The notes below the pieces were generated by a model that had not been told where the DNA came from, did no database searches, and saw only the letters and a program-made list of their open reading frames with translations. This document shows positions 1-64,000 of a stretch of DNA of 64,000 nt, one piece after another. Both the position numbers and the translations under genes were made by a program. The stretch comes from Dehalococcoidia bacterium. GTDB taxonomy: Bacteria > Chloroflexota > Dehalococcoidia > Tepidiformales > Tepidiformaceae. How positions within the stretch are numbered: the stretch's first letter is position 1; every line of letters starts with the position of its first letter. The stretch is from contig JADZEI010000038.1 of the NCBI GenBank assembly GCA_020850615.1, positions 124,001 through 188,000 on the forward strand, in the 5' to 3' direction.

Positions 1-897
1 GACATCCTGCGCGCCGGTGAGCTGTTCGCGGGCCGGGCTGGCGATGCCGTCGATGAAGTCCGCCTCGCCGGTGCGGAGCTGCGCCACCCGGGTCGCCTGT
101 TCGGGCACGACGTCCATGCGGAGCGACTGGACGTGGGGCGGGCGTTCGTAGTGCCCGGCGTGTGCTTCGAGCTCGACGAATTCTCCGGGTTCGCTGCGGA
201 CGAGCCGGAACGGGCCCGAGCACATCGGCGCCGCGCGGAATGCGTCCTCGCCGGTGCGCTCGTAGTGGGCGCGCGAGGCGACGTTCCAGCCACGCGGGTT
301 GATGATGCCGAAACTCAGGCGAAGCGTGCTCGGCTGCCGCATGCGCACCACTACCGTTCGGGCGTCCAGCGCCGCGACGCTTTCGACCTGGTTCGCGACG
401 GTCGCCTGGTAGGTGTCGCCCGGTTTCACGGCGATGTAGCGCTCGAAGCTCCACTTCGCGTCTTCAGCGGTGACTGGCGTGCCATCCCAGAACGTGGCGT
501 CGGGGCGAAGGTGGAAGGTCAGCTGCGCGTGGTCGGGCGTCTCCTCCATGCGCCCGGCCAGCGCCGGGACCAGCTGTCCATTCGCGTCCCAGCGGGAGAA
601 CTGCTCGAAGCACGAGGTCGTGATGGGCGCGAGGTTCGCGACGCGCGTCACGTGGGGGTCGGCCGACTGGTCGGCCAGGGTGACGAGCGCGAGCGTGAGG
701 GCGCCGCGCGGGCCGGTTGGGGCTGCCGCGGTCGGGCTCGATGTCGACGCCGGGGCGTCCTGAGCGTCATCGCCGCCGCAGCTGAGGGCGGCCAGGGCCC
801 CGGCTGCACCGAACGCGGCGGGCGCCGCGAGGATGGCGCGTCGCCGCAGCGGTCGCGAGGGGCGAAGGGCTGGGGAAATTGTCAACCGATCGTGCAT
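1..897 (-). CDS. ABC transporter substrate-binding protein, family 5 (partial, 3' end outside window)
   Basis: The minus strand is open from an ATG at 897 to the window edge, so the C-terminal half is missing. The N terminus has an RRRAIL stretch, a hydrophobic run and Cys40 in an AALSC lipobox-like context, then an Asp/Ser/Thr-rich linker, as expected of an exported lipoprotein that may use the Tat route. The following sequence reads like an SBP_bac_5 (DppA/OppA) domain: a 'TFHLRPDATFWDGTPVTAEDAKW' type region split over residues 120-150, then 'SGPFRLV' and a run ending in 'RVAQLRTGEADF'. This family binds peptides or other small ligands outside the membrane for an ABC importer. No permease is seen on this side. 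A second member of the family lies at 59633. The start sits inside an inverted repeat and has only a weak ribosome binding site. An in-frame TGA lies a few codons upstream. Confidence 0.85.
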   Translation of the reverse strand, partial: MHDRLTISPALRPSRPLRRRAILAAPAAFGAAGALAALSCGGDDAQDAPASTSSPTAAAPTGPRGALTLALVTLADQSADPHVTRVANLAPITTSCFEQFSRWDANGQLVPALAGRMEETPDHAQLTFHLRPDATFWDGTPVTAEDAKWSFERYIAVKPGDTYQATVANQVESVAALDARTVVVRMRQPSTLRLSFGIINPRGWNVASRAHYERTGEDAFRAAPMCSGPFRLVRSEPGEFVELEAHAGHYERPPHVQSLRMDVVPEQATRVAQLRTGEADFIDGIASPAREQLTGAQDV

Positions 898-911
898 ATC
901 CGGTTGACAAT
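878..911. promoter_or_regulatory. Perfect 11-bp inverted repeat spanning the start codon of the substrate-binding protein gene
   Basis: Arms ATTGTCAACCG (878-888) and CGGTTGACAAT (901-911) are exact reverse complements separated by 12 bases. The start codon of the minus-strand gene (895-897) lies in the spacer. A further GTCAACC occurs at 933-939. It could be a repressor operator or an mRNA hairpin masking the start. The TTGACA inside the right arm could also act as a -35 box. The symmetry is direct observation and the function is inference. Confidence 0.5.
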
Positions 912-940
912 CATGTCAGCCCGCCGCGATGGGTCAACCC

Positions 941-1189
941 TCAGCCGAGGAAGCTCTCCGGCACGACGCGCTGAACTGGCCGGTGGCGGAGGCCATACAG
1001 GCTCAGCGATTCTCGGCGCAGGCCGAGCCGGACCACCCCCGCGCTGCGGTCCAGCGCCAGGGACTCGACGAACCAGCGCGTCGTCCCGTCGGACATGCGC
1101 ACCTCAAGATAGCCGCCCCGTGAGCCGGCGAGCTCGCCAACTTCGCGTCCATCGCGATCCAGGACCCGCGCCTCAGCAACCGTCGACAT
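941..1189 (-). CDS. Small hypothetical protein (82 aa)
   Basis: I chose the ATG at 1189 because GAGGTG lies just upstream; the open frame extends further, but without a better start. The product begins MSTVAEARVLDRDGREVGEL and contains alternating short hydrophobic and charged stretches that look like a small beta-barrel, loosely resembling PRC-barrel or DUF2171-type proteins. I do not recognise a family with confidence. It is monocistronic and lies between the divergent repeat region at 878-939 and an unrelated plus-strand gene. Confidence 0.5.
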   Translation of the reverse strand: MSTVAEARVLDRDGREVGELAGSRGGYLEVRMSDGTTRWFVESLALDRSAGVVRLGLRRESLSLYGLRHRPVQRVVPESFLG

Positions 1190-1416
1190 ACCGCACCTCG
1201 ATGGTACGAGGCTATCGAACAGGCGCGGTGCACCTTCAGTCCGAACGGTCATAATCCGGGGGCTGGATGGGCACGCGCTTTGAGCGAACGTCCCAATCTT
1301 CACCAATTACATACGGAGACTGCTGCGGGGCCGGAGGATCGGCGGCCTGCGGTGTGGGTTCTGGCGCCAGGGCTGGTTTGCCTTAGCACTACTGCTCCGA
1401 TTATCGTCCACTCTAG

Positions 1417-1845
1417 ATGAAGTTCCGGCCGAAGCTCGATGCCTTTCGCGACATCCTCGGGAGCCGCTCCGACGACGGCTTCGTCACGCCCGGAAACGCC
1501 ATCACGCGGGCCATCGAAGCCCCGCTCGAAGCCGACCTCCTCTTCGACACGCTGGTGATCGGCGCGGCGAGCCAGCCGGCGGTGACCGCGCACGTACCCG
1601 TGCGCGCGGAACTGCCTCCGGCGGCAACTCCGGCCCCGGCCGCTCCCGCACCCGCGGCGGCAGCCGCACCGGTGCTCATCGACGGGCTGGACGAGCTCGC
1701 GGACATCCCCTGGACGCCGCCCGCGATCGCGGACCTGCCGGACACCGAGGATGCGGCTGCCGCCATCCTTGCCGATCCCGCGCCGACGCCCGCAGCCTCT
1801 GCGGACGACCACGCGCCGGGCGAGTCGAGCGAGCGCGCGGCCTAG
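1417..1845 (+). CDS. Hypothetical acidic protein with Ala/Pro-rich linker (142 aa)
   Basis: The protein starts MKFRPKLDAFRDILGSRSDD, has an ordered-looking N-terminal segment of about 55 residues, then an Ala/Pro-rich linker (about residues 67-88) and an acidic C-terminal half with 'LIDGLDELADIPWTPP'. Third codon positions are strongly G/C and fit the plus-strand reading much better than the two overlapping minus-strand frames. No domain is recognised. The layout resembles a scaffold or a tethered protein with a short C-terminal interaction motif. It ends 38 bases before the FmdB-like gene, so the two may be cotranscribed. Confidence 0.55.
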   Translation: MKFRPKLDAFRDILGSRSDDGFVTPGNAITRAIEAPLEADLLFDTLVIGAASQPAVTAHVPVRAELPPAATPAPAAPAPAAAAAPVLIDGLDELADIPWTPPAIADLPDTEDAAAAILADPAPTPAASADDHAPGESSERAA

Positions 1846-1883
1846 CCTACCACCGGCCCGCCGCGCTTCCGTATACTCTCCGC

Positions 1884-2111
1884 ATGGCCATCTACGAGTA
1901 CTACTGCCCGACCTGCCGCGAGCGGTTCGAACAGCGCCGCCCCATGTCCGAAGCCCGGGTCGCGACCACCTGCAAGGCCGGCCACAAGGCCGAGCGCACG
2001 CTCTCGGCGTTCGCGATGGGGCGCGGCGGCGCGGCTACGATGACCGATGAGGCGCCGATGATGGGCGGCTGCTGCGGTGGAGGCGGGGGCGGCTGCGCCT
2101 GCGCGAACTGA
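1884..2111 (+). CDS. FmdB-family zinc-ribbon protein (75 aa)
   Basis: The N terminus, MAIYEYYCPTCRERFEQRR, is the hallmark of the FmdB/CxxC_CXXC_SSSS family (Cys8 and Cys11). A second metal-binding pair is supplied by 'CKAGH' near residue 31, followed by a Gly/Cys-rich tail (GGCCGGGGGGCACAN). Such proteins are short predicted zinc-ribbon regulators of unknown role, first named next to formamidase or amidase genes. The start has a weak Shine-Dalgarno sequence, but the MAIYEY start is invariant in the family. The poly-Gly/Cys tail is common in these proteins. Confidence 0.85.
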   Translation: MAIYEYYCPTCRERFEQRRPMSEARVATTCKAGHKAERTLSAFAMGRGGAATMTDEAPMMGGCCGGGGGGCACAN

Positions 2112-2113
2112 GC

Positions 2114-2950
2114 TCAGTCCTGTTCGTCGTCCTGGTCCCGGGTGTCGGCGGGTGGTAGCGCGGGCTCGGCGGGGCCGGGTTCGCCGGCGGCACGGCTGCG
2201 TCCGCGTGCGCGAACGTCGGGGGCCGGTGCGCCATCACGCGCGAACACCAGGTACGCCGTCGCGGCGATGACGATTGCCGCCACTTCGCCCAGCGTCATC
2301 GCGCCGATGATGTAGGTCGATTCCTGCCAGAACTCCTCGGGGAACATCTGGATCAGGCGGTCCGTGTCCGGGTCCAGCTCCCAGAGGTCGTTCCGGAACG
2401 CGATCTCGTGGAACCGCGTCCAGAGCGCATCGAACCCCGTGACCGCGAGCGCTCCCACGGCCGCGACGACGGCGAACCCCGCTGCGACGCCGAGCAAGGC
2501 CAGCTTCGCGAGGCTGCGCAGCGAGCGCTCCCGCGCCCAGAGGAACACCCCCGTCACGTAGGCCAGCACGTACGCGAGGGCCACCTCCTGGACGCCGAAG
2601 ACGGCCTGCATCAGCCACTTCACGTCCTTCATGTGCTCGGTCTCGCGGCTGTTGAAGAGCGAGATCTCCTGACCATCTCGCGTCACGAGGATGCGCAGCG
2701 TCTCAGCGTCGTTCTCGAAGTAGGCGATGATCTCGCGGGCGGCCCGGTCGAGCTCCGCGAGGGAGACGCCGGTCACCTGGTCGGCGTCGTGGTTGCGGAA
2801 GCCGCGTTCATAGAAGCGCTCCTCGCCGGCGAAGAAGCGCACGTTGGTCGTCACCAGGAGAACGGGCACCGCCGCGACGAAGCAGATCATCGCAAGCCGG
2901 GAGAGCAAGGCCACGCGGGCGCACCACCTTCGCTCGACGGGTTGGGCCAT
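2114..2950 (-). CDS. DUF1461 (TIGR01906 family) integral membrane protein
   Basis: The 278-residue product has a transmembrane segment at about residues 15-35, an extracytoplasmic region to about residue 130 containing the family-typical 'LFNSRETEHMKDVK', then hydrophobic spans near 135-155, 165-190 and 220-245. The C-terminal tail of about 35 residues is charged and Pro/Ala-rich. This matches DUF1461/TIGR01906, a four-span family found in Firmicutes, Actinobacteria and Chloroflexota with no assigned biochemical function. It converges with the FmdB gene, separated by 2 bases. Confidence 0.8.
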   Translation of the reverse strand: MAQPVERRWCARVALLSRLAMICFVAAVPVLLVTTNVRFFAGEERFYERGFRNHDADQVTGVSLAELDRAAREIIAYFENDAETLRILVTRDGQEISLFNSRETEHMKDVKWLMQAVFGVQEVALAYVLAYVTGVFLWARERSLRSLAKLALLGVAAGFAVVAAVGALAVTGFDALWTRFHEIAFRNDLWELDPDTDRLIQMFPEEFWQESTYIIGAMTLGEVAAIVIAATAYLVFARDGAPAPDVRARGRSRAAGEPGPAEPALPPADTRDQDDEQD

Positions 2951-3083
2951 CGTCCGCCGGGCCTTGGAGCGGTGTCAAACCCGTGCTGTGCGTGCCTCCA
3001 ATCGGCCCCATTCGTAATGCCGTAAGCAAAAGGTTTGGTACGCTCAAAACATCTGCCATTCGACCGAACAACCGGAGGACCCT

Positions 3084-4523
3084 GTGACCGCAGCCGAAGC
3101 TCCCGCGCACGAACTCGACTTCATCTTCAGCCCCAAGTCGATCGCGATCGCGGGCGTCTCGGCGAAAGAAGGCGCGGGCATGGGCGGCGGCGGCTTCGTC
3201 AGCTCGCTCATGGAAATCGGCTTCCCCGGGCCGATCTACCTCATCCACCCGACCGCCCCGGCCATCCGCGGGCTGAAGTGCTACAAGCGGCTCACCGACA
3301 TCCAGGACCAGGTCGACTACGTCATCTCGTCGGTGCCCGCGCGCTTCGTCCCGGACCTGCTCGAAGACTGCATCACCAAGGGCGTGCGCATCCTCCACCT
3401 TTTCACGGCCGGCTTCACCGAGACGGGCGACGAAGAGCGCTCGAAGATGCAGGAGGCTGTCGTGGAGCGTGCCCGCGCTGCCGGCGTCCGGCTCATCGGC
3501 CCGAACTGCATGGGCCTCTACGTGCCGAAGGCGCGCATGGCGATGATGGGCGGCCAGCCGCCGCGGCCGGGCCCAATCGGCATGGTCAGCCAGTCCGGCA
3601 TGAACGCGGGCGAGTTCGTCCGCTACGGCGTGCCGCGCGGCATCCGCTGCTCGAAGGTCATCAGCTTCGGCAACGGCGCCGACCTCAAGGCCGCCGACTT
3701 CTTCGACTACCTTGCGGACGACCCGGAGACCGAGATCATCGTCGCCTACCTGGAGGGCATCCAGGACGGGCCGCGGTTGGCGACGGCGATCCGCAAGGCC
3801 GGCCGGTCCAAGCCCATGGCCATCCTCAAGAGCGGCCGCACGGAAGCCGGGTCGCGCGCTGCGAATTCGCACACGGCCTCACTCGCGGGCTCGCTGCAGG
3901 TGTTCGACGCGCTCTGCCGCCAGGCGGGCGTCATCCGCGTCGAAAGCCTGGAGGAGCTCGTCGACATGGGCGTCGCCTTCCAGTTCGTGAAGCGGCTGAA
4001 CGGCCCGCGCGTCGTCGTCGTGGGTGGCGGCGGCGGGGCGAGCGTGCTCGCGGCCGACGACCTCGCGGCCCACGGGCTCGAAGTCCCGGCGCTGCTGCCC
4101 GAGACGCAGGAAGCGCTCGCGAAGGTGACCCACGAGGCCGGCACGAGCATCCGCAACCCTATCGACACGACGAGCGTGTGGGAGGACGTGGGCTTCGAAG
4201 GCACGCTCATGCCGTGCGCGAACGCCTCGAACGTCGACATGATCCTCTATCACACGGGCTTCGGAACCGGCCCCGCCCGCCGATACGGCGACCTGAGCGA
4301 GCGGATGAAGCGACAGGTCGCCGTGCTTGCCCGCGTCCAGCAGGAGAGCGGCAAGCCGGTCGTCGTCTCGGTCCGCGATTCGACGACGGAGGAGGGGTAT
4401 GCCCAGGGGCGCGAGTTCACCGAGCTCTGCTGGCGCAACGGTATCGCCGTCTTCCCGAGCATCGCCCGGGCCGCCGAGGCCCTTGGCCGGCTGCTCCAGT
4501 GGCAGGCGATGCACGAGGCGTAG
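3084..4523 (+). CDS. Acyl-CoA synthetase (ADP-forming) alpha-type subunit, CoA-binding and succinyl-CoA ligase-like domains
   Basis: The GTG start at 3084 is set by GGAGGA eight bases upstream. The 479-residue protein has an N-terminal CoA_binding Rossmann domain (PKSIAIAGVSAKEGAGMGGG, residues about 15-140), followed by succinyl-CoA ligase-like flavodoxin domains. The motif NSHTASLAGS carries His263, corresponding to the phospho-histidine of ADP-forming acetyl-CoA synthetases. Its length equals the alpha subunit alone: there is no ATP-grasp (beta) domain, and no beta gene lies next to it. The family interconverts acyl-CoA + ADP + Pi and acid + ATP + CoA. Here the ATP-grasp partner must be elsewhere, or the protein acts as an acyltransferase-like enzyme. 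Substrate unknown. Confidence 0.8.
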   Translation: MTAAEAPAHELDFIFSPKSIAIAGVSAKEGAGMGGGGFVSSLMEIGFPGPIYLIHPTAPAIRGLKCYKRLTDIQDQVDYVISSVPARFVPDLLEDCITKGVRILHLFTAGFTETGDEERSKMQEAVVERARAAGVRLIGPNCMGLYVPKARMAMMGGQPPRPGPIGMVSQSGMNAGEFVRYGVPRGIRCSKVISFGNGADLKAADFFDYLADDPETEIIVAYLEGIQDGPRLATAIRKAGRSKPMAILKSGRTEAGSRAANSHTASLAGSLQVFDALCRQAGVIRVESLEELVDMGVAFQFVKRLNGPRVVVVGGGGGASVLAADDLAAHGLEVPALLPETQEALAKVTHEAGTSIRNPIDTTSVWEDVGFEGTLMPCANASNVDMILYHTGFGTGPARRYGDLSERMKRQVAVLARVQQESGKPVVVSVRDSTTEEGYAQGREFTELCWRNGIAVFPSIARAAEALGRLLQWQAMHEA

Positions 4524-4547
4524 TTCAGGGCGCGCTCCGCGAGCCCG

Positions 4548-5222
4548 TCACTCCGATCCCGGCGCGCCTCCCCCCATGTAGCGTTCGAACCAGCCGCGCA
4601 CCAGCTCCGCCGCGCGTTCGAGCGTCCCGGGCTCTTCGAACAGGTGCGTCGCGCCGGGCACGACCGCGAGCTCCTTCTCGCAGGCGAGCCGGTCGTACGC
4701 CCACTGGTTCAGCTGCAACACCTCGTGGTCCTGCCCGCCGACGATGAGCAGCACGGGCGCGCGCACGCGGCCCAGCGCGGCGCCGGCGAGATCCGGCCGG
4801 CCACCGCGGGAGACGACCGCGGTGACCTCGGCCGGGAGCTCCGCCGCGGCCTGCAACGCCGCCGCCGCGCCCGTGCTCGCGCCGAAGTAGCCGATGGGCG
4901 TGCGCGCTGTGGCTGGCTGCTCCCGCAGCCAGGCGGTCACCGCGACCAGGCGCCGCGTCAGCAGCTCGATGTCGAACCGGAAATCCGCCGTCCGCGCGTC
5001 GATGCGCTCCTCGTCCGGGGTGAGCAGGTCGAACAGGAGCGTCCCAAGGCCGCCGGCCTGCAGCACCTCCGCGACGTACCGGTTCCGGGAGCTGAAGCGG
5101 CTGCTGCCGCTGCCGTGCGCGAACACGACGATCCCGGGCGCACCGGGCGGCAGGGCCAGGTCGCCGTGGACGAAGCCGCTGTCAACGGCTATCGCGATCG
5201 CGGTGGCTGGGATACCGGGCAT
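4548..5222 (-). CDS. Dienelactone hydrolase-like alpha/beta hydrolase (224 aa)
   Basis: The ATG at 5222 has GGAGG at a normal distance upstream. The product has the alpha/beta-hydrolase order: oxyanion-hole region 'VVFAHGSGSSRFS' (about residues 31-43), nucleophile elbow GASTG in 'GYFGASTGAAAAL', an acidic residue in 'LLIVGGQDHEV' and a C-terminal His in 'PGATHLFEEPGTL'. Proteins of this type are often found fused to or beside phosphoribosyltransferases and are annotated as dienelactone hydrolases, with unknown substrate. The longer frame through the sensor-kinase region is an artefact of high GC. Converges with the CoA-synthetase gene. Confidence 0.85.
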   Translation of the reverse strand: MPGIPATAIAIAVDSGFVHGDLALPPGAPGIVVFAHGSGSSRFSSRNRYVAEVLQAGGLGTLLFDLLTPDEERIDARTADFRFDIELLTRRLVAVTAWLREQPATARTPIGYFGASTGAAAALQAAAELPAEVTAVVSRGGRPDLAGAALGRVRAPVLLIVGGQDHEVLQLNQWAYDRLACEKELAVVPGATHLFEEPGTLERAAELVRGWFERYMGGGAPGSE

Positions 5223-5329
5223 GGCAGCGCCTCCAGGCGAGAGCTCGCTACAGCGAGCGTGCTCGCTGGCGAGGCGCACCGGCCAGCGCCGTTGGGCTCG
5301 AATCGCTGGTTCGGACGGTCGCGTGGGAC

Positions 5330-7336
5330 TCAGCGGGTGAAGGCGAGGCTGAACCCGAACTCCGAGCCGCCGCCCGCGCGGGGAAGGTACCAGGCACTGC
5401 CGCCCTGCGCTTCGGCCAGCCGCTTGCACACCGCCAGCCCGAGACCCGCGCCCTGGGCGTCGTCGCGCGCCCGACTGCCGCGGAAGAACGGGTCGAACAG
5501 GTTCGCCGCGTCCTCCGGGGGCACGCCCGGGCCACGGTCGAGCACCAATACGCGGACGTGGCCATCTTCCGCGCGCACGATGACGTCGATCGGCTCCGGC
5601 CGGGGCGAGTACTTGTGCGCGTTCGAAACCAGGTTCGCGACGATGTGGTCGACGCACGAGGGCTCCGCATGGACCGCGGGCAGGTCGGCCGGGATGTCGC
5701 TTCGGATCAGGCGGTCGGGACAGCGCCGCTCGGCCTGGCTGAGCAGCCGGGGCAGGACGCGCCCGAGCAGCATCGGCTCGCAGTCGATGTCCGCACCGCC
5801 TTCCACGCGGGAGAGGACGAGCATGTTTTCGACGAGGCGGTGCAGCCGGTCGCCTTCGCCCACGATGTCGCCGAGTGCCTTGCGGATGCTCGGTTCGTCG
5901 AGCTTCAGCAGGTGGGCGAGCAGCGAGCGGCTGTTGCCGGTGATCGCGGTCAGCGGCGTGCGCAGCTCGTGGGATACCAGCCCGAGGAAGTCGTCCTTGG
6001 CCTGCAAGGCCGTGCGGAGGTCTGACTCCAGCTTCTTCAGGCCCGTGATGTCGACGAGCACGTTCACCGTGCCGGCGATCTCCCCGTTGGCGGTCCAGAG
6101 GGGTGTCGGGTGGGGGATGACGTGCCGACGCGTGCCGTCCTGTCGTTCGAGGATGACCTCGACGCCGCGCACGCTGCGCTGCTCCCGCGGCGCCATGAGG
6201 ATCGGCCATTGCTCTTCGGGGAGCCGTTCGCCGGAGGTGTCGTAGACAGCCGCGCATCCGCACCACTTGTCGATGCCGGGCTCCGGTTCGCGGCCCCAGA
6301 GGCGGACGGCCTCGTCGTTGTAGAGCGTGATGTAGCCGTCCGCATCGGTCGTGTAGGCCGCGATGCCCATGCCTTCGACGAGGGTGCGGTGGCGCCGTTC
6401 GCTTTCGAGCAGGGCCGTCTCGGCCAGCTTGCGCCCGGTGATGTCGATGAGGACGCCCACCGCGCCGGCCAGCTCTCCCGTTGCGTCGCGGATCGCCGAG
6501 ATGCTCGACGCGACCCACACGACCGTGCCGTCCGGGCGGAGGAGGCGCTTGTCGATCGTGTAGTGTGCGGCGCCGTCCTGGAGCGCGCGGGTGCCGTCCT
6601 GCGCGGCCGGGAGGTCGTCCGGGTGGGTGACGTCGTAGCAGTCGAGGCCGCCGGTCAGCTCTTCGCGCGTGCGCCCGGCGAGCGCGCAGAAGCGGTCGTT
6701 CACGACGCGGAAGCGCAGGTCCGGCCCGACTTCGAAGATGCCCGCCACGCTGGCGCGGAACATCGCGTCGAGGTGGTCCTGGTGGGCGCGGCGCTCCTGT
6801 TCGGCGCGGTCCCGCTCGACCGCCGCGAGCTGCTGGTCGACACCGAAGGCCACGTTCGCAGCGACCGTCTGCGCGAGCATGAGCTCGGGTTCGGTGAAGG
6901 CGTGCGGCGTGGGCCAGTACAGCATGAACTTGCCGAGCAGCCGGCCGCGGATCCAGAGCGGGACGAAGGCGAGGGCGTGGATCCCCTCGCCGAGGATCAC
7001 GTCGCGCAGCCCGGCGAGCGATTCGTCGGCAGTGACATCCGGGACGAGCACGGGCGCCGGGTCCTTCTCGCCCGGCTTCCAGGGCGAGTGCCCGTCGACG
7101 GCCGCGCGGTACTCCGCCGAGAGGTTCCGCCACGCGCGGAAGCGCATGACGCCCTCGTCGTCGAACAGCAGGATCGAGGCCTTGCGCACGCCAAGCGCGG
7201 ACTCGAGGCAATCCAGCGCTGCGAGATAGATGCCGTCGAGGTCGCTGGCAGCCGCCACGGCCTGGGTCAGCTCGAAGAGTGGCGAAGAGTCCAGCGGCGC
7301 ACGGTGATCCGAAACGTCCAGCATTCCGCGTCGCAT
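5330..7336 (-). CDS. GAF-PAS-PAS sensor histidine kinase (668 aa)
   Basis: Domain order: GAF (about residues 20-175), PAS 1 (about 185-310, ending 'GVLIDITGRKLAE'), PAS 2 (about 318-435, ending 'NVLVDITGLKKLE'), HisKA with the H-box SHELRTPLTA (His near residue 454) and a HATPase_c domain with N-box 'HIVANLVSNAHKYS', G1 'VLDRGPGVP' and G2 'GAGLGLAVCKRL'. There are no membrane segments, so it is a soluble cytoplasmic sensor of an unknown signal. There is no receiver domain or adjacent response-regulator gene, so it is an orphan kinase. A second ATG at 7324 is possible. The kinase core is related to the C-terminal kinase module of the hybrid at 48351. Confidence 0.9.
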   Translation of the reverse strand: MRRGMLDVSDHRAPLDSSPLFELTQAVAAASDLDGIYLAALDCLESALGVRKASILLFDDEGVMRFRAWRNLSAEYRAAVDGHSPWKPGEKDPAPVLVPDVTADESLAGLRDVILGEGIHALAFVPLWIRGRLLGKFMLYWPTPHAFTEPELMLAQTVAANVAFGVDQQLAAVERDRAEQERRAHQDHLDAMFRASVAGIFEVGPDLRFRVVNDRFCALAGRTREELTGGLDCYDVTHPDDLPAAQDGTRALQDGAAHYTIDKRLLRPDGTVVWVASSISAIRDATGELAGAVGVLIDITGRKLAETALLESERRHRTLVEGMGIAAYTTDADGYITLYNDEAVRLWGREPEPGIDKWCGCAAVYDTSGERLPEEQWPILMAPREQRSVRGVEVILERQDGTRRHVIPHPTPLWTANGEIAGTVNVLVDITGLKKLESDLRTALQAKDDFLGLVSHELRTPLTAITGNSRSLLAHLLKLDEPSIRKALGDIVGEGDRLHRLVENMLVLSRVEGGADIDCEPMLLGRVLPRLLSQAERRCPDRLIRSDIPADLPAVHAEPSCVDHIVANLVSNAHKYSPRPEPIDVIVRAEDGHVRVLVLDRGPGVPPEDAANLFDPFFRGSRARDDAQGAGLGLAVCKRLAEAQGGSAWYLPRAGGGSEFGFSLAFTR

Positions 7337-7364
7337 CTTCGGGGCCGCGGCGTTACACGAGCAT

Positions 7365-7401
7365 AAAAGGCCCCGGGCGCCGGTAAGAAGGCGCCCGGGG
7401 C
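7365..7401 (-). terminator. Rho-independent terminator after the SRPBCC gene
   Basis: A perfect 12-bp stem (7370-7381 with 7390-7401, loop of 8) is followed on the minus strand by TTTT (7365-7368). It lies 25 bases past the SRPBCC stop codon and before the start of the kinase gene on the same strand, so it separates the two transcripts. Confidence 0.8.
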
Positions 7402-7426
7402 ACGAATTCCGGGCGGTGCGCCCGCG

Positions 7427-7942
7427 TTACGGGTTCTGGCCGGTCCGGTCCGGCGCGCCCGAGCCCATGGTGTGGCCGCCCGGCGTGTCCGGGTTCTGGA
7501 TGGTGCCGCGCCAGCCGCCCGTCTCGGCGCCGCGGCTTTCGATGAACTCCTTGAAGCGGCGGAGGTCGCCTTCGACCCGGCGGTCCGCCATGCCCATCGC
7601 GTCGCCGACGTTCTCGACGAAGCCCTCGGGGTCCCAGCTCATCTCCAGGTTGACGCGCGTCATGTTCGGTCCGAGCGAGTCGAACGTGACCATGCCGGCG
7701 TTCTCCTTGCCGCCGATCGCGTTCCAGATGACCTTCTGGTCCGGGACCTGCTCGCGGATTTCGGCATCCCACTCTTCGGACTTGCCGCCGACGCTGGCCT
7801 TCCAGTGGAGGCGCCTGTCGTCGAGCTGCTCCACGCGTTCGACGCCTTCCATGAAGCTCGGGAAGTCCTCGAACTGGGTCCACTGGTTGTAGGCGGTGCG
7901 GACGGGCACGTCGACGTCGATCGTCTTCACAACCCTTGCCAT
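7427..7942 (-). CDS. SRPBCC-family protein (polyketide cyclase/dehydrase-like)
   Basis: The 171-residue product begins MARVVKTIDVDVPVRTAYNQWTQFEDFPSFM, the classic N-terminal strand and 'W..f..fp.fm' helix of START/SRPBCC (Polyketide_cyc2) domains, and continues with 'V.W....G.....G.VTFD' to about residue 140. The last 30 residues are Gly/Pro-rich and likely disordered. GGAGG precedes the ATG at 7942. Such proteins bind hydrophobic ligands in a helix-grip pocket and are often stress-linked. The specific ligand is unknown. Monocistronic, with a strong terminator. Confidence 0.85.
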   Translation of the reverse strand: MARVVKTIDVDVPVRTAYNQWTQFEDFPSFMEGVERVEQLDDRRLHWKASVGGKSEEWDAEIREQVPDQKVIWNAIGGKENAGMVTFDSLGPNMTRVNLEMSWDPEGFVENVGDAMGMADRRVEGDLRRFKEFIESRGAETGGWRGTIQNPDTPGGHTMGSGAPDRTGQNP

Positions 7943-8147
7943 GTAATCCTCCAGTGGGGACTGAACGGTCCCCGTACTGGTTCCACGCTAGGTGGCGCCG
8001 GGTTGCGGCGGCATATCGTGAGTGCGGCAACCCGCACTGGATGAGTGGGAAACGCACCGACGCTGGCCCGAGCAACTGTTAGCGAGCCGTGAGCCGCCGG
8101 CCCGCTGTGTGACTTCCCCGCGCCCGCGCGAGGGCCACGATGCGCGC

Positions 8148-9236
8148 ATGACGCTCGCACCTGCGCTCGAACGCGGCCCTGTCGCTTCCATACCGAAGTC
8201 GCAACACGAACCGAACTCCCCTCGGTTGGCGGAGGACGGCGAGGAGCTCCGCTACGGGCTCGACACGGTGCCCGGGATCCGCCGCCTGCGGACGCGGTCG
8301 GGGTTTCGCTACGTGCTGCCCGGCGGCGAACCGCTCCGCGACCCTGACGAGCTGGCCCGCGTCCGCGCGCTCGCCATCCCGCCGGCGTGGACCGACGTGT
8401 GGATCGCGCCCGACGCCCGTTCGCACCTCCAGGCCACCGGGCGCGACCAGAAGGGGCGCAAGCAGTACCGCTACCACCCCCGCTGGCAGGAGGAGCGCGG
8501 CGGCGACAAGTACGCCCGGATGGTGGAGTTCGGCACTGCGCTGCCGCGCATCCGGCGGGCGGTCTCGCGGCACCTCCGGCTCCGCGGCTACCCCCGCGAG
8601 CGCGTGCTCGCGGTCGTCGTCTCGCTCCTGGACCAGACCGCGCTCCGCGTGGGCAACGCCAGCTACGAGCGCGAGAACGGTTCCTATGGCCTGACGACGC
8701 TGACGAGGGAGCACGCCACGGTCGGCAGCACCCGCATCACCTTCACCTTCGTGGGCAAGAGCGGGAAGCCGCACCGCGTCACCATTGTCGACCGGCGGCT
8801 CGCGCGGGTTGTCCGGGGATGCGAAGAGCTCCCGGGGCAGCACCTCTTCTCCTACGTCGGCGACGACGGCGATGCGCGCGACGTCACCTCCGCGGACGTG
8901 AACGAGTACCTCCGCAGCATCTCCGGCGGCGACTTCACCGCGAAGGACTTCCGCACCTGGGCCGGGTCGGTGAGCGCGCTGGCGGCGCTGGTGCAGATGG
9001 ACCCGCCGGGGACGAAGGCGGAGGCGAAGCGCGCGATCAGCGCGGCCATGCGCGAGGTGGCACGGGAGCTCGGCAACACGCCGGCGGTCTGCCGGGCGTC
9101 ATACGTGCACCCCCGCGTGCTCGAAGCCTATGCCGCGGGGACGCTGGCCGGGGACTGCGGCGCGAAAGGCCGCCTGGACCGGCGCGGGGCGGAGCGCTGC
9201 CTGCGAGCGCTCCTGGCGGTGGACTCGGCCGCCTGA
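8148..9236 (+). CDS. Type IB DNA topoisomerase (poxvirus-like)
   Basis: The 362-residue protein has an N-terminal domain ending in 'LAIPPAWTDVWIAP', then 'ATGRDQKGRKQYRYHP' and the catalytic domain. Catalytic residues can be placed: Arg in 'ALRVGNASY', Lys in 'VGKSGKPHRV', Arg in 'AKDFRTWAGS' and the nucleophilic Tyr in 'CRASYVHP', shortly before 'PRVLEAY'. The enzyme relaxes supercoils through a 3'-phosphotyrosyl intermediate. Bacterial copies are accessory genes of patchy distribution. I start at ATG 8148; the frame extends upstream to 8022, but that part reads as non-coding. The ribosome binding site is weak. Confidence 0.9.
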   Translation: MTLAPALERGPVASIPKSQHEPNSPRLAEDGEELRYGLDTVPGIRRLRTRSGFRYVLPGGEPLRDPDELARVRALAIPPAWTDVWIAPDARSHLQATGRDQKGRKQYRYHPRWQEERGGDKYARMVEFGTALPRIRRAVSRHLRLRGYPRERVLAVVVSLLDQTALRVGNASYERENGSYGLTTLTREHATVGSTRITFTFVGKSGKPHRVTIVDRRLARVVRGCEELPGQHLFSYVGDDGDARDVTSADVNEYLRSISGGDFTAKDFRTWAGSVSALAALVQMDPPGTKAEAKRAISAAMREVARELGNTPAVCRASYVHPRVLEAYAAGTLAGDCGAKGRLDRRGAERCLRALLAVDSAA

Positions 9237-9303
9237 CTTTGCGCGCGGGGCCGTCTCGCCGGTATCGTCCGCCCTGAGCGGCACACCCGTCCCGAGGGAT
9301 CGA

Positions 9304-11121
9304 ATGACCGCCACACCCGGCGCCCCCATCCTGCGCATCGCGAACTGTTCCGGCTTCTACGGCGACCGCATGTCGGCCGCGCGCGAGATGGTCGAAGGCG
9401 GGCCGATCGACTTCCTCACCGGCGACTACCTCGCTGAGCTCACCCTGCTGATCATGTGGAAGGACCAGCAGAAGGACGGCTCCGGCGGGTACGCGCGCAC
9501 CTACCTCCGGCAGATGGAGGACGTGCTCGGGACCTGCATGGAGAAGGGTATCAAGATCGTGACCAACGCCGGCGGGCTGAACCCGGCCGGGCTGGCGCGC
9601 AAGATGCGGGAGCTGGCCGACCGCCTCGGCATCCAGGCCCGCATCGCCCACATCGAAGGCGACGACCTGCTGCCTCGGATCGGCGCGCTCCAGGCCGCGG
9701 GCGAGGCGTTCCGTAACCTCGATACCGGCCACACGCTGGCCGAAGACGGCGTCGAACCCGTGGCCGCCAACGCCTACCTCGGCGCCTGGGGCATCGTCCA
9801 GGCGCTCGAAACCGGGGCCGATGTCGTGGTCTGCCCCCGCGTCACCGACGCGTCGGTGGTTGTGGGGCCGGCGGCGTGGCACTTCGGCTGGAAGCGCGAC
9901 GACTGGGACCGCCTCGCGGGCGCCGTGGTCGCGGGCCATGCCATCGAATGCGGGCCGCAGGTGACGGGCGGCAACTACGCGTTCTTCCGCGAAGTGCCGG
10001 GCCTGCTCAACCCCGGCTTCCCGATCGCCGAGATGCACGCGGATGGCTCATGCGTCATAACGAAGCACCCGGGCACCGGCGGGCTCGTTTCGACCGGCAC
10101 CCTGACCGCGCAGCTCCTCTACGAGATCGGGGGCCCGCGCTACATGAACCCCGATGTGGTTGCCCGCTTCGATACGATCCGGCTCGAACAGGAAGGGCCC
10201 GACCGCGTGCGCATCGCCGGTGTGCGGGGTGAGCCGGCGCCCGATACGACCAAGGTGTGCATCAACTATATGGGTGGCTACCGGAACAGCACCTCGTTCG
10301 TGCTCACGGGCCTGGACATCGAGGCGAAAGCGGAGCTCGCCACCGAGACGCTGTTCGCGAAGCTCGGCGGGCGCGACCGGTTTGAGAGCGTCGACATCCA
10401 GCTCGCCCGAACCGACGACCCGGACCCGGCCTCGAACGAGCTGGCGAGCGCGACCCTGCGCATCACCGTGAAGGACCACGACCCGGCGAAGGTCGGCCGC
10501 GCGTTTTCGAACGCCAACGTGGAGATGGTCCTCACCAGCTACCCGGGGTTGTACGGCTACGGGAAGCCGAGCTCGGAGGAGTCCTACGCGGTCTACTGGC
10601 CGGCCCTCGTCTCCTCCTCCGCGATCGAGGAGACGGTCGTGACGCACGATGGCAGCCGGATCCGCATCCCCAGCGCGACCGCGACCGGCAACCCGGTGGA
10701 GGTTGTACCCCCGCCCGGGCCCAGCATGGCCCCGCCCGCAGGCGAGACCAGGCGCATGCCGCTCGGCACCGTCATCGGTGCGCGCTCCGGCGACAAGGGC
10801 GGCAACGCGAACGTGGGCCTCTGGGCACGCAGCGACGCCGGCTTCGCCTGGCTCCGCGACTTCCTGACCGTCGAGCGGTTCCGGGAGCTCGTGGCGGAGG
10901 CCCGTGACCTCGAGGTCCAGCGTTACGAGCTGCCCAACCTCCGGGCGCTCAACTTCGTCGTGGTCGGCCTGCTGGGCGAAGGCGTCGCTTCGACCACCCG
11001 CATGGACCCGCAGGCGAAGAGCCTCGGCGAATACGTCCGCGCGAAAGTGGTCGACCTGCCCGTTGCCCTGCTCGGTGATGCGCCCTTACCGGCAGGTGGT
11101 GCGAATTCGATTCGGACGTGA
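9304..11121 (+). CDS. AtuA-family protein (DUF1446), acyclic terpene utilisation-like
   Basis: The ATG at 9304 follows GAGGG. The 605-residue product starts 'ILRIANCSGFYGDRMSAAREMVEGGPIDFLTGDYLAELT', typical of DUF1446/AtuA, with 'IVTNAGGLNP', 'GADVVVCPRVTDASVVVGPAAWHFGW' and 'HPGTGGLVSTGTLTAQLLYEIGG' all present. A C-terminal domain of about 110 residues begins 'MPLGTVIGARSGDKGGNANVGLWAR', the AtuA-like ferredoxin-fold domain. In Pseudomonas, AtuA belongs to citronellol/geranyl-CoA catabolism, but most homologues are of unknown substrate and sit with acyl-CoA genes. Its TGA overlaps the first base-pairs of the GTGAC operator at 11118. Confidence 0.9.
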   Translation: MTATPGAPILRIANCSGFYGDRMSAAREMVEGGPIDFLTGDYLAELTLLIMWKDQQKDGSGGYARTYLRQMEDVLGTCMEKGIKIVTNAGGLNPAGLARKMRELADRLGIQARIAHIEGDDLLPRIGALQAAGEAFRNLDTGHTLAEDGVEPVAANAYLGAWGIVQALETGADVVVCPRVTDASVVVGPAAWHFGWKRDDWDRLAGAVVAGHAIECGPQVTGGNYAFFREVPGLLNPGFPIAEMHADGSCVITKHPGTGGLVSTGTLTAQLLYEIGGPRYMNPDVVARFDTIRLEQEGPDRVRIAGVRGEPAPDTTKVCINYMGGYRNSTSFVLTGLDIEAKAELATETLFAKLGGRDRFESVDIQLARTDDPDPASNELASATLRITVKDHDPAKVGRAFSNANVEMVLTSYPGLYGYGKPSSEESYAVYWPALVSSSAIEETVVTHDGSRIRIPSATATGNPVEVVPPPGPSMAPPAGETRRMPLGTVIGARSGDKGGNANVGLWARSDAGFAWLRDFLTVERFRELVAEARDLEVQRYELPNLRALNFVVVGLLGEGVASTTRMDPQAKSLGEYVRAKVVDLPVALLGDAPLPAGGANSIRT

Positions 11122-11131
11122 CAAAAGTCGC
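11118..11131. promoter_or_regulatory. CRP/FNR-type palindrome, copy 1 (GTGACAAAAGTCGC)
   Basis: The 14-base site overlaps the stop codon of the AtuA gene. Its centre is 41.5 bp before the ATG of the NnrS-like gene. Near-identical sites precede DUF2249 (12572) and the MobB-FmdE gene (14564). The 5-4-5 geometry matches FNR/CRP superfamily operators. Confidence 0.6.
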
Positions 11132-11165
11132 GGCATAGGAGCTTCTTCGCCACGACGCTCGGGAT

Positions 11166-12506
11166 ATGCGAGACCAATCCCCCGATCTCACCGTCCAGGT
11201 TGTCCAGTCGCGCGCGGCGCCGCGCCCCCACGCGCACGTCATGACGGGCCCCCGCCACCCGTGGCTGTTCGCGGCCTGGATGGCGGCGTCGACAGCGATC
11301 GCGGTGGTCGCCGGCCTGACGCTCGGGCTGCTGGCGGTGCTCGAAGTGAGCATCGGCGGCGACCGCTGGACGCAGGCGGTGCAGGCCCACGGGCGGCTCC
11401 AGCTCTTCGGCTTCGTGGCCACGTTCGTCACCGCGCTCGCCTTCGAATTCCTGGTGCGCTTGAACCAGCGTGCGGCCTTCCCGGCGCGCATCCGCCTTGG
11501 TGTGCCCGCGGTCATCGCCGCGGGGTCGTTGCTCCTCGCCGCCGGGCAGACCTGGTACGACAGCGTGGGGTTCCTGGCCCCAGCCGGCGGCGTCATCGTC
11601 GCCGGTGGCGCAGCGGTGTTCACCGTCGCCGTGTGGCGGGTGGCCCCGCCCTTCCCGTTGTCCGCGAACCCGCAGCCGCTCTTCCCGCGCGCGGGCGCGG
11701 CCTGGCTCCTGGTTGCCGCGGTGTTCGCCGCGAGCGGCGCCTTCCAGGCGGAGACCGGCGTCGTGCCGCTCGATACCTCCCGCGCGACGGTTGAGCTGTT
11801 CCTGCGCGGCTTCGTGATGCTGTTCATCCTCGGCATCGCCCTCCGCGCGTTCGTGGGCCACCTCGGCCTCCAACCGATGACGCCCGGGCGGCAGATCGTC
11901 GTGTTCGCGCTGCTGAACGCGAGCCTGGCGGCCTGGCTCCTCGCGCAGGGCCTCGGCTCGCTGCCCGAGCTCGGCTGGCTCGCGCGCATCGCCGACGCCG
12001 GTTACGCGCTGGCGATCCTGCTGTTCACGGTCTGGATGGGGGTCCTGCGCCGCCTGCGCCACATGGCGTGGACGCCGGCCTACGGCTGGATGCTGCCCGT
12101 CGCCTGGCTCGGCGCGCTCGTGTACGCGGCGCTGCTGGCGGCGCGCGCTGTAGCGGGTGATGTGAGCCCGGGGCTGTACGAAGACGGGGCACTGCGCCAC
12201 ATCTTCATGCTCGGCTTCATGGTCCCGCTCATGGCGGGCATGTCCGACGTCGTGCTCGCGCGCTTCGCGACCGGCCGCATCCCGCGCGAGAAGCTCCTCG
12301 TCGTGGCTTTCGCAGTGCTCATCGTCGCGTGGCCGCTGCGCGTGGTGCCCGCCCTCATCGAGGACGCGCCCGGGGATGCTGGCCGCGGGCTCATGGGGCT
12401 CGCCGGCGTGCTCACGATGGTCGCGCTTGCGGGGCTCGTGGTTGTTGCCGCGTCGGTTGCGAAGGCGCACCGGGCCGCGGTGCGCCCCGCCGTCCGGCAC
12501 CGATGA
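11166..12506 (+). CDS. NnrS-family-like polytopic membrane protein (446 aa)
   Basis: About 12 hydrophobic spans start near residue 33. The motif 'AHGRLQLFGFVATFVTALAFEF' (about residues 77-98) has the His-containing helix typical of NnrS, and 'RHIFMLGFMVPLMAGMSDVV' near residue 340 supplies another conserved His in a membrane helix. NnrS proteins are heme- and copper-containing membrane proteins expressed with denitrification genes and linked to protection from nitric oxide. Here the gene is headed by a CRP/FNR-type palindrome shared with the neighbouring Mo-enzyme locus. The exact start is unsure, because Met26 is also possible. Confidence 0.75.
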   Translation: MRDQSPDLTVQVVQSRAAPRPHAHVMTGPRHPWLFAAWMAASTAIAVVAGLTLGLLAVLEVSIGGDRWTQAVQAHGRLQLFGFVATFVTALAFEFLVRLNQRAAFPARIRLGVPAVIAAGSLLLAAGQTWYDSVGFLAPAGGVIVAGGAAVFTVAVWRVAPPFPLSANPQPLFPRAGAAWLLVAAVFAASGAFQAETGVVPLDTSRATVELFLRGFVMLFILGIALRAFVGHLGLQPMTPGRQIVVFALLNASLAAWLLAQGLGSLPELGWLARIADAGYALAILLFTVWMGVLRRLRHMAWTPAYGWMLPVAWLGALVYAALLAARAVAGDVSPGLYEDGALRHIFMLGFMVPLMAGMSDVVLARFATGRIPREKLLVVAFAVLIVAWPLRVVPALIEDAPGDAGRGLMGLAGVLTMVALAGLVVVAASVAKAHRAAVRPAVRHR

Positions 12507-12571
12507 CCGGCACGGCAGCCGCGAACCCCGTTTTCTGAAACCAAAACAATGAATCGAGCAACGCGACGGTC

Positions 12572-12585
12572 GTGACTTTTGTCGC
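12572..12585. promoter_or_regulatory. CRP/FNR-type palindrome, copy 2 (GTGACTTTTGTCGC)
   Basis: Same motif as at 11118 and 14564 except for the inverted A4/T4 spacer. It lies in the 113-bp gap after the NnrS-like gene, with its centre 41.5 bp before the DUF2249 ATG. It suggests that DUF2249 starts a new transcript controlled by the same factor. Confidence 0.6.
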
Positions 12586-12619
12586 ATCATCCGTTGTGTC
12601 TATCACGGAGGCTTGGGCT

Positions 12620-12844
12620 ATGACGACGAAGCAAATCGACAACCGTGGGCTCGAACCGCCGGAGCCGATGGTGCGCATCCTGCGCGCGCTGCAGGAGCTG
12701 AACGGCGAAGGCCAGCTGGTCGCGCTCATGGACCGCGAACCCCACCTGCTCTTCCCGGAGCTCGAACGGCGGGGCTACACCTGGTCGTTCGAGAAGGACG
12801 GCCAGACCCCGTATGTCCTGACCATCTGGAAGGCGGGCGAATAG
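12620..12844 (+). CDS. DUF2249-domain protein (74 aa)
   Basis: The ATG at 12620 has GGAGG eight bases upstream; an upstream in-frame ATG at 12572 falls inside the operator and is rejected. The sequence 'IDNRGLEPPEPMVRILRAL......LMDREPHLLFPELERRGYTWSFEKDG' is a TusA-like DUF2249 fold. This small family regularly accompanies NnrS, hemerythrins and denitrification genes, but its function is not established. The gene abuts the next one (TAG directly followed by ATG), so both are in one operon with the DUF59 gene. Confidence 0.85.
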   Translation: MTTKQIDNRGLEPPEPMVRILRALQELNGEGQLVALMDREPHLLFPELERRGYTWSFEKDGQTPYVLTIWKAGE

Positions 12845-14158
12845 ATGTTGCCGCCGGCTCCCGGCCGCAGCCCGGCCCTCGGCGTGACCGCGCCGTTCTT
12901 CGTTGCCGCGCCCCTCGGGCTGGTGGCGGCGGGGCTGCTGCTCGCGACCTCGGGGACCGACGCATTCCTCGCGATTAACGTCCCCCGCACGGTCGCGGTG
13001 ACCCACGCGGCGGTCATCGGCTGGCTCACGGCGGCGATCTTCGGCGCGATCTACCAGCTCGGGCCCGCGGTGCTCGGGGGCCGGCTGGTCTCCGAGCGGC
13101 TCGCCCGCGTGCAGTTCTACGTGCACGCCGTTTCGGTCACGGCGTTCGTGTGGTCGCTGCTCGAATGGAACGTCGTGGTGATGAGCGCGGCCGGGTCGGG
13201 TGTTGTCGTGTCGTTCGTTCTGTTCCTGGTGAACGGCTGGCCCGCAGTCCGGGCGCTTCGCCCGTCGACGCTCCCGCGCGCGTACCTGGCCACGGCGATG
13301 GCGCTGCTCGCGGTGACGGCGAGCGTCGGGATCACCTTCGTGGGCACGCTCGAACACCTCTGGTTCCCGGTGACGCTCGGCCGGCTCGGCGGGCACGCGC
13401 ACCTCGGGCTGGTGGGCTGGCTCGCGCTCGTCGTCATGGGCACGTCGTACCAGCTCGTCCCGATGTTCAACATCTCGCATGGCGCGCGGCCCCGGCTCGG
13501 GTGGTGGGCGCTCGGCGTGACCGCCGCGGCCACGCTGGTCGGTGGCATCGGGCTCATGACGGACCCGCCGCGCGAGGTCCGGCTCGTCCTCGCGCTCCTG
13601 CTCGCCGCGGGGCCGGCCCTCTGGTCGGTCGACATGCTGCGCATCCTCCGGTCGCGGGCGCGGCGGCGGCTGGACATCCAGGGGCACGCGACGTGCGTCT
13701 CGCTGGTGTTCCTCGCGGCTGCGGTGGCGCTGGGGATCGCCGTGGCGTGGGGCTCGCCCATCCTCGGCCGCGAAGACGCCGCGCGCTGGCACCTGGCCTA
13801 TGGCGTCATCGCGATCGGCGGCTGGGCCGGGGTCACGCTCATTGGCAACAGCTACAAGATCGTGCCGTTCCTCACCTGGTACCACCGCTACCGTGAGCAG
13901 GCCGGCATCCGGCCGGTGCCGATGATCGCGGACATCTACAGCGCGCGCTGGGCGTACGTCACGCTGGTGGCGCACTCTGCGGCGGTGGTGCTCATCGCCG
14001 CGGGGGCGCTGACGGCACACCTCGCGCTGCTCCAGACGGGCGGCGCCCTGCTCGCCGCGGGCGGGCTGGTGCACGTGGCGGCGCTCGCGCACGTGGTCCT
14101 CGCGCCGCACGCGGCGCGCACCCCGGTCAAGACCGTGAACGAGGCGATTTCGCGATGA
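12845..14158 (+). CDS. Polytopic membrane protein, cbb3 oxidase subunit I/NnrS-like fold (437 aa)
   Basis: About 12 membrane spans. Conserved-looking histidines in helices: 'VAVTHAAVIGWLTAAIFGAIYQLGP' near residues 52-76, 'GGHAHLGLVGWLALVVMGTSYQLVP' near 182-206, and 'GNSYKIVPFLTWYHRY' near 335-350. This is the helix and His pattern of heme-copper oxidase subunit I relatives and of NnrS, without a complete oxidase active site that I can demonstrate. It probably binds heme in the membrane and handles nitrogen oxides or electrons. It overlaps the DUF59 gene by 4 bases (ATGA). Confidence 0.7.
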   Translation: MLPPAPGRSPALGVTAPFFVAAPLGLVAAGLLLATSGTDAFLAINVPRTVAVTHAAVIGWLTAAIFGAIYQLGPAVLGGRLVSERLARVQFYVHAVSVTAFVWSLLEWNVVVMSAAGSGVVVSFVLFLVNGWPAVRALRPSTLPRAYLATAMALLAVTASVGITFVGTLEHLWFPVTLGRLGGHAHLGLVGWLALVVMGTSYQLVPMFNISHGARPRLGWWALGVTAAATLVGGIGLMTDPPREVRLVLALLLAAGPALWSVDMLRILRSRARRRLDIQGHATCVSLVFLAAAVALGIAVAWGSPILGREDAARWHLAYGVIAIGGWAGVTLIGNSYKIVPFLTWYHRYREQAGIRPVPMIADIYSARWAYVTLVAHSAAVVLIAAGALTAHLALLQTGGALLAAGGLVHVAALAHVVLAPHAARTPVKTVNEAISR

Positions 14159-14457
14159 CGACTGCAGAAGTGGCGGCCGCCCTGGCCAACGTCTACGACC
14201 CCGAGCTCGGCATCGATATCGTCTCGCTCGGGCTGGTGTACGACATCGGGATCTGCGACCGCGAGCTGCGCGTCGGCATCGCGATGACGACGCCGGATTG
14301 CCCCATGGCAGGGGCGATCTTCGGGATGGTGCAGGGCATGCTGTCGGTGGAATTCCCCGCCGCCGAGCTCGACATCCAGCTCGCGAACGACCCGCCGTGG
14401 AACATCCACATGGCGGATGAGGCGGCCCTCCGCTGGCTGGGAGTGCCCGCGCGCTAG
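14155..14457 (+). CDS. DUF59/MIP18-family metal-sulfur cluster assembly protein (100 aa)
   Basis: The opening 'VAAALANVYDPELGIDIVSLGLVYDIGI' and 'MTTPDCPMAGAIFGMVQGML' are the two signature blocks of the MIP18/PaaD-like family, including the conserved Cys in 'TPDCPM'. Members help deliver Fe-S clusters or assist metalloenzyme maturation, and some are fused to ApbC/Mrp. Its location just before an Fe-S-rich molybdoenzyme operon suggests that it serves that enzyme. The start overlaps the preceding stop (ATGA), giving translational coupling. Confidence 0.9.
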   Translation: MTTAEVAAALANVYDPELGIDIVSLGLVYDIGICDRELRVGIAMTTPDCPMAGAIFGMVQGMLSVEFPAAELDIQLANDPPWNIHMADEAALRWLGVPAR

Positions 14458-14484
14458 GGGGCTGCTGCGGCCAGGTTTGAGGCG

Positions 14485-14516
14485 CTGAGGGGGGAGCCGG
14501 GGGACTCCCCCCTCAG
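14485..14516 (+). terminator. Strong hairpin after the DUF59 gene
   Basis: CTGAGGGGGGAG (14485-14496) pairs perfectly with CTCCCCCCTCAG (14505-14516) around an 8-base loop. It lies 27 bases past the stop codon and is followed only by CCATTTCC, so it lacks a full T-tract. It probably ends the DUF2249 operon. Confidence 0.6.
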
Positions 14517-14563
14517 CCATTTCCGGCACGATGGCGTCCCGGTTCACGACTGTCACAGCGCTC

Positions 14564-14577
14564 GTGACAAAAGTCAC
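14564..14577. promoter_or_regulatory. CRP/FNR-type palindrome, copy 3 (GTGACAAAAGTCAC)
   Basis: A perfect palindrome apart from its A4 spacer. With flanks it reads CGTGACAAAAGTCACA, nine of ten fixed positions of the CRP consensus TGTGA-N6-TCACA. It lies upstream of the MobB-FmdE and molybdoenzyme operon and is the best-conserved of the three copies. Confidence 0.65.
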
Positions 14578-14784
14578 ATTGTCTGACGCCGTTCGGGCGC
14601 AGTGTCGTGGCGTGGGGAACTGCGCCATCGATTACCGTCCGGAAGCGTCCAGCCGGACCCGTACAGCGCAGACTACCGGCCGTTGTGAACCCCGGCCAGA
14701 TGCCCAAGATGACACACAAGACGCGCATATCAGTACAGGGGATACGCGCGGGCGGATGGCCCGGCCATCCGTTGGGAGGGACTG

Positions 14785-15837
14785 ATGGGCGACCCAGTGT
14801 CCGGGGCCTACCCGGGACCGGCGGTGCTTGCCGTGCGGGGGCCGTCCAGGGCGGGGAAGACGGCCCTGATCGAGGGGTTGATCCAGGCCCTCGCCGCCGA
14901 CGGTATTGAGGTCGCCTACGTGAAGCGCACCCACCACGAGCTGGACTTGCCGGCCAAGGGCTCGGGCCGGGTCTGGTCGCGCCGGCCGGCCGCGATGGTC
15001 ATGCACGCCCCGGACCGCCTCCAGGTCACCGTCGCACCGGGTGACGATTCCACGCCTGCGCTGCTTCGCGCATTGCCCCCGAACATCGACCTGGCGCTGG
15101 TCGAAACCCACTCCCAGCAGGTCTACCCGACGCTGCTCTCGACGCTCATGGAGCCGGGCGAGGGCGAGGACGTCATCGCCCGCTGGGAGCCGCTCCAGCC
15201 GCCGACCGACGCGATCATTCGCGCTGCGCGCAGCCTGGTCCCGGCCGACCGCGAGCTCGACCGCGCGCTGCGGCTGGCGACGGCGATGCACGGCGGGCGC
15301 GGTTGCCCGGGCGTCATCCTCGGTACGCGGCTCGGCCTGGCGGGGCTGCACGCCCTCGGGATGGAGGCTGGCGGCGGGGACGGCCTGGTGGTCACGCTCG
15401 AGACGGACCGCTGCGCCGCCGATGCCGTGCTCGCCGTGACCGGCTGCCGGATCGGCCGGGGCACGCTCCGGTTCGTTGACCACGGAAAAGTCGCCGCCAC
15501 GTTCGCCCACGCGGCGAGCGGCCGGGCGGTGCGCGTCGCCGCACGGGGCGACCTTCGCGCCCGCGCCGGCTGGGCCTGCGATGCACGCGAACGCCGGGCG
15601 CTGCAACGTGCGGCCTACCTTTCGATGACTGACGACGAGCTCTTCACGCTGGCGGACGCACCGGTGTCCGCGCGGGATGAGGCTCGGGGCGATGAATCGC
15701 CGCGCCGGCGCGTGAATTGCGCCACGTGCGGCGAGGAGGTCGCAGACGGGCGGGAAGTCCAGGTGGAACACGGAACGTACTGCCGCGCGTGCCTCGCGCC
15801 GCGCGAAGCAGAGCTGGAGGGATCACGGCATGGATAG
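14785..15837 (+). CDS. MobB-FmdE fusion protein with C-terminal zinc ribbon (350 aa)
   Basis: Residues 1-140 are a MobB-type P-loop domain (Walker A GPSRAGKT, 'VAYVKRTHHELD', 'DLALVETH'), which assists guanylylation of molybdopterin to the MGD cofactor. From about residue 165 an FmdE-like domain follows: 'MHGGRGCPGVILGTRLGLAG', 'VTLETDRCAADAVLAVTGC' and 'GRGTLRFVDHGKVAATF'. The C terminus is a Cys4 zinc ribbon ('CATCGEEV...YCRACL'). FmdE is a tungsten/molybdenum formylmethanofuran dehydrogenase-associated protein of unclear role. The fusion heads the molybdoenzyme operon and overlaps the alpha-subunit start by 8 bases, pointing to cofactor supply for that enzyme. Confidence 0.85.
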   Translation: MGDPVSGAYPGPAVLAVRGPSRAGKTALIEGLIQALAADGIEVAYVKRTHHELDLPAKGSGRVWSRRPAAMVMHAPDRLQVTVAPGDDSTPALLRALPPNIDLALVETHSQQVYPTLLSTLMEPGEGEDVIARWEPLQPPTDAIIRAARSLVPADRELDRALRLATAMHGGRGCPGVILGTRLGLAGLHALGMEAGGGDGLVVTLETDRCAADAVLAVTGCRIGRGTLRFVDHGKVAATFAHAASGRAVRVAARGDLRARAGWACDARERRALQRAAYLSMTDDELFTLADAPVSARDEARGDESPRRRVNCATCGEEVADGREVQVEHGTYCRACLAPREAELEGSRHG

Positions 15838-18800
15838 ACGGGGCTTTCTCAAGCTGGGCTCAGCGACGGTCGCCACCGGCACCGCCCTGTACGTGGAACG
15901 CAAGATGGCGTTCCTGCAGGCGGCGCCGGGCATCGAAAACCCGCTGCTGTTCTACCCGAACCGCGGCTGGGAGCAGGTGTATCGCGACCAGTACGCGTAC
16001 GACAGCCACTTCACCTTCGTGTGCGCGCCGAACTGCACGCATAACTGCCGTCTGCGCGCCTTCGTGCGCAACGGCGTGGTGATGCGGACGGAGCAGAACT
16101 ACGATGGCGCGAACATCGCGGACCGCTTCGGCAACCGTTCCACGAATGCCTGGAACCCACGCGGCTGCAACAAGGGCGCATCGCTCACCCGCCGCATCTA
16201 CGGGCCGTACCGGCTCAAGGGGCCGATGATCCGTGCCGGCTGGAAGCAGTGGGCCGACGACGGATTTCCGACGCTCGACCCGGCTTCGAACAACCGCACG
16301 AAGTACAAGTTCGACGACCGCGGCAACGACACCTTCGTCAAGGTGAGTTGGGACGACGCGTTCAAGTACGCGGCGAAGGGCCTCGTCTCCACGGCGAAGC
16401 GCTACTCGGGCCCGGACGGCAAGAAGCTCCTCGAGGACGAGGGCTACCAGCCGGAGATGATCGAAGCCGTGCACGACGCCGGCACGCGGACGATGAAGCT
16501 CCGCGGCGGCATGGGCCTGCTCGGCGTGATGGGCAAGTATGGCATGTACCGCATGTCCAACACCCTCGCCATCATGGATAGCCACGTCCGCAACGTGCAG
16601 CCCGCGGACTCGATGGGCGGACGGAACTGGTCGAACTACACCTGGCACGGTGACCAGGCCCCGGGCACGCCGTTTGTCACCGGCCTGCAGAACCCGGACT
16701 GCGACTTCAACGACATGCGTAACGCCCGGCTGCACATCGGCATGGGCAAGAACCTCGTCGAGAACAAGATGGCCGACGCGCACTTCTTCATCGAGATGAT
16801 GGAGCGCGGCGGCAAGATCGTGACGGTCACCCCGGAATACAGCCCGCCGGCGACGAAGGCGGACTACTGGATCCCGTGCCGGCCGGGCCTCGGCGACCTC
16901 GCGCTCGTCCTCGGCGTCACGAAGCTCCTGATGGACCGGAACCTGTACGACGCCCCGTTCGTGAAGAACTACACGGACCTGCCGCTGCTCATCCGCAAGG
17001 ACAACCTGAAGCGCCTGAGCGCCGCGGACGTCATCCCGAACTACCAGCCGGGACTGCCGGAAACCGGCCCCAGCTTCAACCTCCAGGGTCTCACCAAAGA
17101 GCAGTACGCGAAGCTCCAGGACTACGTCGTCTGGGACGCGAAGACGAACGCGATCGCGGCCATCACCCGCGAGGACGTGGGCGCGAAGCTTACCGACAAG
17201 GGCATCGACCCCGCGCTCGACTACACCGGCACGGTCACCCTGAACGACGGCACGAAGGTGGAAGTGCTGACCATCTGGTCGGCCTACCGCGACCACCTGA
17301 AGGACTACGACCTCGACACGGTCGCCGAGATCAGCCATTCGCCGAAGCACCTCATCGAGCAGCTGGCGAACGACCTGGCAACGATCAAGCCCGCGGCCAT
17401 CCACGTCGGCGAGGGCATCAACCACTGGTTCCACGCCACGCTCCACAACCGGGCTGTGCACCTGCCGCTCATGCTCACGGGCAACTTCGGCGTCCCGGGC
17501 GCGGGCGTCTACGCCTGGGCCGGCAATTACAAGGGCGCGCTCTTCCAGGGCACCAAGGAGAGCGGCCCCGGCTGGCTCGGCTGGATCGTCGAGGACCCCT
17601 ACAACCCGAACCTCGACGACAAGGTCGACGGCAAGGACATCAAGGTCAAGAAGTACAGCAAGGACGAGGAGCCGGCCTTCTGGGACCACGGCGACCGCGC
17701 CCTCATCGTCGATGTGCCGAAGGGCGGACATAAGGTGTTCACGGGCGCGACGCACATGCCGACGCCCACGAAGGTCATCTGGACGACGAACGTCAACCTG
17801 ATCAACAACGCCAAGTGGCTCTACGGCGTGCTCTTCAACGTCCTGCCCAAGATCGACATGATCATGACGCAGGACATCGAGATGACGCTGAGCTGCGAAT
17901 ACTCGGACTTCATCCTGCCGGCGAACTCCTGGCTCGAATCCACCCAGCCGGAAGTCACCGCCTCCTGCCAGAACCCGTTCCTCCAGATCTGGAAGGGCGG
18001 CGTGAAGCCGATGTTCGACACCAAGGACGACATCGCCATCATGGCGGGTGTCGCGAAGGCCCTCGGCGAGGAGTTCAACGACAAGCGGTTCGAGGACTAC
18101 TGGAAGTTCGCCCTCGAAGGCCGCACCGACGTCTACATCCAACGCCTCCTTAGCTCCTCCGCGACGACGCGCGGGTACAACTACGACGAGGTGATGGCGG
18201 GCAAGATCACCGGTGCCAACGGCAGCCAGATCGCGACCGAGCCCGGGTCCGTGCTCATGCAGTTCCGGACCTACCCCCGCATCCCGTACTGGGAGCAGAT
18301 CCACGACAACGTGCCGTTCCATACCGACACCGGCCGGATGAACGCCTACTGCGACATCCCCGAGGCGATCGAGTACGGCGAGAACTTCATTGTCCACCGC
18401 GAGGGGCCGGAGGCGACGCCCTACCTGCCCAACGTCATCGTCTCGACCAACCCGCTCATCCGGCCCAACGACTACGGCATCCCGCAGTCGGAGATGGACC
18501 CCGAGCTGCGCACGGTCCGCAACATCAAGATGTCCTGGGCGGAGACGAAGCAGACGAAGAACCCGCTCTGGGAGCAGGGCTACAACTTCTACTTCCTGAC
18601 GCCGAAGACCCGGCACAGCGTCCACTCGTCGTGGTCCGTGACGGACTGGCAGGCGCTGTGGAACAGCGACTTCTCCGACCCGTACCGCGCCGACAAGCGG
18701 ATGCCCGGGGTGAGCGAGCAGCAGCTCCACATGAACCCGGACGACGCCAAGGCGCTCAACCTCAAGGAAGGCGACTACGTCTGGGTCGATGCGAACCCCG

Positions 18801-19288
18801 CCGACCGGCCGTACATCGGCTGGAAGCCGGATGACCCGGAGTACAAGGTCGCGCGGCTCATGCTCCGGGTGAAGATCAACCCGGCCTACCCGCGCGGCGC
18901 CGTGATGACCAAGCACGGTGGCTTCGGGGCCACGCCCAAGACGGTCCGCGCCCACGAAACGCGCTCCGACGGGCGCGCCGTCTCCGAGGACACGGGCTAC
19001 CAGTCGAGCTTCCGCTACGGCTCCCACCAGAGCGTGACCAAGGACTGGGCGATGCCGATGCACCAGACCGACACGCTCTTCCACAAGTCCAAGGCGAACC
19101 ACACGTTCCTCTTCGGCGGCGAAACCGACAACCACGCGATCAACACGGTGCCCAAGGAGACGCTCGTGAAGATCACCAAGGCCGAGGACGGCAACTTCGC
19201 CCCGGCCCTCGACGGCATGGTGGTCGGCGGCGAGAACGAGTTCATGCAGCAGTACCTCCGCGGTGCGCTCAACACGGTGAGGGGCTGA
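15830..19288 (+). CDS. Molybdopterin oxidoreductase catalytic subunit, NxrA/NarG-like (type II DMSO reductase family)
   Basis: The 1152-residue protein begins with a Tat signal (DRRGFLKLGSATVATG), so it is exported folded. The Fe-S motif is Cys65-x3-Cys69-x3-Cys73-x39-Cys113, binding one [4Fe-4S] cluster. 'NYTWHGDQAPGTPFVTG' places Asp275 as probable Mo ligand, as in the type II group (nitrate, perchlorate and selenate reductases, ethylbenzene dehydrogenase, NXR). C-terminal bis-MGD motifs include 'CEYSDFILPANSWLE' and 'MTKHGGFG'. Length and motifs are close to the periplasmic NxrA of Nitrospira and anammox bacteria. It probably interconverts nitrite and nitrate; direction and exact substrate cannot be read from sequence. 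Ribosome binding site CTGGAGG. First subunit gene of the operon. Confidence 0.9.
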   Translation: MDRRGFLKLGSATVATGTALYVERKMAFLQAAPGIENPLLFYPNRGWEQVYRDQYAYDSHFTFVCAPNCTHNCRLRAFVRNGVVMRTEQNYDGANIADRFGNRSTNAWNPRGCNKGASLTRRIYGPYRLKGPMIRAGWKQWADDGFPTLDPASNNRTKYKFDDRGNDTFVKVSWDDAFKYAAKGLVSTAKRYSGPDGKKLLEDEGYQPEMIEAVHDAGTRTMKLRGGMGLLGVMGKYGMYRMSNTLAIMDSHVRNVQPADSMGGRNWSNYTWHGDQAPGTPFVTGLQNPDCDFNDMRNARLHIGMGKNLVENKMADAHFFIEMMERGGKIVTVTPEYSPPATKADYWIPCRPGLGDLALVLGVTKLLMDRNLYDAPFVKNYTDLPLLIRKDNLKRLSAADVIPNYQPGLPETGPSFNLQGLTKEQYAKLQDYVVWDAKTNAIAAITREDVGAKLTDKGIDPALDYTGTVTLNDGTKVEVLTIWSAYRDHLKDYDLDTVAEISHSPKHLIEQLANDLATIKPAAIHVGEGINHWFHATLHNRAVHLPLMLTGNFGVPGAGVYAWAGNYKGALFQGTKESGPGWLGWIVEDPYNPNLDDKVDGKDIKVKKYSKDEEPAFWDHGDRALIVDVPKGGHKVFTGATHMPTPTKVIWTTNVNLINNAKWLYGVLFNVLPKIDMIMTQDIEMTLSCEYSDFILPANSWLESTQPEVTASCQNPFLQIWKGGVKPMFDTKDDIAIMAGVAKALGEEFNDKRFEDYWKFALEGRTDVYIQRLLSSSATTRGYNYDEVMAGKITGANGSQIATEPGSVLMQFRTYPRIPYWEQIHDNVPFHTDTGRMNAYCDIPEAIEYGENFIVHREGPEATPYLPNVIVSTNPLIRPNDYGIPQSEMDPELRTVRNIKMSWAETKQTKNPLWEQGYNFYFLTPKTRHSVHSSWSVTDWQALWNSDFSDPYRADKRMPGVSEQQLHMNPDDAKALNLKEGDYVWVDANPADRPYIGWKPDDPEYKVARLMLRVKINPAYPRGAVMTKHGGFGATPKTVRAHETRSDGRAVSEDTGYQSSFRYGSHQSVTKDWAMPMHQTDTLFHKSKANHTFLFGGETDNHAINTVPKETLVKITKAEDGNFAPALDGMVVGGENEFMQQYLRGALNTVRG

Positions 19289-19291
19289 TCG

Positions 19292-19561
19292 ATGGCTGAG
19301 AAGCACTTCGAAAGCGACGACCCGCTGGAGCTCGTCGCTGCCAGGTTCCCCATCCCGGAAGGCGTGGACATCGACGAGGTGACCGCCCGCGTGTTCATCG
19401 AGGAGTACGCCCTCATGGGCATGTCGCGCGAGAAGATCTACGCGCTCTTCCGCAACGGCTACTTCGCCGGCACGAACGCGATCTACGACACCCGCGGCGA
19501 GGTGTTCGTCCAGCGGCTGATCGACGAGGTCTTCGGGCCCGCCCCCCAGGAGGTGGCGTGA
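19292..19561 (+). CDS. Small protein of unknown function between alpha and beta subunit genes (89 aa)
   Basis: Starts 3 bases after the alpha stop and ends on the beta start (GTGATG junction), so it is translationally coupled to both. The product is acidic, has no signal peptide or Cys and looks alpha-helical: 'DIDEVTARVFIEEYALMGMSREKIYALFRNGYFAGTNAIYDTRGEVFVQRLIDEVFG'-like segments occupy residues 26-83. I recognise no domain. Position and codon use show that it is a genuine gene. Possible roles are an assembly factor or a structural subunit. Confidence 0.8.
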   Translation: MAEKHFESDDPLELVAARFPIPEGVDIDEVTARVFIEEYALMGMSREKIYALFRNGYFAGTNAIYDTRGEVFVQRLIDEVFGPAPQEVA

Positions 19562-20802
19562 TGGTACAGGTCCACAACTGGCAGCTCGGGCGGGAGATGG
19601 AGTACCGCTACGACGCCGGCAAGCCCAAGCGGCAGTTCGCCGCGGTGTTCAACACCAACCGCTGCATCGCCTGCCAGACGTGCACGATGGCCTGCAAGAG
19701 CACCTGGACGTTTTCTCCCGGCCAGGAGCTCATGTGGTGGAACAACGTCGAGACCAAGCCCTACGGCGGCTACCCGAAGCACTGGGACGTCAAGATCCTG
19801 GAGCTCCAGGAGAAGGCCAACCCCGGCGGCCAGGTCTGGAACACCGCCGCGAAGGACGCGAAGAAGAGCCCCTACGGCACCTTCGAGGGCAAGACCGTCT
19901 TCGAAACCGCCGACGGCAGCCAGAACCAGGTGACTGGCTACATCCCGGCGGAGGAGGAGTGGAAGGCGCCGAACTTCGGCGAGGACACCGCGACGAAGAC
20001 CTCCACCGACGGCGCCCAGCTCCCCGAGCACGCCGGCTGGTTCTTCTACCTCCAGCGTATTTGCAACCACTGCAGCTACCCGGCCTGCCTCGCGGCCTGC
20101 CCGCGCAACGCGGTGTACAAGCGTGAGGACGACGGCATCGTCCTCATCGACCAGGAGCGCTGCCGCGGCTACCGCAAGTGCGTGGAGGCCTGCCCCTACA
20201 AGAAGTCCATGTACCGGCCGAGCACGCGCACGTCGGAGAAGTGCATCGGCTGCTTCCCGCGCGTCGAAGGCACGGACCCGCTGACCGAAGGCATCCCGAT
20301 GGAGACGCGGTGCATGACCGCCTGCATCGGCAAGATCCGCCTGCAGGGTCTCGTCCAGGTCGACGATGCGGGCCTCTGGATCGAGGACCCGTCGAACCCG
20401 CTCTACTACCTCGTCCACATCGCGAAGGTGGCGCTGCCGCTCTACCCGCAGTTCGGCACCCAGCCGAACGTGTACTACATCCCGCCCCGCTGGGTCCCGC
20501 GGGACTACCTCCGCCAGATGTTCGGCCCGGGCGTCGACGCGGCGATCGAGGCGTACACGAACCCGAGCCGCGAGACGCTCGCGGTGCTGCAGCTCTTCCG
20601 CGCCGCCCAGAGCATCGTCTTCAGCTACAAGATCGAGCAGGGCCCGAAGGTCCAGGAGCTCACCATCGCCGGCCAGAAGCGCGAGCTCTACGACGACGTC
20701 ATCATCGGGTACGACAGCCAGGGCCGCGAAATCACCCGTGTCTCGGTCGAGGAGAAAACCATCGACCGTGGCGCCCAGTTCATCTCGCTGAACACGATCT
20801 AG
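19561..20802 (+). CDS. Iron-sulfur beta subunit, NxrB/NarH-like
   Basis: The 413-residue protein has four cluster motifs: CIACQTCTMAC (Cys35, 38, 41, 45), CNHCSYPACLAAC, CRGYRKCVEAC (three Cys with Tyr in place of the fourth, so a [3Fe-4S] site) and 'CIGC...CMTAC'. The segments 'VHNWQLGREMEY', 'QELMWWNNVETKPYGGYP', 'NPGGQVWN' and 'ICNHC.YP.CLAACPR.A.YKR' match, from memory, the NxrB of Nitrospira/anammox type very closely. It carries electrons from the Mo subunit to the heme subunit. No signal peptide is present, so it is presumably co-exported with alpha. I prefer ATG 19561 to GTG 19558 because AGGAGG is better spaced. In-frame alternative: 414 residues. Confidence 0.93.
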   Translation: MVQVHNWQLGREMEYRYDAGKPKRQFAAVFNTNRCIACQTCTMACKSTWTFSPGQELMWWNNVETKPYGGYPKHWDVKILELQEKANPGGQVWNTAAKDAKKSPYGTFEGKTVFETADGSQNQVTGYIPAEEEWKAPNFGEDTATKTSTDGAQLPEHAGWFFYLQRICNHCSYPACLAACPRNAVYKREDDGIVLIDQERCRGYRKCVEACPYKKSMYRPSTRTSEKCIGCFPRVEGTDPLTEGIPMETRCMTACIGKIRLQGLVQVDDAGLWIEDPSNPLYYLVHIAKVALPLYPQFGTQPNVYYIPPRWVPRDYLRQMFGPGVDAAIEAYTNPSRETLAVLQLFRAAQSIVFSYKIEQGPKVQELTIAGQKRELYDDVIIGYDSQGREITRVSVEEKTIDRGAQFISLNTI

Positions 20803-20811
20803 GGGGCCGTT

Positions 20812-21564
20812 GTGACACCACTACGGGTCGAACCCGCTGCCCCCGATTTCGTTACGCTCCAGCGAGCAGCTGCCTATGAGCTGCTCGCCCTTGCCCTCGC
20901 CTACCCGGACGACAACGTCCTGGAGCAGCTCCGCGACGTCGCCACGACGGCCGGCGGGATGCTCCGCGGCACGCCCGTGGCGGCGCTCTGCGAAGTCGCC
21001 GTCCACGCCACCCGGCCGGAGCTCGAACCGGCCTACGTCGAGCTCTGCACGCTCACCTCGTCGGTCGACTGTCCGACGTATGAGTCGGCCTACTTCGGCG
21101 GCGAGGCGCAGCTCCAGACCATGCGCATGGCCGACATCTCCGGCTTCTACCGCGCCTTCGGCGTGGAGACGATGGGCACCGGGCTCCGGCCGGACGAGAT
21201 CTCGGTCGAGCTCGAGTTCATGGCCTACCTCTGCCGCAAGGAAGTCCACGCCCGGGCGAATAAGGGCGCGCCGCGCGTCGCCCAGACGCGCCGGGCCCAG
21301 CGCCTCTTCCTCGAGGAGCACCTCGGGACGTGGGCCGCGCCGTTCGGCCGCCGCGTGGCCTCGCGGGCGAACACCACGTTCTACCAGCTCGCCGGGGCGG
21401 CGCTGTCGCTCTGGATCGCGGCGGAAACGGCCGAGCTCCAGGCCTCGCCCGTGGAGGTGACCGGCATGCCGGTCATCGAGCCGCTCGACCGCACCAACCA
21501 CGGCCCGGAATTCGTCGGCCGGTCCGCTGAGGTCATCACGTTCGACGACATCCCGGTGATATGA
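20812..21564 (+). CDS. TorD/DmsD-family molybdoenzyme chaperone (250 aa)
   Basis: All-helical, cytoplasmic-looking protein starting with GTG 9 bases after the beta stop. It has the TorD-family layout: 'RAAAYELLALALAYPDDNVLEQL' near residue 18, 'LEPAYVELCTLTSSVDCPTYESAYFGG' in the middle and 'DEISVELEFMAYLCRKE' about residue 140. Such chaperones bind the Tat signal of the catalytic subunit, hold it until MGD is inserted and prevent early export. Gene order alpha-X-beta-chaperone-gamma resembles the delta subunits of chlorate, selenate and ethylbenzene enzymes. Confidence 0.88.
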   Translation: MTPLRVEPAAPDFVTLQRAAAYELLALALAYPDDNVLEQLRDVATTAGGMLRGTPVAALCEVAVHATRPELEPAYVELCTLTSSVDCPTYESAYFGGEAQLQTMRMADISGFYRAFGVETMGTGLRPDEISVELEFMAYLCRKEVHARANKGAPRVAQTRRAQRLFLEEHLGTWAAPFGRRVASRANTTFYQLAGAALSLWIAAETAELQASPVEVTGMPVIEPLDRTNHGPEFVGRSAEVITFDDIPVI

Positions 21565-21574
21565 GGGTTATGCG

Positions 21575-22558
21575 ATGAGATTCCTGTCATTCAGCTGGCG
21601 CCGCCCGCTCGCGCTCATCGCGGTCGTGCTTGCCGCTGGGGCGCTGCTCCAGTTCACCGATACCAACCCCGCCGTCTCGCAGGCGCTCACCCTGAAGGCC
21701 TACGAGGCGCCCGAAGACCCGGGGTTGGACCCCGCTTCCGACGTCTGGAAGGGCAACGTCTCTTCCGTCCGCGTGCCGCTGACCGCCCAGGCCGGCATCT
21801 ACGCGGCCGGCGGCGGCAGCATCCCGACCGTCCGCGTGCAGGCCGTCCACTATCAGGAGCGGCTCTACATCCGGGCCGAATGGGCCGACGGGACGCTGGA
21901 CGAGGCCACCACCCGCGTGGAGGACTTCTCCGACGCGGTCGCGCTCGAGTTCCCGGCGAAGAGCGCCAGCAGCGTGCCCTCGATCTGCATGGGCCAGGCC
22001 GATGCCGGCGTGAACATCTGGCACTGGCGAGCTGACTCGCAGGCCGGGCTCAAGGACCCGGTCGCGATCTACGCCGGCGCCGTGAGCGACGAGCCGGAGT
22101 CGAAGGACAACCTCTTCTACACGGCGCGCGAAGCCGGCAACCCGTTCGCGAACCCGGACCTCGGCGCGGTCCAGAACCTCGTCTCCGAGACCTTCGGCGC
22201 GCTCACCATCGCCAGCGTCCAGGACGTCACCGGTGAGGGCAAGCATGACGGCGAGAACTGGGCCGTCGTCTTCGTCCGCGACTACGCGGGCGCGGGCGCG
22301 GACCAGGCCAACTTCGCGGCCGGTGCGAAGACCGACATGGCGCTCGCCGTCTGGAACGGCAGCGAGGACGACCGGAACGGGCGCAAGTCCCTCTCCCAGT
22401 TCGTCACGCTCTCCATCTCGGATTCCGTCATCCCGGGTGGCGGCGGCGGCACGAACATGACCGCGGCCTGGTTCGGCATCGCGCTCGTGCTTGGCCTCGC
22501 GGCCCTCGGCGTCGGCCTCGGTGTCGTCGGCCTCCGCGAAACGGGGAACGCGCGATGA
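21575..22558 (+). CDS. Heme b-binding gamma subunit, ethylbenzene dehydrogenase/NxrC-like
   Basis: The 327-residue protein has an N-terminal signal sequence (about residues 8-35), a soluble beta-rich domain and a C-terminal membrane helix (about 295-318) followed by a short basic tail. The domain shows EB_dh features: 'LTLKAYEAPEDPGLDPASDVWKG'-type opening, 'RVQAVHYQERLYIRAEWADGT', 'SICMGQADAGVNIWHWRAD' with a candidate axial Met, and 'DMALAVWNGSEDDRNGRKSLSQFV' with a candidate Lys side. The gamma subunit binds one heme b and passes electrons out of the alpha-beta core. The C-terminal anchor would hold the complex on the outer face of the membrane, unlike the soluble EbdC. Confidence 0.88.
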   Translation: MRFLSFSWRRPLALIAVVLAAGALLQFTDTNPAVSQALTLKAYEAPEDPGLDPASDVWKGNVSSVRVPLTAQAGIYAAGGGSIPTVRVQAVHYQERLYIRAEWADGTLDEATTRVEDFSDAVALEFPAKSASSVPSICMGQADAGVNIWHWRADSQAGLKDPVAIYAGAVSDEPESKDNLFYTAREAGNPFANPDLGAVQNLVSETFGALTIASVQDVTGEGKHDGENWAVVFVRDYAGAGADQANFAAGAKTDMALAVWNGSEDDRNGRKSLSQFVTLSISDSVIPGGGGGTNMTAAWFGIALVLGLAALGVGLGVVGLRETGNAR

Positions 22559-23532
22559 CAGCGCGCCTGGGCGCCGGCCGGCCAGCTCCCGCCATCCCGG
22601 CGGCGACCTGGCTGGCGGCGCTCCTCGCCGTCACCTCGGCCGTGGAGCTCCTCATCCTACGGACGTTCACGCGGACGGCGATCCACATCCCCGCGATCGA
22701 GACGATGCAGGAGCCGTACGAGCTTCTCGCGGTCGGCGGGCGCTACGCCTACTTCGTCTCGGTGGTGCTGCTGGCGCTCGTCGTGCCCATCGCGGGCTGG
22801 CGGCTCTGGCAGCGCGGGGATGTCCTCGCCCGGCTGGCCGCGGGAGGTCTCGCGGCCTTCACGCTCGTAGCCGTGCTGGCGGCGTCCGGCCTCGAAAGCC
22901 GCTCCCTGCTCGACATCGGCACGCTGGCCGCGGTCGCGGTGCTCACCGGCGTCGCCGCCGGGCGGCAGGGCCTGCGCGGTGCGGTGCCGGTGGGCCTGTT
23001 CGGGATCGCGTTCCTGCTCAGCGGGGCGCACACGCTCGCGCAGTCGGCGTCGAACGAACGGCTGGCGTCGGTGGACACGTCCGGGCTGCTCCTGCCGGCC
23101 GAGTACGCTGGTGCGCTCTTCGCGCTCGCGATGCCGCTGATGCTCGGGCGCCAGTCGAGCCGCGCCGCGGTGGTCGCCGGGGTCGCGGTCACACTCGTCG
23201 GGCTCGCGTTCTTCCTGGGCAACGGCTCCACGTCGCGATTCCTGTTGCTCTGGAACGTCGGGCTCTCGGGCGTGCTGCCGGGCGTGGTGTATGCGGTCGC
23301 TGGCGGGACGATCGCGGCGACCTTCGCGGGGCTGCTCGCCAGCGGGCGCAGCACGACCGCCATCGCGGTGGCGCTGCTCGTCGCCGGCGGGATCGGCCTC
23401 CACAGCACGTACCAGGATGGGCTTGTCGTCACCGCGCTGGCGCTCCTCGTGCTTGGCGCTGCGCCAGCCGCGGCGCTGCGCACGGTGGACGAACCTGTGC
23501 CCGGCCAGGCAGTGCCCGCGCCTGCTCTCTGA
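22555..23532 (+). CDS. Polytopic membrane protein, last gene of the molybdoenzyme operon (325 aa)
   Basis: Overlaps the gamma gene by 4 bases (ATGA), so it clearly belongs to the operon. About 9-10 hydrophobic spans cover residues 18-310. It is unlike NarI, NrfD or cytochrome b in any motif I can see: few His residues fall in helices ('SGAHTLAQSAS' near 160 and 'GIGLHSTYQDG' near 285). I do not recognise a family. It could be the membrane electron-exchange partner for quinone or a transporter for the substrate/product anion. The last 20 residues are hydrophilic and Pro/Val-rich. Confidence 0.75.
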   Translation: MTARLGAGRPAPAIPAATWLAALLAVTSAVELLILRTFTRTAIHIPAIETMQEPYELLAVGGRYAYFVSVVLLALVVPIAGWRLWQRGDVLARLAAGGLAAFTLVAVLAASGLESRSLLDIGTLAAVAVLTGVAAGRQGLRGAVPVGLFGIAFLLSGAHTLAQSASNERLASVDTSGLLLPAEYAGALFALAMPLMLGRQSSRAAVVAGVAVTLVGLAFFLGNGSTSRFLLLWNVGLSGVLPGVVYAVAGGTIAATFAGLLASGRSTTAIAVALLVAGGIGLHSTYQDGLVVTALALLVLGAAPAAALRTVDEPVPGQAVPAPAL

Positions 23533-23540
23533 ACTTCGGC

Positions 23541-23569
23541 GGGGCGGCGGCGACCTCGCCGTCAGCCCC
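23541..23569 (+). terminator. GC-rich stem-loop at the end of the molybdoenzyme operon
   Basis: GGGGC (23541-23545) pairs with GCCCC (23565-23569), enclosing an inner GGCGA/TCGCC stem. It lies 8 bases after the stop of the last operon gene, in a convergent intergenic region. There is no T-tract, so termination here is inferred. Confidence 0.35.
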
Positions 23570-23623
23570 GGCCGGCCTGCACCACGACAGCATCGAGCAA
23601 CTCCCGCGCCTCCCGCAGGGTGG

Positions 23624-24916
23624 TCAGGCGGCCGCTGGCAGCTCCCGCCGCTTCGGCGGCCGCGCCAGCAGGACCAGCACGCAGGCGAGCGCCAGGCCCG
23701 CGGCGAAGATGAAGAACGCCGCCTCGTAGCTGCCGGTCTGTTCGAAGATGGCGCCACCCAGGAGCGGCCCCGCGGCACTGAAGATGATCGAGAACGGCAT
23801 GGCGACGCCGCGGATCGAACCCAGGTGCATGCGCCCGAAGTAGCTCGCCCAGACCGTCTCCTGGAGCGGCGCCAGCCCGCCCATCCCAAAGCCGTAGAGC
23901 AGCATCACGCCGAGCACAACGCCGACCGAGTCCGTCGCCAGCGCGGCGGGCAGTAACGCCATCGCCACGCCGGACATCGCGAACCCGATGACGCTCAGGT
24001 GGCGGGCGTGCACCCGGTCCATCAGCGGGCCCCACACGAACTTCGAGAGCAGCGACGACCAGGAGAACGCGCTCAGCAGCATCGCGGCCGTGCCCCTGTG
24101 GAAGCCGCCGTCCTGGAGGAACGGGATGGCGTGGAGCAGGAAGGCCATGAGCCCGAAGGTCGAGAGCCCGTAGCCGAGGATGACGAACCAGAGCGCGCCC
24201 GTCCGTACCGCTTCGGGCCGCGTCCACTGCACCTCGGTCATCGCCGAAACGGCACGGCCCGGGCGCGGCGGTGCGGCGAGCTCCGCATCGGTGGCGCCGT
24301 CCGGGTTGAGCCCCATGTCCTCTGGCGAGCGGCGGATGACCCAGGCGGAGGGCAGCACGAGCAGCAGCGATATCACGCCCAGCATCACCCAGGACTGGCG
24401 CCACCCGAAGTCATCGACCCACCAGCCGAGCAGCGGCACCATCAGCACGCCGCCGAGTGAGATCCCGAGTGAGGCGAGCGAGATCGCCGTGCCGCGCCGC
24501 TGCACGAACCAGCGCGATACGGTCACGTTGACCACGAGCCCGCCACAGAGCGCCGTGCCGAGCGTCTGGGCGACGCCGCGGAGGAGGAGGAACTGCCAGT
24601 AGGTTTCGACCGCAGCCGTGGCCATGAGCGAGAGCCCGGCGATGACGCCGCCCACGAACATGAGTAGCCGCGGCCCCCGCCGGTCGAGGAAGCCGCCGAT
24701 GAAGATCCCGGCGACGCCGCCAATCGCGGTCGCGACGGTCTGGGTCGCCGAGTAGCTCTGCCGGCTCCAGCCCAGGTCGTCGGTCATGGGCTTGAGGAAC
24801 ACGCCCGGGGCGAACGACTGGATCCCGATGGCGACGAACTGCGCGACCAGCGCGGCGGCGACGATGTACCAGCCATAGAACACCGGCCTGGCCGGGTGCA
24901 GGACAATCGCCCTCAT
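23624..24916 (-). CDS. MFS transporter, monocarboxylate/oxalate-formate antiporter type (430 aa)
   Basis: Twelve membrane spans; 'YGWYIVAAALVAQFVAIGIQSFAPGVFLKPM' at the N terminus and 'GWSRQSYSATQTVATAIGGVAGIFIGGFLDRRGPR' (motif A-like loop with DRRG) are typical of the OFA/MCT-like subfamily. The central loop (about residues 205-230) is hydrophilic. Such carriers exchange small organic acids. The ATG at 24916 has GGAGG 8 bases upstream. It converges with the respiratory operon and has no evident link to it. Confidence 0.85.
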   Translation of the reverse strand: MRAIVLHPARPVFYGWYIVAAALVAQFVAIGIQSFAPGVFLKPMTDDLGWSRQSYSATQTVATAIGGVAGIFIGGFLDRRGPRLLMFVGGVIAGLSLMATAAVETYWQFLLLRGVAQTLGTALCGGLVVNVTVSRWFVQRRGTAISLASLGISLGGVLMVPLLGWWVDDFGWRQSWVMLGVISLLLVLPSAWVIRRSPEDMGLNPDGATDAELAAPPRPGRAVSAMTEVQWTRPEAVRTGALWFVILGYGLSTFGLMAFLLHAIPFLQDGGFHRGTAAMLLSAFSWSSLLSKFVWGPLMDRVHARHLSVIGFAMSGVAMALLPAALATDSVGVVLGVMLLYGFGMGGLAPLQETVWASYFGRMHLGSIRGVAMPFSIIFSAAGPLLGGAIFEQTGSYEAAFFIFAAGLALACVLVLLARPPKRRELPAAA

Positions 24917-24952
24917 ACGGGCACCTCCGCTGACGCGCGTATTCTGGAGGAA

Positions 24953-24986
24953 CGCGCGCCGGCGCGCGAACGTCCGACCGTTCGCG
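24953..24986 (-). terminator. Terminator-like stem-loops after the APH-DUF6285 pair
   Basis: A 16-bp perfect palindrome (CGCGCGCCGGCGCGCG, 24953-24968) overlaps an 8-bp hairpin (24965-24972 with 24979-24986). Both lie just beyond the DUF6285 stop on the minus strand and upstream of the MFS start. There is no T-tract, and an operator role is equally possible. Confidence 0.3.
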
Positions 24987-25018
24987 TTTCAGAGGCCCCT
25001 GCGGCAAGCGCCGGGCTG

Positions 25019-25525
25019 CTAACCGCGGCCCACCATGCCCGCGCCAACGACCATCGTGGCGAAGTCGCGCGCGATCATCGGGCCCATCACCTCGCGATAG
25101 CGAGTTACGGCCTCCATGGCCCCGCCGTGCCCGCCGCGGATGAGCACGTCGGTGTCGAGCATGTTCTCTTCGAGCGCGGTCTTCACGGCGTCGTGCGCCG
25201 CGAGGAGTTCCGCCAGCGGCGGGATCACCGGGAAGTCGGGCTGCGCAGCGAACGAGGCCGCACGTTCGCGGACGCGGTCCGCCTCGGGCCCGCTCACGCC
25301 GTCGAGCTCCTTCGCCATCACGGCGAGCGTCTGCTTCAGCGCGTTGAACTCCTCGGCCAGGTATTGCTGCTGCACGGGGATGACCTCGCGCGCCATCTGG
25401 AGCAGCGCCTGGGCGAGGACCACCGCCATCTGGCCGCGCGCGGTGGTGCACTCGGGCAGCACGTCCCGTTCCAGGGCGATCTGGATGGCTTCGAGGATAT
25501 CGTCGGAGTTCGGATGCGTGATCAC
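25019..25525 (-). CDS. DUF6285-like protein partnered with a phosphotransferase (168 aa)
   Basis: Start GTG at 25525 overlaps the stop of the upstream gene (GTGA) and is preceded by GGGAGG. The product is entirely helical, with 'SDDILEAIQIALERDVLPECTTARGQMAVVLAQALLQMAREVI' in its first 50 residues, the form of DUF6285 proteins encoded beside APH-like phosphotransferases and acyl-CoA dehydrogenases. Function unknown. Tight coupling implies that it forms a complex with, or modifies, the APH-like enzyme. Confidence 0.7.
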   Translation of the reverse strand: MITHPNSDDILEAIQIALERDVLPECTTARGQMAVVLAQALLQMAREVIPVQQQYLAEEFNALKQTLAVMAKELDGVSGPEADRVRERAASFAAQPDFPVIPPLAELLAAHDAVKTALEENMLDTDVLIRGGHGGAMEAVTRYREVMGPMIARDFATMVVGAGMVGRG

Positions 25526-26580
25526 TGTGCGCCTCCCATCGCCGGCATCGGGTAGCCGGTGAGCTGGGCCCACGCCAGCATCGAACCGACCACGGGCTGG
25601 ATGATGTACATGGTCAGCAACTCGGTGTGCTCCTTGTCCATCCGGCGCTTCATCGCGACGAGCACGCCCATCGCGATGTGCGAGCTGCCGAACAGGCGGA
25701 AGTACTCGATCTCCTCGTCCGTCACGCCGAAGCCGGTGATCCGGTTGTAGTGCCCGAGGAAGCCGCCGTCCTTCTTCACCGAGCCGAAGATGTCGGTGTT
25801 CGAAAGCACGTCCATGTGCTTCATCCAGCCCAGGTCTTCGCGCGGATCGCCGATGTGCGCGTTCTCCCAGTCGATGACGGACACCACCCGGCCGTTGTCG
25901 TAGAGGAAGTTCGAGGGGTTGAAGTCGCCGTGGAGGACCGAGAGCCGCAGCGGGCGGGGTCTGTTCCGGCGGAGGGTCAGGTACGTGTCGAGCGTGTTCG
26001 GCATCGGGCAGAAGCGGCCCGCATCGAAGCCGCGGATGTACCAGTCGTACGTCGTGTCCATGTAGCGGTCCCACGAGCTGGTGTCGATGCCGCCGCCGCG
26101 CGGGTCGCGCAGCCGCCCCTCGGGGTCGAGCTTGGCCACGTCGGCCAGGTGCAGCTCGGCAATGTACTCGCAGAGGTCCGTGGCCACGCCCTCGGCCATG
26201 TGCGCGTTCGGGCCGCCGTGGAAGAGCTCGGAGACCATGCCGCTCCCTGGCACGCGCTCGATCAGCATCGCCGGGTGCCCGAGGTGGGCTGCGTCGAGCA
26301 CGAAGTGGCTCTCGCAGACGGGGATCTCGGTGTTCGCCGCAAGCGACTTCAGGACATAATGCTCGCGCTCGCGGCTCGTCGGCAGGATATCCACCAGCGG
26401 GTCCGGGTCCTTGCGCAGGATCATCGGGAGCACCTGCTCGGATGCGTCGCGGCGCACGCGGCAGTCGAAGCGGAACGTCTCTTCGGAGTAACCGCCCGAG
26501 ATGATCGCGAAGTCCTCGATCGTGATCTCGTCGGCGTCGGGCCACTGGGACCGCAAGAAATGAGTCAGCGTTTCCTGCAC
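25522..26580 (-). CDS. Phosphotransferase family protein (APH/ChoK-like kinase fold, 352 aa)
   Basis: The APH fold is shown by 'SVLHGDFNPSNFLYDNGRVVSVIDWENAHIGDPREDLGWM': the Brenner motif HGDFNPSN with catalytic Asp and Asn, then the metal-binding DWE. I chose GTG 26580 because AGGAGG lies 6 bases upstream; the frame opens at 26613. Despite the family name it is unlikely to be an antibiotic-resistance enzyme: such genes paired with DUF6285 or acyl-CoA dehydrogenases resemble ACAD10/11-type kinases acting on hydroxyacyl groups. Substrate unknown. First gene of a two-gene operon. Confidence 0.85.
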   Translation of the reverse strand: MQETLTHFLRSQWPDADEITIEDFAIISGGYSEETFRFDCRVRRDASEQVLPMILRKDPDPLVDILPTSREREHYVLKSLAANTEIPVCESHFVLDAAHLGHPAMLIERVPGSGMVSELFHGGPNAHMAEGVATDLCEYIAELHLADVAKLDPEGRLRDPRGGGIDTSSWDRYMDTTYDWYIRGFDAGRFCPMPNTLDTYLTLRRNRPRPLRLSVLHGDFNPSNFLYDNGRVVSVIDWENAHIGDPREDLGWMKHMDVLSNTDIFGSVKKDGGFLGHYNRITGFGVTDEEIEYFRLFGSSHIAMGVLVAMKRRMDKEHTELLTMYIIQPVVGSMLAWAQLTGYPMPAMGGAQ

Positions 26581-26642
26581 GGGAGCCCTCCTGTAGGCGG
26601 CGGAGTGTATCACCGCGGCCGCTGGGAGCTATAGGCTCTTCC

Positions 26643-27044
26643 TTACCCGTCGATAGGCTGCCGGCCGGCGTAGCCCGTGTGTGTCGGGTGCCAGTAGTCG
26701 ACGGTCTGTTCGCCGAGCTCGAAGCAGAGGAACACGACTTCGCCGTCGCGTTCGTGGTAGAAGTCGATGAGCCCGCGTTCGGGGTCCTTGAGCTCGATCC
26801 CGAGCCGCCCGAGCTCGCCAGCCGCTCTACGCAGTGCGCCGTTCAGCGTCTCCAGGCGGTTCTCGCGGTCGCCGCCTGCGAACGGGTCCACGAGCAGGTT
26901 GCCATCGCCGCTGGCGCCGCGCCGCTGTGATTCGACCGCCGCCTGGAGCATCCGGAGCTCGACGAACGCCGCGCGCAGCCCTTCGAGGATCGGGATGACG
27001 TGCGGCACCAGCGTGCGGGCCTCCTCGACGGTGTAGAGGCGCAT
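26643..27044 (-). CDS. DUF2203 family protein (133 aa)
   Basis: Starts MRLYTVEEARTLVPHVIPIL, the conserved opening of DUF2203, and has the second conserved block 'IELKDPERGLIDFYHERDGEVVFLCFELGE' followed by 'YWHPTHTGYAGRQPID'. The family is small, cytosolic and widespread in Chloroflexota, Thermus and Firmicutes, with no known activity. The gene starts 14 bases after the glgC stop on the same strand and may be cotranscribed with it. Confidence 0.88.
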   Translation of the reverse strand: MRLYTVEEARTLVPHVIPILEGLRAAFVELRMLQAAVESQRRGASGDGNLLVDPFAGGDRENRLETLNGALRRAAGELGRLGIELKDPERGLIDFYHERDGEVVFLCFELGEQTVDYWHPTHTGYAGRQPIDG

Positions 27045-27057
27045 GGTGCGCCGAAGC

Positions 27058-28347
27058 CTACACGAAGAGGTGCAGCGGCATCTGCGTCGGGTGCACTGTC
27101 GCGCCCGTCTCCAGCGCGTCCTGGTCGGTGAGCTCTTCCGACACGCCGGGCCCGATGACCACGTTTCGCCCGACCGTGAGCCCGGACGGGATGACGACGC
27201 GCTTGCCCACGACCGAAATGCCCGCGTTCACGATGTCCGGCCGTTCGAAGTTGGGCACGCTGTTGTCGCCGTGACCGAGCAGCACGTTCGCGCCGACGGT
27301 CACTTCCTTGTCGAGGATGCACTTGTCGATGCGCGCGCCTGCCCGGATCACGCAGCGGTGCTGGATCACGGATTCGCGCACTTCGGCGCCTTCCTCGATG
27401 TGCACGCCCGGCGAGATCACCGACCGGTAGACCTTGCCGTCGATCCGGGCGCCCGGGGAGATCAGCGAGTCCTCGACGTGTGCGCGGGGGCCGAATCGCG
27501 TCGGCGGCAACACACCACCCGAGGTCCGCAGCCGCAGGTCCGGGTCCTCCAGGTTCAGCGGCGGGTTCGCTGAGAGCAGGTCCATGTTCGAACGCCAATA
27601 CGACTCGATCGTGCCGACGTCGCGCCAGTAGGACTGGTACTGGTAGCCGAACACGCGGTGCGTCCGGTACATCCGCGGGATGATGTCGCGCCCGAAGTCG
27701 TGCTTGCTCTGGTCGCCGAGGTCGGCGTCGGCCTGGAGCTGCTCGACGAGCACGTCCTTGTTGAACACGTACACGCCCATCGAAACCCAGGGCGAACGTG
27801 GGTGCGCGGGCTTCTCTTCGAAGTCGATGATGCGGCCGTTCTGGTCCAGGTCGAGCACGCCGAAGCGGTGCGCCTCTTCGCGTGGCACCGCGTAGACCGC
27901 CACGGTCGCGTCCGCGGCCTGGCTGCGGTGGTAGGCGATCATGTTGCGATAGGACGTCAGGTAGATGTGGTCGCCGGCGAGGATGAGCACCTCGCGCGCG
28001 CGGGATTCCTCGATCACGTAGAGGTTCTGGTAGACGGCGTCGGCGGTGCCCTGGTACCAGTCCATGTCCGCCCGGCCGAGGTAGGGCTGGAGGATCTGGA
28101 GGCTGTTGTCGAGGTTGTCCAGGCCCCACGCCCGCCCGGAACCGATGTGGTTCACGAGCGAGCGCGGCCGGTATTGCGTGAGGACAGAGACCTTCGTGAT
28201 CGAGCTGTTGGCGCAGTTGCTCAATGCGAAGTCGATGATCCGGTACTGGCCGCCGAAGACGACCGCCGGCTTGGCGCGCTGCTCGGACAGGATCGACAGA
28301 CGGTCGCCCTGCCCTCCGGCCAGGATCATCGCCAACACATTCTGCAT
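27058..28347 (-). CDS. glgC: Glucose-1-phosphate adenylyltransferase
   Basis: The 429-residue enzyme makes ADP-glucose from glucose-1-phosphate and ATP, the committed step of glycogen synthesis. Visible motifs: 'MILAGGQGDRLSILSEQRAKPAV' (nucleotide-binding loop and conserved Lys), 'GTADAVYQNL', 'LILAGDHIY', 'FEEKP', 'SMGVYVFNKDVL' and 'SYWRDVGTIESYW'. The C-terminal third is a left-handed beta-helix of hexapeptide-like repeats. Length is typical. A G-rich ribosome binding site precedes the ATG. The glycogen debranching enzyme gene is nearby in the divergent direction. Confidence 0.95.
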   Translation of the reverse strand: MQNVLAMILAGGQGDRLSILSEQRAKPAVVFGGQYRIIDFALSNCANSSITKVSVLTQYRPRSLVNHIGSGRAWGLDNLDNSLQILQPYLGRADMDWYQGTADAVYQNLYVIEESRAREVLILAGDHIYLTSYRNMIAYHRSQAADATVAVYAVPREEAHRFGVLDLDQNGRIIDFEEKPAHPRSPWVSMGVYVFNKDVLVEQLQADADLGDQSKHDFGRDIIPRMYRTHRVFGYQYQSYWRDVGTIESYWRSNMDLLSANPPLNLEDPDLRLRTSGGVLPPTRFGPRAHVEDSLISPGARIDGKVYRSVISPGVHIEEGAEVRESVIQHRCVIRAGARIDKCILDKEVTVGANVLLGHGDNSVPNFERPDIVNAGISVVGKRVVIPSGLTVGRNVVIGPGVSEELTDQDALETGATVHPTQMPLHLFV

Positions 28348-28435
28348 CTACCGCCCCCCGTGCGAAGGTGTGCCCATTCTAGGCCCGGGGGCCGAGGGTG
28401 GCGAATAACGTGGGGCGTCTATCTATCGCGCGCGG

Positions 28436-28627
28436 CTAAACCTCCACCAGGCCGGCGTGGGACCGGACCACCATCGCGAAGGCGCAATCCCGGCAGACAA
28501 CCGTCGCGTACCGCGTGGGGCGAGCTCGACCTACGCCCTCCATGTCCGATACGACGATGCGCGAATGCGCGCGCGTTACCCGTCCGCAGAGCGGACACGG
28601 ACCGTGACTACCTGAGCTTTGAGTCAT
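28436..28627 (-). CDS. Small putative zinc-ribbon protein (63 aa)
   Basis: From the ATG at 28627 the product contains two knuckles, CPLC (about residues 10-13) and CRDC (about 47-50), spaced as in a minimal zinc ribbon. The frame extends upstream to 28789, but that part reads as non-coding. A GAGG lies about 9 bases upstream. I do not recognise the family. It faces away from glgX and toward glgC. Confidence 0.45.
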   Translation of the reverse strand: MTQSSGSHGPCPLCGRVTRAHSRIVVSDMEGVGRARPTRYATVVCRDCAFAMVVRSHAGLVEV

Positions 28628-28830
28628 CTCCCTAACCTCAAAGCCCCGCCGCCACCAAGACTGGAGTACGCCGGGATCGTCCGAAATCGGGGAATCCCCG
28701 CACTGCGCGTGAAGACGTACCCGCCGGTTGCGATGGCGCTGATAGCCGCGCGCCACGCCCAGCGCATGGCCGCCACTTGCAACTGCCACGTAGAGTGTCT
28801 TAGCCGGATTACCCGGAACTGAGGGAACCC

Positions 28831-31002
28831 GTGACCACCATCACTCGCGACAGCGTCCCGTTCCGGACGCTCCCGGGACGTTCATATCCGCTCGGCGCCA
28901 CCTGGGACGGCAGCGGCGTCAACTTCGCACTCTTCAGCGAATTCGCCGAGGCCGTGGAGCTCTGCCTCTTCCACCCCCGCAGCAGGGAACTGATCGCCAC
29001 CATCCCGGTCCGCGAACAGACGGACTTCGTCTGGCATGTGTACCTGCCCGAGGCGCGGCCCGGCCTGCACTACGGCTACCGCGTGCACGGCCCGTTCGAC
29101 CCGGCCCGCGGGCTGCGCTTCAACCGCAACAAGCTCCTGCTCGACCCCTACGCCCGCGCGATCTCCGGCGTCGTCGACTGGTCCGACGCCATGTTCGGCT
29201 ACCCGCTCGACGGTGGCGAAGACCGCGACCTCGAAACGGAGGAGAGCGACAGCGCCGAAGGCATGCCCAAAGCCGTGGTCATCGAGCCCTCGTTCTCCTG
29301 GGGCGACGACGTGCCCCCGAGCATTCCCTGGCACAACGCGGTCATCTACGAAGCCCACGTCCGCGGGTTCACCATCCTGAACGAGCAGCTGCCGCCGGAG
29401 ATCCGGGGCACGTACTCCGGCCTCGCCGACCACCGGACGATCAAGTACCTGAAGGACCTGGGTGTGACCTCGGTCGAGCTCATGCCCGTACACCACTTCA
29501 TCCACGACAAGCAGCTGCGCGACAGGGGGCTGGTCAACTACTGGGGCTACAACTCCATCGGCTACTTCGCGCCGGACCCGCGGTATGGCAGCAGCAGCTC
29601 CCCTGGCCAGGTCGTGAACGAGTTCAAGACCATGGTGAAGACGCTCCACAAGGCCGGGATCGAGGTCATCCTCGACGTCGTCTACAACCACACGGCTGAG
29701 GGCAACCAGCTCGGGCCCACGCTGGCGTTCCGGGGCATCGACAACTGGGCCTACTACCGCCTCACGGGTGGCGGCCGGTACTACATGGACTACACGGGCA
29801 CGGGCAACACGCTGAACATGCTCCACCCGCGCGTGGTCCAGATGATCATGGACAGCCTGCGCTACTGGGTGCAGGAGATGCACGTCGACGGTTTCCGCTT
29901 CGATTTGGCCGCAACCCTGGCCCGCGAGCTCCACGAAGTCGACCGCCTGAGCGCGTTCTTCGACATCATCCACCAGGACCCGGTGCTCTCCCAGGTGAAG
30001 CTCATCGCCGAGCCCTGGGACATCGGCGAGGGCGGCTACCAGGTGGGCAACTTCCCGGTGCTCTGGGCCGAATGGAACGGCAAGTACCGGGACAACGTGC
30101 GCCGGTTCTGGAAGGGCGACAGCGCGGAGGCCGGCGAGCTCGGCTGGCGGCTCACGGGCAGCTCCGACCTCTATGCGTCGAACGGCCGGCGGCCGTACGC
30201 GAGCATCAACTTCGTCACCGCCCACGACGGGTTCACCCTTCGCGACCTCGTCAGTTACAACGAGAAGCACAACGAGGCGAACGGCGAGGACAACAACGAC
30301 GGCAGCGACGATAACCAGAGCTGGAACTGCGGCGCCGAGGGCGCGACGGACGACCCCGAGATCAACGAGCTCCGCGCGCGGCAGCAGCGCAACTTCCTGA
30401 CCACGCTGTTCATCTCCCAGGGCGTGCCCATGCTCCTCCACGGCGACGAAGTGGGGCGGACGCAGCAGGGTAACAACAACGGTTACTGCCAGGACAACGA
30501 GATCACCTGGCAGAGCTGGGACCACGGCCCCGAGCAGGAGGCGCTGCTCGACTGGACGCGGCGGGTGATTGCCCTGCGCAAGCGCCACCCGATCCTCCGG
30601 CGCCGCAACTACTTCCTCGGGCGCCAGATCCGCGGGCTGGGGATGAAGGACCTGGTCTGGCTTGCCCCGAACGGCCACGAGATGACCGAAGCCGCCTGGC
30701 ACGACCCCGAGACCCGCACCCTCGGCATGGTCCTCGCCGGCCCGGCCACGGACATCACGGACGACGAAGGGCGCCGGGTGGTCGACGACACGCTCGTCAT
30801 CCTGATGAACGCGGACCCCGAGGAGATGCACTTCCGGTTGCCGCCGACGCTTGGAGGCGCGCGGTGGTCGCTCGTGCTCGATACCGCCCGGCCGGAGGAG
30901 GCGGAAGACAGCCGCCAGTTCCGGTCGCGCTCCGTGTACACGCTCAAGCCGCGCTCGATGGCGATCCTCCGTCAGCCCCTGAAGCGCACCCACGGCGCAT
31001 AA
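28831..31002 (+). CDS. glgX: Glycogen debranching enzyme (isoamylase type)
   Basis: The 723-residue GH13 protein has an N-terminal CBM48 ('GRSYPLGATWDGSGVNFALFSEFAEAVELCLF'-like) and a catalytic barrel. Landmarks: 'VELMPVHHF', 'EVILDVVYNHTAEGN', nucleophile Asp in 'GFRFDLAATLARE', acid/base Glu in 'KLIAEPWDIGEGGYQVG', transition-state Asp in 'FVTAHDGFTL'. GlgX hydrolyses alpha-1,6 branch linkages of glycogen limit dextrin. GTG start after GAGGG. It is followed 7 bases later by a ribokinase gene, so the two likely form an operon for sugar mobilisation. Confidence 0.95.
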   Translation: MTTITRDSVPFRTLPGRSYPLGATWDGSGVNFALFSEFAEAVELCLFHPRSRELIATIPVREQTDFVWHVYLPEARPGLHYGYRVHGPFDPARGLRFNRNKLLLDPYARAISGVVDWSDAMFGYPLDGGEDRDLETEESDSAEGMPKAVVIEPSFSWGDDVPPSIPWHNAVIYEAHVRGFTILNEQLPPEIRGTYSGLADHRTIKYLKDLGVTSVELMPVHHFIHDKQLRDRGLVNYWGYNSIGYFAPDPRYGSSSSPGQVVNEFKTMVKTLHKAGIEVILDVVYNHTAEGNQLGPTLAFRGIDNWAYYRLTGGGRYYMDYTGTGNTLNMLHPRVVQMIMDSLRYWVQEMHVDGFRFDLAATLARELHEVDRLSAFFDIIHQDPVLSQVKLIAEPWDIGEGGYQVGNFPVLWAEWNGKYRDNVRRFWKGDSAEAGELGWRLTGSSDLYASNGRRPYASINFVTAHDGFTLRDLVSYNEKHNEANGEDNNDGSDDNQSWNCGAEGATDDPEINELRARQQRNFLTTLFISQGVPMLLHGDEVGRTQQGNNNGYCQDNEITWQSWDHGPEQEALLDWTRRVIALRKRHPILRRRNYFLGRQIRGLGMKDLVWLAPNGHEMTEAAWHDPETRTLGMVLAGPATDITDDEGRRVVDDTLVILMNADPEEMHFRLPPTLGGARWSLVLDTARPEEAEDSRQFRSRSVYTLKPRSMAILRQPLKRTHGA

Positions 31003-31009
31003 TCGCCGG

Positions 31010-31918
31010 GTGGAGATCGCCGTCCTCGGCAGCTGCACCATGGACCTCGTCTTCCGGATGCCGCGCATGCCGGCCGCTGGCGAGACGCTGTTCGCGGACC
31101 ACTGCGAGCTGCTGCCCGGCGGCAAGGGGCTGAACCAGGCGATCGCGGTCACGCGGCTCGGCGCCACCGCCCGGCTCATCGGCCGCGTCGGCGACGACGT
31201 CTTCGGGCGCGAGCTCTGCCAGGCGCTGCGGGCCGACGGGGTCGACACCGCGCACGTGGCGGTGGTGCCCGGGGCGAAGAGCGGTATCGCCGCGCCCGTC
31301 GTGACGCCCGGCGGGGACAACCGCATCTTCGCTGCACCCGGCGCGAACCTGGAGGTCGATCTCGCTCAAATCGAGGCGGCGCGGCACGCCATCGAGGGCG
31401 CCCGCGCGCTGCTGCTCCAGTTCGAGGCGCCGATGGAGGCGAACCTGGCAGCCGCCCGCATCGCACGGGCCGCCGGCGCGCGGGTGATCCTCAACGCCGC
31501 GCCGATCGTCCCGCACCCGCCCGAGCTGCTCGCTCTCGCCGACGTCCTCGTCGTGAACGAAGTCGAAGCGGCGATGCTCGCGCCCGGACACGATTCCGAC
31601 CTGGAGCGTGCCCGGGCGCTCCTCGACCGCGGCCCCGGGACCATAATCGTCACCACCGGCCCGGACGGCGCCATCGCCGCCACAGCGGAGGGCATCGTCG
31701 CCGTGCCCGCGTTCGCCGTGACGCCGGTCGATACGGTCGGCGCGGGCGACGCCTTCTGTGGGGCGCTGACGGTGGCCCTCTCGGAAGGTCAGCCCCTGGA
31801 GGACGCGCTCCGGTTCGCGAACGTCGCCGCCGCAATCAGCGTGACGCGCGCAGGCGCCGCGCCCGCGCTCGCCCGTCGGGAGGAAGTGGTGGAGCTGCTC
31901 GCCAGGCGAGTGGACTAA
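31010..31918 (+). CDS. rbsK: Ribokinase (PfkB family)
   Basis: The 302-residue product has the PfkB N-terminal signature 'LPGGKGLNQAIAVTRLGA' and the C-terminal 'DTVGAGDAFCGALTVAL' with catalytic Asp and the anion hole, plus 'VNEVEA' in the middle. Ribokinases phosphorylate D-ribose at O5. 'GSCTMDLVFRMPRMPAAGET' fits the RbsK substrate loop, but other PfkB sugar kinases are close. GTG start. There is no ribose transporter nearby; the gene follows glgX by 7 bases. Confidence 0.82.
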   Translation: MEIAVLGSCTMDLVFRMPRMPAAGETLFADHCELLPGGKGLNQAIAVTRLGATARLIGRVGDDVFGRELCQALRADGVDTAHVAVVPGAKSGIAAPVVTPGGDNRIFAAPGANLEVDLAQIEAARHAIEGARALLLQFEAPMEANLAAARIARAAGARVILNAAPIVPHPPELLALADVLVVNEVEAAMLAPGHDSDLERARALLDRGPGTIIVTTGPDGAIAATAEGIVAVPAFAVTPVDTVGAGDAFCGALTVALSEGQPLEDALRFANVAAAISVTRAGAAPALARREEVVELLARRVD

Positions 31919-31938
31919 GAAAGGACGCCGCCGCTCGC

Positions 31939-32604
31939 CTACTGTGGCAGCGACTCCGCCGGTCGTCGCCACCACTCGTCCGATTCCAACTCAGCCGGCT
32001 TCGGGTCCTCCGGTTCGAGATCCAACGCCCGGAGCCGTTCGAACCACTGCTCCGCGAGCGACGACGGCAGCGACGCACCGCACCACGGGCAATGCCGGAT
32101 TGCGTCGGTGGCGTCCGAGTACCGCATCCGGACCCAGTATTCGCGAAACTGAGGCGAGTACCCGACAGGGGACTGCGGGTCGTCGAGCGCCCGCTGCATC
32201 TCGGCGCACAGGTGCGGCGGGGTGTTGTCGCCGGGTCCCGGTGGCCGCGGTTCGTCGGAGTTCGACCGCAGTTCCCCCTCGGAGAGCGTCCAATCGAGCG
32301 CCTTCGCGTTTCCGAAGGCCACGCGGTACGGGTAGAGGGACGCCGTCATGACGTGGTTCGTGACGGCGGGGTCGGCGTCCATGATCGCCTTCGCCGCAGC
32401 TTCGTCCTCGGCGAAGAAGATGGCGATGCCCCGCGTTTCGGGTCCGTTCGACTGGCTGCGGCCCGCGAGCACGAGCGTGCCCTCGTCCGAGCGCTCCTGG
32501 AGGTAGGCGGCGTGCTCGGCGAGGGCGGCCTGTTCCGCTTCGGTCGGGCCGTCCGTGAGCATCGCCGGGCGCGTCACTTCGAGGACGTAGAGGAACTGCT
32601 CCAC
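31939..32604 (-). CDS. YCII-domain protein fused to DUF6980-like zinc-binding domain (221 aa)
   Basis: Residues 1-105 form a YCII-related ferredoxin-like domain ('FLYVLEVTRPAM...AEHAAYLQERSDEGTLVLAGR'), a family linked to small-molecule degradation. After a hydrophilic linker, residues about 130-205 read 'HLCAEMQRALDD......FREYWVRM...IRHCPWCGASLPSSLAEQWFERL', which matches the DUF6980 pattern with Cys132 and a CPWC knuckle. The two parts are usually separate proteins. It starts (GTG) one base after the tldD stop and is probably translated from the same mRNA. Confidence 0.75.
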   Translation of the reverse strand: MEQFLYVLEVTRPAMLTDGPTEAEQAALAEHAAYLQERSDEGTLVLAGRSQSNGPETRGIAIFFAEDEAAAKAIMDADPAVTNHVMTASLYPYRVAFGNAKALDWTLSEGELRSNSDEPRPPGPGDNTPPHLCAEMQRALDDPQSPVGYSPQFREYWVRMRYSDATDAIRHCPWCGASLPSSLAEQWFERLRALDLEPEDPKPAELESDEWWRRPAESLPQ

Positions 32605-32605
32605 C

Positions 32606-34051
32606 TCACGCGACCTTCGTGCCGCCCACGGTCATCCCGGAGACGAGCACGGTCGGCATGCCGACGCCCACGGGCACGGACTGGCCATCCTTGCCGCACA
32701 TCCAGCGCCCGTCCGAGAGCTGGTAGTCGCTCCCGACCATGGTCACCTTCGAGAGCGCGTCCGGGCCGTTGCCGATGAGCGTCACGTTCCGCACCGGCGC
32801 GCCGAGCTTTCCGCCTTCGATCATGTACGCCTCGGTCACGGAGAAGACGAAGTCGCCGTTCGAGATGTTGACCTGGCCGCCCGAGTAGGCGACGCAGTAG
32901 ATGCCGCGGTCGACCGCGCGGATGATGTCGTCCGGGTGGCTTTCGCCGGGCAGCATCAGCGTGTTTGTCATGCGCGGCATGATGTAGTCCTTGAACGTCT
33001 CCCTGCGCCCGGATCCCGAGGGCCCCACGCCGAAGTGGCGCGAGCTGATCTCGTCCTGGAGATAGCCGCGCAGGATCCCGCCCTCGATCAGCGTGTTCCG
33101 CCGCGTGGGGTTGCCCTCGTCGTCCACGTTGATGGAGCCGCGAGAGTTCGGGATCGTCCCGTCGTCGACCACGGTCACCAGGTCGGAGGCGACCGGCTGG
33201 CCGACGCGGCCGGTGTAGTTGCTCGTTCCCTTGCGGTTGAAGTCCGCTTCGAGCCCGTGGCCCACGGCTTCGTGCAGGAGCACGCCGCTGTCCCCGGCCG
33301 CGAGGACCACGGGGAAGGTACCCGCCGGCGCTTCGACCGCGTCCTGCTGGAGGACGGCCATGCGCGCCGCCTCGCGGGCCGCTTCCTCGGGCGTCACCTG
33401 CTCGAAGTACTCGAGCCCGAGCCGCCCGCCGCCGCCCGTGCGCGCGACCTGCCGGCTCTCGCCGCGCTCCGAAAGCGCGCTGATGTTCATGCGGATCAGC
33501 GGCTGCACGTCGCCCACGACGCGCCCGTCGCTCCGCGCGATGAGGACGTACTTGAGCTCGTCGCCGATCGATGCGTCCACCCGCCGGATGCTCGGGTCGT
33601 ATGCGCGCGCGGCGTGGTCGGCGCGTTCGAGCAGCGCGACCTTCGCCGCGGCCGGCACGCCGGTCAGGGGCTCGTCCGCGGAGTAGTAGCGCACGCCGGC
33701 GAGCTGCGGCGTCGCGTCGATCGGCCCCACTTCGCGCGCGCCGGCGCCGATGCGTGCGGCCGTCTCGGCTGCCCGGCGCATCGCGTCGAGCTCGAGCGAC
33801 TCCGTGTACGCGTAGCCGATGCTGTCGCCGTGGACCACGCGGATGCCGACGCCCTGGGCGATGTGCCGTGAAGCCGACTTCACCTGCTGGTCCTCCCAGA
33901 CGATCGCGCCGTTCGTGCGGTGCTCGAAGAAGAGCTCGGCGAACTCGCCGCCGCGGCTCAGCGCTACCGAGAGGAGCGACGACATCATCGCCGGGTCGAT
34001 CCCGTAGCGGTTGCTGAAGAGCTGCAGGGCTTCGGTCGAAGGGTCGGACAT
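32606..34051 (-). CDS. tldD: TldD-family zinc metalloprotease
   Basis: The 481-residue protein shows the TldD active site 'LLHEAVGHGLEADFNRKGTSNYTG' (HExxxH) and the distal Cys of 'GRWMCGKDGQSVPVG', which completes the metal site. TldD normally forms a heterodimer with TldE/PmbA and degrades unfolded peptides; in E. coli it processes microcin B17 and CcdA. No pmbA gene lies in this window, so the partner is distant or absent. ATG start; transcribed with the YCII fusion gene downstream. Confidence 0.92.
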   Translation of the reverse strand: MSDPSTEALQLFSNRYGIDPAMMSSLLSVALSRGGEFAELFFEHRTNGAIVWEDQQVKSASRHIAQGVGIRVVHGDSIGYAYTESLELDAMRRAAETAARIGAGAREVGPIDATPQLAGVRYYSADEPLTGVPAAAKVALLERADHAARAYDPSIRRVDASIGDELKYVLIARSDGRVVGDVQPLIRMNISALSERGESRQVARTGGGGRLGLEYFEQVTPEEAAREAARMAVLQQDAVEAPAGTFPVVLAAGDSGVLLHEAVGHGLEADFNRKGTSNYTGRVGQPVASDLVTVVDDGTIPNSRGSINVDDEGNPTRRNTLIEGGILRGYLQDEISSRHFGVGPSGSGRRETFKDYIMPRMTNTLMLPGESHPDDIIRAVDRGIYCVAYSGGQVNISNGDFVFSVTEAYMIEGGKLGAPVRNVTLIGNGPDALSKVTMVGSDYQLSDGRWMCGKDGQSVPVGVGMPTVLVSGMTVGGTKVA

Positions 34052-34194
34052 TGGGGCTCCATCCGGCAGTGGGGGTCAACCCATCGTATCGGACGGCGGG
34101 TGGGCTTGCAGGGCCCGGCCCCGCATTCCCTATAGTCCGTTTTCCCCCGCGCGTGTAGTTTCGGAACCGGATTCGCGTCTCGGAAGGATTCCCG

Positions 34195-35448
34195 TTGGCC
34201 GCACCCGTCGCCGCCGCGCCCCCGCCCGGGTCTGGTCTCACGGCCCCCGGCCGGCCGCTCGCCGCCTTCCGCCACCGCGACTTCCGCGTGCTCCTGCTCA
34301 GCACCCTGGCGCTCCAGGTCGGCTCCTGGGTGCAGACCATCGGCATGGGCTGGCTCGTCCTCCACGACCTCGATGGCAACGCCACGAGCCTCGGCGTCGT
34401 GGCGCTGCTCCGGGGGGCGTCGCTCCTGCTGCTGTCCCCGGTCGGCGGGTTCCTTTCGGGCAGGTTCGAACGGCGGCGCCAGCTGGTAGTGTATACCTCC
34501 GCCAGCGCCAGCATCGCCGCGCTGCTCGCCGTGCTGATCACGTTCGGCGCGATCGAGCTGTGGATGGTGTACGTCACGGCCATCCTTGCCGGCGCGGTGG
34601 AGGCGCTTGCCGGGCCCATCCGCATGCTCCTCGTCTACGACAGCGTCGGCGGCGAGGACCTCACGAACGCGGTCGCGCTCAACTCGCTCGGCGGGAACGC
34701 GATGCGCGTTATCGGCCCGGCGATCGGCGCCACGCTCATCAGCCTCGTGGGCACCGAAGGCGCGTTCCAAATGCAGGCGGCCTGCCTGGTGCTCGCGGCA
34801 ATCCTGACGTGGCGGCTGCGGCCGAGCCCACCCGAGGCGCAGGAGGCGACCGGCATGTGGCGCGCCATCGCCGCGGGCCTCGCCTACGTCGTCCGCGACC
34901 GGCGCATGGCGGTGATCGTCTTCATGGCGCTCATCCCGAGCATCGTCGTCTATCCGTACGTGACCTTCCTGCCCGTGTTCGCACGCGACGTGTTGGATTC
35001 GGATCAGACCGGTTACGGGATGCTCGCGGCCGCCGTCGGCCTCGGATCGCTCGCCGGGGGCGCGGTGGTCGCCGTCACCAGCAACCGCGCGCGCCTCGGG
35101 CCGGGGATGATGTGGTCGTGCCTGTTCTACTGCGCCGCGGTCCTGCTCTTCGCGTTCATGCGGGAGCTCTGGCTCGCGGTCGGCGTCCTGGCCGTGGCGG
35201 GCGTGTTCCATAGCGTGTACGCGGCGCTCAACTCCTCGCTCATGCAGCTCAAGGCCGACCCGGAGTTCCGCGGCCAGGTGATGTCCCTGCAGTCGATGAC
35301 GTGGGGGACGACGCCGTTCGCGGCGCTGCTCATGGGCCGGATGATCGACCACTGGGGCGCGCCGCACGTCGTCGCCGCGTGGATGACGGTGGCGCTGCTC
35401 ATGACGCTCGTCACGCTCGTCCTCTCGCGGGAGATGCGCCGCGTCTGA
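34195..35448 (+). CDS. MFS transporter, EntS/DHA3-type efflux-like (417 aa)
   Basis: TTG start with GGAAGG upstream. The beginning 'PLAAFRHRDFRVLLLSTLALQVGSWVQTIGMGWLVLHDLDGNATSLGVVALLRGASLLLLSPVGGFLSGRFERRR' is the standard EntS/DHA3 opening with motif A. Twelve helices; 'LAGPIRMLLVYDSVGGEDLTNAVALNSLGGNAMRVIGPAIG' in helix 4-5 is typical. The family exports siderophores, drugs or other small molecules. Substrate unknown, with no siderophore genes nearby. The gene is divergent from tldD, with about 140 bp between. Confidence 0.88.
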   Translation: MAAPVAAAPPPGSGLTAPGRPLAAFRHRDFRVLLLSTLALQVGSWVQTIGMGWLVLHDLDGNATSLGVVALLRGASLLLLSPVGGFLSGRFERRRQLVVYTSASASIAALLAVLITFGAIELWMVYVTAILAGAVEALAGPIRMLLVYDSVGGEDLTNAVALNSLGGNAMRVIGPAIGATLISLVGTEGAFQMQAACLVLAAILTWRLRPSPPEAQEATGMWRAIAAGLAYVVRDRRMAVIVFMALIPSIVVYPYVTFLPVFARDVLDSDQTGYGMLAAAVGLGSLAGGAVVAVTSNRARLGPGMMWSCLFYCAAVLLFAFMRELWLAVGVLAVAGVFHSVYAALNSSLMQLKADPEFRGQVMSLQSMTWGTTPFAALLMGRMIDHWGAPHVVAAWMTVALLMTLVTLVLSREMRRV

Positions 35449-35492
35449 CCACGTGCCTATGTCCTAGGCGGCGGCCGCTTTACCATCGGGGC

Positions 35493-36116
35493 ATGGAGAT
35501 CACCTGGCTTGGCCGCACCTGCTTCCGCATCAAAGGGCGCGAGGGCACCGTCGTCACCGACCCCTGCCCGCCCGAGAGCGGCTACCAGCTGAGCAAGCTC
35601 ACCGCCGACGTGGTCACCTGCAGCCAGCGCACCGACCCCGGCTACCGGTACACGAAGGCCGTCTCCGGCGAGCCGTTCCTGCTCGACGCGCCGGGCGAGT
35701 ACGAGGTCGGGGGCATCCTCGTGACGGGCATCGCCACCAAGGGCCCCGACGGCGAGCGGAACGTCGCCTTCGTCATCGAGCTCGAAGGCATGCGCATCGC
35801 CCACCTCGGGCTCCTCGCCAGCGCCGGCGCCGGCCAGCTCGACGACTTCAAGGGCGTCGATGTGCTGCTCCTGCCGGTGGGCAGCGGCAACTCCATCGGC
35901 GGCGCCGCCTCGGCCGACGTGATGACCACGATCGACCCGAAGATCGCGATCCCCATGAACTACCGCACAGAGGTCGAGACGATGGAGACGCTCGACCCGC
36001 TCGAGCGGTTCCTCAAGGAGACGGGCCTCAAGCCGGAACCGGAGCCGAAGCTCGCGGTCAGCCGCACCGGCCTGCCGGCGAACCTCACCCTGCGCATCCT
36101 CGAAGCCCGCGCGTAG
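35493..36116 (+). CDS. MBL-fold metal-dependent hydrolase-like protein (207 aa)
   Basis: Starts MEITWLGRTCFRIKG, as in UlaG/YtkL-like beta-lactamase-fold proteins, with 'GTVVTDPCPPESGYQLSKLTADVVTCSQRTD' and 'IAHLGLLASAGAGQLDDFKGVDVLLLPVG'. The canonical HxHxDH metal site is missing: the position reads 'VVTCSQRTDPGY', so it is probably catalytically altered or a structural relative. Such 'MBL fold' proteins without the motif are frequent in Chloroflexota. ATG 35493 chosen because it matches the family start; upstream frame reads as non-coding. Confidence 0.8.
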   Translation: MEITWLGRTCFRIKGREGTVVTDPCPPESGYQLSKLTADVVTCSQRTDPGYRYTKAVSGEPFLLDAPGEYEVGGILVTGIATKGPDGERNVAFVIELEGMRIAHLGLLASAGAGQLDDFKGVDVLLLPVGSGNSIGGAASADVMTTIDPKIAIPMNYRTEVETMETLDPLERFLKETGLKPEPEPKLAVSRTGLPANLTLRILEARA

Positions 36117-36148
36117 CGTATCGCGCATCGCCCGGCCGCAGACATCTG

Positions 36149-36186
36149 CGGCGGCCGGCGCCCCGCTCTGGGGCAGCCGGCCGCCG
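36149..36186. terminator. Bidirectional GC-rich terminator hairpin
   Basis: An 11-bp perfect stem (36149-36159 with 36176-36186) encloses a nested GCCCC/GGGGC stem. It lies between two convergent genes that end at 36116 and 36195, so it can stop transcription from both sides. No T-tract is present. Confidence 0.55.
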
Positions 36187-36194
36187 CTCGCCGT

Positions 36195-36623
36195 CTAGTC
36201 CACTGCCGAAGGTGGCGTCATCTCCAGCTCGGTCGCGAGCTTGAACTCGTGGTCGCCGGCGTGGCGGAGGTCCGTGACGAGCGTGTCGAGGCGCGCAGTC
36301 AGCGCCTCACGCGCCTCGGCGGGCCAGGACTTTGTCTCCCAGAACTCCACCAGCAGCTTCGCGAGCTTGCCTTCGAGCTGCTCCAGCTCGTGGATGAGCC
36401 GCGGTTCGTGCGCCGCGATCTCGCCGCCGAGGCCGTCGGCTCGGGCCATCAGGTCGAAGTGGTGCTCCACGGCGAGCGTGCACGCGCGCAGGGCGCGCCG
36501 CACGTCCGCGGCCCATTCCGGGCTATCCGCGGCGGCTACCGCGGCCCGGAGCTGTTCCGCGGCGGAGAGAAGCGAACCCGTCGAAGCGTTCGCCAGTGGC
36601 CGGTCGCCGAATGCAGTCGTCAT
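36195..36623 (-). CDS. Helical protein, possibly hemerythrin-like (142 aa)
   Basis: Predicted four-helix protein with histidines at helix positions: 'LAVEHHFDLMAR', 'AAHEPRLIHELEQLEGKLAKLLVEF' and 'DLRHAGDHEFKLATELE'. This arrangement is reminiscent of the HHE/hemerythrin cation-binding domain, but spacing is not a clean match, so I give the function as tentative. The start has GAGG a short distance upstream. It lies next to typA but is separated by about 150 bp. Confidence 0.65.
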   Translation of the reverse strand: MTTAFGDRPLANASTGSLLSAAEQLRAAVAAADSPEWAADVRRALRACTLAVEHHFDLMARADGLGGEIAAHEPRLIHELEQLEGKLAKLLVEFWETKSWPAEAREALTARLDTLVTDLRHAGDHEFKLATELEMTPPSAVD

Positions 36624-36727
36624 AGCACCTCGCGTCCTCGAAGGGCGTTATCCACGGCCCAGCGCCGCGGGTGCGTGCAGCTTACCGCGTGCCCGGCTGC
36701 CCTGGCGTGTCTGTGCGCTCGCAGTTC

Positions 36728-36750
36728 GGTGCCCGTTCGGCACCTCTTTT
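36728..36750 (+). terminator. Small hairpin followed by TCTTTT, plus-strand orientation
   Basis: GGTGCC (36728-36733) pairs with GGCACC (36739-36744) and is followed by TCTTTT on the plus strand. No plus-strand gene precedes it, since both flanking genes are on the minus strand. It would therefore stop antisense readthrough into typA, or be chance. Confidence 0.3.
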
Positions 36751-36772
36751 CGCGTTCGCGGCGCCGGGCGCC

Positions 36773-38623
36773 TCAGGCCTTCGCCTCCATTGCCGCGAAC
36801 TTGGCCCGCTTCGTCTCCCGGGCGCGCAGCGTCGGGTTCAGCTCGGTCTTGCGCATGCGCACCGTCTTCGGCGTCACTTCGACCATCTCATCCACCCCGA
36901 TGAGCGAGAGGCTCCGTTCGAGGCTGGGCGGCGAGGGCGGGACGAGCTTGACCGCGATGTCGCTGGTCGAGCTGCGGATGTTCGTCAGCTGCTTCGCCTT
37001 GCACACGTTCACGTCGAGGTCGTTCTCCTTGGCGTGCAGCCCCACGATCATGCCGATGTACACCTCGTCGCCCGGCGAGATGAACAGCATGCCGCGCTCC
37101 TGGGCGTTGGCGATGCCGAAGCTCAGCGCCTTGCCCGTCTCCGCCGCCACGAGGGCGCCCGTGCGGGACCGTGCGATCTCGCCGGCCCACGGACGGTAGC
37201 CCAGGTACTCCGTGTTCATGATGCCTTCGCCGGCCGTCCCGCTGATGAACGTGTCGCGGAAGCCAATGAGGCCGCGCGTCGGGATTTCGAATTCGATCCG
37301 GACGTCGCCGTCGTGGTCCTGGTGCATGCCGGTCATCTGCGCCTTGCGCCCGGAGAGCGTCTCGATGAGGAAGCCCGTCGCGGCTTCGGGCGCCTCGACG
37401 TACAGCTTCTCGAACGGCTCTTCGAGCGCACCGGCCTCGGAGCGGCGGAGGATCACCTCCGGCCGGGTGACCGCGAACTCGTAGCCCTCGCGCCGCATCG
37501 TCTCGACGAGGATCGCGAGGTGGAGTTCGCCGCGGCCGCTGACGATGAACTCGTCCGCGCTGGCGCCGTCCTCCACGCGGAGGGCCACGTTCGTCTCGAT
37601 CTCGCGGTAGAGTCGCTCCCGGAGCTGGCGGCTGGTCACGAACTGGCCTTCGCGGCCGGCGAACGGCGAGTCGTTCACCTTGAACGTCATCTTCATCGCG
37701 GGCTCTTCGATTGCGATGGGCGGCAGGGGGCCCACCGCCTCCGCGCTCGCGAGGGTCTCGCCGATGAGGATGTCCGGGATGCCGGTGATGGCGACGATGT
37801 CGCCCGCGGTCGCTTCGGCGAGCTCGCCGCGGCCGAGGCCCTGGAAGCCGAACACCTGGAGGATCCGGTGCTGGCTCGGCACACCCTCGTGGTTGTAGCG
37901 CACGATCGAGTCGCCCGGCTTCACGCGGCCGTCGCGGATGCGCCCGACGGCGGTCCGGCCGCGGTACGAGTCGTACTGCAGCGTCGTGACCAGCATCCGG
38001 AACGGCGCGGCGATGTCGCTTTCCGGTGGCGGCGCGTGCTGCAGGATCGCCTCGAAGACGGGCTTCATGTCGCCTTCGCGCACGTCCGGCGTCGTGCCGG
38101 CGAAGCCGTCGCGCGCGTTCGTGTACAGCACGGGGAAGTCGAGCTGCGACTCATCCGTGGCGAGGTCGAGGAACAGATCCTGCGTCTCATGGACGACCTC
38201 GGCGATGCGCGCGTTCGGCCGGTCGATCTTGTTGACCACCACGATCGCGTGGAGGCCGATCTCGAGTGCCTTCCGCAGCACGAACTTGGTCTGCGGCATC
38301 GGCCCTTCGACCGCGTCCACGAGCAGAAGGACGGCGTCGGCCATGTTCAGGACGCGCTCGACTTCGCCACCGAAGTCCGCGTGGCCGGGGGTATCGATGA
38401 TGTTGATGCGGACGCCGGCGTACTCCACGGCGGCGTTCTTCGCCATGATCGTGATGCCCTTCTCGCGTTCGAGCGGGTTGGAATCGAGGATCAGGCGGCC
38501 GACTTCCTGGTTTTCGCGGAAGACGTTGGATTGCTTGAGAAGCGCGTCGACGAGCGTCGTCTTGCCGTGGTCGACGTGGGCGATAATGGCAACGTTGCGG
38601 ACATCGGTCCGGCGGGTGGTCAT
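36773..38623 (-). CDS. typA: Ribosome-associated GTPase TypA/BipA
   Basis: The 616-residue protein starts MTTRRTDVRNVAIIAHVDHGKTTLVDALLKQ (G1, split here by residue ranges 11-22) and has the remaining GTPase motifs 'REKGITI' (switch I), 'DTPGHADFGGE' (G3), 'NKIDRPNA' (G4). EF-G-like domains II, III and V and the BipA-specific C-terminal domain follow ('GRGELHLAILVETMRREGYEF', 'TRGLIGFRDTFI'). BipA acts in 50S subunit assembly and translation under stress or cold. I start at ATG 38623 by family comparison. The GGAGGT directly touches this ATG, an unusually short spacing. Confidence 0.94.
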   Translation of the reverse strand: MTTRRTDVRNVAIIAHVDHGKTTLVDALLKQSNVFRENQEVGRLILDSNPLEREKGITIMAKNAAVEYAGVRINIIDTPGHADFGGEVERVLNMADAVLLLVDAVEGPMPQTKFVLRKALEIGLHAIVVVNKIDRPNARIAEVVHETQDLFLDLATDESQLDFPVLYTNARDGFAGTTPDVREGDMKPVFEAILQHAPPPESDIAAPFRMLVTTLQYDSYRGRTAVGRIRDGRVKPGDSIVRYNHEGVPSQHRILQVFGFQGLGRGELAEATAGDIVAITGIPDILIGETLASAEAVGPLPPIAIEEPAMKMTFKVNDSPFAGREGQFVTSRQLRERLYREIETNVALRVEDGASADEFIVSGRGELHLAILVETMRREGYEFAVTRPEVILRRSEAGALEEPFEKLYVEAPEAATGFLIETLSGRKAQMTGMHQDHDGDVRIEFEIPTRGLIGFRDTFISGTAGEGIMNTEYLGYRPWAGEIARSRTGALVAAETGKALSFGIANAQERGMLFISPGDEVYIGMIVGLHAKENDLDVNVCKAKQLTNIRSSTSDIAVKLVPPSPPSLERSLSLIGVDEMVEVTPKTVRMRKTELNPTLRARETKRAKFAAMEAKA

Positions 38624-38728
38624 ACCTCCATGATGGATGCCCGATATGAAAAGGGCGAACGGCAGAACCGGAGCTCGTCGCTGGGTCGGGTTGCAGGGAG
38701 TGCGCCTTGACGTAGCATCCAAGGTGCA

Positions 38729-38926
38729 ATGCCCGCAACCGAGCCGGCTGCTTTCGCCATGCGAACGCTGAACTACATCTTCTCGGTCACATCCATCGTG
38801 CTGGGCATCGTGCTGATCCTGTTCATGCTCACGCAGGATGTGTCGTTCAATATCGGGATTGCGATCGGTATCGTGCTCGTGCTCAATGGGCTGATCCGGC
38901 TATGGTTCGCGCAGGACGACCATTGA
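38729..38926 (+). CDS. Small two-span membrane protein (65 aa)
   Basis: Two hydrophobic helices: 'LNYIFSVTSIVLGIVLILFML' (about residues 14-34) and 'IGIAIGIVLVLNGLIRLWF' (about 42-60), joined by a short polar loop. ATG at 38729 has AAGG upstream; ATG 38759 is an alternative. No function is recognised. It lies 47 bases upstream of the universal stress protein gene and may share its transcript. Confidence 0.6.
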   Translation: MPATEPAAFAMRTLNYIFSVTSIVLGIVLILFMLTQDVSFNIGIAIGIVLVLNGLIRLWFAQDDH

Positions 38927-38972
38927 ACGCCATGACCGTCTCGCCGTAACGACTCTCCAGCAGGGCTGCCGC

Positions 38973-39425
38973 ATGCCGAACGCCATCCTCGTCCCCGTCA
39001 CGAACTCGCCCGCGAGCCTCGAAGCGCTCACCGCCGCGTGCATTGTGGGCAAGCAGCGCAAGGCCAAGGTGTACGTGGTGCATATCATCGAGGTGCTGCG
39101 CTCGCTGCCCCTGAACGCGGGCATGGAAGCGGAAGCGCGGCGCGGCGAGCAGGTGCTGCGCAAGGCTGCGGAAGTCGCCCAGCACGCGGGCTACCAGGTG
39201 AGCGGCGAGCTCCTCCAGGCGCGCGAAGCCGGCAGCGCGATCGTCGACGAGGCGCGCGACCGCGGCGTCGATATGATCATCATGGGCGTTGGCTACCAGC
39301 GCATGATTGGCTCCGTCCAGATGGGCAAGACCGCCGACTTCGTGATGCGCAATGCCGCATGCCAGGTGTGGCTCGTGCGGCCGGCGTTGGACCTCGAAGG
39401 CGGGCACGCGGAGGGATCGCATTGA
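38973..39425 (+). CDS. Universal stress protein (UspA family, 150 aa)
   Basis: Single Usp domain: 'AILVPVTNSPASLEALTAACIVG', 'KVYVVHIIEVL' and 'ARDRGVDMIIMGVG' with the final 'VMRNAACQVWLVRP' strand. The ATP-binding G-2x-G-9x-G(S/T) loop is only partly kept ('GVGYQRMIGSVQMGKTADF'), so nucleotide binding is uncertain. Its stop overlaps the start of the TrkA-N gene (TTGA). Usp-TrkA pairs are common and suggest a role in potassium or osmotic stress control. Confidence 0.85.
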   Translation: MPNAILVPVTNSPASLEALTAACIVGKQRKAKVYVVHIIEVLRSLPLNAGMEAEARRGEQVLRKAAEVAQHAGYQVSGELLQAREAGSAIVDEARDRGVDMIIMGVGYQRMIGSVQMGKTADFVMRNAACQVWLVRPALDLEGGHAEGSH

Positions 39426-39844
39426 AAATCCTGATCATGGGCTGCGGCCGCCTGGGAGCGCGCCTTGCGGGCACGCTCGACGCGCAGGGGCACGACGTCA
39501 CGGTGCTCGACATCAACCAGTCGGCGTTCCGGCGACTGCCGGAGGGGTTCCGCGGGCGGCGGGCGGTCGGGAACGGCATGGACGGACCGGCGCTCGAGCG
39601 GGCGGGCATCCAGGACGTAGAGGCGTTCTTCGCCGTGACCCAGGGCGACAACCGGAACTACTTCGCCAGCCAGCTCGCCCGCGAGGTCTACGGCGTGAAG
39701 CGCGTGCTCTGCCGCATCTACGACCCGGTGCGGGAGCAGATCTTCCGGGAGATGGGGCTCGAAACCTTCAGCCCGACATCCATCGGCGCCCAGATCATGG
39801 CCGACATGCTGCTCAAGGGCGGCCCGGCCGCCGCGGGGAGGTAA
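39422..39844 (+). CDS. TrkA-N domain protein without TrkA-C (140 aa)
   Basis: TTG start at 39422 overlaps the preceding stop. Rossmann nucleotide-binding domain 'KILIMGCGRLGARLAGTLDAQGHDVTVLDIN', with acidic residue ending beta-2 for NAD(H), plus 'FFAVTQGDNRNYFASQLAREVYGVKRVLCRIYDP'. It ends right after the RCK N-domain and lacks the C-domain. RCK/TrkA proteins gate K+ transporters in response to nucleotides. The following gene encodes a complete TrkA, so the two probably assemble together. No TrkH/KtrB channel gene is in the window. Confidence 0.87.
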   Translation: MKILIMGCGRLGARLAGTLDAQGHDVTVLDINQSAFRRLPEGFRGRRAVGNGMDGPALERAGIQDVEAFFAVTQGDNRNYFASQLAREVYGVKRVLCRIYDPVREQIFREMGLETFSPTSIGAQIMADMLLKGGPAAAGR

Positions 39845-39846
39845 CC

Positions 39847-40521
39847 GTGTACGTCATCGTCGCTGGTGGTGGGAAGGTCGGCTTCTACCTCGCCCAGGAG
39901 CTTCTCCAGGCGAACCACGAGGTGCTCGTCATCGAACGCGACGCCTCGCGCTCGGCTGCCGTGGCCGAGGAGCTGGGCGACAACGTGATGAACGGCGATA
40001 GCTGCGAAGCGACGACGCTCGATTCGGCCGGCATCGCCCGCGCGGACCTCGTCTGCGCGGTGACCGGCGACGACGAGGACAACCTCGTGGTCTGCGACAT
40101 CGCGCGCCAGCGCGGCGTCCCGCGCACGGTCGCCCGGATCAACAACCCCCGCAACGAGTTGCTGTTCAAGAAACGCGGCATCGAGACCACGATCTCGGCG
40201 ACGACCGCCGTGCTGGCCCAGATCGAGCAGGAGCTCCCGACGACGGACATGATTCCGCTGCTCCAGCTGCACAGCGGCCTGGAGATCGTCGAGATCAAGC
40301 TGCCCGAGACGTCGCCGATCGCCGGCCGGTCGGTGCGCGAAGTGCTGCTGCCGCCGGAGTCGCTGATCTCGCTGGTGGTGGACCCCGGTGGCGTGCCGCG
40401 CATCCCGAGCGGGGACACGCGCCTGAATCCGGGCGACGCCCTGGTGGTGGTCACGCGGCGCGAGTGCGTGAACCTGCTGCGCGAAGCGGTGATCGGCTCG
40501 ACGCACGGGCTGGACACCTGA
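39847..40521 (+). CDS. trkA: TrkA-family K+ transport regulatory protein with TrkA-N and TrkA-C (224 aa)
   Basis: GTG start 2 bases after the preceding stop. TrkA-N domain 'YVIVAGGGKVGFYLAQELLQANHEVLVIERD' (residues 1-120) and TrkA-C domain with 'LEIVEIKLPETSPIAGRSVREVLLPPESLISLVV' and 'RLNPGDALVVVTRRE' (about 140-215). Cytoplasmic regulator that binds NAD(H)/ATP and controls Trk/Ktr channels. Operon Usp - TrkA-N - TrkA is continuous, and pheA follows after 4 bases. Confidence 0.9.
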   Translation: MYVIVAGGGKVGFYLAQELLQANHEVLVIERDASRSAAVAEELGDNVMNGDSCEATTLDSAGIARADLVCAVTGDDEDNLVVCDIARQRGVPRTVARINNPRNELLFKKRGIETTISATTAVLAQIEQELPTTDMIPLLQLHSGLEIVEIKLPETSPIAGRSVREVLLPPESLISLVVDPGGVPRIPSGDTRLNPGDALVVVTRRECVNLLREAVIGSTHGLDT

Positions 40522-40525
40522 GGCC

Positions 40526-41344
40526 GTGAAGCTCGCCTACCTCGGCCCGCCCGGCACGTTCGGCGAGGAAGCGGCGCTGCGGTTCGCGCCGGAGGCCGAG
40601 CTGCTGCCCTGCCCGTCGCACGCCGCCGTCGCTGCCGCGGTCGATTCGGGCATGGCCGACGCTGGCGTGGTGGCGATCGAGAACTCGATCAACGGTTCGG
40701 TGGCGGAGACGCTGGACATCCTGATCCACGAGACGCAACTGACGATCCAGGCCGAGCTGGTCCTGCCCATCGTGCACAACCTGGTGGCAGCACCCGGCAC
40801 GCGGACGGAGGACGTGGCGGTCATCTACGCGCATCCGCAGTCCATCGGACAGAGCCGCCGGTTCATCGAGCGCTGCTTCCCAAAGGCGCAGGTGGAGGCG
40901 GCGCTCTCGAACGCGGAGTCGGTGCAGCAGGCGTTGCGCCGGGGGAGCGACGCTGCGGCGATCGCAACACTGCGGGCCGCCGAGCTCTACGGCGCCGAGG
41001 TCGTCGCCCGCGGCATCCAGGATTCGGACAATAACGTCACGCGCTTCGTCGTCATCGGGCACGGGCATCCGGCGGACAGCGGCCGCGACCGGACGTCGAT
41101 CGCGTTCACCTTCCCGGAGGACCGGCCGGGGGCGCTCGCGGCGGTGCTGAACGTCTTCGCGGGGCGCGGCATCAACTGCACGAAGATCGAGAGCCGCCCG
41201 ACGCGCGAAGCGTTCGGGGAGTACGTCTTCCTGATAGACTTCGAAGGCCACGTCGACGAGCCCGCGACCGCGGAGGTCCTGGCCGAGGTGCGGGCGATCT
41301 GCGCCGAGCTCAAGGTGTTCGGCAGCTACCCCCGCTGGCGCTGA
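40526..41344 (+). CDS. pheA: Prephenate dehydratase
   Basis: Monofunctional 272-residue enzyme converting prephenate to phenylpyruvate in phenylalanine synthesis. N-terminal 'LAYLGPPGTFGEEAALRF', 'VVAIENSINGSVAETLDIL', the TRF motif in 'DNNVTRFVVIG', and a C-terminal ACT domain ('DRPGALAAVLNVFAGRGINCTKIESRPTR') with the GAL and ESRP residues that bind feedback Phe. No chorismate mutase domain. GTG start. The tRNA-Phe gene lies about 1.1 kb downstream, which is probably coincidence. Confidence 0.94.
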   Translation: MKLAYLGPPGTFGEEAALRFAPEAELLPCPSHAAVAAAVDSGMADAGVVAIENSINGSVAETLDILIHETQLTIQAELVLPIVHNLVAAPGTRTEDVAVIYAHPQSIGQSRRFIERCFPKAQVEAALSNAESVQQALRRGSDAAAIATLRAAELYGAEVVARGIQDSDNNVTRFVVIGHGHPADSGRDRTSIAFTFPEDRPGALAAVLNVFAGRGINCTKIESRPTREAFGEYVFLIDFEGHVDEPATAEVLAEVRAICAELKVFGSYPRWR

Positions 41345-41383
41345 GCCCTTGCGGCGGCGCGCGCGGGCTGCGACGATCGTCGC

Positions 41384-41713
41384 GTGAACGATGATGTCTA
41401 CCGTGAAATGGCTGCGGCCCTCGAACGCGGCGAGCCCGTGGTGCTCGCGACCGTGGCGCGGACGCGGGGCTCCACGCCGCGCAAGACCGGCGCGAAGATG
41501 GTCGTGCGCCAGGACGGGACGTTTCTCGGCACGATTGGCGGCGGCTGCGGCGAGGCGGAGGTCTGGCAGGAGGCGATGGACGCCTTCGAAGACGGCAATC
41601 CGCGGATCGTGACCGTGGACCTCACGGAGCCGACCGACGGCGAGGACCGCATCTGTGGCGGCGTCATGGATGTCTTCGTCGAGCGGCTGACGGCCGGCGA
41701 AACGCGGTTGTAG
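41384..41713 (+). CDS. XdhC/CoxI N-terminal domain protein (109 aa)
   Basis: The sequence 'RGEPVVLATVARTRGSTPRKTGAKMVVRQDGTFLGTIGGGCGEAEVWQEA' is the XdhC_CoxI N-terminal domain, with the conserved Cys in 'GGGCGEAEV' and 'ICGGVMDVFVERL'. The usual Rossmann C-terminal domain is absent; such short versions are known. XdhC binds molybdenum cofactor and supports sulfuration of xanthine dehydrogenase-type enzymes. No such enzyme is seen in the window, and the MGD-type enzyme at 15830 would not be its normal client. GTG start. Confidence 0.85.
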   Translation: MNDDVYREMAAALERGEPVVLATVARTRGSTPRKTGAKMVVRQDGTFLGTIGGGCGEAEVWQEAMDAFEDGNPRIVTVDLTEPTDGEDRICGGVMDVFVERLTAGETRL

Positions 41714-41739
41714 CCTCCCCGGCGGTAGGCTCGGGGGCG

Positions 41740-42393
41740 ATGACTCCCGAAGAATCCCCGTACGATGCCTCCGGTTTCGTGCCCCGCGGGGGCGGACTGG
41801 GCGAGCTACGCGAGGCCGCGCGCGCGTGTCACGGCTGTCCGCTGTGGGCGCGCGGCACGCAGACGGTGTTCGGGCAGGGCCCGGCGCGGGCGCGGATCAT
41901 GCTCGTGGGCGAACAGCCCGGGGACGTGGAGGACCAGGAAGGCGTGCCGTTCGTGGGGCCCGCCGGGATGCTCCTCGACCGTTGCCTCGCGGCGGCCGGC
42001 ATCGACCGGGGCGAGGTCTACGTCACGAACGCGGTGAAGCACTTCAAGTGGGAGCCGCGCGGCAAGCGGCGCATCCACAGCAAGCCGAATGCGCGGGAGG
42101 TGCGCGCCTGCAAGCCGTGGCTCGAAGCGGAACTGGGCGCGGTGCGGCCCGAGGTGGTGGTCTGCCTCGGCGCGACGGCCGCGCAGTCGCTGCTCGGGGC
42201 CGGGTTCCAGGTTACGCGGCACCGGGGCGAGTTCGTCGCCTCGCCGATTGCGCCGCTGGTCACGGCGACGATCCACCCCTCGGCGGTGCTGCGGCAGCGC
42301 GACGATGCGGCCCGCCAGCGCGAACGCGAGCTCCTCATCGCCGACCTGCGGCGCGTTCGGGAGCGGCTGGCGGAGCTGCGGGCGGCTGGATAG
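41740..42393 (+). CDS. udgX: UdgX-type uracil-DNA glycosylase (Fe-S, suicide-type)
   Basis: The 217-residue protein has four likely Fe-S cysteines (Cys30, Cys33, Cys124, Cys142), active-site motif 'GEQPGDVEDQEGVPFVGPAG' (residues 57-76) and the UdgX-specific loop KRRIH (residues 109-113), plus 'TIHPSAVLR' near the C terminus. In Mycobacterium smegmatis UdgX the His of this loop forms a covalent bond with the uracil-excised DNA sugar; here it is His113. Family 4 UDGs lack the loop. The enzyme acts in uracil repair with a tight DNA-protein crosslink. ATG start; follows the XdhC-like gene by 26 bases. Confidence 0.93.
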   Translation: MTPEESPYDASGFVPRGGGLGELREAARACHGCPLWARGTQTVFGQGPARARIMLVGEQPGDVEDQEGVPFVGPAGMLLDRCLAAAGIDRGEVYVTNAVKHFKWEPRGKRRIHSKPNAREVRACKPWLEAELGAVRPEVVVCLGATAAQSLLGAGFQVTRHRGEFVASPIAPLVTATIHPSAVLRQRDDAARQRERELLIADLRRVRERLAELRAAG

Positions 42394-42495
42394 CGCCGGG
42401 ATACGCCAGGTACGCGCAGGAGAAGTCGCGTAGCAGGGGACAGGTTCGGGTTTCCTTGACCCTCGCGGCCCGGCGTTCGTACGATGAGGGCGAGC

Positions 42496-42571
42496 GCTGA
42501 GGTAGCTCAGTTGGTAGAGCACGGCACTGAAAATGCCGGTGTCCCCAGTTCAAGTCTGGGCCTCAGCACCA
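42496..42571 (+). tRNA. tRNA-Phe (GAA)
   Basis: Cloverleaf: acceptor stem 42496-42502 with 42561-42567 (7 bp perfect), D arm 42505-42520, anticodon stem 42522-42526 with 42534-42538, loop CTGAAAA with anticodon GAA at 42529-42531, T arm 42544-42560 with TTCAAGT loop, discriminator A and encoded CCA (42569-42571). 76 nt. Confidence 0.97.
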
Positions 42572-42583
42572 CGGTACAGATTC

Positions 42584-42612
42584 AGAGAGGCGGCCCACCG
42601 GGCCGCCTCTCT
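42584..42612 (+). terminator. Terminator hairpin after tRNA-Phe
   Basis: A perfect 13-bp stem (42584-42596 with 42600-42612) with a 3-base loop starts 12 bases after the tRNA 3' end. Only a short, mixed pyrimidine run follows. Confidence 0.7.
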
Positions 42613-42795
42613 GCGTTCCAGCGCCATGGCGGTCGAACTCTCACCGTCATGTGGGATCGGGGCAGAAGCTAACAAACTGCGGTCCCCTGGGCCCGGAACA
42701 TCACCGCCCCGCCTTCGGCATTCAGTGCACCAGGTGTCGACCCGAGAGAGGCCCCGACGGCCCCTCTCGGGAGGGTCGACTCGAACCGCGCTCTA
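42613..42795. other. Gap between tRNA-Phe and the metalloprotease gene
   Basis: This 183-bp region has lower GC than the flanking genes and contains no convincing gene. It includes the stem-loop at 42736-42780. I looked for a repeat of the tRNA 3' end that would mark an attachment site and did not find one. Confidence 0.5.
42736..42780 (-). terminator. Terminator hairpin of the metalloprotease gene
   Basis: GTCGACCC (42736-42743) pairs with GGGTCGAC (42773-42780). A second, inner stem pairs CCCGAGAG with CTCTCGGG. It lies 15 bases past the stop codon of the minus-strand gene. No clear T-tract. Confidence 0.55.
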
Positions 42796-45789
42796 CTAAT
42801 ACACCAGGTTCCTTCCGTTGTTCGCCTGGTCTAGCACCGTCGTGATGTCGCTGAAGCGGCCGCGCGTCGAGCTGTTGACCGGCAGCTTCAGGGTATCGAT
42901 GGCGTAATACGCCGCCGACGCGACGTTGCTGAGACCGAGGCGCGTGGTCAGGCGTGAGTCGAGCCCGGTGCCGGCGTTGAACCGTCGGGTTGCGAGGTTC
43001 GCGTAGGTCGACACGAGCTGCTCTTTGAGCACCTTGTCCATGTTGCCGCCCGGCCGCAATACGGCCGCCACCTCGGCTGCCGAGAGCCGGCCATCCGGGG
43101 AGCTGCCGTCGGCTCCGTCGAAGCGCTGGTCTGTCGCCTGGATGCGGGCCAGCACCTCGGCGGAGAGCTCAGCCGGCTTGTTACGCCAGTATCCGAGACC
43201 GCGGGGATCCCGGGTTGGAGCGACCACCACAATCGCGGTGCTCGCCGAGGCGCTCACAGGGCTGTACGTGCAGCCGTTTGCGTTCGTATAGCTGATGGTC
43301 GCGCTGCTCATGAGCGTCTCGCTGCCAGTGACGAGCAGGGTCGGCCGTGCCGTGAACTCGATCACCTGGTTTCCGGAGGCGCCGGCCAGCGTGCCAAGAT
43401 TCCATGTGAGCACCCATTGGCCGGCCGCGTTCTTCGCTGCCGAGCTTGGCCGCGGACCCGTCCCGAGGTCCAGGGCCAGGCTGTAGTAGACGCCGGCGGG
43501 AAGCGTATCGACGATCGTCACGCCAGTTGCGCCGGCTGAACCGGTGTTGGCGTAGGTGATGGTGTAGGTAATCGCCTCACCAGCGGCCACGGAAGCGGTC
43601 GCGGTCTTCCCGACGGTCAGTACAGGCGCGTAGATGGTCGTCGAGACGCTGTCGTTCGCCTGGAAGACATTGCCGAGAAGGTCCACGCCGGTGGTCGTGG
43701 CTGAGTTCACGAGCACGGTCCCGTCGGCGATGGTGCAGCCCACATCGTAGGAGAGCTGGCGAGCTGCCGAAGCCCCGGCGACGATGTTGCCGATCGCGAA
43801 CGGCGTCGTGCTGGAGTCCGGCGTCGTGTCCGTAAGGTTCACGTTCAACGCGGGTCCGTTGCCCGTGTTCGAGACTGACAGGTTGTAGTGCAAGGTGTCG
43901 CCGGGGATCGCGTCTGCCGGCCCGGTCTTGTCGAGTGCGAGGTTTGGCCGCACGAGCGCGGCAAACGCGTCCCGCGCTTCCATGATCATCTCGGGGGTCG
44001 CTTCGTCGGGGAACGGAGGCACGCCGCCATCGCTGTAGTACCTCTGGAAGCGGAAGTCATACTTCAGGTTCGCCCAGTCGTCGTAGCCGGCCAGCGCGCT
44101 CAACGTGTCTGCTTCGCCGGGGTCCTGGCTTCCGTTGTTGTTGCTGTCGACGTAGTCGCCGTTGATGTTGCGAGAGTAGCTGCCACCGTTGGCCGGCACG
44201 CAGCTAGCCCCTTCCAGGTTTGGCCCTGTGAGTCCGCCATCCCCGTCCCAGTTGTTCGGTCCCATCCCGTAGAGGCCACCATCGATGCCCTGGCACTCGT
44301 CCAGCCCTGGTGGGTGCATTTCGTTGAGGTCGTTGAGGTCGTCGCGCGAGAAATCGCAACCACCGGGGAGAGGGCCGACTGCAGCCAGGCTGCAGAACTG
44401 GAAGGTGTAGTTCATCACGCTCAGGTAGTTGGGCTTGTCGTTCACCCCGTCGCCACCGCCATGAGCGAGGGCGAGCGTGTGACCGAGCTCGTGCATGAGG
44501 GTGCCCGCCTGCTGGGCACGGCTCCCCACCGAGTTGCTGTTGGCGTCCGCGACCCAGCAGTCGCTGCCATCACTATTCACGCCGCCCAGCGTCACCATGA
44601 AGTCGTTTCCGGCGGAGGTCACGCCTTCGGCCCATCCCGAGGTGCAGTCGTTCATGGCGGCACGGGAGTTGGTTTGATGTCCGAAGATCGCGTAGCGGTA
44701 GATGGCCGCCCGGTTGGTGTTGAAGTTCGCGGTCTTCAGCGTGTAGAAGCTCGTGCCCGCGCGACCGGTCGCACCGTCCCAATCGATGATGGTGTTGCCC
44801 CCTTCGTCGATCTGGCTTCCACCGCCCCCGTGGTCCCCAAGCGTCCCTGCCGCGCCCCCAGCTCCGGCGATCGTCTCAAAACCGGGTGCCGCGTAGGGAT
44901 AGAGCGTCCCGACATCGATATGAAGCTGGATCCCGGTTGTCCCGTCGGGGTTGGGTTCAGGGGCGTTGGCGAAGGACCGGACTACGTCCTGCATCGCGGC
45001 CTGCGCCGGGCAGTGGGTATGGCGGAGAGCAGGTGTGGCGTTCGTGCTGTCGGCGATACAGTCGACTTCCAGGAACAGGTCCTTGCGACCGACGTTCGCG
45101 CCCATGGCAGGCAGATCCACGTCGACCGAGCCGTCGCCGTCGGCGTTGTATCCGTTGCGCTCCCAGCCGTCGAGGAGGAAGTCACCGTCGGCGTCGCCGT
45201 TGGCTGAATCGATGCTGATCTCGAAGCAGACGAGGACTGCGCTTTCGCCGGTCCCCTGCACACAGTTCTGTGGCCAGTCCACGTTGGTCGTGCTGCCGAA
45301 GCCGGACCACTTCCCATCGCTCAGACTGACGAACAAGCTGAGCTTGCCGTTGCCTCCCGGGCTTGCGTCGGCCATGTCGTCATCCGACTCGAACTCGCCG
45401 GTGTCGTCGCAGAATGGAGTATCGCAGTCGTCGTGGTCCCAGATCTCGATGGCCACATATATCAACCCGGGTGAAGAGTCGTTGTCCACCACAACCGGCG
45501 CTGAACAAGTCCAGTCGGTAGGAAAGATCTCGGCCTGGTCGTCGACGTGATCGGCGAACGTTCCGCAGTCAATGAGGCCGAGGCCGGATGAACCGATGAC
45601 AAAACCGGCATAGAGATCAGGCTCGTCGCGGAAAGTGCCGTCAAGCCCGTCATCGAGCGCCTTGACCCGGGTGATCGTGACAGTGACTGGGACAGTATGA
45701 GTCGCCGAGGCCGTGGTCAGCGCCGATTCGCCGGCAGCAACGGCAGAGGCGATGAGAATGACGATGAGAGCGAGGGCGCGGGATAACAC
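42796..45789 (-). CDS. Secreted metzincin-like metalloprotease with DUF11 repeats (997 aa)
   Basis: GTG start; a signal peptide of about 20-25 residues (LSRALALIVILIASAVAAG) directs export. The catalytic region has HELGHTLALAH (residues 433-443, zinc-binding His x3; the metzincin Gly is Ala) and a Met-turn-like 'YLSVMNYTF'. Acidic, Asp/Gly/Asn-rich Ca2+-type loops precede and follow ('DADGDFLLDGWERNGYNADG'). Two DUF11-type domains follow at about 625-720 and 725-850 ('DKTGPADAIPGDTLHYNLSVSNTGNGPALNV', 'TYTITYANTGSAGATGVTIVDTLPAG'). The C terminus carries a GYWRNK domain. Extracellular protease or adhesin. Codon use is visibly less GC-biased than in its neighbours, suggesting acquisition. Confidence 0.85.
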   Translation of the reverse strand: MLSRALALIVILIASAVAAGESALTTASATHTVPVTVTITRVKALDDGLDGTFRDEPDLYAGFVIGSSGLGLIDCGTFADHVDDQAEIFPTDWTCSAPVVVDNDSSPGLIYVAIEIWDHDDCDTPFCDDTGEFESDDDMADASPGGNGKLSLFVSLSDGKWSGFGSTTNVDWPQNCVQGTGESAVLVCFEISIDSANGDADGDFLLDGWERNGYNADGDGSVDVDLPAMGANVGRKDLFLEVDCIADSTNATPALRHTHCPAQAAMQDVVRSFANAPEPNPDGTTGIQLHIDVGTLYPYAAPGFETIAGAGGAAGTLGDHGGGGSQIDEGGNTIIDWDGATGRAGTSFYTLKTANFNTNRAAIYRYAIFGHQTNSRAAMNDCTSGWAEGVTSAGNDFMVTLGGVNSDGSDCWVADANSNSVGSRAQQAGTLMHELGHTLALAHGGGDGVNDKPNYLSVMNYTFQFCSLAAVGPLPGGCDFSRDDLNDLNEMHPPGLDECQGIDGGLYGMGPNNWDGDGGLTGPNLEGASCVPANGGSYSRNINGDYVDSNNNGSQDPGEADTLSALAGYDDWANLKYDFRFQRYYSDGGVPPFPDEATPEMIMEARDAFAALVRPNLALDKTGPADAIPGDTLHYNLSVSNTGNGPALNVNLTDTTPDSSTTPFAIGNIVAGASAARQLSYDVGCTIADGTVLVNSATTTGVDLLGNVFQANDSVSTTIYAPVLTVGKTATASVAAGEAITYTITYANTGSAGATGVTIVDTLPAGVYYSLALDLGTGPRPSSAAKNAAGQWVLTWNLGTLAGASGNQVIEFTARPTLLVTGSETLMSSATISYTNANGCTYSPVSASASTAIVVVAPTRDPRGLGYWRNKPAELSAEVLARIQATDQRFDGADGSSPDGRLSAAEVAAVLRPGGNMDKVLKEQLVSTYANLATRRFNAGTGLDSRLTTRLGLSNVASAAYYAIDTLKLPVNSSTRGRFSDITTVLDQANNGRNLVY

Positions 45790-46016
45790 GTTAGTGTCCT
45801 ACTCCCCATGGGGTTACTACTTAGAGTAGGGGAGCCGCAGAATAGTACTGGCGATGTCAAGCATGCCGCGCAGTGTTACGGCACGATTGGACGGTTCGTC
45901 CCGTTTTGTCGTTGGTCACAGCCACGACCGTGATGTTTCAGGGTCCGCGTGCTCGCTAGACGGCGAACGCGCTCGTCATAACGAGCCAGCGAGTACCGCG
46001 CCGCGGCGAAGGCTCC

Positions 46017-47000
46017 TCAGACGCCCGACTGGAGCCGGTAGCGGGCGAGGGCGGCCATGGTGGGCTCGGAGCCGATCCAGGCGCCCATGCGGGGGTCGGT
46101 GCTGCGTCCTTCGGTGAACAGCTTCGCGCCGATTGCGAGGATCGCGCCGATCTTGGCGATCCCGAGCGCTTCGTACCACGCGACGCCCTGGGCGGACCGG
46201 CCGGTGAGCTGTTCCCATGTGCCGATGACCTGCTCGCGGGTCCAGATGCCGGGCAGGTCGTAGCCCGGCTGGCGCGGTTCGAAGGCGTCCGCCGGGAACC
46301 ACATGAGCGCGTAGCCGAGGTCGGCGAGGGGCTCGCCGTTGTAGGCCAGCTCCCAGTCGACGATCGCTTCCATCTTGCCCTCGGGCGACCAGAGGACGTT
46401 CGCCATCTTCGGGTCGCCCCACACGGTGGTTGCGAGCCCGGAACGCCGGCCCGGGTTCGCGACCAGCTCCTGAAGCAGCGCGGCCAGTTCGGGGGCATCC
46501 GCGTTCACGGCGACGTCGCGCCAGCGGGCGGCTTCCTCCTCCGGCGTCCGCGCCGGGCCGAGGCATTCGAGCGGCGCGAGCCCGTGGACAGCCGCCATCG
46601 CGGTCACCCACTGGCGGCACATCTCCGACTGGACGGGCGTGCCGCCATCGCTGAGCCACCGCGGGACCTCGTACTCCCAGGCGTCGCCGGCCACGCGGTC
46701 CATGACGAAGAACGGGTCGCCGATGACCGCCGGGTCAAGGCAGAGCTCGCGCGGCTTCGGGACAGGCGGCACCCCGGGCGTCCCGTGCAGGGCCACGAGG
46801 GCCGCGTGCTGCCGGGCCATGTCATACGGCGGCAGGAGCCCCTCCTCCGAGGGCGGCGTCCGCAAGATGCGGTCGATCCCTTCGAGCAGGTAGGTCTCGT
46901 TCGAGTGGCCCATCGAAAGCGGGATGACGCGCGTGAGCCGGTCGCCGCAGCCCAGGAACTGGCGCAGCCCCGCGAGCAGCTGGTCGAGGTCGCGGGCCAT
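46017..47000 (-). CDS. Phosphotransferase family protein (APH-like, 327 aa)
   Basis: APH/ChoK fold: 'MGHSNETYLLEG' N-lobe glycine loop region, 'PFFVMDRVAGDAWE', catalytic 'TVWGDPKMANVLWSPEGKMEAIVDWELAYNGEPLADLGYAL' (WGDPKMAN in place of HGDxxxxN, then DWE). Trp replaces the usual His of the Brenner motif, as in several acyl-CoA-linked members. The ATG shares one base with the stop codon of the preceding gene (TGATG), so the two are translated together. Probably phosphorylates a small metabolite; not predicted to act on aminoglycosides. Confidence 0.85.
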   Translation of the reverse strand: MARDLDQLLAGLRQFLGCGDRLTRVIPLSMGHSNETYLLEGIDRILRTPPSEEGLLPPYDMARQHAALVALHGTPGVPPVPKPRELCLDPAVIGDPFFVMDRVAGDAWEYEVPRWLSDGGTPVQSEMCRQWVTAMAAVHGLAPLECLGPARTPEEEAARWRDVAVNADAPELAALLQELVANPGRRSGLATTVWGDPKMANVLWSPEGKMEAIVDWELAYNGEPLADLGYALMWFPADAFEPRQPGYDLPGIWTREQVIGTWEQLTGRSAQGVAWYEALGIAKIGAILAIGAKLFTEGRSTDPRMGAWIGSEPTMAALARYRLQSGV

Positions 47001-48136
47001 CAGGGGGCCGGGACGCCGAACTGGGGGAAGTCGCCGAAGCACATGCTTTCGAGGATGCCGAACCCCTGGCTGTCCCCTTCGCGCACGCGCAGCGGCCGGT
47101 CGCGCAGCTGCCAGACCGGCACCATCCGGGCGTCGAGCTCCTGGTCGCAGTTCTCGATGCGTTCGCCTTCGACGTGGAGCGGCCCCCGCCACGTCCCGTG
47201 TTGCGCGCCCTTCCACTCGCCATAGAGCGCCGGGTGCAGGCGGAAGCCGGTCTCGCTGATCGGCTCGATCTCGAGGATGCGCTTCTCGCCCGCCTCCGTG
47301 GTGAGGACGATCTGCCCTCCGACCAGGTCGCGGTTGCTCTTGGCGTACGTGATCTCCGGGCTGACGGCGACGACACGCTCCTGGCTGCCGTCGGCGCTGT
47401 TGATGTGCGCGGTGAAGTGCCGCATGTAGTCGCCCGTCTGGATGAAGTAGTACTGGACCTCGTAGAGCGAGCCGTCGGGGCGCGTCATCAGGATCGGCGA
47501 CCACTGCATGTGGAACTTCCGCGCACCGTCGGTCGGGCGCGGCGCGAGGTCGCCGGGGCGGGCCCCAACCGCACCGCGAATGCCCCACGAGTGGTCCCGG
47601 AACGCGAACCACTCTTCCGGGCGCACCTCGACGCGCTGGCCGTCGATCTCGACCCAGCCGCTGACGCTCCCCGGCTGGTGATAGCGGACGATGTTCGAGG
47701 TGACGCGGTTGACTTCGCGGTCGAGGTGCCGGTCTTCGAAGAAAACAGGCATGGAGGCATCGAACCGGAGGTCGTAGCGCAGCGGGATCGCGTCGTTCGC
47801 CTCGAGGACGAAGCGGACGCTCTTCAGCGGCTCGATGACCTCGTAGCGCAATGGCCCGACCGCCGCCTCTTCGGGTGCCTGGCTGAGCTCGCGGCTGGCA
47901 CGGACGGTCCACTGTTCGGGGCCCCGGGCGATGCCGCCAAACCCATCGATGACGCCCCGGTTCGGGTATTTGCCGATGCCGGCGTCGACCTGGAGCGAGC
48001 CGTCGCGGCGCGCCATCGTGATCCAGATCTTCTCGGTCCAGGAGAGATCCGACGACGAGATGGTGGCGAAGGTGTCGGCGACCTGGTGGTCAAGGCGTTC
48101 GTCGGCGCAGAGCACCGGCCCGATGTCTCGCGGCAT
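47000..48136 (-). CDS. Lipocalin-like protein of the DUF7064/DUF7065 type (378 aa)
   Basis: Beta-rich protein without signal peptide or membrane span. It contains 'EVRPEEWFAFRDHSWGIRGAVG' near residue 175, a recurring block in proteins annotated DUF7064/DUF7065 and in CrtC-like lipocalin hydratases, then 'YYFIQTGDYMRHFTAHIN'. These proteins often sit beside APH-like kinases, as here, with overlapping stop/start. Ligand and reaction unknown; a hydrophobic-ligand role is inferred from the fold type only. Confidence 0.65.
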   Translation of the reverse strand: MPRDIGPVLCADERLDHQVADTFATISSSDLSWTEKIWITMARRDGSLQVDAGIGKYPNRGVIDGFGGIARGPEQWTVRASRELSQAPEEAAVGPLRYEVIEPLKSVRFVLEANDAIPLRYDLRFDASMPVFFEDRHLDREVNRVTSNIVRYHQPGSVSGWVEIDGQRVEVRPEEWFAFRDHSWGIRGAVGARPGDLAPRPTDGARKFHMQWSPILMTRPDGSLYEVQYYFIQTGDYMRHFTAHINSADGSQERVVAVSPEITYAKSNRDLVGGQIVLTTEAGEKRILEIEPISETGFRLHPALYGEWKGAQHGTWRGPLHVEGERIENCDQELDARMVPVWQLRDRPLRVREGDSQGFGILESMCFGDFPQFGVPAP

Positions 48137-48350
48137 GGCAGAACCCCCGGGCGCGCCCGCGTGGCCGCGGACACACTGCGTGATGGCGCCGGACTCTACT
48201 CCTGCGGCGCGGGCGAAGGTAGGGGATTCGTCATACGCGACACGGCGGGCCGCGATCGGTGGTCTACGGCGGCGCTTGCAGTTCCATCACAGGTCTCCCG
48301 AAACGCAAAACGGGAGCGGGTGAGGCTCGCAGTGCTGCCATACTTTCGGT
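48137..48350. other. Divergent intergenic region
   Basis: About 214 bp separate the minus-strand lipocalin-like gene from the plus-strand hybrid kinase. It must contain both promoters. I find no repeat or palindrome long enough to report. Confidence 0.4.
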
Positions 48351-51300
48351 GTGAGTTCGTCAGCTGATAACCAGATAGCGCCGTCCTTTCTCGCGGCAGG
48401 GGGGGAGCTTGGCGAGCTGATTCGCGGGTTCGACTGGCGCACGACGCCGCTGGGCCCGCCGGAGGAATGGCCCCAGGGGCTCAGGACGGCCGTCCGCATT
48501 ATGCTGACCTCGATGCAGCCGATCTGGATCGGCTGGGGGCCGGAGCTCACCTACCTCTACAACGACCCGTACAAGGCCATCATCGGCGGCAAGCACCCGC
48601 GGATGCTCGGGCAGCCCACGCGGGTCGTCTGGAGCGAGATCTGGGACACCATCGGGCCGATGCTGGCCCAGGCGTTGGGCGGCGACAGGGGCACCTACGT
48701 CGAGTCGCAGCTCCTCATCATGGAGCGGAACGGGTATCCCGAAGAGACCTACTACACGTTCTCGTACAGCCCGATCCCCGACGACTCCGGCCGCCCGGGC
48801 GGGATCATCTGCGCGAACACGGAGGACACGCAGCGTGTGATCGGCGCGCGCCAGCTGGCGCTCCTCCGCGAGCTCGCGGCGCGCACCGTACGGGCGACCA
48901 CCTGGCGCGAAGCCTGCTCTCTGAGCGCCGAAGCGGTCGGCTCGGACAATGCGGACCTGCCGTTCTCCCTCATCTACGTGAGCGAAGGCGCGGGCGAATG
49001 GGTGCTCGCCGCCGCGAGCGGTATCGACACGGGCCACGCCGCCGCCCCGGCACGGCTGGACTCGACCGCCGGGGCGGCCTGGCCGCTCGCCCACGCCAGC
49101 ATCGGCACGATACCGACGGTGCTTGATGACCTCCATGCCCGGTTCCCGGAGGGACTGCCGTCCGGCGTGTGGCCGACACCGCCATCGCGGGCAGCCGTCG
49201 TCGCTCCCGGCGCCAGCATGTCGTCCGGCCTGGACCTCCGGCTCGTCGTCGGGCTGAACCCGTTCCGAGCACTCGACGAGGACTACGCCGGCTTCCTCAC
49301 CCTTGTCGCCGGGCAGGTGGCAGCGAGCATGGAGCGCGCGCACGCCTACGAGCAGGAGCAGCAGCGCGTCGAGGCGCTCGCCCAGCTCGACCGCGCGAAA
49401 ACCGCGTTCTTCTCCAATGTGAGCCACGAGTTCCGGACGCCGCTGACGCTGATGCTCGGGCCAATCGAGGAGCTCCTCGAACGCAGCCACACAGACCTCG
49501 CGCCCGCAGCCAGGGAGCGCCTCGAAATCGCCAGCCGGAACGGCGGCCGGCTGCTGCGCCTCGTCAACAACCTGCTCGACTTCTCACGGATCGAGGCGGG
49601 CCGCGTGCGTGCGGTGTACGAACCGACGGACCTCGCGGGCCACACGGCCGAGCTCGCCTCGGTCTTCCGCGCCGCCACCGAACGAGCCGGGCTCGACCTG
49701 CTCGTCGAGTGCGCGCCGCTCCCCGAGCCGGTCTACGTCGACCGTGACATGTGGGAGAAGGTCGTCTTGAACCTGGTTTCGAACGCCTTCAAGTTCACCT
49801 TCGATGGCAGCATCGCCATCCGGCTGGACGCTGTCGACGGGCACGCGCGGCTGCAGGTCAGTGACACGGGTAGCGGCATCGCGTCTGAGGAGCTGCCGCG
49901 CCTGTTCGAACGCTTTCACCGCGTGGAGAACGCCCGCGCGCGGACGCACGAGGGCAGCGGCATCGGCCTGGCGCTGGTGCAGGAGCTCGTGAAGCTGCAC
50001 GGCGGCACGATCACGGCGGAGAGCACGGCCGGCCAGGGCACGACGTTCACCGTCACGGTGCCCCGCGGGCACGCGCACCTGCCGCCGGCGCAGATCGTGA
50101 CCGCGCGGGACGGGCGACGACCGGGCGCAGGCGACAGTTTCCTGGAGGAGGCGCTGAGCTGGCTCCCGGGCGCCGAAGCGCTGCCACCAGCGGATGTCGC
50201 GACCAGCACGGCAGCCGGGGATGGGGACGCGGCCGCGAGTGGTCCGGAGGGCGCGCCCCTGGTCCTCGTCGCCGACGACAACGCCGACATGCGCGGATAT
50301 GTCGGCCGCCTGCTCAGCGAGCGGTATCGGGTGAAGACGGCCGAGAACGGCGAGGAGGCACTCCGCGCGGCCCGCGAGGAGCAGCCCGACCTTGTCCTCA
50401 GCGACGTGATGATGCCCGGGATGGACGGCTTCGAACTGACCCGGGCGATCCGCCAGGACGCGGCCCTCCGCGAGCTGCCGGTCATCCTGCTCTCCGCCCG
50501 CGCCGGCGAAGAGGCCACGGTCGAGGGCCTGGCCCAGGGCGCGGACGACTACCTGGTGAAGCCGTTTGGCGCCCGCGAACTCCTGGCGCGCGTGGGCGGG
50601 CACCTCCAGCTGGCGCAGGTGCGCAAGCAGGCGAACGAGGCCATCCGCGAACGGGAAGCCCGCCTCGCCGATGACCTCAACGACACGCAGCTCCTGCAAT
50701 CCGTGAGCGACCAGCTCATCGCCGAAGAAGACTCCCAGGCTCTCTTCGAGCGGCTCGTCGATGCCGCCCGGCAGATCATGCGCGCCGGCTTTTCGAGCAT
50801 GCAGGTGTTCGAGGGCCCCGGCGCAGGTGGCCTGCGGCTGCTTGCCCACCGGGGCTTCGACGCGGAAGCGGCCGCCGGGTGGGCCTGGGTCGTGCCCGGG
50901 CACGAGACCTCCTGCGGGCTTGCCGCCGAAGCGGGCCGGCGCGTCGTCCTTTCGGACATCGCCGCGGACCTCTCCGAGGGGAGCCCGGCCCGGGAGGAGT
51001 ATCTCCGTGCCGGGATCCGGGCGGTCCAGACCACGCCGCTGTATGCGCGCACCGGGCGGCTCGTGGGCATGCTCTCGACGCACTGGGCCGAACCGCACGA
51101 GCCGTCCCCGCGCGAGCTCCGCTTCATGGACATCCTCGCCCGCCAGGCCGCGGACCTGCTCGAACGGAATAGCAACCTCGAACAGCTCCGGGCGCGGCAG
51201 GCCGAGTTCGAGACGCTCCTCGACCGGGCACCCCTCGGGGTGTACCTCATCGATGCGGACTTCCGCGTGGCCGAAGCCAACCCCATCGCCGTCCCGACGT

Positions 51301-52649
51301 TCGGTGACGTGCCCGGCGGCCCCATCGGCCACCACTTCGAAGAGCTCCTGCGCGCCGTCTGGCCGGCGGAGTACGCCGACCAGGTCATGGCGACCTTCGC
51401 CCACACGCTGCAGACCGGGGAGCCCTTCCTCCTGCCGGAGCGGGCCGAACGCCGCATCGACACCGGCGAAGTCGAGTACTACGAGTGGCGGATCGAGCGA
51501 ATCACCCTCCCCGACGGACGCTTCGGCCTCGTCTGCTACTTCAAGGACATCTCCACCCAGGTGTCCGCCCGGGAAGCGATCGCTGCCTCCGAGGAGCGCT
51601 ACCGCACGCTGGTCTCAGTGATCACGGACGTGCCCTGGGTGACGGACAGCGCAGGCGCGTTCGCGACGCCACAGGACGCGTGGGAACGCTACACGGGCCA
51701 GTCGTTCGAAGAGCACCGCGGCTTCGGCTGGCTCGACGCGATCCACCCGGATGACAGGGAGCCCACCGGTGCGGCCTGGGGCGAGGCCGTCCGAACCGGC
51801 GCCGTCTACGAAGGCCAGGCCCGCATGTGGCATGCGCCAACTGGCGCCTACCGCCACGTCGTGGCCCGTGCCGCGCCAGTCAAGGAGGACGACGGGACTG
51901 TCCGCGAGTGGGTGGGCAGCAGCACCGACATCGAGGAGCGCATCGCCGCGGAGGAGCGGGCCCGGGCAGCGTCGCGGTTCAAGGACCAGCTCCTTGGGAT
52001 GGTCTCCCACGAGTTCCGGACGCCGCTCACCGCCATCATCGGCAACATCGGCGCGCTGGGCCGCCTGCAGGACCTCCCGGAGGACGCGCGGGCGGCCGTC
52101 CTCGCCGACTTGCGCACCGAGAGTCACCGCTTGCGGCGCCTCATCGAGAACATGCTGCTCATCGCCCAGCGCGACCGGAGCGACGCGGTGGAGCTCGAGC
52201 CCATCGCCCTGCGGCCGCTCCTGTCGGCCATCACCGCGACCGTCCAGAAGCAGGACACCTCGCGCGAACTCGTGCTGGAGGTCGAACCGGGGCTCCCGCC
52301 CGTGCTGGGCAACGCCGGCTACATCGAACAGCTGGTCGAGAACCTGGTTACCAACTCCCGGAAGTACGGGGCGAAGGGGACACGCATTCGCATTGCGGCG
52401 GTGAGCGACGGGGGGGCGGCCCGCGTCAGCGTCAGCGACGAAGGCGAGCGGTTGGACCCCGAAGAGGTCGCGCGGTACTTCGAGCCGTTCTACCGGGAGG
52501 CGCGCTCGGCGGGCCGGGCCCAGGGCTCGGGGCTGGGCCTCGCGGTCTGCAGCCAGCTCGTGGAGCTCATGGGCGGCACGATTTCGGCACGCGCCGTCCC
52601 CACCGGCGGCCTCGAAGTCACGTTCACCCTGCCCTTCTTGGGGGAGTGA
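48351..52649 (+). CDS. Hybrid sensor protein with two complete histidine kinase modules (1432 aa)
   Basis: Domain order: PAS-like (about 25-165), GAF-like (about 170-325), HisKA 1 (VSHEFRTPLTLML, His near 358) with HATPase 1 ('LVSNAFKF', 'DTGSGI', 'GSGIGLAL'), REC (about 635-755; 'VADDNADM', phospho-Asp in 'LSDVMMPGMDG', Lys in 'LVKPFG'), GAF (about 780-940), PAS (950-1080), PAS (1083-1200), HisKA 2 (VSHEFRTPLTAI, His near 1218) and HATPase 2 ('GSGLGLAVCSQL'). No membrane spans, so cytoplasmic. In HATPase 2 the G1 box reads DEGERLD, losing the second Gly, so its ATP binding may be impaired. GTG start. No response regulator gene is adjacent. Confidence 0.9.
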   Translation: MSSSADNQIAPSFLAAGGELGELIRGFDWRTTPLGPPEEWPQGLRTAVRIMLTSMQPIWIGWGPELTYLYNDPYKAIIGGKHPRMLGQPTRVVWSEIWDTIGPMLAQALGGDRGTYVESQLLIMERNGYPEETYYTFSYSPIPDDSGRPGGIICANTEDTQRVIGARQLALLRELAARTVRATTWREACSLSAEAVGSDNADLPFSLIYVSEGAGEWVLAAASGIDTGHAAAPARLDSTAGAAWPLAHASIGTIPTVLDDLHARFPEGLPSGVWPTPPSRAAVVAPGASMSSGLDLRLVVGLNPFRALDEDYAGFLTLVAGQVAASMERAHAYEQEQQRVEALAQLDRAKTAFFSNVSHEFRTPLTLMLGPIEELLERSHTDLAPAARERLEIASRNGGRLLRLVNNLLDFSRIEAGRVRAVYEPTDLAGHTAELASVFRAATERAGLDLLVECAPLPEPVYVDRDMWEKVVLNLVSNAFKFTFDGSIAIRLDAVDGHARLQVSDTGSGIASEELPRLFERFHRVENARARTHEGSGIGLALVQELVKLHGGTITAESTAGQGTTFTVTVPRGHAHLPPAQIVTARDGRRPGAGDSFLEEALSWLPGAEALPPADVATSTAAGDGDAAASGPEGAPLVLVADDNADMRGYVGRLLSERYRVKTAENGEEALRAAREEQPDLVLSDVMMPGMDGFELTRAIRQDAALRELPVILLSARAGEEATVEGLAQGADDYLVKPFGARELLARVGGHLQLAQVRKQANEAIREREARLADDLNDTQLLQSVSDQLIAEEDSQALFERLVDAARQIMRAGFSSMQVFEGPGAGGLRLLAHRGFDAEAAAGWAWVVPGHETSCGLAAEAGRRVVLSDIAADLSEGSPAREEYLRAGIRAVQTTPLYARTGRLVGMLSTHWAEPHEPSPRELRFMDILARQAADLLERNSNLEQLRARQAEFETLLDRAPLGVYLIDADFRVAEANPIAVPTFGDVPGGPIGHHFEELLRAVWPAEYADQVMATFAHTLQTGEPFLLPERAERRIDTGEVEYYEWRIERITLPDGRFGLVCYFKDISTQVSAREAIAASEERYRTLVSVITDVPWVTDSAGAFATPQDAWERYTGQSFEEHRGFGWLDAIHPDDREPTGAAWGEAVRTGAVYEGQARMWHAPTGAYRHVVARAAPVKEDDGTVREWVGSSTDIEERIAAEERARAASRFKDQLLGMVSHEFRTPLTAIIGNIGALGRLQDLPEDARAAVLADLRTESHRLRRLIENMLLIAQRDRSDAVELEPIALRPLLSAITATVQKQDTSRELVLEVEPGLPPVLGNAGYIEQLVENLVTNSRKYGAKGTRIRIAAVSDGGAARVSVSDEGERLDPEEVARYFEPFYREARSAGRAQGSGLGLAVCSQLVELMGGTISARAVPTGGLEVTFTLPFLGE

Positions 52650-52757
52650 CTTACTGGCCCCTACCTCGTGAAGGCTGGGCATCGAGCAGATGTACGCCGG
52701 TGCCGAACTACCGGTGGTTCCTTGCACGGGCGACGGTCGCTCGCAGCGACGCTTCGG

Positions 52758-53852
52758 TCACTTCACGCACGCCACGTAGGCCCGCTGCACCACGTTCGCG
52801 AAGTCCTCGATGCGTTTTTGATCGTTGGCGCCAGGGAGCTCACGGAAGTGCATGACGGCGTTTCGGATCTCGCGGATCCGGTCGAACTCCTGGCAGAAGG
52901 TGGTACGGTCGTACGGGATGCCGATACCTTTCCAGTTCGCGGGGACGCTCAGGATCCAGTGCAATTCGCCCATCGTCAGGTCTTCGATCTTCTGAGGGGC
53001 CGACCCGTTCTTGGTGGTCTCGAGCTTCAGCGCGGCGGCGAGGTCGATCCCCTCACGCTCGAGCCAGCGCTTCACAAGCCATCGCAGTTGCTCTTCTATT
53101 TGGCCGATGAGCAGGAACGGCCCGGCCATGTCGGAGAACTCGATAGCGATGTCAGCTGGCGTGACGATCCCCCGGAGAGCCTTCGTGACTCCGAAGACCA
53201 GTACCGCGTCGTGCTTCTGGAAGTGCGCTATGACTTCCAGGAGCGGGGCGTGCTGGTCGACGCGAGGTACCGTCGTGTCCAATGCGTCACCGACGCAGAT
53301 GGCCTTGCCCAGCAGTTGCGCCCGCGCGATGGATTTGTACGACACGAGTCCTTTGACGCTGCCCGGACCGTTGCCCACGACGAGCTGCGAGTAGTCGTGC
53401 AGCTCCATCCGGGTGATGGCTTCCGTAATCGAAGCCTGCGCCGTGATCATCTCCGGCTGGTTCTCGGACGCTTCGAGATTCCCGACGATAAGGGCTTTGT
53501 CGGCGGCGCTGCCCGCTTCGGTCGCGGGCGGTTCTTCCACGTCGTCGACATCCATGGGTACGTTCGGGTCGCCTTTGGGTGGCTCAGGGGCTTTGTCGTC
53601 GCCCGAAGCCAGGACCCGCTCGCTCAGCGGGACGAGCGAGAAGCTCACGAAAGACGTGAGCGGAATGGTCGTAGACAGGGCCGGCGTTGCCTTGAGCTGG
53701 CGTTTCGCCAGTTCCTTATTGATGAGATCGATGGCGGTTTGGCGGCGTCGAACATAACCGAAGGCCCGAAAGAGATTATCGGCGCGCCGCCATGCGTTCC
53801 TCCCCGCCGTTAGCTGTGCTTTTATGGTGTCGAGGTATTCCTCGCTGGACAT
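52758..53852 (-). CDS. CBS-domain protein with HEPN-like C terminus (364 aa)
   Basis: N-terminal region (about 1-70) reads as a small helical/winged-helix domain ('FRAFGYVRRRQTAIDLINKELAKRQLKATPALSTTIPLTSFVSFSL'), followed by an acidic Pro-rich linker, a CBS pair (about 125-260; 'ARAQLLGKAICVGDALDTTVPRVDQHAPLLEVIAHFQKHDAVLVFG', 'LRGIVTPADI') and a helical C terminus ending in 'RIREIRNAVMHFRELPG', where R330-x4-H335 is the HEPN RNase signature. CBS domains bind adenine nucleotides. The combination suggests a nucleotide-controlled RNase or defence protein. ATG 53852 is the first plausible start; the upstream frame is non-coding in character. Codon use is slightly less biased than its neighbours. 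Confidence 0.65.
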   Translation of the reverse strand: MSSEEYLDTIKAQLTAGRNAWRRADNLFRAFGYVRRRQTAIDLINKELAKRQLKATPALSTTIPLTSFVSFSLVPLSERVLASGDDKAPEPPKGDPNVPMDVDDVEEPPATEAGSAADKALIVGNLEASENQPEMITAQASITEAITRMELHDYSQLVVGNGPGSVKGLVSYKSIARAQLLGKAICVGDALDTTVPRVDQHAPLLEVIAHFQKHDAVLVFGVTKALRGIVTPADIAIEFSDMAGPFLLIGQIEEQLRWLVKRWLEREGIDLAAALKLETTKNGSAPQKIEDLTMGELHWILSVPANWKGIGIPYDRTTFCQEFDRIREIRNAVMHFRELPGANDQKRIEDFANVVQRAYVACVK

Positions 53853-54030
53853 TCCACCGCCTTGCTCAATGACTTGGACGAACTCTACCCCACGAGGCGG
53901 CTCGTTCGCACCGACACCACATCGTCCGCCGACGTACCACCTTCCGACCTTCGCCCCCACGGCGGGTACCAATCGGCCATTCATGAATTCTGAGGCGCAT
54001 GTAGGGTAGCTCGTGAAAGGACATTCCCCC

Positions 54031-54234
54031 ATGCAACCGGATTCCCCCACCGCTATTCCCACTGCCACCGGCACCTCGAACATCCGCCACTGCGAGCGCT
54101 GTGGCATCGCCTACGACTGGCGGCGCAACGTCAGCAGCTCGCTCCGCATGACCTACTGCAACAGCCTCTGCGAAGCGGCGGGCCTGGGGTTCACGCTCGA
54201 AGCGATGTTCCGGGCGACCCGGCCAGCTGCCTGA
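54031..54234 (+). CDS. Small zinc-finger-like protein (67 aa)
   Basis: ATG 54031 lies 9 bases after AAAGGA; a GTG at 54013 would sit on that Shine-Dalgarno sequence. The product has CERC (knuckle 1) and C-x3-C in 'YCNSLCEAAGLGF' (knuckle 2) around a basic 'YDWRRNVSSSLRMT' loop, typical of a small treble-clef or ribbon finger. No named family is recognised. A nucleic-acid-binding role is a guess. Confidence 0.6.
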   Translation: MQPDSPTAIPTATGTSNIRHCERCGIAYDWRRNVSSSLRMTYCNSLCEAAGLGFTLEAMFRATRPAA

Positions 54235-54382
54235 GCCGCCACCCTCACCTGCCAGCCCGTTTCGCCACCCCAATCCCCTGCGATTCCTCCCGGCGCGCCC
54301 GCGGGTGCGCCGCCGATGAAGTTTGCGCGACACCGCCGCGCGGGCATGGCGGCGGCCGCTCGGGGCGTGCTAGCGTTGCCGG

Positions 54383-54886
54383 GTGGACGCGGATACAACA
54401 CCCAGCGGCCTCGATTCCTTCCTCCGGGACCCGGATGAGGACCTCTACCGCCTGATCTCGTTCACGGCGAGAGACCTTCGTCGCGCCCTTTCGGAGGACT
54501 TCCGTGCCTGGGGCCTCACGGGCGCGCAGTTCGGCGTCCTCCTCAACGCGGCGACGCGCAGCAACATCGGCGACATCGCCGACGGGCTGCTGACCGATGC
54601 CACGAGCGTGGGGCGCATGGTCGAGCGCATGGAGGCGGCCGGGCTGGTGGAACGGTACCGCGAGCCCCCGGATCGGCGGATAGTCTGGGTCCGGCTGCAG
54701 CCGCGGGGCGAGGAGTTGCTGCGCGAGCTCATGCCGCGCCATGTGCAGCGGTGCCGGGAACTGCTGGGCTTCCTCGATGACGCGCGCCGCGAGCGGCTCA
54801 TCGCGCTTCTCGGGAGCATCCGCGACGAGGTGGGTACGCGCCGGCCGCCCATCGACCCCTACGACAACCCAGGGCCTGCGAAGTAA
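54383..54886 (+). CDS. MarR-family transcriptional regulator (167 aa)
   Basis: Winged-helix core 'WGLTGAQFGVLLNAATRSNIGDIADGLLTDATSVGRMVERMEAAGLVERYREPPDRRIVWVRLQPRGEELL' with the DxRxxxxxLTxxG-like wing 'PDRRIVWVRLQPRG'. MarR dimers usually repress adjacent or divergent transport and catabolic genes and release DNA on binding an aromatic or phenolic ligand. It lies convergent to the MFS gene of the amidohydrolase locus and may bind the repeats at 57903 and 57971. GTG start. Confidence 0.9.
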   Translation: MDADTTPSGLDSFLRDPDEDLYRLISFTARDLRRALSEDFRAWGLTGAQFGVLLNAATRSNIGDIADGLLTDATSVGRMVERMEAAGLVERYREPPDRRIVWVRLQPRGEELLRELMPRHVQRCRELLGFLDDARRERLIALLGSIRDEVGTRRPPIDPYDNPGPAK

Positions 54887-54898
54887 GCAGGTGCCGGG

Positions 54899-56116
54899 TC
54901 AGGAGACGCCCGGGTCCGGCACGTACGCCTCGGTCGCCTGCCGGGCCATCCGGCGGCGCGCCTGGAGCTGCCCGGCCAGGAGCGCGGCGACCACCATCCC
55001 GGACGACGCCGCCGCGGCCGCGAAGAACCCCGACTGGTCCATGAGGAATCCGCTCGCGAAGGGCGCGACCGTGAACGCGGCATCGCCGACGACGCGGTAG
55101 AGCCCGATGGCGGACGAGCGCTGGGCGGCGCCGACCTGGTCCACGATCATGGACGACGGGATGCTGAAGGTGGTCCCGGCAATGCTCGTGATGAACATTC
55201 CGGCGACGAACACGGGCACGGAGCTGGCGAGCCCGATGACGACGCACCCCGCCGCCAGCGCCGCGAGCCCCGGGACCAGCACATTCGCGCGCCCGAAGCG
55301 GTCGGAGAGGCCGCCGACGTAGGGCCCGAGGAGCGACGAGAGTCCGGCGTTCGCCATGAGCAGGACGGAGAGCGTCATCGCGGAAAGGCCGATCTCGTCG
55401 CGGCCCATCAGCGGCGTGACCGTCTGCTGGACGCCGCCGCGGACGAAGAAGATCGCGAAGGCGGCGATATAGGCGGTGAAAGCGGCGCCGAAGATGAGCG
55501 CCAAGGGCGAGAGTCGCGGGGCATCCGCCACGGGTGGGGCGGCGACCGGCGCCGCCCGGGCCTTCTTCGCGGCCCGCACAACGACGAGGAGGAGCAGGAA
55601 CGAGAGCAGCGCTCCCGCCGCAGCCCCGCCGAGCGCGAGCCGCCAGCCGCCGATACTGGCGAGGATCGCGCCAATGCCGGGGCCGAACAGGGCGCCACCG
55701 CCGAGGGCCGAGTGGAAGCTGCCGCTCGCCTTGCCGCGCCGGTTCGGGTCGGCTGCGTCGAGGACGATGGTGAGGCCGACCGTCGTGGAGATGCTCGAAC
55801 CGACGCCCGACGCCGCGCGGGCGACCAGGAACAGTGGCAGCGAGGTGGAGAACGCCGCGACGATCGAGCCGGCGGCGACGCACAGGGTCCCGACCATGAG
55901 GAGGGGGAGCCGGGGCAGCTTGCCCGCGGCGATGCCGGCCGGGAGGTTCGTGACAAGGCGGGCGAAGGCGAAGGCGCTCACGCCCCAGCTGATCGCGCCG
56001 TAGGAGACGCCGAAGTCGCGCCGGATGTCGTTCAGGTTCGGGGCGATGACCCCGAGGCCGAGCATGACGAGGAAGATGTTCGCGTAGACGGCAAACGGCG
56101 CGAATCGCGCGATCAA
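54899..56116 (-). CDS. MFS transporter (405 aa)
   Basis: TTG start at 56116 with AAGGAG six bases upstream. Twelve predicted spans, with 'GVSYGAISWGVSAFAFARLVTNLPAGIAAGKLPRLPLL' as motif A region and a hydrophilic central loop around residues 190-205. Resembles broad-specificity uptake or efflux carriers of the aromatic-acid or YfcJ type. It is the distal gene of the minus-strand set (alpha/beta hydrolase, isochorismatase-like, MFS), consistent with import or export of the substrate handled by those enzymes. Confidence 0.85.
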   Translation of the reverse strand: MIARFAPFAVYANIFLVMLGLGVIAPNLNDIRRDFGVSYGAISWGVSAFAFARLVTNLPAGIAAGKLPRLPLLMVGTLCVAAGSIVAAFSTSLPLFLVARAASGVGSSISTTVGLTIVLDAADPNRRGKASGSFHSALGGGALFGPGIGAILASIGGWRLALGGAAAGALLSFLLLLVVVRAAKKARAAPVAAPPVADAPRLSPLALIFGAAFTAYIAAFAIFFVRGGVQQTVTPLMGRDEIGLSAMTLSVLLMANAGLSSLLGPYVGGLSDRFGRANVLVPGLAALAAGCVVIGLASSVPVFVAGMFITSIAGTTFSIPSSMIVDQVGAAQRSSAIGLYRVVGDAAFTVAPFASGFLMDQSGFFAAAAASSGMVVAALLAGQLQARRRMARQATEAYVPDPGVS

Positions 56117-56173
56117 GGCGTGCTCCTTCGTGGCGCCGGGGAGGGAGATCCCGGCGCCACCGGCTGATACGGC

Positions 56174-56875
56174 TCAGGCGGGGATGGGCAGCTCGGCCGC
56201 GATGCCCTGGATGTACCCGATCGTCTCCGTGACGGAGACGACGTCCGCGTACTTCATGTGGAGGTCGAACAGGCTGACCGCGTGGGAGAGCTGGCTCCGG
56301 TCGGCGCAGGCGTCGTGTGGGATGATGACGTTGAAGTTGTACTGGAATGCGTCGAGGACGGTCGCGCGGACGCAGCCGCTGGTCGTCATGCCGGTGACGA
56401 TGCAGGTGTCGACACCTTCGGCGATGAGCAGCGACGCGAGCTGGGTGCCGAAGAACCCGCTCGGCTTCGAACCCTTGTCGATCACGACTTCGCCGCCGAT
56501 GGGGGTGAGCACGTCGACGATGACGTCGCCGGGCGGGAGCGAGGGGTCGGGCTCGCTGCGGCCGCCCATCTTCCACTTGCCGCGCTGGGCAGCGGTGGGC
56601 CTGTAGTCGGTGTAGGGATAGGCCTTCGTGAAGAAGACGGGGAGCTCGGCCTCGCGGGCCGCGGCCAGGAGCCGTGCGTTGGCATCGGCCGCCGGGTAGC
56701 CGGTCTCGGACCAGCCGGTCGGGTATCGGCTGTCGACGAAAGCTCGCGTCATGTCGATGATGATGAGCGCGGGCTTCGTGCCGGCGGTGATGGGCCGGTC
56801 GACGAACTCCGCGTCCTTGCGGAACGAGACGACATCCGTCTGGGGGACGATCCCGTCCCAGGGCTTCGGTTCCAT
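56174..56875 (-). CDS. Isochorismatase/N-carbamoylsarcosine amidase-family hydrolase, paralog 1 (233 aa)
   Basis: Cysteine hydrolase of the CSHase fold: Asp41 in 'LIIIDMTRAFVD', a Lys in 'VVIDKGSKPSGFFGT' (Lys134) and nucleophile Cys168 in 'GMTTSGCVRATVLDA', with the cis-peptide before it. Members hydrolyse carbamoyl, amide or vinyl-ether bonds (isochorismate, nicotinamide, N-carbamoylsarcosine, maleamate). AGGAGG precedes the ATG. Its closest relative in the window is paralog 3 at 58822: both share 'TTSGCVRA' and a '-KYADVVS-' stretch in the C-terminal part. Confidence 0.88.
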   Translation of the reverse strand: MEPKPWDGIVPQTDVVSFRKDAEFVDRPITAGTKPALIIIDMTRAFVDSRYPTGWSETGYPAADANARLLAAAREAELPVFFTKAYPYTDYRPTAAQRGKWKMGGRSEPDPSLPPGDVIVDVLTPIGGEVVIDKGSKPSGFFGTQLASLLIAEGVDTCIVTGMTTSGCVRATVLDAFQYNFNVIIPHDACADRSQLSHAVSLFDLHMKYADVVSVTETIGYIQGIAAELPIPA

Positions 56876-56903
56876 GGTTCCTCCTGTGGGACTTGCCGGG
56901 CTG

Positions 56904-57815
56904 TCAGCGGAGGCAGAACGCCGAGACCGCGCGGACGAACTCGTCCGTCTGTTCCCGGAACACGTAATGCCCGCTGTGGTTCACGATGTGGAGGGCGCAG
57001 TCGTCGGTCTTCGCGGCGATGCGTGCGTAGAGCTTCGTCGCCAGCGGCACGAAGGCGGACCTGTCGTCCCAGCCCCAGATGACGAGCGTCGGGCAGGGCA
57101 TGCCCCAGTCGTCGATGAGCTCGAGCGTCCGCTGCTTGACGCGGGCCAGGCTGGGCATGAACACCGTCTCGCCCACGACCTGCATGGCGGCCCGGGCTTC
57201 CTGTGTTGAGGGCAGTTCGGCGATCTCCAGTAGCCGGGCGACGAAGTCGTCGGTCACCTGGGCGGTGGACCACGCCTGGGCGTCTGGCTCCATGCGCACG
57301 GAGGCAAGGCTCGGCGGGCCGGGCGGGGTTCTCGCTTCGACATCCTTGTAGAACTGGCCGCCGGGGTAGGCCGGGTCGTCCGGTGCGAGCGTGTTCGTGC
57401 TGACGCAGACGCACGTCTTGGCCAGGTCCGGCCGGGCGAAAGCGATCGCGGCGATGAGCAGCGCGCCGCGCGAGTGGCCCGCCAGGTGCGCATCGCGGAT
57501 GCCCAGCGCATCGAGGAACGCGATCGAGTGCTCGACGAGCTGCTCGAAGGTGTAGTCCTCCGGGGACGCCGGGTTGCCGGTGTAGCCCTGGCCCAGCTTG
57601 TCGACGGCGATGACGCGGAAGCGCTGGGCCAGCGCGGGCAGCGCCATGCTCCATGCATCGAGTGAGTAGAGCGACCCGAAATGCCCGCCGTGGAAGAGGA
57701 CGAGCGTCTCACCGCTGCCGTCCTCGTAGTACCTCGTAGGCACGCCGAGTACGTCGATGAACCGGAGCTTCGTTGTATCGAGTCCGTCTATGACGGGTTC
57801 GAGGAGTGTCGTCAC
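56904..57815 (-). CDS. Alpha/beta hydrolase (303 aa)
   Basis: Start set at GTG 57815, six bases after GGGAG; GTG 57821 is too close to that site. Oxyanion-hole 'VLFHGGHFGSLYSLDAW', nucleophile elbow GHSRG in 'AHLAGHSRGALLIAA', acid in 'LVIWGWDDRSAFVP' and catalytic His in 'HIVNHSGHYVFREQ'. Similar to C-C bond (meta-cleavage) and ester hydrolases such as BphD/MhpC. With the neighbouring amidohydrolases this suggests stepwise opening and trimming of a cyclic or acyl-amide substrate. First gene of the minus-strand arm. Confidence 0.88.
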   Translation of the reverse strand: MTTLLEPVIDGLDTTKLRFIDVLGVPTRYYEDGSGETLVLFHGGHFGSLYSLDAWSMALPALAQRFRVIAVDKLGQGYTGNPASPEDYTFEQLVEHSIAFLDALGIRDAHLAGHSRGALLIAAIAFARPDLAKTCVCVSTNTLAPDDPAYPGGQFYKDVEARTPPGPPSLASVRMEPDAQAWSTAQVTDDFVARLLEIAELPSTQEARAAMQVVGETVFMPSLARVKQRTLELIDDWGMPCPTLVIWGWDDRSAFVPLATKLYARIAAKTDDCALHIVNHSGHYVFREQTDEFVRAVSAFCLR

Positions 57816-57902
57816 GTGCACCTCCCTGGCGAGCCGTTGCCCGCGTTGGGCGATGCTGCGCGCGCCAGTTTTCGGCTGTGTTGCGGCGATGTTTCGCGCC
57901 GG

Positions 57903-57926
57903 TTAATTGCCTGCTGTAGCAGATAT
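57903..57926. repeat. Operator-like repeat, copy 1
   Basis: 24 bases with palindromic core CTGCTGTAGCAG (5-2-5, exact). It shares 19 of 24 positions with the copy at 57971-57994, 68 bp downstream in the same orientation. It lies in the divergent region between the alpha/beta hydrolase and the plus-strand amidohydrolase genes. Confidence 0.6.
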
Positions 57927-57970
57927 CACGTGAGAAGCCGCCGGAATCCCGGTGAATAGAACGCGATTCG

Positions 57971-57994
57971 TTGATTACCTGCTATGGCAGATTT
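57971..57994. repeat. Operator-like repeat, copy 2
   Basis: 24 bases with core CTGCTATGGCAG, one mismatch from perfect symmetry. Same motif as 57903-57926. Together the pair is placed to bind a dimeric repressor, for example the MarR protein encoded at 54383. Confidence 0.6.
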
Positions 57995-58106
57995 GTTAAT
58001 CCTGCCGTAACCCGCCCGGAACATCGCCGCAAAGAACGGGCCATAGCGTGCCGTTCATCCCGCTCGCCGCAACGAACGCGGAGAGCCCAGGAAGGAGAGC
58101 CGGCAC

Positions 58107-58781
58107 ATGGCATGGCAGCCACTCCCGCCCAGCATCACGCTCACCATCGAGACGCCCTCGCCGAAACCGTTCCAGCTCGACGCCGCGAAGACCGCGGTGG
58201 TCGTTGTGGACATGGAGAACTACTTCTGCAAGATGCTCGGCAACGAGCGGATGTCCGACGTCATCGACGGCAACGTCCGCCTGCTGGCGAAGGCCCGCGA
58301 GGCCGGCGCGAAGGTCATCTTCATCCAGTCGGTGCGCACCCCGGAAGCGCTCGAGGTCACGGTATTCGGCCGGCCGCCGATGCTGCTCGAGGGCACGCCC
58401 GACGTGGAGATCGTCGAAGAGATCGCGCCGCTGCCCGGTGAGCCGGTCGTCAAGAAGTACGGCCACGACCCGTTCGCGCGGACCGAGCTCGATGCGGTGC
58501 TCGCCCGCGAGGGCATCAAGGAAGGCGAGTGGACCGTCCTGGTGACCGGCGTTTCGGCCGCGGTCTGCGCTCACGCCTGCGCGCTCGGGTTTTCGAACCG
58601 CCATTACATGACGCTCATCCCGATGGACTGCACGGCCGCCGGGACGATCGAAGAGGAAGCGCGGACGTACAACCAGTACATGTCCCGTGCATACAACTTC
58701 GACATGGACTTCACGCTCTCGACGATGGTCGAGTTCACCGCGGTGGCGGCGGCGAAAGAGCTGGCGGCAGCCACCGCCTGA
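58107..58781 (+). CDS. Isochorismatase-family hydrolase, paralog 2 (224 aa)
   Basis: AAGGAG precedes the ATG. The CSHase fold is shown by 'AVVVVDMENYFC' (Asp35), a Lys in 'EPVVKKYGHDPF' (Lys116 or 117) and nucleophile Cys154 in 'VTGVSAAVCAHACALG'. The segment before the nucleophile (VSAAVC) differs from the TTSGC of the other two paralogs, so the substrate probably differs. It opens the plus-strand operon that continues with paralog 3 and the ABC transporter. Confidence 0.87.
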   Translation: MAWQPLPPSITLTIETPSPKPFQLDAAKTAVVVVDMENYFCKMLGNERMSDVIDGNVRLLAKAREAGAKVIFIQSVRTPEALEVTVFGRPPMLLEGTPDVEIVEEIAPLPGEPVVKKYGHDPFARTELDAVLAREGIKEGEWTVLVTGVSAAVCAHACALGFSNRHYMTLIPMDCTAAGTIEEEARTYNQYMSRAYNFDMDFTLSTMVEFTAVAAAKELAAATA

Positions 58782-58821
58782 GCCGCCGCGGTCATCCCCT
58801 ACAGCGCAAGGAGAAGCACAC

Positions 58822-59544
58822 ATGGCCAGCTGGGACCCCTACCTCTCCGACCGGGACCGCGCTCACCTGGAGGCGGGCTACCTGAAGAAGGCGCCGTTCG
58901 GCTTCGGCACGAACCCGGTCTGCCTCGTCATCGACGACTACTACAGCGTGCTCGGCACCGAACGGGAGCCGTTCTTCGAGTCGATCAAGAAGTGGCCGAT
59001 GAGCACCGGGCTCGAGGGCTGGGCCGCGATCGACAGGACGGTCGACCTCCTCCGCGCGGCCCGCGCGAACGACGTCCCGGTCATCTACGTGCACGGCATG
59101 GAGAAGGGCTTCGTGCCCTGGGGCCGCCGGTCGAAGGCGGAGCGGCTGGCGCACCTTTCGCCGGAGGAGCGGGCCAAGGCGAACCAGATCGTCGACGAGA
59201 TCGCGCCGCTGCCGGGCGAGCTGGTCATCCAGAAGGCGGCCGCGAGCGCGTTCCAGGGCACGCCCCTGGTGTTCCACCTGAACTACCACGGCGTCGACAC
59301 GGTCATCGCCTGTGGCGAGACGACCAGCGGTTGCGTGCGGGCAAGCGTGGTGGACGGCGCCACCTACCGGTTCGCCATGGGCGTCGTCGAAGAGTGCTGC
59401 TTCGACCGCACCGAGGCGAGCCACTACATCAACCTCTTCGACATGAACCAGAAGTACGCGGACGTCGTCTCGCTCGGCGAGGCGGTCAGCTACTTCGACG
59501 GCATCGGCGCGAAGAAGGGGCTCCTGGCGGGCGCGCTCGCCTGA
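58822..59544 (+). CDS. Isochorismatase-family hydrolase, paralog 3 (240 aa)
   Basis: ATG 58822 follows AAGGAG. Asp38 in 'CLVIDDYYSVLG', Lys138 in 'ELVIQKAAASAFQGT' and Cys171 in 'GETTSGCVRASVVDGA' form the expected catalytic triad. The C-terminal half is clearly related to paralog 1 at 56174 ('EASHYINLFDMNQKYADVVS'), an adjacent-gene duplication. Residues 40-75 are longer than in most members. Probably hydrolyses a carbamoyl or amide bond in the compound taken up by the downstream transporter. Confidence 0.88.
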   Translation: MASWDPYLSDRDRAHLEAGYLKKAPFGFGTNPVCLVIDDYYSVLGTEREPFFESIKKWPMSTGLEGWAAIDRTVDLLRAARANDVPVIYVHGMEKGFVPWGRRSKAERLAHLSPEERAKANQIVDEIAPLPGELVIQKAAASAFQGTPLVFHLNYHGVDTVIACGETTSGCVRASVVDGATYRFAMGVVEECCFDRTEASHYINLFDMNQKYADVVSLGEAVSYFDGIGAKKGLLAGALA

Positions 59545-59566
59545 CAGGAAGACCGGCCACACCAGC

Positions 59567-59597
59567 GAGGCGGGGGTGGGTTCGCCGCCCCCGCCTC
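59567..59597 (+). terminator. Intercistronic stem-loop
   Basis: GAGGCGGGGG (59567-59576) pairs with CCCCCGCCTC (59588-59597), loop of 11. It lies between paralog 3 and the substrate-binding protein gene. With no T-tract, it may act as a partial terminator or mRNA-stabilising hairpin. Confidence 0.45.
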
Positions 59598-59632
59598 ACC
59601 ACATTTCAGCCACGGGGAGTTGTGAGGGAGCC

Positions 59633-61294
59633 ATGATGTTCGTTCGAGACCTTTCGCGCCGCAAGTTCCTCAAGGCGACCGGCGGCGCCGGCGCGGTCGC
59701 GGGCCTTTCGGCCATCGGCGCGGCCTGCGGATCCGATGATGACGACGATGCCACGGGAACCGGTACGACCGAAGCTAGCGCAACGCGGCCGGGTGTCAGC
59801 AGCACCCAGGACGCGGGGGCGGTCAAGCTCGCGGCCAACCAGACGCTGGTCGTGCGGCAGTACGACGAGCCCGGCGGGTTCGACCCGGCCACGCTCTTCC
59901 GGATCGAGACGGAGAACATCGCGTTCAACGTCTACAGCGGGCTGACCAGCTTCGACCCCCTGACCGGCTCGCCGATCCCGGACCTCGCGGAGAGCTGGAC
60001 GATCTCGCCGGACGGCAAGACGTACACGTTCAAGCTCGTCGAAAACGCGATGTGGCACCAGGACTTCGGCAAGTTCACGTCGAAGGACGTGAAGTACTCG
60101 TACGAGCGGGTCCTGAACCCGGCGACGAACTCGACCTATCGCGCCGAGTTCAACAACGTCGCCTCGATCGAGACGCCGAACGAGTACACGGTCGTCATCA
60201 ACCTGAAGACGCCGGACCAGAACTTCCTGTACCAGGTGGGGAACTACCACCAGGGCCAGGTCGTGAAGCAGGAAGCGATCGAGAAGTACGGCGACCAGTA
60301 CGCCCGCAACCCGGTTGGCACCGGCCCGTTCGCGTTCAAGGAATGGGTCGCGAACTCGCACATGGTGCTGGAAGGGCACGCCGGCTACTTCAAGGGCGCG
60401 CCGACGCTCAAGAGCATCCGCTTCAACCTGATCAAGGACACGGCAGCTGCCGAGACCGCGCTTTCGAACAAGGAAGTCGAAGTCGCGATGAGCATCGGCC
60501 GGAACACCGAGATCATCGACCGCCTGGCGAAGGATGGCCGGTACGTCCTGCACAAGTCCGAGGACTATGCGAACAACATCTGGATCTTCAACCCCGACTA
60601 CAAGCCCCTGGCCGACCCGCGCGTGCGCCAGGCGTTCGGCTACGGCCAGGACATGGACGGCATCGCGAAGCAGATCGCGCCGCACACCCAGAAGGTGGCC
60701 CACAGCATCCTGCCGCCGTTCATGCCGGTGTACTCGGAGAGCCTGAAGTACACGTACGACCCGGGGAAGGCGAAGGAGCTGCTGAAGGCCGCCGGCTACG
60801 GCGACGGGTTCACGGTGAAGCAGATCCTCACGAGCACGACGGGCGCGAGCGAGGACCTGCTCATCCGGCAGGCCCAGCTCCTCGACGTCGGGATCAAGCT
60901 CGAGTTCGAGCTCATGGAGACCGCGATCTGGAACAAGCGCCGCAACGGCGGCGACTACGAGTTGACCGCGCGCCTCTACCCGGCCGTGAACCCGGACACG
61001 CTGCTCTTCGGCTACCTCCACCCGGACAACATCGTCCCGAAGGGGCTGAACGGCTCGAAGTACAACAACCCGGCGCTGACCCAGAAGCTCGAGGCCGCCC
61101 GCGCGGAGCCCGACGTGGAGAAGCGGAAGGCGCTCTACGCGGACGTGCAGAAGATCGCGCACGAGGAGGCGGCCTACATGCCGTACGCCACGAACACGGT
61201 GTACTGGGCTGCCTACCCCTGGGTGAAGAACCTGGTGATCGACAAGCTCGCCGTCGTGAACTGGTTCCCGGTGCAAATCGAGGAACACGCATGA
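59633..61294 (+). CDS. ABC transporter substrate-binding protein, family 5 (553 aa)
   Basis: ATG 59633 or 59636 follows GAGGGAG. The Tat motif SRRKFLK is followed by a hydrophobic stretch and lipobox GAAC with Cys32, so it is a Tat-exported lipoprotein. An acidic 'GSDDDDDATG' spacer leads to the SBP_bac_5 domain: 'EPGGFDPATLFRIETENIAFNVYSGLTSFDP', 'DLAESWTISPDGKTYTFKL', 'NPVGTGPFAFKEW' and 'DPRVRQAFGYG'. Delivers peptide-like or other ligands to the permeases encoded next (4-bp overlap, ATGA). Confidence 0.92.
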   Translation: MMFVRDLSRRKFLKATGGAGAVAGLSAIGAACGSDDDDDATGTGTTEASATRPGVSSTQDAGAVKLAANQTLVVRQYDEPGGFDPATLFRIETENIAFNVYSGLTSFDPLTGSPIPDLAESWTISPDGKTYTFKLVENAMWHQDFGKFTSKDVKYSYERVLNPATNSTYRAEFNNVASIETPNEYTVVINLKTPDQNFLYQVGNYHQGQVVKQEAIEKYGDQYARNPVGTGPFAFKEWVANSHMVLEGHAGYFKGAPTLKSIRFNLIKDTAAAETALSNKEVEVAMSIGRNTEIIDRLAKDGRYVLHKSEDYANNIWIFNPDYKPLADPRVRQAFGYGQDMDGIAKQIAPHTQKVAHSILPPFMPVYSESLKYTYDPGKAKELLKAAGYGDGFTVKQILTSTTGASEDLLIRQAQLLDVGIKLEFELMETAIWNKRRNGGDYELTARLYPAVNPDTLLFGYLHPDNIVPKGLNGSKYNNPALTQKLEAARAEPDVEKRKALYADVQKIAHEEAAYMPYATNTVYWAAYPWVKNLVIDKLAVVNWFPVQIEEHA

Positions 61295-62241
61295 ACGGCT
61301 ACATCGCTCGCCGCGGCTTCGCCATGGTGCCGACCCTGTTCGGCATCGTGACGCTGGTCTTCCTGATGATCCGGCTCATCCCCGGTGACCCGGCGGCGGC
61401 GGTGGGTGGCGAAGGCCTTGGGGAGGAGGCGCTCGCGGCACTTCGCGAGCGCCTGGGCGTCAACGGCTCGATCCCCGGGCAGTACGCCACCTATCTCGCG
61501 GACCTGGTGCGCTTCGACCTCGGCAAGTCCATCCACACGGGCCTGCCCGTCACCGAGCTCATCAGCGACGCCCTGCCGGTCACCGTCGCGGTCGCGCTCC
61601 TGAGCGTGGTGATGGGGACGCTGATCGCGGTGCCCGTGGGCGCCGTCGCCGCCTATGCCCGTTCGAAGGGCAAGGTGGCGGCGGACCAGGGGCTCACCGG
61701 GTTCGCGATGGGTGTCGACACGATGCCGCCGTTCTGGGTGGCGCTGGTACTGATCCTGGTGTTCTCGCTACACCTGAAGTGGTTCCCCGTGAGCGGGCCG
61801 ATCGAGTGGACCGACCCGGTCGCGGCGACAAAGCGGCTCTTCCTGCCGGTGGTCGTGCTCGGCGTCGCCCAGGTCGCTTCGGTCGCGCGGGTGACGCGCA
61901 CCGCGGTCCTCGACGCGCTCCAGGACGACTACGTCCGGACGGCGCGGGCGCTGGGGACGCCGGAGACGGTCGTGCTGTTCAAGCACGCGCTTCGCAACTC
62001 GGCGCTGCCGGTGGTCACGATCACCGGGCTGAGCGTGGGCCGGCTGCTCGGCGGCACCGTCATCATCGAGAACATCTTCAGCATCCCGGGCATGGGCACC
62101 GCGCTCGTGCAGGGCATCAACAGCCGGGACTACCCGATTGTCCAGGGCGTGATCCTGGTCTTCGCCCTGCTGTTCATCCTCGTCAACTTCGCCACGGACC
62201 TCGTCTACACCCGCGTAGACCCGCGCGTCCGCTTCGGCTAA
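61291..62241 (+). CDS. ABC transporter permease, DppB/OppB type (316 aa)
   Basis: Starts on the ATGA overlap with the binding-protein gene. N-terminal 'RRGFAMVPTLFGIVTLVFLMIRLIPGDPAAA' is the standard DppB opening. About six spans, and the EAA loop 'DDYVRTARALGTPETVVLFKHALRNSALPVV' contacts the ATPase. Complete and in frame, unlike the following permease gene. Confidence 0.93.
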   Translation: MNGYIARRGFAMVPTLFGIVTLVFLMIRLIPGDPAAAVGGEGLGEEALAALRERLGVNGSIPGQYATYLADLVRFDLGKSIHTGLPVTELISDALPVTVAVALLSVVMGTLIAVPVGAVAAYARSKGKVAADQGLTGFAMGVDTMPPFWVALVLILVFSLHLKWFPVSGPIEWTDPVAATKRLFLPVVVLGVAQVASVARVTRTAVLDALQDDYVRTARALGTPETVVLFKHALRNSALPVVTITGLSVGRLLGGTVIIENIFSIPGMGTALVQGINSRDYPIVQGVILVFALLFILVNFATDLVYTRVDPRVRFG

Positions 62242-62263
62242 CAGCTCACCAGGGGGAGAGGCC

Positions 62264-63156
62264 ATGCAGTACTCGGTCGAGGCCAACGTCCGCAGGGGGG
62301 CAGGTTCGCGGATGCCGAACCTGCGCCTGCCGGCGTTCCGGAAGTTCTTCGGGAACATGAACAACCTGGCGGGGGCGGCCATCCTCGTGCCGATCGTCCT
62401 GCTGGCGATCACCGCGCCCTGGCTGCCGATCGCGGATCCGCTGAAGCCGGACCTCCGGGCGACGCTCGATTCGCCCTCGGCCGGGCACTTCTTCGGCACC
62501 GACAAGCTCGGCCGCGACATCTTCAGCCGGACGCTCTCCGGCCTGCGGGTCTCGCTCTTCGTCGGCTTCTCGGCAGCTGGCATCGCCCTCGCCGGTGCGG
62601 GATGCTTATCGGCACCATCTCCGGCTTCGCCGGCAAGACCGCGGACACGATCATCTCCGCGATCATCGACGTCTTCCTCGCGTTCCCGTCGTTGCTGCTG
62701 GCGATCGGCGTGGTCGCGATCTTCGGGCCCGGGCTGCCGCAGGTCATCGCGGCGCTCGCGATCGCCGACACGCCGCGGGCCATCCGGCTACAGCGGTCGC
62801 TCACGCTGGGGCTGAAGTCGCGGACGTACATGGACGCCGCGCGCATGGCATCGGCGCCGACCTGGTGGATGCTCATCCGCCACGTGGTGCCGAACACCAT
62901 CGCGCCGATGGTTGTGGTCGCGAGCATTTACGCCTCGAACGCGATCCTGGCGGAGGCGGCGCTGAGCTTCCTCGGGCTCGGGCTCGTGCCGCCGGACCCG
63001 TCGCTCGGCAACCTCGTGAGCGAGGGCCGGCAGTACCTCCAGGACGCGTGGTGGATCTCGACGATCCCGGGGCTGGTCATCGCCCTGGTCTCGATCAGCC
63101 TGCACCTGTTCTCGGACGGCATCCGCGAACATCTCGACCCGCGGCTCGGCGTGTAG
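62264..63156 (+). pseudogene. ABC transporter permease, DppC/OppC type, interrupted by a one-base frameshift
   Basis: Frame 1 from ATG 62264 encodes the N-terminal part: 'NNLAGAAILVPIVLLAITAPWLPIADPLKPDL', 'GHFFGTDKLGRDIFSRTLSGLRVSLFVGFSAAGIALAGAG'. Near 62599-62601 the reading shifts: the rest, MLIGTISGFAGKTAD to the TAG at 63156, continues in another frame (from 62602), with the EAA loop 'RTYMDAARMASAPTWWMLIRHVVPNT'. One extra G in the GGG run at 62599-62601 would restore a single frame. The break lies within an otherwise intact and well-conserved gene, so a sequencing or assembly error is likely; a true mutation would disable the transporter. Confidence 0.85.
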
Positions 63157-63167
63157 GAGGAGAGCTC

Positions 63168-64000
63168 ATGGCGCTCATGATGAAAGCACCCCAAGCGGCC
63201 CGGACCGCACCAACCCCCGGCGCGGGCACGCTCCTTGAAGTCCAGGACCTCGCGGTCGAATTCCACGCCCGGCGCGGCATCGTCAAGGCGGTCGACGGCG
63301 TGTCGTTCACGCTCGAAGCGGGCGAGCGGCTCGCGATCGTCGGCGAGAGCGGCTCGGGCAAGAGCGTGATGTCGATGTCGCTGCTTCAGCTCGTCGCCCA
63401 CCCCGGCCGCATCGTCCGGGGGAGCGCGATGCTGAACGGCAAGGACCTGCTCGCGCTCCAGGGCAAGGCCCTGCGCGATGTGCGCGGCGCCGACGTGACG
63501 ATGGTCTTCCAGGACCCAATGACGGCGCTGAACCCGGTGCTGCGCGTCGCCGACCAGGTGATGGCGCCGCTCCGGCGGCACCTCGGGCTCGGCCCAGAGG
63601 AGGCCCGCCGCCGGGCCGTGGAGTCGCTCACCCGCGTGGGCATCCCGGATGCCGAACGTAACCTTGACGCCTACCCGCACGAGCTCTCGGGCGGCATGCG
63701 GCAACGCGTGCTGATCGCGATGGCGGTCGCCTGCGAACCACGGCTGCTCATCGCCGATGAGCCGACGACCGCGCTCGACGTGACGATCCAGGCGCAGATC
63801 GTCGAGCTCCTCCGGGGCATCTCGGACCAGCTCGGCACCGCCGTCATGTTCGTGACGCACGACATGGGCCTCGTCGCCCGGTTCGCGCACCGCGTGGCCG
63901 TGATGTACGCCGGCCGGATCGTGGAGGTCGGCCCGGTCCGCGAGATCTTCGCGAACCCGCGGCACCCCTACACGCGCGGCCTCCTCGCCTCCATCCCGGC
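63168..64000 (+). CDS. ABC transporter ATP-binding protein, DppD/OppD type (partial, 3' end outside window)
   Basis: AGGAGG and ATG 63168 follow the permease stop (TAG) by 11 bases. Walker A GESGSGKS, Q-loop 'VFQDPMTALNPV', signature LSGGMRQR, Walker B 'LLIADEPTTALD' and H-loop 'VTHDMG' are all present. The end, 'FANPRHPYTRGLLASIP', is the beginning of the oligopeptide-transporter C-terminal extension. A second ATPase (DppF type) may follow outside the window. Confidence 0.93.
   Translation, partial: MALMMKAPQAARTAPTPGAGTLLEVQDLAVEFHARRGIVKAVDGVSFTLEAGERLAIVGESGSGKSVMSMSLLQLVAHPGRIVRGSAMLNGKDLLALQGKALRDVRGADVTMVFQDPMTALNPVLRVADQVMAPLRRHLGLGPEEARRRAVESLTRVGIPDAERNLDAYPHELSGGMRQRVLIAMAVACEPRLLIADEPTTALDVTIQAQIVELLRGISDQLGTAVMFVTHDMGLVARFAHRVAVMYAGRIVEVGPVREIFANPRHPYTRGLLASIP

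Follow-up and report, generated by a model that had tools for sequence, protein, structure and literature searches.

Three near-identical palindromes in the window, a 64,000-nucleotide stretch of a Dehalococcoidia bacterium contig, very probably bind an activator through which genes of nitrogen-oxide respiration are switched on together. Re-reading the sequence placed them exactly where an earlier sequence-only reading had put them: site 1 at 11118-11131 (+; GTGACAAAAGTCGC), before an NnrS-like gene; site 2 at 12572-12585 (+; GTGACTTTTGTCGC, reverse complement GCGACAAAAGTCAC), before a DUF2249 operon; and site 3 at 14564-14577 (+; GTGACAAAAGTCAC), a perfect palindrome before an operon encoding a MobB-FmdE protein and an nxr-type molybdoenzyme. 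All three sites have the NTGAN-N4-NTCAN form of CRP/FNR-family operators, two of them with GTCGC in one half, and the match of site 3 to the CRP consensus (TGTGA-N6-TCACA, 14563-14578) is at 9 of the 10 fixed bases, as claimed. Their near-identity had been understated, since the 4-nt spacer is identical as well (AAAA/TTTT).

With the spacer included and site 2 taken as its reverse complement (GCGACAAAAGTCAC), the three sites share the 14-mer GYGACAAAAGTCRC. It occurs exactly three times in the genome (4.17 Mb searched, 95 contigs, 95% complete), always within the window, against 0.014 expected occurrences under an order-2 Markov model built from 190 kb of the same genome (P about 4e-7 for at least three). 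Looser versions carry little information. Allowing up to two mismatches gave 220 matches in the window where 217 were expected, and this form was dropped as a signal there. The exact motif GTGAC-N4-GTCRC (GTGACNNNNGTCRC) has 48 occurrences in the genome, where about 31 are expected, and most of them fall within coding sequence; alone it is uninformative, and its matches inside genes are mostly chance. The spacer separates these places: where at least three of its four bases are A or T, all eight places are intergenic, compared with about 5 of the 40 others (Fisher p 3e-6, with intergenic and coding counts from a simple codon-usage gene caller and a spacer split chosen after seeing the data). 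Most of the eight lie beside nitrogen-oxide, molybdenum, or CRP/FNR-regulator genes, and exact GTGACWWWWGTCRY is found at six places against 0.06 expected. Random density, coding regions included, which the sequence-only reading had named as grounds for abandoning the regulon, therefore describes the loose motif but not the A/T-spacer motif, and the proposed scan for association with respiration genes returned A/T-spacer sites concentrated at nitrogen-oxide and molybdenum genes. That three GC-rich palindromes resemble each other by chance is highly improbable: loose versions are indeed common and mostly coding, but the identical A/T spacers and the register with the -10 element described below argue against it, and the conservation in orthologous promoters that such a reading could not survive is observed.

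The same three promoters are recognizable as phylogenetic footprints in related Tepidiforma-like Chloroflexota, all of one family, to which named Tepidiforma loci and "Dehalococcoidia" MAG loci correspond by sequence and synteny. Of 13 DUF2249 promoters in relatives, 11 have the site with at most one mismatch (0.25 expected in shuffles), and five other genomes show exactly GTGACTTTTGTCGC there. Before the NnrS-like gene, GTGAC-N4-GTCGC is retained in three other genera, with weaker forms in two, and the nxr/MobB/R1 region of relatives carries GTGACATTCGTCAC, GTGACAATCGTCAC, and similar sequences. In most genomes the downstream half-site of the DUF2249 and NnrS-like promoters is weakened (GTCGC; GTCAA in Tepidiforma), which may tune the strength of these promoters. 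The site is absent upstream of 19 of 20 NnrS homologues from outside the family.

We aligned 33 promoters (13 DUF2249, 6 NnrS-like, and 14 nxr) on the palindrome and found a -10 half-element, A-N3-T, with its A 23-25 nt past the palindrome in all 33; other four-wide windows had mostly 0-5 of 33, with a maximum of 12 away from the peak. In a start-codon-anchored alignment, with starts from the simple codon-usage caller, only A-11 and T-7 strongly stand out (p 2e-7 each, values that are optimistic because the promoters come from related genera that share ancestry, are thus not fully independent, and were selected for carrying a site). Read as A-11 and T-7 of the -10 element, A-N3-T places the site centre at -41.5, the class II CRP/FNR position. 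The sequence thus has the class II arrangement of a site at about -41.5, a -10 element, and no -35 element, from which transcription starts can be predicted. No sigma-70-like promoter with a -35 element was found in window positions 11000-15000, as expected of activator-dependent promoters. A repressor whose operators block the -35 region is a very unlikely alternative; a protein bound at -41.5 would overlap that region, but there is no recognizable -35 element to block, and the fixed class II spacing is the usual layout of CRP/FNR activation.

In the NnrS-like and DUF2249 promoters, start codons usually lie 33-36 nt (up to 39 nt) past the site, so that +1 is predicted to coincide with the start codon or to fall at most a few nucleotides from it, giving leaderless transcripts. 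The -10 of the NnrS-like gene (GACGCT, 11154-11159, +) predicts +1 at 11166, the ATG itself, with the site centred 41.5 nt upstream, and that of the DUF2249 gene (GAGGCT, 12608-12613, +) predicts +1 at 12620, also an ATG. The latter -10 overlaps GGAGG at 12607-12611, alternatively a possible ribosome-binding site, which makes leaderless translation of that gene less certain here. The -10 of the nxr operon (CAGTGT, 14600-14605, +) predicts +1 at 14612 and a leader of about 173 nt.

The first unit encodes a 446-aa membrane protein (11166-12506, +) whose NnrS-like label, taken from the sequence-only reading, reflects only a weak resemblance (PF05940, E = 0.024, 14.4 bits against a cut-off of 28). 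The second encodes a DUF2249 protein (PF10006; 12620-12844, +), a COX1-like membrane protein below the Pfam cut-off (12845-14158, +), and a DUF59/SufT-type Fe-S assembly protein (PF01883; 14155-14457, +). The third is headed by a fusion protein of MobB, FmdE, and a DksA/TraR-type zinc finger (14785-15837, +), which has homologues in the family. It is followed by a 1,152-aa molybdoenzyme alpha subunit (15830-19288, +), a conserved 89-aa protein (19292-19561, +) that gave no family match and also occurs in relative L077, an iron-sulfur beta subunit (19561-20802, +), a TorD-like chaperone of the type II DMSO-reductase family (20812-21564, +), a haem b gamma subunit (PF09459/TIGR03477; 21575-22558, +), and a hypothetical protein at the operon end (22555-23532, +). 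The earlier label of molybdoenzyme holds and can be refined to NxrA/NarG-like type II: the closest solved structure to the alpha subunit is Kuenenia NxrA (PDB 7b04, 1588 bits, full length) and the beta subunit resembles NxrB (7b04 chain A, 600 bits), far above the scores of about 136 and 168 bits to NarG and NarH.

Five CRP/FNR proteins above the Pfam cut-off are encoded in the genome, all outside the window, in agreement with the sequence-only reading, which had found no such gene there. Synteny and recognition residues single out one of them, R1 (228 aa; G000:C45, L020:7481-8167), as the cognate candidate that this reading had called for, and R1 is probably the regulator of the three sites. 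R1 is 46-61% identical to 18 orthologues. Most relatives that have R1 carry it next to DUF59, the nxr/MobB operon, or both, and many of the divergent promoters contain a site. In many relatives the R1 gene fills the gap between DUF59 and MobB-FmdE/nxrA, facing away from nxr and towards DUF59; in others (e.g., L211 and L212), it adjoins DUF59 and nxr is elsewhere. In several relatives with R1 (e.g., L211, L212, L223, and L225), no clear site lies upstream of it. The corresponding slot in the window (14458-14784, no strand) was searched for an R1 remnant and none was found. In this genome R1 sits beside nirK on another contig, with TTGACAAAAGTCAT between them, and this relocation accounts for the window having no regulator.

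R193, E194, and R198 of R1 are invariant in the 19 sequences and correspond to R180, E181, and R185, the three residues with which CRP reads GTGA; Rodionov et al. 2005 (PMC1274295) linked R180 to G and E181 to A in CRP/FNR half-sites. No cysteine is invariant or nearly invariant in the 19 sequences, and all 19 have a PNPAT-like segment without Arg in place of the Arg-Ser of the cAMP pocket, which sets R1 apart from both classical FNR and cAMP-CRP. Its best-scoring solved structures are GlxR/CRP-type proteins, and GTGAC dominates its sites, not the TTGAC or TTGCG half-site of DNR/NnrR.

GlxR-type proteins bind TGTGA-N6-TCACA, and the genome has a cAMP-CRP/GlxR-like protein of its own (C66, L022:6218-6913). 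Its helix SRESVNKQL looks GlxR-like, and an R-S pair, typical of cAMP binders, is retained in its ligand pocket. That this protein binds the sites as part of a general carbon and energy regulon is quite unlikely: it is unlinked to these genes, whereas R1 is linked to them in most R1-bearing relatives, and sites with A/T spacers cluster at nitrogen-oxide and molybdenum genes. R1 remains the preferred regulator, and the earlier proposal of a single CRP/FNR-type regulon gains support from conservation in other genera, the fixed class II distance, the syntenic regulator, and further intergenic sites.

These further sites share conserved cores and point to additional predicted members elsewhere in the genome. 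They precede a further operon of NxrA-like type (C38:102921; its alpha subunit scores 924 bits against NxrA), nirK (C45:12254), an SQR-like flavoprotein gene (C81:6299), moaA (C9:47329), modA (C66:5384), a gene for a 67-aa Cys-rich protein (C9:33911), a CRP/FNR gene of a second type, R2, flanked on both sides by type II molybdoenzyme operons (C81:80200), and the nos cluster with its own CRP/FNR gene (C10). A -10 oriented with the gene accompanies the sites of the nxr paralogue, nirK, the SQR-like gene, and both R2 genes; the nos site has only a poor -10, and the moaA site has none at the correct distance. A genome search for a site combined with a -10 brought in modA and a further R2-type molybdoenzyme; its coding matches (C4 and C73) and a match upstream of an ispG-like gene (C18) were judged to be chance. 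The second NxrA/NxrB-type operon (G000:C38:95000-110000, L016) precedes the window operon by about 30 kb and carries its own perfect palindrome, GTGACTTTAGTCAC; the divergent operon there encodes another molybdoenzyme. Small Cys-rich proteins (CxRCGxxYDWRR...CxSLCE) occur in several copies (window 54031-54234; L018:8039-8242 and 8394-8579), and the C9 copy has an GTGACTTGTGTCAC site upstream with a correctly spaced -10.

The R2 proteins (C81 and C10; L021:668-1387 and L023:6261-7061) have recognition helices of the type V/I-E-T-A-I-R and a C-terminal CxxCxxxC, which to us recalls the C-terminal cluster ligands of Bacillus Fnr. Perfect GTGAC-N4-GTCAC sites in the promoters of both R2 genes, and perfect GTGAC sites in the own promoters of R2 orthologues in G000, G003, G004, G009, and G020, had first made R2 the favoured regulator, through autoregulation. 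We now think it unlikely that the sites belong to R2. The R2 helices lack the arginine that pairs with the half-site G, R1 is the syntenic neighbour, and genomes G002 and G014 keep the sites with no detectable R2 (an absence that in draft genomes may be an assembly gap, for R1 as for R2). R2 is better fitted by ATGAC-N4-GTCAT, possibly a second, related motif, which is found at C36 and, in several genomes, at R2-linked type II molybdoenzyme operons (loci in G000:C81 [L023:6091-7103], G003, G004, and G009, with further loci in G005 and G007 that may be R2-linked). R1 could plausibly stand above R2 in a cascade. A wider scheme, which we put forward tentatively, would have a Chloroflexota-specific R1 subfamily run the whole of nitrogen-oxide respiration as one regulon, through class II promoters of which several are leaderless. 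R1 would also drive a second tier, the Cys-rich R2 paralogues, which would read ATGAC-N4-GTCAT and control other type II molybdoenzymes, with one recognition-helix residue separating the tiers.

For the window, we consider it highly likely that the three palindromes are R1 sites at -41.5 of three class II activator-dependent promoters. One dimeric CRP/FNR-family activator, R1, would bind GTGAC-N4-GTCAC in each promoter, with the centre at -41.5, and would recruit RNA polymerase as a class II activator; the promoters have a partial -10 (nAnnnT) and lack a recognizable -35. It would thereby turn on the NnrS-like gene, the DUF2249-COX1-like-DUF59 operon, and the MobB-FmdE-nxrAB-type molybdoenzyme operon. 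R1-type sites elsewhere suggest that its reach extends to the second nxr-type operon, nirK, nos, moaA, modA, the SQR-like gene, and two further CRP/FNR genes. Binding by R1 and activation rather than repression we infer from the computed sites and geometry; R1 probably responds to NO, to a related nitrogen oxide, or to low oxygen, with nitrogen-oxide sensing suggested by the identity of the target genes.

To our knowledge, little is known of the switches of NxrAB-type enzyme expression. Our literature search found no nitrogen-oxide respiration regulon described for this lineage, and nothing on a Chloroflexota nxr/FNR regulon or on DUF2249 with NnrS. What emerges is an exact motif, a candidate for its regulator, and a set of predicted targets and transcription starts, which can be put to the test in relatives of Tepidiforma, a genus with cultured members.

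The regulon is an undescribed one of a known kind. Like the DNR/NnrR regulons of denitrifying proteobacteria (PMC1274295), it combines a CRP/FNR activator, nir/nor/nos/nnrS/COG4309-type targets, and an N4-spaced palindrome; it differs in its half-site (GTGAC instead of TTGAC or TTGCG), CRP-type recognition arginine, and Chloroflexota host, and its predicted reach takes in an NxrAB-type operon and molybdenum-supply genes. With the HcpR regulon (wTGTGAnnnnnnTCACAw, PMC1274295) it shares nitrogen-oxide genes and a CRP-like half-site read by R180/E181, but its targets are nxr, nirK, and nos instead of hcp and frdX, and R1 is nearest to GlxR/CRP-type structures. CRP and GlxR (class II, -41.5) are alike in half-site, recognition residues, geometry, and nearest solved structures, whereas R1 lacks the cAMP-pocket arginine and is predicted to control a dedicated respiratory regulon. 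Kuenenia NxrABC (PDB 7b04, PMC8387239) is similar over the full length of alpha and beta and likewise has a haem b gamma subunit. Although sequence does not fix the direction of the enzyme, here, unlike in Kuenenia, it falls into one predicted regulon with nirK and nos, and this shared control suggests respiratory nitrate reduction rather than nitrite oxidation.
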